Source: Chloromonas sp. AAM2 (Eukaryota > Chlorophyta > Chlorophyceae > Chlamydomonadales > Chlamydomonadaceae). Taken from it: a stretch of 11,916 bases of DNA. Where the stretch lies: NCBI GenBank assembly GCA_004335635.1, contig QAXH01004531.1, positions 1,651 to 13,566 on the forward strand, read 5' to 3'. Below are positions 1-11,916 of this stretch, piece after piece. The translations under genes and the position numbers were made by a program. Position 1 is the stretch's first letter, and every line of letters starts with the position of its first letter. Below the pieces are notes generated by a model. It ran no database searches. It was not told the DNA's origin and saw only the letters and a list, made by a program, of their open reading frames with translations.

Positions 1-20
1 ACCAACTGAGCTACGGGCCC
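1..20 (-). tRNA. 5' end of a tRNA gene, partial
   Basis: Read on the - strand, bases 20 to 1 give GGGCCCG, TA, GCTC, AGTTGGT. This matches a tRNA acceptor 5' strand, U8-A9, the D stem and the start of the D loop. The anticodon lies outside the window, so the amino acid cannot be named. A TAATTTG at 53-47 on the - strand loosely resembles the -7 element of Bacteroidota promoters and could serve this gene, but that is weak. tRNA genes are common neighbours of integrated elements; here only the 5' end faces the window, whereas most tyrosine-recombinase sites lie in the 3' half. Confidence 0.85.
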
Positions 21-75
21 TTTTGTTAATTAAACGACGATTTACCCAAATTATGCCTTGAACTTGAAAGTTCAT

Positions 76-113
76 GTACACCATGACGTACACCAAAGAA
101 ATATTGTACACCA
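76..113. repeat. Three direct GTACACCA repeats
   Basis: GTACACCA occurs at 76-83, 88-95 and 106-113, all in the same orientation, start to start 12 and 18 bases apart; the first and third are preceded by T, giving TGTACACCA. Just upstream, GAACTT (60-65) and AAGTTC (68-73) form a six-base inverted repeat. Clustered direct repeats beginning TGT are typical of transposase-binding ends of IS21-like or Tn7/Tn5053-like elements, and of recombinase arm sites. No transposase gene is visible, so function is open. Confidence 0.45.
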
Positions 114-188
114 TTGCCTTCCAGTTTTAGACAGGTGGTGCTATTTTTTTCAGTTGTGTAGATGATATTGGGCATTCCTTTTTAGTCG

Positions 189-210
189 CTTACTTAAGTA
201 AGTAAATATA
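189..210. repeat. Palindrome plus copy 1 of a 15-base direct repeat
   Basis: CTTACTTAAGTAAG at 189-202 is a perfect 14-base palindrome. It overlaps AAGTAAGTAAATATA at 196-210, which recurs exactly at 691-705 next to a related dyad. The pair may be operator sites for one of the small DNA-binding proteins downstream or recombination sites. No gene starts directly after this copy. Confidence 0.5.
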
Positions 211-670
211 GGGATTATTCTCAGCTCAATTCAAAATTTATTCCCACTATTTTTATATAAATCAATTATCGTCTCAGCTAACATAACCTGAATTTCAAGA
301 GCTCACTTTATAGCTCTCCAAAGATTTATAGAATTGATGGTTGAAAATTTCTTAAGTGCTTATTCAATTCTTTTAAAAACTACAGAAGCCCGATTTATAA
401 GATTATCGCTAACCCTTTAGTATTTCTGATACATTTAATCCAGAGCCCATGAGATTTATAGCAAGCACTTATTAACCTATTTATTAGTCCTCTCAACTCT
501 CTTATCAATAAATAACGAATAATTTTAAACTCCATATACCATTTATGTTAATGAAATTCTTTTATGGTTTAATATCTATTGCTTATTAAAATAAATCTTT
601 TAGCAAGTAGGTTTTTACTCATTATGCTTGACTTGTATTAATATCGAGGTGTAACTTATAGTTATTTAAC

Positions 671-705
671 TATAATTGTTGTACTTACAAAAGTAAGTAA
701 ATATA
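671..705 (+). promoter_or_regulatory. Possible promoter and operator before the first gene
   Basis: A TATAAT lies at 671-676, without a clear -35 box at the expected distance. It is followed by a perfect seven-base inverted repeat, TACTTAC (682-688) and GTAAGTA (693-699), with a four-base AAAA centre. The second copy of AAGTAAGTAAATATA is at 691-705. The dyad sits about where transcription would start and 20 bases before the ATG at 719, as expected of a repressor operator. Assignment is inferred from position and symmetry. Confidence 0.4.
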
Positions 706-718
706 AATATGCACCCTC

Positions 719-979
719 ATGTCTAATGAAATAACAGATACTCACTACAAATTGAAGATAGCGCTATTGGTTAGAAGAGTTGGCATCAAGGAATTCGCCA
801 ATAATTTAAGGAAACCGGATGGTAAAATCGGAATCTCACACCAAGCACTAATAAGAGTAGCACAAGACAAAGAAAAAACTCCTTGGATTAAAAATGTTAT
901 TAATAAAACAATTAAAGAAACGAGTAAAGATTACCCTAATATTTGGGAGGAATTATTTAGTAAACATGACGCAAACTAA
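719..979 (+). CDS. Small basic protein, possible DNA-binding regulator
   Basis: An 86-residue soluble protein of no family I recognise with certainty. Residues about 20-50 (VGIKEFANNLRK..., then ISHQALIRVAQ) have the spacing of a helix-turn-helix: a helix, a Gly-containing turn and a second helix that would read DNA. The rest is charged and helical. ATG at 719 is the only good start and has no Shine-Dalgarno sequence. It is first in an early cluster, lies directly after a dyad that looks like an operator, and overlaps the excisionase-like gene by 14 bases. A role as early regulator or repressor fits the position but is inference. A small nucleic-acid-binding protein of another type cannot be excluded. 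Confidence 0.6.
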   Translation: MSNEITDTHYKLKIALLVRRVGIKEFANNLRKPDGKIGISHQALIRVAQDKEKTPWIKNVINKTIKETSKDYPNIWEELFSKHDAN

Positions 980-1220
980 ACAACAGCAGCTATTTAAAGT
1001 ATTAAATGGTATTGAAAGCCAACTTGAATATGTAAGAGCATTAATAAATGAAGCTGTTTCATCTGAAGAATGGATTACTACCAAAGAGTTTTCAATTAGA
1101 TCTAATCTTAATAACAAGACTGTAAGCAATTATGTAGGAAAGGGTGTTATTAAGAAGGCAAAAAAAATTAAAGGAAGACATCTTATTCATATTTCGGAGC
1201 TGGAAAATTGGGGCATATAA
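966..1220 (+). CDS. Excisionase / MerR-type HTH DNA-binding protein
   Basis: An 84-residue protein. Residues 1-33 form a helical Gln- and Leu-containing lead, perhaps a short coiled coil. Residues 36-82 match the helix-turn-helix of excisionase-like proteins: WITTKEF starts helix 1, LNNKTVSNYV is the recognition helix, KGRHLIHISELENW is the typical wing followed by a closing helix. Such proteins direct recombination or repress early promoters in prophages and integrative elements. The ATG at 966 was preferred over an earlier in-frame start at 894 because the earlier one lies deep inside the preceding gene and would add residues unrelated to the fold. The 14-base overlap with the first gene suggests translational coupling. 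No integrase is visible in the window. Confidence 0.7.
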   Translation: MTQTKQQQLFKVLNGIESQLEYVRALINEAVSSEEWITTKEFSIRSNLNNKTVSNYVGKGVIKKAKKIKGRHLIHISELENWGI

Positions 1221-1417
1221 AAGAACTCTCTTTACCAACTCATTTAAACTCAACTAATAGATTGAACATCTTAGGTCTAGCAGCTTTAATTGTTTCCAAT
1301 CAAGAATTGAAAAATGTCTCAATAATTTTAAAAAGGAACGAAAATAGAGATTTAAAAGAAGTATTAAAGATTCTTTCGGAAACTCAACAAAAACTAAACC
1401 GAGTGATCTTGCAATAG
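1208..1417 (+). CDS. Small protein of unknown function, TTG start
   Basis: An open frame of 69 residues that starts at TTG 1208, overlapping the excisionase-like gene by 13 bases. The product is charged and Leu/Ile-rich; residues 15-30 (NRLNILGLAALIVSN) are mildly hydrophobic and the C-terminal half is an amphipathic helix (LKEVLKILSETQQKLNRV). No family is recognised. There is no ATG in the frame, so the start is uncertain. Its position in a chain of overlapping genes argues for being real; the lack of a standard start and its small size argue against. Confidence 0.4.
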   Translation: MGHIKELSLPTHLNSTNRLNILGLAALIVSNQELKNVSIILKRNENRDLKEVLKILSETQQKLNRVILQ

Positions 1418-1428
1418 ATCAAAGCTGA

Positions 1429-2178
1429 TTGACATTTCACGAAGTAATTCCCCATGTGAGAGAAGCTTGCAGAAATGATATTATTGAAATCATTTCTGAA
1501 CGCATTCCACTGAAAAAATCTGGCAGTTACTATAAAGCGTGTTGCCCATTTCACTCTGAAAAGACTCCGTCTTTTTTTGTGCATGAGGTCAAAGGCACTT
1601 ATAAATGCTATGGTTGTGAAGCATGGGGCGATGCGATTAGTTTTGTGGGGTTTTTTGACGGGCTAACCTTCAATGAAGTCATTTATTTATTTGCCGAACG
1701 GTATCACCTAACCATTTCAAATAACAGTAGGAAGAAAACCCAACAGGCTATAAAAAATGAAGATGATATAATTTCTGGTTACTCCTCTGTAAAGACTGAA
1801 ATCTTAAAAACGAAGAAAGTTTACGTAGCTTTTAAACGAGGCAACGTGCCATTCACACCCGTACTTTTCATAGATGGTCATCTGAGCCTCGAAGCTGCTA
1901 TACTTTTAAGAAAAAGGACCCCAAAAGTAGTTTTCATACTACAACAAGATTCATGGAATGTTTTAAAGCATTCTATTGAGTTTTCATTATCCGCTGGTCT
2001 GGATGTTTTTATAATTCCAGATTACTCCAACAAACTCCAGGAAATTGACTGGATGGAATATTGCCGGTTTTTTCATCTCCCGAAGATTGAAAAAAAAGAC
2101 CTTATAAAGCTAATCGCCAGCATACCTGACAACATTACCCGTTCCTGTTATATCACCTGGTTTACAAACAATTTTTAA
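1429..2178 (+). CDS. DnaG-like protein: CHC2 zinc finger and degenerate TOPRIM
   Basis: A 249-residue primase-like protein. The N-terminus closely follows the DnaG zinc-binding domain: C39-P-F-H42 with EKTPSF, then C60-Y-G-C63, and the following GDAISF helix. This domain recognises single-stranded template during primer synthesis. Beyond residue about 128 the strand and helix pattern resembles a TOPRIM domain, but key residues are altered: the usual VEGY is I148-D-G-H151 and the usual DGD is Q172-Q-D174. Primer synthesis by this protein alone is therefore doubtful. Full DnaG is about 600 residues; the RNA polymerase core and helicase-binding domain are missing. It precedes the helicase-like gene by 12 bases and probably works with it, perhaps as a template-binding subunit. 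The start is taken as TTG 1429; GTG 1456 is a possible alternative. Confidence 0.75.
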   Translation: MTFHEVIPHVREACRNDIIEIISERIPLKKSGSYYKACCPFHSEKTPSFFVHEVKGTYKCYGCEAWGDAISFVGFFDGLTFNEVIYLFAERYHLTISNNSRKKTQQAIKNEDDIISGYSSVKTEILKTKKVYVAFKRGNVPFTPVLFIDGHLSLEAAILLRKRTPKVVFILQQDSWNVLKHSIEFSLSAGLDVFIIPDYSNKLQEIDWMEYCRFFHLPKIEKKDLIKLIASIPDNITRSCYITWFTNNF

Positions 2179-2190
2179 TAATTAGCCTAA

Positions 2191-4506
2191 ATGAAGAAAC
2201 CCTTATTCAACGCTGAGTTTTGGCGTTGGTATTTGAAGAAAGAATTCAATGAGTTTAAGTACCTAAACGACTCGACAATATTACTTGAAAAAGTTCAAAA
2301 CGTTTTTCGTGAGGACTCTACTAATTTAAATCTAACAATCAATTTAGACCTGGAGGTGTGTAAGGATAGCGAGAACAATGAATTCAGTATCATTGAATTT
2401 ATTGCCATTAAAACACGTACTGAACGCGCGTACGTATTAACTGAAGTCGAGGTAGAATATGAGCGATGGCTTGCCTTTAAGATCCAGGAAAACGCAGCTA
2501 AGGAATATGAACGAGACTTTGATAACTATCAATGGATTCGAAAGCGAGGGGGAGAAAAAGTACCTGTCACCGACTTTGATCTTATACTTGAATCCATCAT
2601 TGAAAAATGGAACCCTGAAAAGAAAGAATGGGAACGAACCTATGTAGGGCAGTTACGGTACCTGCGGGGAGGCATCCCCATGTACAAACCGTTTAATTTT
2701 GAACCTGTCCAAACCCATAGCGTTGAGGAATTTTCCAAAAGCGTATGGAATAAAGATGTGCTTCAGGTGAAAAATATGAAAAACGAAGACATGCGTAGCT
2801 TTTGGATGCATGTGAACATTGAATTTAAACCTCGTATCGTTCGGGAATTTGACCACTTTGGGATCATTTCTTTTGAAAAAAAGCGGTACTTACTAGCCGG
2901 TAATGTATTGGTTAGTTTCCCACGGAAAGCAACGGAGCATATTAAGCTTATTGCCCGGTTAGATGGAGCCTTTCCCATTGGCGATAATAAGTTTCTAAAA
3001 CCCCCGGACGATGCTATACATCTACCCCACTATGAATTAGGCCTTGCCAATTCGGAGGGTTTTTTCAAAAATGCAGAGGAGAGTCTGTATGACGACCAGG
3101 AATTCTATAAAAAATTAATGCAGGTCGAACACCATTTCTGCGGCATGGTGGGAGGCCATAGCGAATTCAGGAATTGGGGTAAAATTATCGTAGCCTACGT
3201 GTTTTCTTTTGTATTTTTCGATGAAATCTATGCCCTTCACAAACATATCATCTTCCTTTACCTATACGGAGAAGGAAACGTCGGTAAAGGGGAAATGGCC
3301 AAACTTATTCAGGATTTTTTTGGCATAAATCACCTGGACAGTTTGAATACACCACCTGCTCGTTCGGTCGACGAGGCTCTGGAGCAAAAATCCCATATCC
3401 CTCAGTGGATTGACGAGCATGTTCCCCAAGTGCCTGGCAAAAAAGCGAAAATTGAAGATCAGATCTGGAACTCCTGGTTTGAACTCAAGCCACGACCTAC
3501 AAACATTAAGAAAGGAAACAAATGGGGCAAGGAACATAAAGTGGTTCGTACCATGCCGCTGTTTTGCAGCAATTTCTTGCCGGCTACGGATCACCTGCTT
3601 AGCCGATCTCTGATACTTCACTACAGCAAAAAGACACGGGGCCCCGAAGAACATGTAAAAGAATTACTAAATGAACGGGTGACGCTCCAACGTCTCATGC
3701 TTTCTTTTCTAAAAAATTACCACTTAATCAACCGAAAGCACTTCATTTCAGACATGGAACGCCTCCGGCTTAAACTCAAAGAGGCCGTTAAAACCGAACT
3801 GGGTGATAAAATGAAAGACGTGGTACTCCAAGACCGGCAAATCAATCAGTTTGCTTCCCTGGTTACGGTTTCCTATTGGCTCAATCCCGATTACCGCGCC
3901 CTCATATCTGGTTCCCTTGAGCTGTTGGAAGAAATCAAAGACAAAGCTAAATACGATGAGTATTACCGCAACTTCACCAAAGAGCGCACCGAGGAACGAC
4001 TGGAATCGATTACCGGGAACGACCTTTTTCTTTTTGCCCGGGATGAAGTGGTTAAGACGGCCATCCGGTACTCTTCCCAGGATCCGCTTACCGAATTCAT
4101 TGAAACCATAGGGACTCTCATCCAGTCAATGAAGGTCAATGCGAATCATTTTAACTGGACTAAGGACGGCACGCTCAAAATTTGGGCCAAAGCGATCTGG
4201 GACATCTACGAATACGAAAAAAGAGGAACCGACGGTATGGTCCGCCGAGACATTGTGGATGAGAAACTCCGAGATTTAAGCGATCTGACTCCGGAAGGCG
4301 AACTTAAGGTGGTTAACTGGACTATAATAGACAGTTACAGTAACCTAAAGACCGATACCATCCGTCAGCGGGGTTACTACATCCCACATGCGGTTGAAAA
4401 CGAGCTGTTTCGCAATGCCTTTAACTGGGACAAATTCAAGCCGGCCGGCAGCCAACTCTGGACGGGAAACACCCAGCCGGCCAGAGAAGAAATAGTTTCA
4501 GCATGA
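2191..4506 (+). CDS. Primase-helicase-type SF3/D5-like NTPase
   Basis: A 771-residue protein resembling the large replication NTPases of phages and integrative elements (DUF5906 / D5-like, helicase superfamily 3). The C-terminal NTPase is clear: Walker A G360-EGNVGK366-GE, Walker B W406-IDEH410, a motif C / sensor region ending in CSN461 with FLP following, and an Arg-containing LLSR shortly after, as for an arginine finger. Such enzymes form rings that unwind the element's own origin. The Walker A loop has Gly where Ser or Thr normally follows the invariant Lys, which is unusual. The N-terminal 330 residues show no recognisable motif and may carry the origin-binding or primase part. ATG 2191 has no Shine-Dalgarno. 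The repeat array right after its stop is a plausible target. Confidence 0.75.
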   Translation: MKKPLFNAEFWRWYLKKEFNEFKYLNDSTILLEKVQNVFREDSTNLNLTINLDLEVCKDSENNEFSIIEFIAIKTRTERAYVLTEVEVEYERWLAFKIQENAAKEYERDFDNYQWIRKRGGEKVPVTDFDLILESIIEKWNPEKKEWERTYVGQLRYLRGGIPMYKPFNFEPVQTHSVEEFSKSVWNKDVLQVKNMKNEDMRSFWMHVNIEFKPRIVREFDHFGIISFEKKRYLLAGNVLVSFPRKATEHIKLIARLDGAFPIGDNKFLKPPDDAIHLPHYELGLANSEGFFKNAEESLYDDQEFYKKLMQVEHHFCGMVGGHSEFRNWGKIIVAYVFSFVFFDEIYALHKHIIFLYLYGEGNVGKGEMAKLIQDFFGINHLDSLNTPPARSVDEALEQKSHIPQWIDEHVPQVPGKKAKIEDQIWNSWFELKPRPTNIKKGNKWGKEHKVVRTMPLFCSNFLPATDHLLSRSLILHYSKKTRGPEEHVKELLNERVTLQRLMLSFLKNYHLINRKHFISDMERLRLKLKEAVKTELGDKMKDVVLQDRQINQFASLVTVSYWLNPDYRALISGSLELLEEIKDKAKYDEYYRNFTKERTEERLESITGNDLFLFARDEVVKTAIRYSSQDPLTEFIETIGTLIQSMKVNANHFNWTKDGTLKIWAKAIWDIYEYEKRGTDGMVRRDIVDEKLRDLSDLTPEGELKVVNWTIIDSYSNLKTDTIRQRGYYIPHAVENELFRNAFNWDKFKPAGSQLWTGNTQPAREEIVSA

Positions 4507-4555
4507 GCTATTTTTTTAACCTTACTATTAAAAAGCCCGATAAAGAAAAAGATCC

Positions 4556-4838
4556 ATGTTTCAATGTTTCAAATTACTACAAACAGACGTTATGATACCT
4601 GTAGTACACTTTTTTATGAAACTTTCCCTGAAACTTTTATGAAACACCATGAAACATTCCCTCTTTTTTCTGAAACAGCAATGTTTCATTCCCGTTTCAC
4701 AGGCAATTCTGGTAAATCATTGAAAATACATACCTCAAAAATCATTGTAATCCACCATGAAACAGGCCTGTTTCAGAAAATGTTTCATTCAAATCAGCCT
4801 CTGTTAACCCCTCAAGGTAATTTTTTGGTATTTGAAAC
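4556..4838. repeat. Iteron-like array of TGAAAC/GTTTCA, putative origin
   Basis: Thirteen copies of one hexamer lie in 283 bases. GTTTCA is at 4558, 4566, 4683, 4694, 4770 and 4782; TGAAAC is at 4617, 4629, 4640, 4650, 4671, 4758 and 4833 (first base given). The first two are a tandem octamer, ATGTTTCA twice (4556-4571). Within runs the copies are 8-12 bases apart and one gap is 21, so most face the same side of the helix. Orientation switches from TGAAAC to GTTTCA around 4677. By position after a replicative NTPase gene it looks like an iteron origin; it could equally be a large operator for the HTH gene at 4906. Confidence 0.75.
4758..4775. promoter_or_regulatory. Perfect 18-base palindrome inside the iteron array
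   Basis: TGAAACAGGCCTGTTTCA is an exact palindrome: two hexamer repeats facing each other across AGGCCT. A further GTTTCA follows 12 bases on at 4782. It is the most symmetric site in the array and a likely binding site for a dimer. Confidence 0.7.
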
Positions 4839-4905
4839 ATTTGTTTGGAATAAAATGAGTTTTACCGGAAAATAAACTCCACAACCATCACTAACGAGAA
4901 ATCCC

Positions 4906-5148
4906 ATGCACACTGAAAAATCCATGCAAGAAATTATAGACCGAGAAGTAATGACCATCAAAGAAGCCCAGGTATATGTGGAGGAAAAAACAGGGATGAA
5001 AAGCAGCCTTTTCTATGATTGCGTGCGTCCTTTGCTATCTCCCCGACCCATGGCCATGAATCAACGCACCCGAAAACCTGCCCATTTTGTTGTGGCCAAA
5101 GAACAAGTTGAACAGGTTATTTTTAGCATGAAAAAACAAATTGAGTAA
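4906..5148 (+). CDS. Small HTH-like protein, candidate iteron-binding regulator
   Basis: An 80-residue soluble protein. Residues about 14-75 follow the plan of excisionase / MerR-like winged helix-turn-helix domains: VMTIKEAQVYVEEKTG as helix 1, SSLFYDCVRPLL as a second helix, RKPAHFVVAKEQVEQVIFSMKK as wing and last helix. The match is weaker than for the protein at 966. It has no Shine-Dalgarno and stands alone between the repeat array and the long operon. Because the TGAAAC array lies directly upstream and covers where its promoter should be, this protein may bind the array, either to control its own gene or to act at the origin. That link is inference. Confidence 0.6.
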   Translation: MHTEKSMQEIIDREVMTIKEAQVYVEEKTGMKSSLFYDCVRPLLSPRPMAMNQRTRKPAHFVVAKEQVEQVIFSMKKQIE

Positions 5149-5183
5149 AAAATTAAGCCTTCCATTTCACTCAATAAATTTTT
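5140..5183 (+). terminator. Weak candidate terminator after the HTH-like gene
   Basis: ATTGAGT (5140-5146, overlapping the stop codon) and ACTCAAT (5169-5175) can pair into a seven-base stem with a 22-base loop, followed by AAATTTTTT. The stem is AT-rich and the loop long, so termination here is only possible, not shown. Confidence 0.25.
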
Positions 5184-5203
5184 TCCAATTTTTTGTGCTA
5201 CCG

Positions 5204-5215
5204 GTAAATATTTAC
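5204..5215. promoter_or_regulatory. Palindrome in the leader of the long operon
   Basis: GTAAATATTTAC is a perfect 12-base palindrome about 90 bases before the first gene of the long operon. TTTTTTG lies just upstream (5189-5195). The 154-base gap 5149-5302 is the only space where a promoter for the whole downstream operon could sit, so this may be an operator or part of a promoter. No standard -35/-10 pair or full Bacteroidota TAnnTTTG element is evident. Confidence 0.3.
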
Positions 5216-5302
5216 GTGCTCACATCCCCTGCTATTCTTCCAATGGCCATTTAACCTGTTGCGTTTCCTGCCTATTCTGTGTTCGAACCAACCAGAACAC
5301 AG

Positions 5303-6025
5303 ATGGCAGATCATTCACAACATACGGGCGACACGCTTGCCGAGGATAAAATTGGCGGAGCTATAAAACCCTCCCCCGGGCGTCCACCGGCTGAGTTTTA
5401 TTCGAGTATGAATATCCCGGCCAAGTTCTCCATGGCGGGCAATTATTACCATGAGCGTTGTCTCCAGCTCGAAGGTCAACTAACGGACGCACATCGCAAA
5501 ATCCAGCAGATTACCGATGAGCTTTTTCAAGCCAGAAAAGATCTATCGCAGGATAAAACCGAATTGCTGTTGGCCCATCAAAACGAAATTGCCCGATTGA
5601 AGGAAGAATTTCGAGATAAACTCGACGGCCTGAAAGAGGCCAATCAATCAAAAATCAGTGATCTTGAAAAACAAATCGAACAACTCGACCGGGAACAGTT
5701 TAAAAAAGACCTGGAATACAAGGCTTCCCAACAGTCTCCCAGTAACCAGCTTGCTGAGCATTTTATAAAGAAAACCCCCGACCTTTTTGACACTATTGGG
5801 AGTGTAATAGGCATTATTGCCGGGCAGCGGCATGGACTAGGGCCGGGACCAATGACGGCAAACACAGGGTTCCATTCGCCCCACTCCAATGCAAACAATT
5901 CTGAGCCCTCGGAAGACCTTTCCGAGGAACAAGATTCCACACGGCAAGCCTCACCAACACCCATTGACACCCCTCCTGAAAAGGAGCAAATCGAGCACCT
6001 GGAAACCCCAAAAAACAATCAATGA
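5303..6025 (+). CDS. Coiled-coil protein, first gene of the long operon
   Basis: A 240-residue protein with three parts. The N-terminal 45 residues are Pro/Gly-rich and probably flexible. Residues about 50-145 form a long heptad-like helix rich in Leu, Glu, Lys and Gln, a likely coiled coil. Then comes a short hydrophobic stretch (LFDTIGSVIGIIAG), too short for a confident membrane segment, and an acidic Ser/Pro/Glu-rich tail of about 60 residues. The family is not recognised. A scaffolding or structural role would suit a long coiled coil at the head of a structural operon, but this is a guess. ATG 5303 was chosen; an in-frame GTG at 5279 would add eight residues. Its end overlaps the next start by four bases (ATGA). 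Confidence 0.7.
   Translation: MADHSQHTGDTLAEDKIGGAIKPSPGRPPAEFYSSMNIPAKFSMAGNYYHERCLQLEGQLTDAHRKIQQITDELFQARKDLSQDKTELLLAHQNEIARLKEEFRDKLDGLKEANQSKISDLEKQIEQLDREQFKKDLEYKASQQSPSNQLAEHFIKKTPDLFDTIGSVIGIIAGQRHGLGPGPMTANTGFHSPHSNANNSEPSEDLSEEQDSTRQASPTPIDTPPEKEQIEHLETPKNNQ
5907..5927 (+). repeat. Eight-base perfect hairpin inside the coiled-coil gene
   Basis: CCTCGGAA (5907-5914) and TTCCGAGG (5920-5927) pair perfectly around a five-base loop. It lies in the sequence encoding the acidic tail. No T run follows, so it is not a standard terminator. It could stabilise or mark an mRNA processing point, or be chance. Confidence 0.35.
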
Positions 6026-6456
6026 GCACCCGCCAGCCATATATAAATGTAATTCAGTCTGCGTTAGACTTCATGAACATAGATTCCCCTTCCTCTTCCC
6101 GATATACCAAATATGTCAGGGCTGTTCAGCATCAAATTCAACTCATTGAAAAGATGGAGAATAGATCGTTAACGGTTGCCGACTGGGTGCAGATGGCTAT
6201 AGAGTTAGGTAGACGAGCACTGGAAAGAGACATTGGCGCTAAACGAATTGCAGAAAGCATATATCCCCTTGTGGATGGATCCGGGCAATTTTCGAGCTAC
6301 GCCAAACTCTCTTCCGGTGTTGCTACCCACTTGTTATTGATTTGGACAGGAACCATCCGGTCCATTAGACCCGAAGAACGAGTATTGCTGGTTGATGTGA
6401 TCGCTGAATTGCAGAAGCTATACCTGAAGCGAACCAATCCAAGGTCCCACTCATGA
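6022..6456 (+). CDS. Helical protein of unknown function
   Basis: A 144-residue protein of no recognised family. It appears all-helical: a helix in the first 20 residues, a basic Tyr/Arg/Lys stretch (SSRYTKYVRAVQHQIQLIEKM), a helix beginning LTVADWVQMAIELGRRALER, and two hydrophobic C-terminal helices (SGVATHLLLIWTG and RVLLVDVIAELQKLYL). None is long enough to be a clear membrane segment, and there is no signal peptide. It overlaps its neighbours by four bases on both sides (ATGA at 6022 and 6453), showing tight translational coupling in the operon. Confidence 0.65.
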   Translation: MSTRQPYINVIQSALDFMNIDSPSSSRYTKYVRAVQHQIQLIEKMENRSLTVADWVQMAIELGRRALERDIGAKRIAESIYPLVDGSGQFSSYAKLSSGVATHLLLIWTGTIRSIRPEERVLLVDVIAELQKLYLKRTNPRSHS

Positions 6457-6674
6457 GCAGCGTAGAGACAAAAACCATATCTCAAGTCCGTAATCAGCTT
6501 TTTTCTTTGGCAAGCAGCGATACGGTCACCGCCTTTACCCGCAATGGAAAATGTGTAGGCATTGTAATCACCTGCGGTGCATCAACGCCGGAAATGGCCG
6601 CACTTCGCCACAAGCGACTGCTTGAAAACCCGGTGCACACCATTACCAAACTTACCAACGACGTGCTCGGCTAA
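6453..6674 (+). CDS. Phd/YefM-like antitoxin-type protein without a visible toxin
   Basis: A 73-residue protein. Residues about 8-40 follow the N-terminal DNA-binding fold of Phd/YefM antitoxins: TISQVRNQLFSLASS for the first strand and helix, then TVTAFTRNGKCVGIVIT, matching the typical pattern of a valine-rich strand, an Arg-Asn-Gly turn and a second strand. The C-terminal part (PEMAALRHKRLLENPVHTI) would be the flexible toxin-binding tail in a true antitoxin. No RelE, Doc or other toxin-like gene adjoins it; the next gene is transglutaminase-like and shares one base with its stop. It may act as a small regulator or structural adaptor. Family assignment is from pattern only and moderately secure. 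Confidence 0.5.
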   Translation: MSSVETKTISQVRNQLFSLASSDTVTAFTRNGKCVGIVITCGASTPEMAALRHKRLLENPVHTITKLTNDVLG

Positions 6675-7687
6675 TGCAAAGTGGCTACATCAAGATATTA
6701 CCAGATACCCAGCAGTACCATGCCAGAGCACGGGCTGTGGATGCTTCTTTGGGAGCATCCACAGTACCTCTTTCTACCCGACGGTTGGCATATCCCGGTG
6801 TGGAGGGTGTGTTATCCGAAGCCTCCCGGCTGGTTACCAAATACACCGGCGATGAACGCATCCGGTCGCTGGCTCTCAAAATCACAAGCACGATCCGGCG
6901 ACACCGGCTTACCGGACAAGCCGACTTGCGAAACATTGACGCGGTTGCCTCGGCCATCTATACCTGGATGCTGCGAAACGTGAATTACGTGCGCGACCCG
7001 TGGGATGTCGAGCGACTTCAGTCACCCTTTGTCACCATTACCCAACGGGCCGGAGACTGCGACGATCATGCCATTTTAGGTGCTGCCTTGCTGCAAAGCC
7101 TGGGTATTCAAACCGGTTTTCGCATTGTCTCACGAACCGGACGTCATTTTGATCACATTTACGCCGTCTATCACTCCCCAACGGGCTGGAAGTCTTTTGA
7201 CACCACTGTGTTGAAACACCCAGGGTACATTTTTGACGAACGCTTGATAAAGAAATCCAGACATGTGACCAACACCATGCCCGATGGATTGGGATTTGAC
7301 CCCATCACGCTACTCACCACCGCTACCACCATGGCCAGTACCGGGATGACGCTCAAAAATACCTTGTCCAACATATTTGGAGCCAAAGATAAGGATGAAC
7401 GTCAATTGCGTGGGGCTCTGCGAGATTATTTGATGCAGCGGGGCGTGCATTCTGAGGTGATCAGCCTTTCCCAGAAGGACAATGCTACCCTACAGCGCTA
7501 CGCGCAGATTATAGATGAACTTGGCGGGCCCGCGGTACAGCAACTGAACCGCTACGGGCAACTTTCTCCGGCTTGGGTTTCTCAACAGCAAACAGCAAAA
7601 AAAACCAAAAAAATGGGGCTATACGCCGGTATTGCCATTGGAGCACTGGCTCTGATTGGTGGCGGGTATATGCTTCTAAATACATAG
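6674..7687 (+). CDS. Transglutaminase-like protein with C-terminal membrane anchor
   Basis: A 337-residue protein. The transglutaminase / papain-like core is well marked: AGDC129-DDHAILGAALLQSLGI places the catalytic Cys at the head of a helix, followed by FDH161-IYAVY on a strand and GWKSFD176-T, giving the usual Cys-His-Asp triad. Bacterial relatives are mostly peptidases or amidases, often acting on proteins or cell-wall peptides. Residues about 316-335 (YAGIAIGALALIGGGYMLL) form one membrane segment, preceded by KKTKK and with almost nothing after it. There is no signal peptide. It heads a run of seven products with C-terminal membrane segments, so it probably sits in the same membrane. 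A role in wall opening or protein processing is inference. Confidence 0.8.
   Translation: MQSGYIKILPDTQQYHARARAVDASLGASTVPLSTRRLAYPGVEGVLSEASRLVTKYTGDERIRSLALKITSTIRRHRLTGQADLRNIDAVASAIYTWMLRNVNYVRDPWDVERLQSPFVTITQRAGDCDDHAILGAALLQSLGIQTGFRIVSRTGRHFDHIYAVYHSPTGWKSFDTTVLKHPGYIFDERLIKKSRHVTNTMPDGLGFDPITLLTTATTMASTGMTLKNTLSNIFGAKDKDERQLRGALRDYLMQRGVHSEVISLSQKDNATLQRYAQIIDELGGPAVQQLNRYGQLSPAWVSQQQTAKKTKKMGLYAGIAIGALALIGGGYMLLNT
6735..6764 (+). promoter_or_regulatory. Eleven-base perfect hairpin at the start of the transglutaminase-like gene
   Basis: CTGTGGATGCT (6735-6745) pairs exactly with AGCATCCACAG (6754-6764) around the eight-base loop TCTTTGGG. It begins about 60 bases into the coding sequence. 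No T run follows directly. Such a stable stem could slow ribosomes, set an mRNA end or bind a regulator; it could also be a protein-binding DNA dyad. Confidence 0.5.
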
Positions 7688-7690
7688 ACC

Positions 7691-8113
7691 ATGAGTAAAA
7701 GTGGATTTATCATTCCCTTAGAGGATACTGTTATCGGTGAGGAAGACACGGTGATTGCCGTTGCCAACAGTCCGGGACTCGGCAATTGGGAAGAAACCGA
7801 CCCCTGCCGGTACGCCAATCAAAGCTGTAAAGGCAAAATGTTTGGGAAGCTGAAAAGCTGTCGCCGCCAGCGCGATAAAAGCAAGGCGTTGTGCAAAGCA
7901 CATGAAACTTCTCTTCAAAAAAAAGCGCAATGGGAAGGTCAGCGTGAGGACATGATGCAGGCGCTTCAGACCAACCTTACCACTACTGCTTCCCAACAAA
8001 AAACGGCCAATTCGGCTATGAAGTCGGGTATTGCCGTGGGTGGTGTCGCCCTGACCGGTGCCATAGCGCTGACATTGGTAATGCTGAAACGAAAAAAGAA
8101 ATCTTCCACTTAA
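7691..8113 (+). CDS. Small membrane protein with a periodic four-Cys region
   Basis: A 140-residue protein of no recognised family. Residues 1-35 are acidic and Val/Ile-rich. Residues 39-71 are basic with four Cys at 39, 46, 57 and 68, the last three exactly eleven apart, followed by His71; this may be a disulphide-bonded or metal-binding helix hairpin. A polar helical stretch rich in Gln and Thr follows. Residues about 112-132 (SGIAVGGVALTGAIALTLVML) make one membrane segment, closed by KRKKK. By the positive-inside rule the tail would face the cytoplasm or virion interior. It starts three bases after the preceding stop. Confidence 0.7.
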   Translation: MSKSGFIIPLEDTVIGEEDTVIAVANSPGLGNWEETDPCRYANQSCKGKMFGKLKSCRRQRDKSKALCKAHETSLQKKAQWEGQREDMMQALQTNLTTTASQQKTANSAMKSGIAVGGVALTGAIALTLVMLKRKKKSST

Positions 8114-8125
8114 TCAGTCCTATCT

Positions 8126-8449
8126 ATGACCAGACAACCAAGCGGTTACACCAGTTTTGATTTTCTAAACCAACAAGCAGCTACAGTTTCCCCACCCACC
8201 CCCACCAGACTAGGTTCGACCTTAAGCTCCATCAATAATTTACTAAAGACCGCTACCGATACGGTAGTGACTATAGACGGAGTGGTCAACAAAGGTGGCA
8301 CCAAGTCTGGAAGCGGACAACCTGCCACCCTGTATCCTGGGCAAGGCGTGCCAGCTGCAAGCGGCTCGGGTGAGCTGATAAAGTATGCGGGCGTAGCAGG
8401 AATCGCCATAGGCGGTGGACTCATCCTGCTTAAAATACTGAAGAAATAA
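8126..8449 (+). CDS. Small Gly/Ser/Thr-rich membrane protein
   Basis: A 107-residue protein of no recognised family. The first 85 residues are rich in Ser, Thr, Gly and Pro (for example SPPTPTR and GGTKSGSGQPA) and look largely flexible, with one likely helix around 30-48. Residues about 87-102 (AGVAGIAIGGGLILLK) form a short Gly-rich membrane segment followed by ILKK. The segment resembles those ending the transglutaminase-like and peptidoglycan-binding proteins. There is no signal peptide and no Shine-Dalgarno. Confidence 0.65.
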   Translation: MTRQPSGYTSFDFLNQQAATVSPPTPTRLGSTLSSINNLLKTATDTVVTIDGVVNKGGTKSGSGQPATLYPGQGVPAASGSGELIKYAGVAGIAIGGGLILLKILKK

Positions 8450-8451
8450 AT

Positions 8452-8721
8452 ATGCAAACCGAACGAATTTCGACGTATGTAGATGGCCGTATACCCGGTG
8501 TTCAATCCCCTGTTTTGCTACCGGAGATAGAAGACACATCACATGAACAACCCGACATGCAGATGTTCGATGTGGGCGAAAGCGAACAGCCTACGGCCAA
8601 TAAACTATGCAAGCGACTTCAGGAGCAGCCCATTTCCATCTCGCAGTGGATACGGGATAACCAGAACAACTTACTAATCGCGGGTGGCCTGTATGTAGGG
8701 TACCGCTTGCTACGGAGGTAA
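8452..8721 (+). CDS. Small acidic protein with C-terminal membrane segment
   Basis: An 89-residue protein of no recognised family. It starts two bases after the previous stop. The N-terminal half is acidic and Pro/Gln-rich; a helix with ANKLCKRLQEQP and ISISQWIRDN leads into a short membrane segment at about 73-86 (NLLIAGGLYVGYRLL) ended by RR. The final codons contain the GGAGG that probably serves the next gene. Confidence 0.65.
   Translation: MQTERISTYVDGRIPGVQSPVLLPEIEDTSHEQPDMQMFDVGESEQPTANKLCKRLQEQPISISQWIRDNQNNLLIAGGLYVGYRLLRR
8714..8718 (+). promoter_or_regulatory. Shine-Dalgarno sequence, unusual for this window
   Basis: GGAGG four bases before ATG 8723 is the only strong Shine-Dalgarno sequence I see before a gene here. 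It may raise expression of the 227-residue product relative to its neighbours, as expected if that product is needed in higher copy. Confidence 0.5.
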
Positions 8722-8722
8722 G

Positions 8723-9406
8723 ATGAACACGCAATCAGGATATATCGACACCGGGCTCGGGCAGCTCACCCTGTCCAGCAATATCATAAGCTCCGAGTCT
8801 GTGGAACTTCGCATTATCGGGCGTAATCCCGCCTCGGGCAACCCACCCAGCGGGGTTCCGTTTTCCCTCGATCTTGAAATTGAAACCTTCCGTAACTGGG
8901 CAAAAGTGCTTTTCGTGCCGTTTATGGCCAGCTGGGGGCAATGCCCCGATGCCCTCGTAGTAGTTCGCTCGGAGCAAACCGGCTCAGTCTTAGGCTTCCA
9001 GCGATTCCGTACGGCGATGATGGATAGCTGCCGCGCGCAAGGACGAATTGTTTTTGAAAGATCGTTTACTCCAAATTCGGGTCATAAAGTAATTTTTGAG
9101 GTGTATCCTGATGATGTTGACCTAAGCAACCTATCTCACTCGGAGCTAATCGAGAAATCTGCTCCCATATCCCTTGATCTTGACCAGAAGACCGGCGAGC
9201 AGTCGGGAGTGTATTCTTCGCCTACCGAGTCCTGGTACGAGATTCCTGAATTTGGATCGGTAAATCCTCTTGGTGAGGTCAATACGCTACTTAAGCGAGC
9301 AACTATTGTAGTGGGCGTGTTTACCGGACTCTACCTACTCGCGCCCATGCTCCCCGGACTACGGGCAGGGATGAAAGCTCTGGCCGCTAAATCAACTATC
9401 AAATGA
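8723..9406 (+). CDS. Beta-rich protein with C-terminal membrane segment, possible structural protein
   Basis: A 227-residue protein of no recognised family. Residues 1-165 alternate short hydrophobic strands with turns (for example VELRIIGRN, FSLDLEIETF, ALVVVRSEQ, GRIVFERSF, HKVIFEVYP), which suggests a beta sandwich or jelly-roll-like domain. An acidic linker follows, then a membrane segment at about 193-211 (ATIVVGVFTGLYLLAPML) and a basic amphipathic tail (GLRAGMKALAAKSTIK). It is the only gene here with a good Shine-Dalgarno, hinting at high expression. A minor capsid, spike or penton-like role is conceivable; at this length it is short for a double jelly-roll major capsid protein. It overlaps the next gene by four bases. 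Confidence 0.65.
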   Translation: MNTQSGYIDTGLGQLTLSSNIISSESVELRIIGRNPASGNPPSGVPFSLDLEIETFRNWAKVLFVPFMASWGQCPDALVVVRSEQTGSVLGFQRFRTAMMDSCRAQGRIVFERSFTPNSGHKVIFEVYPDDVDLSNLSHSELIEKSAPISLDLDQKTGEQSGVYSSPTESWYEIPEFGSVNPLGEVNTLLKRATIVVGVFTGLYLLAPMLPGLRAGMKALAAKSTIK

Positions 9407-9798
9407 GATCTACCTATTGCGTTCCTACCGGCACCGGCCTGCAGGGCATGGACGAGTACCTGCACCGTACTTCCCAAAACGCTTTCAAGCTGTTTGCGGG
9501 CAAACTCCAGGAGGTTACCAGTGGCCGCCGCGGTCAACTTGCTACCATGGGGCTCAACCTCGCCAACCTGACTACCAGTAAGGAGGGCATAAAATCGGTA
9601 TATGAGCAAAATGCTCCGGTCATAGATGCGTATTTCGAGCATGTGGATCTGGTGGCCCTTTCTAATAAACTAACTACCGATGAGGCCTTATCAGCCTCGG
9701 CCAAAAGCACAGTATTGAAATACAGTTCCATACTTTTGGCCGGTTTCGCGGCAGGTGCCCTTGCACATCGAATGTATAACTCAACTTCAAAGAAATGA
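9403..9798 (+). CDS. Helical protein with C-terminal membrane segment
   Basis: A 131-residue protein of no recognised family. Residues 1-100 are mostly helical and polar, with a Gly-rich start (CVPTGTGLQGMDEYL). Residues about 107-122 (YSSILLAGFAAGALAH) form a single membrane segment followed by RMYNSTSKK. Both ends overlap neighbouring genes by four bases, so it is translated with them. There is no signal peptide. Confidence 0.65.
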   Translation: MRSTYCVPTGTGLQGMDEYLHRTSQNAFKLFAGKLQEVTSGRRGQLATMGLNLANLTTSKEGIKSVYEQNAPVIDAYFEHVDLVALSNKLTTDEALSASAKSTVLKYSSILLAGFAAGALAHRMYNSTSKK

Positions 9799-10118
9799 TG
9801 ACACTCCGAAAAGGCGATTCAGGACACGCGGTTTTACAGTTACAGGCAGGGCTGCAAAAAATGGGCATTTCGTTACCCAAATACGGTATCGACGGAAAAT
9901 TCGGGCGTGAAACCCAATCCGCGGTTATGGAAGCCCAACGAAGGTATGCAATGCCCGTCACCGGTGAGGCCGGACCACCTTTGCTGGCTAAACTGGGGGT
10001 ACCCCGTACATCACTGAGCACAAAAAAAGGCAGCACATCCATACTGAAAAAAACGGTACTGACCGGTATCGCCATCGGGGTTTTGCTTGTCATTGCCAAG
10101 AAAATGAGGACCCGCTGA
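9795..10118 (+). CDS. Peptidoglycan-binding domain protein with membrane anchor
   Basis: A 107-residue protein. Residues 3-66 are a textbook PG_binding_1 domain: LRKGDSGHAVLQLQAGLQ, then GIDGKFGRETQSAVMEAQRRY and VTGEAGPPLLAKLG, keeping the typical Gly-Asp, Leu-Gln, Asp-Gly-x-Phe-Gly and Thr-Gly positions. This domain holds proteins on cell-wall peptidoglycan. No catalytic domain is attached. After a Lys/Ser linker, residues about 87-101 (TVLTGIAIGVLLVIA) form a membrane segment flanked by KK on both sides. Together with the transglutaminase-like protein it shows that this module works at the cell wall, perhaps for docking or entry. A second in-frame ATG is at 9798. Confidence 0.85.
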   Translation: MMTLRKGDSGHAVLQLQAGLQKMGISLPKYGIDGKFGRETQSAVMEAQRRYAMPVTGEAGPPLLAKLGVPRTSLSTKKGSTSILKKTVLTGIAIGVLLVIAKKMRTR

Positions 10119-10119
10119 T

Positions 10120-11375
10120 ATGGACAACCAGCATACCATGAGCGCTAAAGAGTTGGCGAAAATAAACATCAAAGGCATCAAGATTGCCCAGCCGTACGGC
10201 ACGCTACTGGGGGAACCGGAGAAAAATGCGGTCATCTTTATCTGGGGGAAAAGGGGGCCGGTAAATCCACCTTCAGTTTGGGGCTGGCTAATGCTTTTGC
10301 CCACCATGGCAGGGTGGAATACATCCCCGCCGAAGAGCACTTCGGGAAAACCCTGGTCGATCGGGTGAAGCGCCTGAATGCCACTCACAGCAACCTGAAT
10401 TTCACCAAATGGAAGTCGCTAACCTCGCTGAAAGAAACCCTGCTAAAACACAGATCGGCCTTTTGCGTATTGGATTCCATCTCTGTCATCGATGCCAAAG
10501 ACGCCTCCACGGTGGAGCTGGCCCAGTGGTGCCGCGAGCAGGGCATTGGGTTTATCATGGTGGCTCACGCAACCAAGGACGGCAAGTACAAAGGCAATAC
10601 TAGTATCGCCCATGAGTGCGACATCGAAATCAAAGTCACGAAAGAGGGATTGGCCGAGACCGAAAAAAACCGATATCAAATCCTAAACGCCATTGAAGTT
10701 CCTTTTACGGCCCCCCGAAACAATGAATATACCCAGCAAAAAACAGCTCCCGTGAAACGAGAAAACCCTGTTGACCTGCCATTTAGCATTTCGCTCAAGC
10801 AAATCGACACCCTCCACAAGCTTCGCTCGTGGAAACGGGTGAATTCCCTGCTCGGCTCCAAGATGCCGTGCTACGCCAAACAGCATTCCGGGGAGTCTGA
10901 GCGGGCCACACTCAGCATTCGCTATATCCCCGACTACCACAACAAACGCTATATCGTGGAGCTGCTGATCGACGGGGAGCTGAAAACCCAGGTTTGCACC
11001 GAAGGAGCCAACGGCGGTTTTGTCGCTTCCTGGGCCCAGCTGGTGAAAAAGCACGGGGACCTTGTGGTGCAGATTCTCGCCCAGGATCACGCGAAGAAAG
11101 TGCTGGGCGCGCGGGAATACCGGAGGCAGGAAAAGCTTCAGGGAAGCAAGTCCGATTGCCCGCCAGCACCAAAATCCAACACCAAGAAAAAGCCTAAGCG
11201 CAAGCCTACCCCGCCCACCAAGAAGAAAACGGCCAGGAAAAAACCGGCGATACAGAAGTCCAAACCGTCATCTAAGTCTGCCAAGCAGGCCACTCCAAAG
11301 CCCGAAGTGGATCTGGAAGCCGCCCGAAAAAGCCAGGCCCAACTCGACGCCTTTTTAGAAAAAGTCCTTAGCTAA
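10120..11375 (+). pseudogene. RadA/RecA-like ATPase broken by a frameshift in the Walker A G run
   Basis: Bases 10120-10248 read in one frame up to VIFIWG; the P-loop GAGKST and all later motifs lie in the frame one base behind, which runs to the stop at 11375. TGG followed by GGG at 10244-10248 has five G where six would keep the frame, so one base is missing or a -1 shift occurs. Joined length would be about 418 residues. The second part has Walker B CVLDS (about 10467), a HATKDG loop (from about 10567) and KNRYQ, matching RadA motifs including its KNRFG. RadA's zinc finger and Lon-like domain are absent. A middle domain of unknown type and a Lys/Pro/Ala-rich tail of about 70 residues follow. 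The role may be DNA recombination, replication or packaging. A sequencing or assembly indel is as likely as a true lesion. Confidence 0.7.
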
Positions 11376-11378
11376 GCC

Positions 11379-11916
11379 ATGCCCGCAGTTAACACCAATA
11401 TCGACCAGATAACCCACCTTTCCACCAGCGACTTTGATCACTGGCTGGGCGACTGGGACGCCGACGGGATTGTCAATATTGATGATCCCAACCCGCTTAC
11501 CCCGGGGGATACCACCCCGGTGTCCGAGGCTGAACTGGCCCCACAGTTAAAAGCGGTTATTGAGGCGAAAAACAACTACATCCCGGCCCTTAAAAAGGTT
11601 ATGACCGGCCTTATCGGGATGCATTTGGCGCTGGTCGTAAAGGGTCGCATCAAGGAGGTGTATTCCACGCTCGGCAAACTCATCCGCAAGCGATTCCCGT
11701 TTACCGAAAAGATAGCTACCAAAGCCGGAGAAAAATATACGACCGGCCTGACCGATGTGGCAGGCTGTATGGCCATTGCCGAAACGCAGGCGCAGGTGGA
11801 CCAGATGGTAAAGCGTATCCTTTCCGGCGAACTGGGTGAAGTCTGGGAACACGAAGACAAGTATAAAAACCCAGCGAGTGGTTACCGCGCCCATCATTTT
11901 ATCCTTGTTGTAGACG
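11379..11916 (+). CDS. RelA/SpoT-like alarmone synthetase domain protein, partial
   Basis: The open frame from ATG 11379 continues past the window; 179 residues are visible. Residues 25-40 (DWDADGIVNIDDPNP) resemble a TSP3-type calcium-binding repeat. Residues 84-178 follow the RelA/SpoT nucleotidyltransferase core: VKGR90-IK92-EVYSTLGKLIRK, LTD126-VAG, then DKYKNPASGY169-RAHH173-FILVV, aligning with the family's Arg-x-Lys, Asp-x-x-Gly and Gly-Tyr-Arg-x-x-His motifs. Met131 stands where an Arg usually follows the Gly. Family members transfer pyrophosphate to GTP, GDP or other acceptors. The catalytic Glu region would lie beyond the edge. No hydrolase domain is seen. It begins three bases after the ATPase gene. 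Possible roles include a host-manipulating or defence enzyme; some relatives are toxic. Confidence 0.75.
   Translation, partial: MPAVNTNIDQITHLSTSDFDHWLGDWDADGIVNIDDPNPLTPGDTTPVSEAELAPQLKAVIEAKNNYIPALKKVMTGLIGMHLALVVKGRIKEVYSTLGKLIRKRFPFTEKIATKAGEKYTTGLTDVAGCMAIAETQAQVDQMVKRILSGELGEVWEHEDKYKNPASGYRAHHFILVVD

What the first reader, a model, noticed from the sequence alone, without database searches (positions are those of the whole stretch)
6674..10118. Seven consecutive genes ending in single C-terminal membrane segments: possible membrane-containing virion or envelope machine
Seen: seven adjacent, tightly packed genes whose products all end in one membrane segment, several Gly-rich and alike (GIAIG), mostly next to Lys/Arg clusters and without signal peptides; one has a peptidoglycan-binding domain and one a transglutaminase-like core. 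Known: tailless phages with internal membranes (PRD1, PM2, FLiP types) encode many small single-pass membrane proteins plus wall-active proteins. Inferred: this is a structural module of a related but unrecognised virus, or a wall-spanning device of an integrative element.
Basis: partly seen in the sequence, partly recalled or inferred. Interest (0 to 1): 0.8.

Follow-up and report, generated by a model that had tools for sequence, protein, structure and literature searches.

The report
Membrane-protein cluster of a tailless prophage
Seven neighbouring small genes, nearly all with a greasy tail, belong to a dormant virus of Balneola-type bacteria related to a little-known tailless, membrane-containing phage that so far stood almost alone.

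Summary
The genes at 6674-10118 are tightly packed (gaps -4 to +12 bases); six of seven products carry one hydrophobic segment, at the C-terminus; the seventh (8452-8721) has a short, weak one. Among comparison ORFs of similar size 11 of 779 show this. Fifteen collinear loci were found, most in Balneolota. [quoted passage not shown] The window's contig ends inside a giant gene; the capsid candidates lie beyond it and were read in 14 relatives. One is predicted to be a single jelly roll, the other resembles double jelly-roll capsid proteins. In the Balneola-type copies, and probably here, the left end is a tRNA-Met gene. The seven are most likely virion membrane proteins, some acting on peptidoglycan. 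No virion was observed, and four of the seven have no SSIP-1 counterpart. SSIP-1-like viruses are known; this proviral group is a new variant.

The parts
1..16 (-). probable 5' part of a tRNA-Met gene, the left end of the provirus
   Evidence: 16 of 16 bases identical to the tRNA-Met at the left border of L007; weak on its own (E 0.008, no tRNA called by ARAGORN in the window), supported by the same position in L006-L009 and L012
719..979 (+). small conserved gene of the early region, unknown role
   Evidence: tblastn in 5 of 15 loci (L006-L009, L012); no Pfam match
1429..2178 (+). short DnaG-like protein with CHC2 zinc finger (primase type)
   Evidence: Pfam Zn_ribbon_DnaG 2.6e-29; in 5 of 15 loci
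2191..4506 (+). 771-aa probable replication protein with a P-loop-like motif read by eye
   Evidence: 86-89% identical in the same 5 of 15 loci; no PHROG, NCBIfam, PDB or phage-record match of weight; Pfam only an epimerase hit under its cut-off
5279..6025 (+). conserved protein, only weak Pfam matches
   Evidence: orthologues in 15 of 15 loci
6022..6456 (+). homologue of SSIP-1 gp33
   Evidence: profile match E 1.9e-12, hhalign probability 95.5
6453..6674 (+). small conserved protein before the cluster
   Evidence: 9 of 15 loci
6674..7687 (+). transglutaminase-like cysteine enzyme with C-terminal membrane segment; homologue of SSIP-1 gp34, labelled structural
   Evidence: Pfam 8.1e-8; gp34 profile E 1.3e-36; Cys129, His161, Asp176 invariant in 17 of 17
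7691..8113 (+). cysteine-containing protein with C-terminal membrane segment
   Evidence: 15 of 15 loci; Cys39, 46, 57, 68 invariant in 16 of 16
8126..8449 (+). Gly-rich small protein with C-terminal membrane segment
   Evidence: 15 of 15 loci
8452..8721 (+). small protein with a short, weak C-terminal hydrophobic segment
   Evidence: 15 of 15 loci; below the membrane cut-off
8723..9406 (+). homologue of SSIP-1 gp35, C-terminal membrane segment
   Evidence: profile E 3.3e-10; tblastn E 4e-5
9403..9798 (+). homologue of SSIP-1 gp36, C-terminal membrane segment
   Evidence: profile E 1.5e-7
9795..10118 (+). peptidoglycan-binding domain with C-terminal membrane segment
   Evidence: Pfam PG_binding_1 3.5e-13; 15 of 15 loci
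10120..11375 (+). RadA-like ATPase, homologue of SSIP-1 gp40 (labelled structural); reading frame interrupted in the window, open in five relatives aligned
   Evidence: two overlapping frames 10120-10368 and 10278-11375; gp40 profile E 1e-34; relative L007 resembles RadA
11379..11916 (+). start of a giant gene (2346-2421 aa as called in 14 relatives), homologous to SSIP-1 gp43 (labelled structural) through its far end; runs off the contig
   Evidence: full-length family to gp43 profile E 9.7e-12, best BLAST stretch at residues 2312-2421, beyond the window

Best explanation
The window is the left part of a provirus of the SSIP-1 lineage: a tailless icosahedral virus with an internal membrane, in the genome of a Balneola/Gracilimonas-type bacterium, most likely integrated at a tRNA-Met gene. 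The seven genes encode minor virion membrane proteins anchored by their C-termini. Proposed working (inferred): they enter the host inner membrane tail first with the N-terminal domain in the cytoplasm; the capsid proteins made by genes beyond the window assemble over this patch, so the N-terminal domains end up between capsid and membrane and tie the two together; the RadA-like ATPase serves DNA packaging; the giant methyltransferase/helicase-type protein travels in the particle to protect the incoming DNA; on entry the transglutaminase-like cysteine enzyme, the peptidoglycan-binding protein and a transglycosylase further downstream open the cell wall. Shown here: homology, gene order, conserved catalytic triad, membrane tails. 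Inferred: virion presence of each protein, topology and order of events.
Against: No virion, membrane or capsid was observed. The window holds no capsid gene, because its contig ends. Four of the seven tail genes (7691, 8126, 8452, PG-binding) have no SSIP-1 counterpart (8126 only E 0.01 to gp35, set aside). The SSIP-1 E-values are for a search of only 33 proteins; matches at 0.007-0.03, mostly out of order (5279-gp29, TG-gp53, 6022-gp44, giant-gp29, p203-gp47, p77-gp37), were not counted. 8452 is barely hydrophobic, and in 6 of 15 orthologues of 8723 the strongest peak is elsewhere. In the window the ATPase frame is interrupted, so this copy may be defective or misread. Lysine/arginine clusters after several tails fit poorly with a cytoplasmic N-terminal domain by the positive-inside rule. 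The ATPase resembles RadA more than a known packaging ATPase. In 8 of 14 loci scanned no tRNA was found in the flanks read, and one has a tRNA-Arg.
Confidence: 0.87

Rival explanations
1. The cluster is a cell-wall-spanning or secretion device of a non-viral integrative element, with the SSIP-1 likeness due to shared ancestry of some genes.
For: tRNA borders and integrase genes also fit an integrative element; left of the module some relatives hold defence genes (Dsr1 in L016; type III restriction and an LmuB-like protein in L010).
Against: The shared part is the ordered morphogenesis block, including proteins labelled structural in SSIP-1 and jelly-roll proteins. No conjugation family among the proteins scanned.
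Confidence: 0.06
2. A domesticated or decayed provirus whose structural genes now serve the host, for example as released particles carrying DNA or as part of a defence island.
For: Defence genes beside the module in some relatives; interrupted ATPase in the window.
Against: The giant gene is open over about 2350-2420 codons in 14 of 14 right arms and the capsid candidates are full-length ORFs there; replication modules and neighbouring genes differ among loci, as expected of mobile viruses.
Confidence: 0.1
3. The genes are ordinary small membrane proteins of a tailed phage, for example of its lysis region.
For: The peptidoglycan-binding domain matches endolysin PHROGs, one filed under head and packaging (phrog_1224, 4.8e-11); the downstream transglycosylase matches PHROGs filed under tail and head proteins (8.5e-8, 1.7e-6), through its enzyme domain.
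Against: No terminase, portal or HK97-type capsid family among the 29 proteins scanned with PHROGs; other tail-type scores (tape measure, E 0.01-0.05) look like chance.
Confidence: 0.02

Closest known systems
[quoted passage not shown]
   Same: Gene order of the virion block: gp33-gp36, gp40, gp43-gp48 and gp54 homologues; many C-terminally anchored small proteins.
   Different: SSIP-1 is a 43.8-kb circular isolate from a Rhodothermota host; the provirus core in one relative spans about 25.6 kb from tRNA-Met to the last conserved gene. The primase and 771-aa replication protein here have no SSIP-1 match. One p203 gene was recognised here against gp45 and gp46. 7691, 8126, 8452 and the PG-binding gene have no counterpart found.
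Double jelly-roll viruses (PRD1, PM2, STIV, FLiP)
   Same: The p258 model resembles their capsid proteins; single-pass membrane proteins and wall-active enzymes in the virion (recalled).
   Different: Profile searches of PDB sequences with p203 and p258 gave no match to them; the ATPase is RadA-like in sequence; p258 has only 258 residues for both barrels.
Single jelly-roll, two-capsid-protein viruses (P23-77, SH1, HHIV-2; realm Singelaviria)
   Same: SSIP-1 has been grouped with them in print (PMC5332951, PMC4958249, PMC6356626; passages read); p203 looks like a single jelly roll.
   Different: p258 aligned best to side-by-side double barrels; P23-77 and HHIV-2 proteins were not among the rows shown for it, which does not exclude them.

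Membership tests
SSIP-1-like viruses | Ordered homologues of the SSIP-1 virion gene block | tested here: met
   Eleven families match in the same order (33 of 57 SSIP-1 proteins compared); six lie in the window, the giant one only in part
SSIP-1-like viruses | Homologues of gp45-gp47 capsid-type proteins | tested here: met
   Met in 14 of 14 relatives' right arms; the window's contig ends before this place, so for the window itself it is inferred
SSIP-1-like viruses | Icosahedral tailless virion with internal membrane | not testable with these tools
   Needs particles; for SSIP-1 taken from PMC6356626 and PMC6260650 (passages)
Double jelly-roll viruses (Varidnaviria) | Major capsid protein with two side-by-side vertical jelly rolls | tested here: inconclusive
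Double jelly-roll viruses (Varidnaviria) | A32/FtsK-HerA-type packaging ATPase | tested here: inconclusive
   Relative L007: TIGR00416 RadA 1.9e-13 (50 bits, far below that model's cut-off of 403) and PDB RadA 1.8e-7, against Pox_A32 1.3e-4, just under its cut-off
Singelaviria (single jelly-roll, two capsid proteins) | Two capsid proteins built of single vertical jelly rolls | tested here: inconclusive
Tailed phages (Caudoviricetes) | Terminase, portal, HK97-fold capsid, tail proteins | tested here: not met
   No terminase, portal or HK97 family among 29 proteins (17 of the window, 12 of relative L094); window gene 894-1220 and L094's p88 were not scanned with PHROGs
Conjugative elements | Relaxase and type IV secretion proteins | tested here: not met
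   None in the Pfam scans of 16 window and 9 L094 proteins; a TraS score of 0.09 is chance level

The most novel reading that the evidence does not exclude
SSIP-1 and these proviruses form a separate family of membrane-containing viruses whose shell combines a very small double jelly-roll protein (p258/gp47) with single jelly-roll proteins (p203/gp45, gp46), and whose packaging or entry motor descends from RadA rather than from the A32/FtsK-HerA ATPases. This would move SSIP-1 away from the single jelly-roll group where it has been placed in print and give the double jelly-roll lineage a member with a different motor.
Probability: 0.35. Interest if true: 0.75.

Novelty: new variant of a known kind. 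Interest (0 to 1): 0.6.

Why it matters
[quoted passage not shown] Fifteen proviral loci in 12 assemblies, most in a phylum (Balneolota) other than that of Salisaeta (Rhodothermota), turn this orphan into a comparable lineage: they show which genes are the conserved virion core and that some copies sit at tRNA-Met. Pattern searches of the viral contig collection confirmed no p203 or p258 relative, so viral collections may miss the group. It also makes the open question of its capsid fold testable.

Tried and rejected
A link between the two capsid candidates (p203 and p258 as duplicates) was suggested by a weak p203-gp47 match (E 0.012) and dropped: profile comparison gives probability 0.1-0.2. 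Exact att repeats between the two ends (15-base words; 9-base words near the borders of five loci) gave nothing convincing; the tRNA at the left end was found instead, the matching right end was not located. Pattern-based viral-contig searches with the ATPase, TG, p203 and p258 found no collinear locus (TG gave one distant 31% match, L004). The replication protein has no match among phage records. p203 has none among plasmids. P23-77 and HHIV-2 capsid proteins did not appear in the rows shown for p258, which does not exclude them. PADLOC 'E1-E2' scores on an L014 protein were not pursued. Sequence searches of the PDB with p203 and p258 profiles gave only chance hits. Host identity by 16S was not settled: the assembly has a full-length bacterial 16S match but its letters could not be fetched. 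In print: searches (listings, partly capped) showed no held paper linking SSIP-1 with Balneolota proviruses; the founding SSIP-1 paper (Aalto et al. 2012) is not held (seen only in reference lists), so it may mention relatives.
Full report
What was checked. The interval 6674-10118 holds seven complete genes on the + strand, packed with gaps of -4 to +12 bases. Six products have one strong hydrophobic segment, at the C-end; 8452-8721 has a shorter one that fails the cut-off. Shuffling residues shows the peaks alone are not always remarkable (0, 10, 25, 115, 139 and 166 of 1000 shuffles reach them), but their place and succession are: 11 of 779 comparable ORFs in 65 other loci show it, with a longest run of three. 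Fifteen relatives keep it, least well in 8452 (1/15) and 8723 (9/15).

Where the window lies. It is bases 1651-13566 of a 13,566-base contig in a 74-Mb assembly of 2324 contigs, a size that points to a larger host or mixed assembly in which this contig is bacterial (inference). The assembly has a full-length bacterial 16S match. The closest relatives are in Balneola, Gracilimonas and a Bacteroidetes MAG, up to 91% identity in the first gene.

Relatives. A scan of the genome collection (84,980 species) with the first gene gave 159 relatives, of which the best 80 were kept; 15 of these (L006-L020) share the whole cluster and its order, while the six looked at further down (L021-L026) match only in the transglutaminase domain. 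The 15 lie in 12 assemblies titled Balneola, Gracilimonas, Rhodohalobacter, Fodinibius and Aliifodinibius, one MAG titled only Bacteroidetes bacterium (L012), and one short contig (L011) in a cyanobacterial assembly that resembles the Rhodohalobacter copy. Gracilimonas, Fodinibius and Rhodohalobacter are Balneolota; that Balneola and Aliifodinibius are too is recalled. The primase and 771-aa replication protein were found only in five (L006-L009, L012); in four others looked at (L010, L014, L016, L019) that region holds different genes.

Right arm. For 14 of the 15 loci the DNA beyond the giant gene was read (all but L011). All 14 carry the giant gene, p167, p203, p258, p137, p192, p473, a transglycosylase with a C-terminal hydrophobic segment (LT184), p77, p191, p95 and p88; p128 was matched in 7 of 14 at E 1e-3. 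In the relative examined (L094), the transglycosylase matches Pfam SLT at 1.4e-13, and the giant protein has RelA_SpoT, SNF2 and Helicase_C domains and PHROGs named DNA methyltransferase and DarB-like antirestriction.

Link to SSIP-1. The ATPase matched one organism among 50,697 phage records, SSIP-1, and so did p203. Profiles of the families against 33 of the 57 SSIP-1 proteins gave (E-values for a search of 33 sequences): 6022-gp33 1.9e-12, TG-gp34 1.3e-36, 8723-gp35 3.3e-10, 9403-gp36 1.5e-7, ATPase-gp40 1e-34, giant-gp43 9.7e-12, p167-gp44 6.3e-12, p203-gp45 5.3e-19 and gp46 7.1e-10, p258-gp47 1.1e-12, p137-gp48 6e-4, LT184-gp54 4.3e-39. The order is the same on both sides. Further scores between 0.007 and 0.03, mostly out of order, were set aside (5279-gp29, 6022-gp44, TG-gp53, 8126-gp35, giant-gp29, p203-gp47, p77-gp37). 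The giant family's best stretch with gp43 is at its far C-terminus, so the part present in the window is not itself matched. No counterpart was accepted for 7691, 8126, 8452, PG-binding, p192, p473, p128, p77, p191, p95, p88. The SSIP-1 record labels gp1, gp34, gp37, gp40, gp41, gp43-gp48, gp53 and gp57 structural; so seven of the eleven families (TG, ATPase, giant, p167, p203, p258, p137) match a protein so labelled.

Enzymes. The transglutaminase-like domain keeps Cys129, His161 and Asp176 in 17 of 17 sequences: window, 15 relatives, gp34 (their catalytic role is recalled from the family). The ATPase of a relative with an open frame (L007) resembles RadA: NCBIfam TIGR00416 1.9e-13 (below that model's cut-off), PDB RadA 1.8e-7 over residues 10-200; gp40 matches Pfam AAA_25 at 5.3e-11. 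gp40 has been predicted to be a packaging ATPase in print (PMC4124505; passage). In the window the gene is split over two overlapping frames near the nucleotide-binding motif; the five relatives aligned (L006-L009, L012) are open there. Whether this is decay or an assembly error cannot be told.

Integration. Flanks of 14 loci were scanned for tRNA genes: tRNA-Met at the left border in L007, L008, L009 and L012 and on the right in Rhodohalobacter, tRNA-Arg in the right flank of one Aliifodinibius locus (L014), none in the other eight. L006 has 42 bases of the tRNA-Met at its left border, and the window's first 16 bases match it exactly. The Rhodohalobacter tRNA lies next to an integrase gene (Pfam 6e-18), and L009 has an integrase gene beside the left end (5e-30). 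Right-hand attachment sites were not found.

Mechanism. The best-supported reading is that the seven proteins are part of the virion membrane of a tailless phage. What is shown is homology, order, tails and the conserved triad. That gp34-type proteins are in the particle rests on the label in the SSIP-1 record. Topology, capsid attachment, packaging and wall opening are inferred from knowledge of PRD1-like viruses (recalled). The lysine/arginine clusters after several tails are a point against a simple N-in topology.

Verdict. It is a new proviral branch of a known but very thinly sampled kind.

Noticed in passing
window 10120-11375: The ATPase frame is interrupted near the nucleotide-binding motif; open in the five relatives aligned.
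   Followed up: partly
L016:1459-5115, L019:1209-4865, L010:305-6419: Defence genes stand left of the module in other relatives: Dsr1 over its full length in L016 (PADLOC E 0; a like-looking ORF in L019, not scanned), type III restriction-modification and an LmuB-like protein in L010, where the Balneola copies carry primase and replication protein.
   Followed up: partly
L011: A contig of a Pleurocapsales cyanobacterium assembly carries this Balneolota-type module; probably a contaminant contig.
   Followed up: no
protein list: Eight pairs of p203 relatives share the same longest-contig length (for example 20716, 9138, 8094), hinting at two p203-type genes per genome, as gp45 and gp46 in SSIP-1; contigs were not fetched.
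   Followed up: no
L094:12768-19997 (minus strand); window 11379-11915: The giant protein begins with a RelA/SpoT-like region (Pfam 7.9e-11, residues 89-206) ahead of methyltransferase-type and SNF2 helicase parts; the window's fragment scores only 8e-4, under the cut-off.
   Followed up: partly
genomes of L006/L009, L014/L017, L018/L020: Three of the assemblies carry two copies of the provirus each.
   Followed up: no
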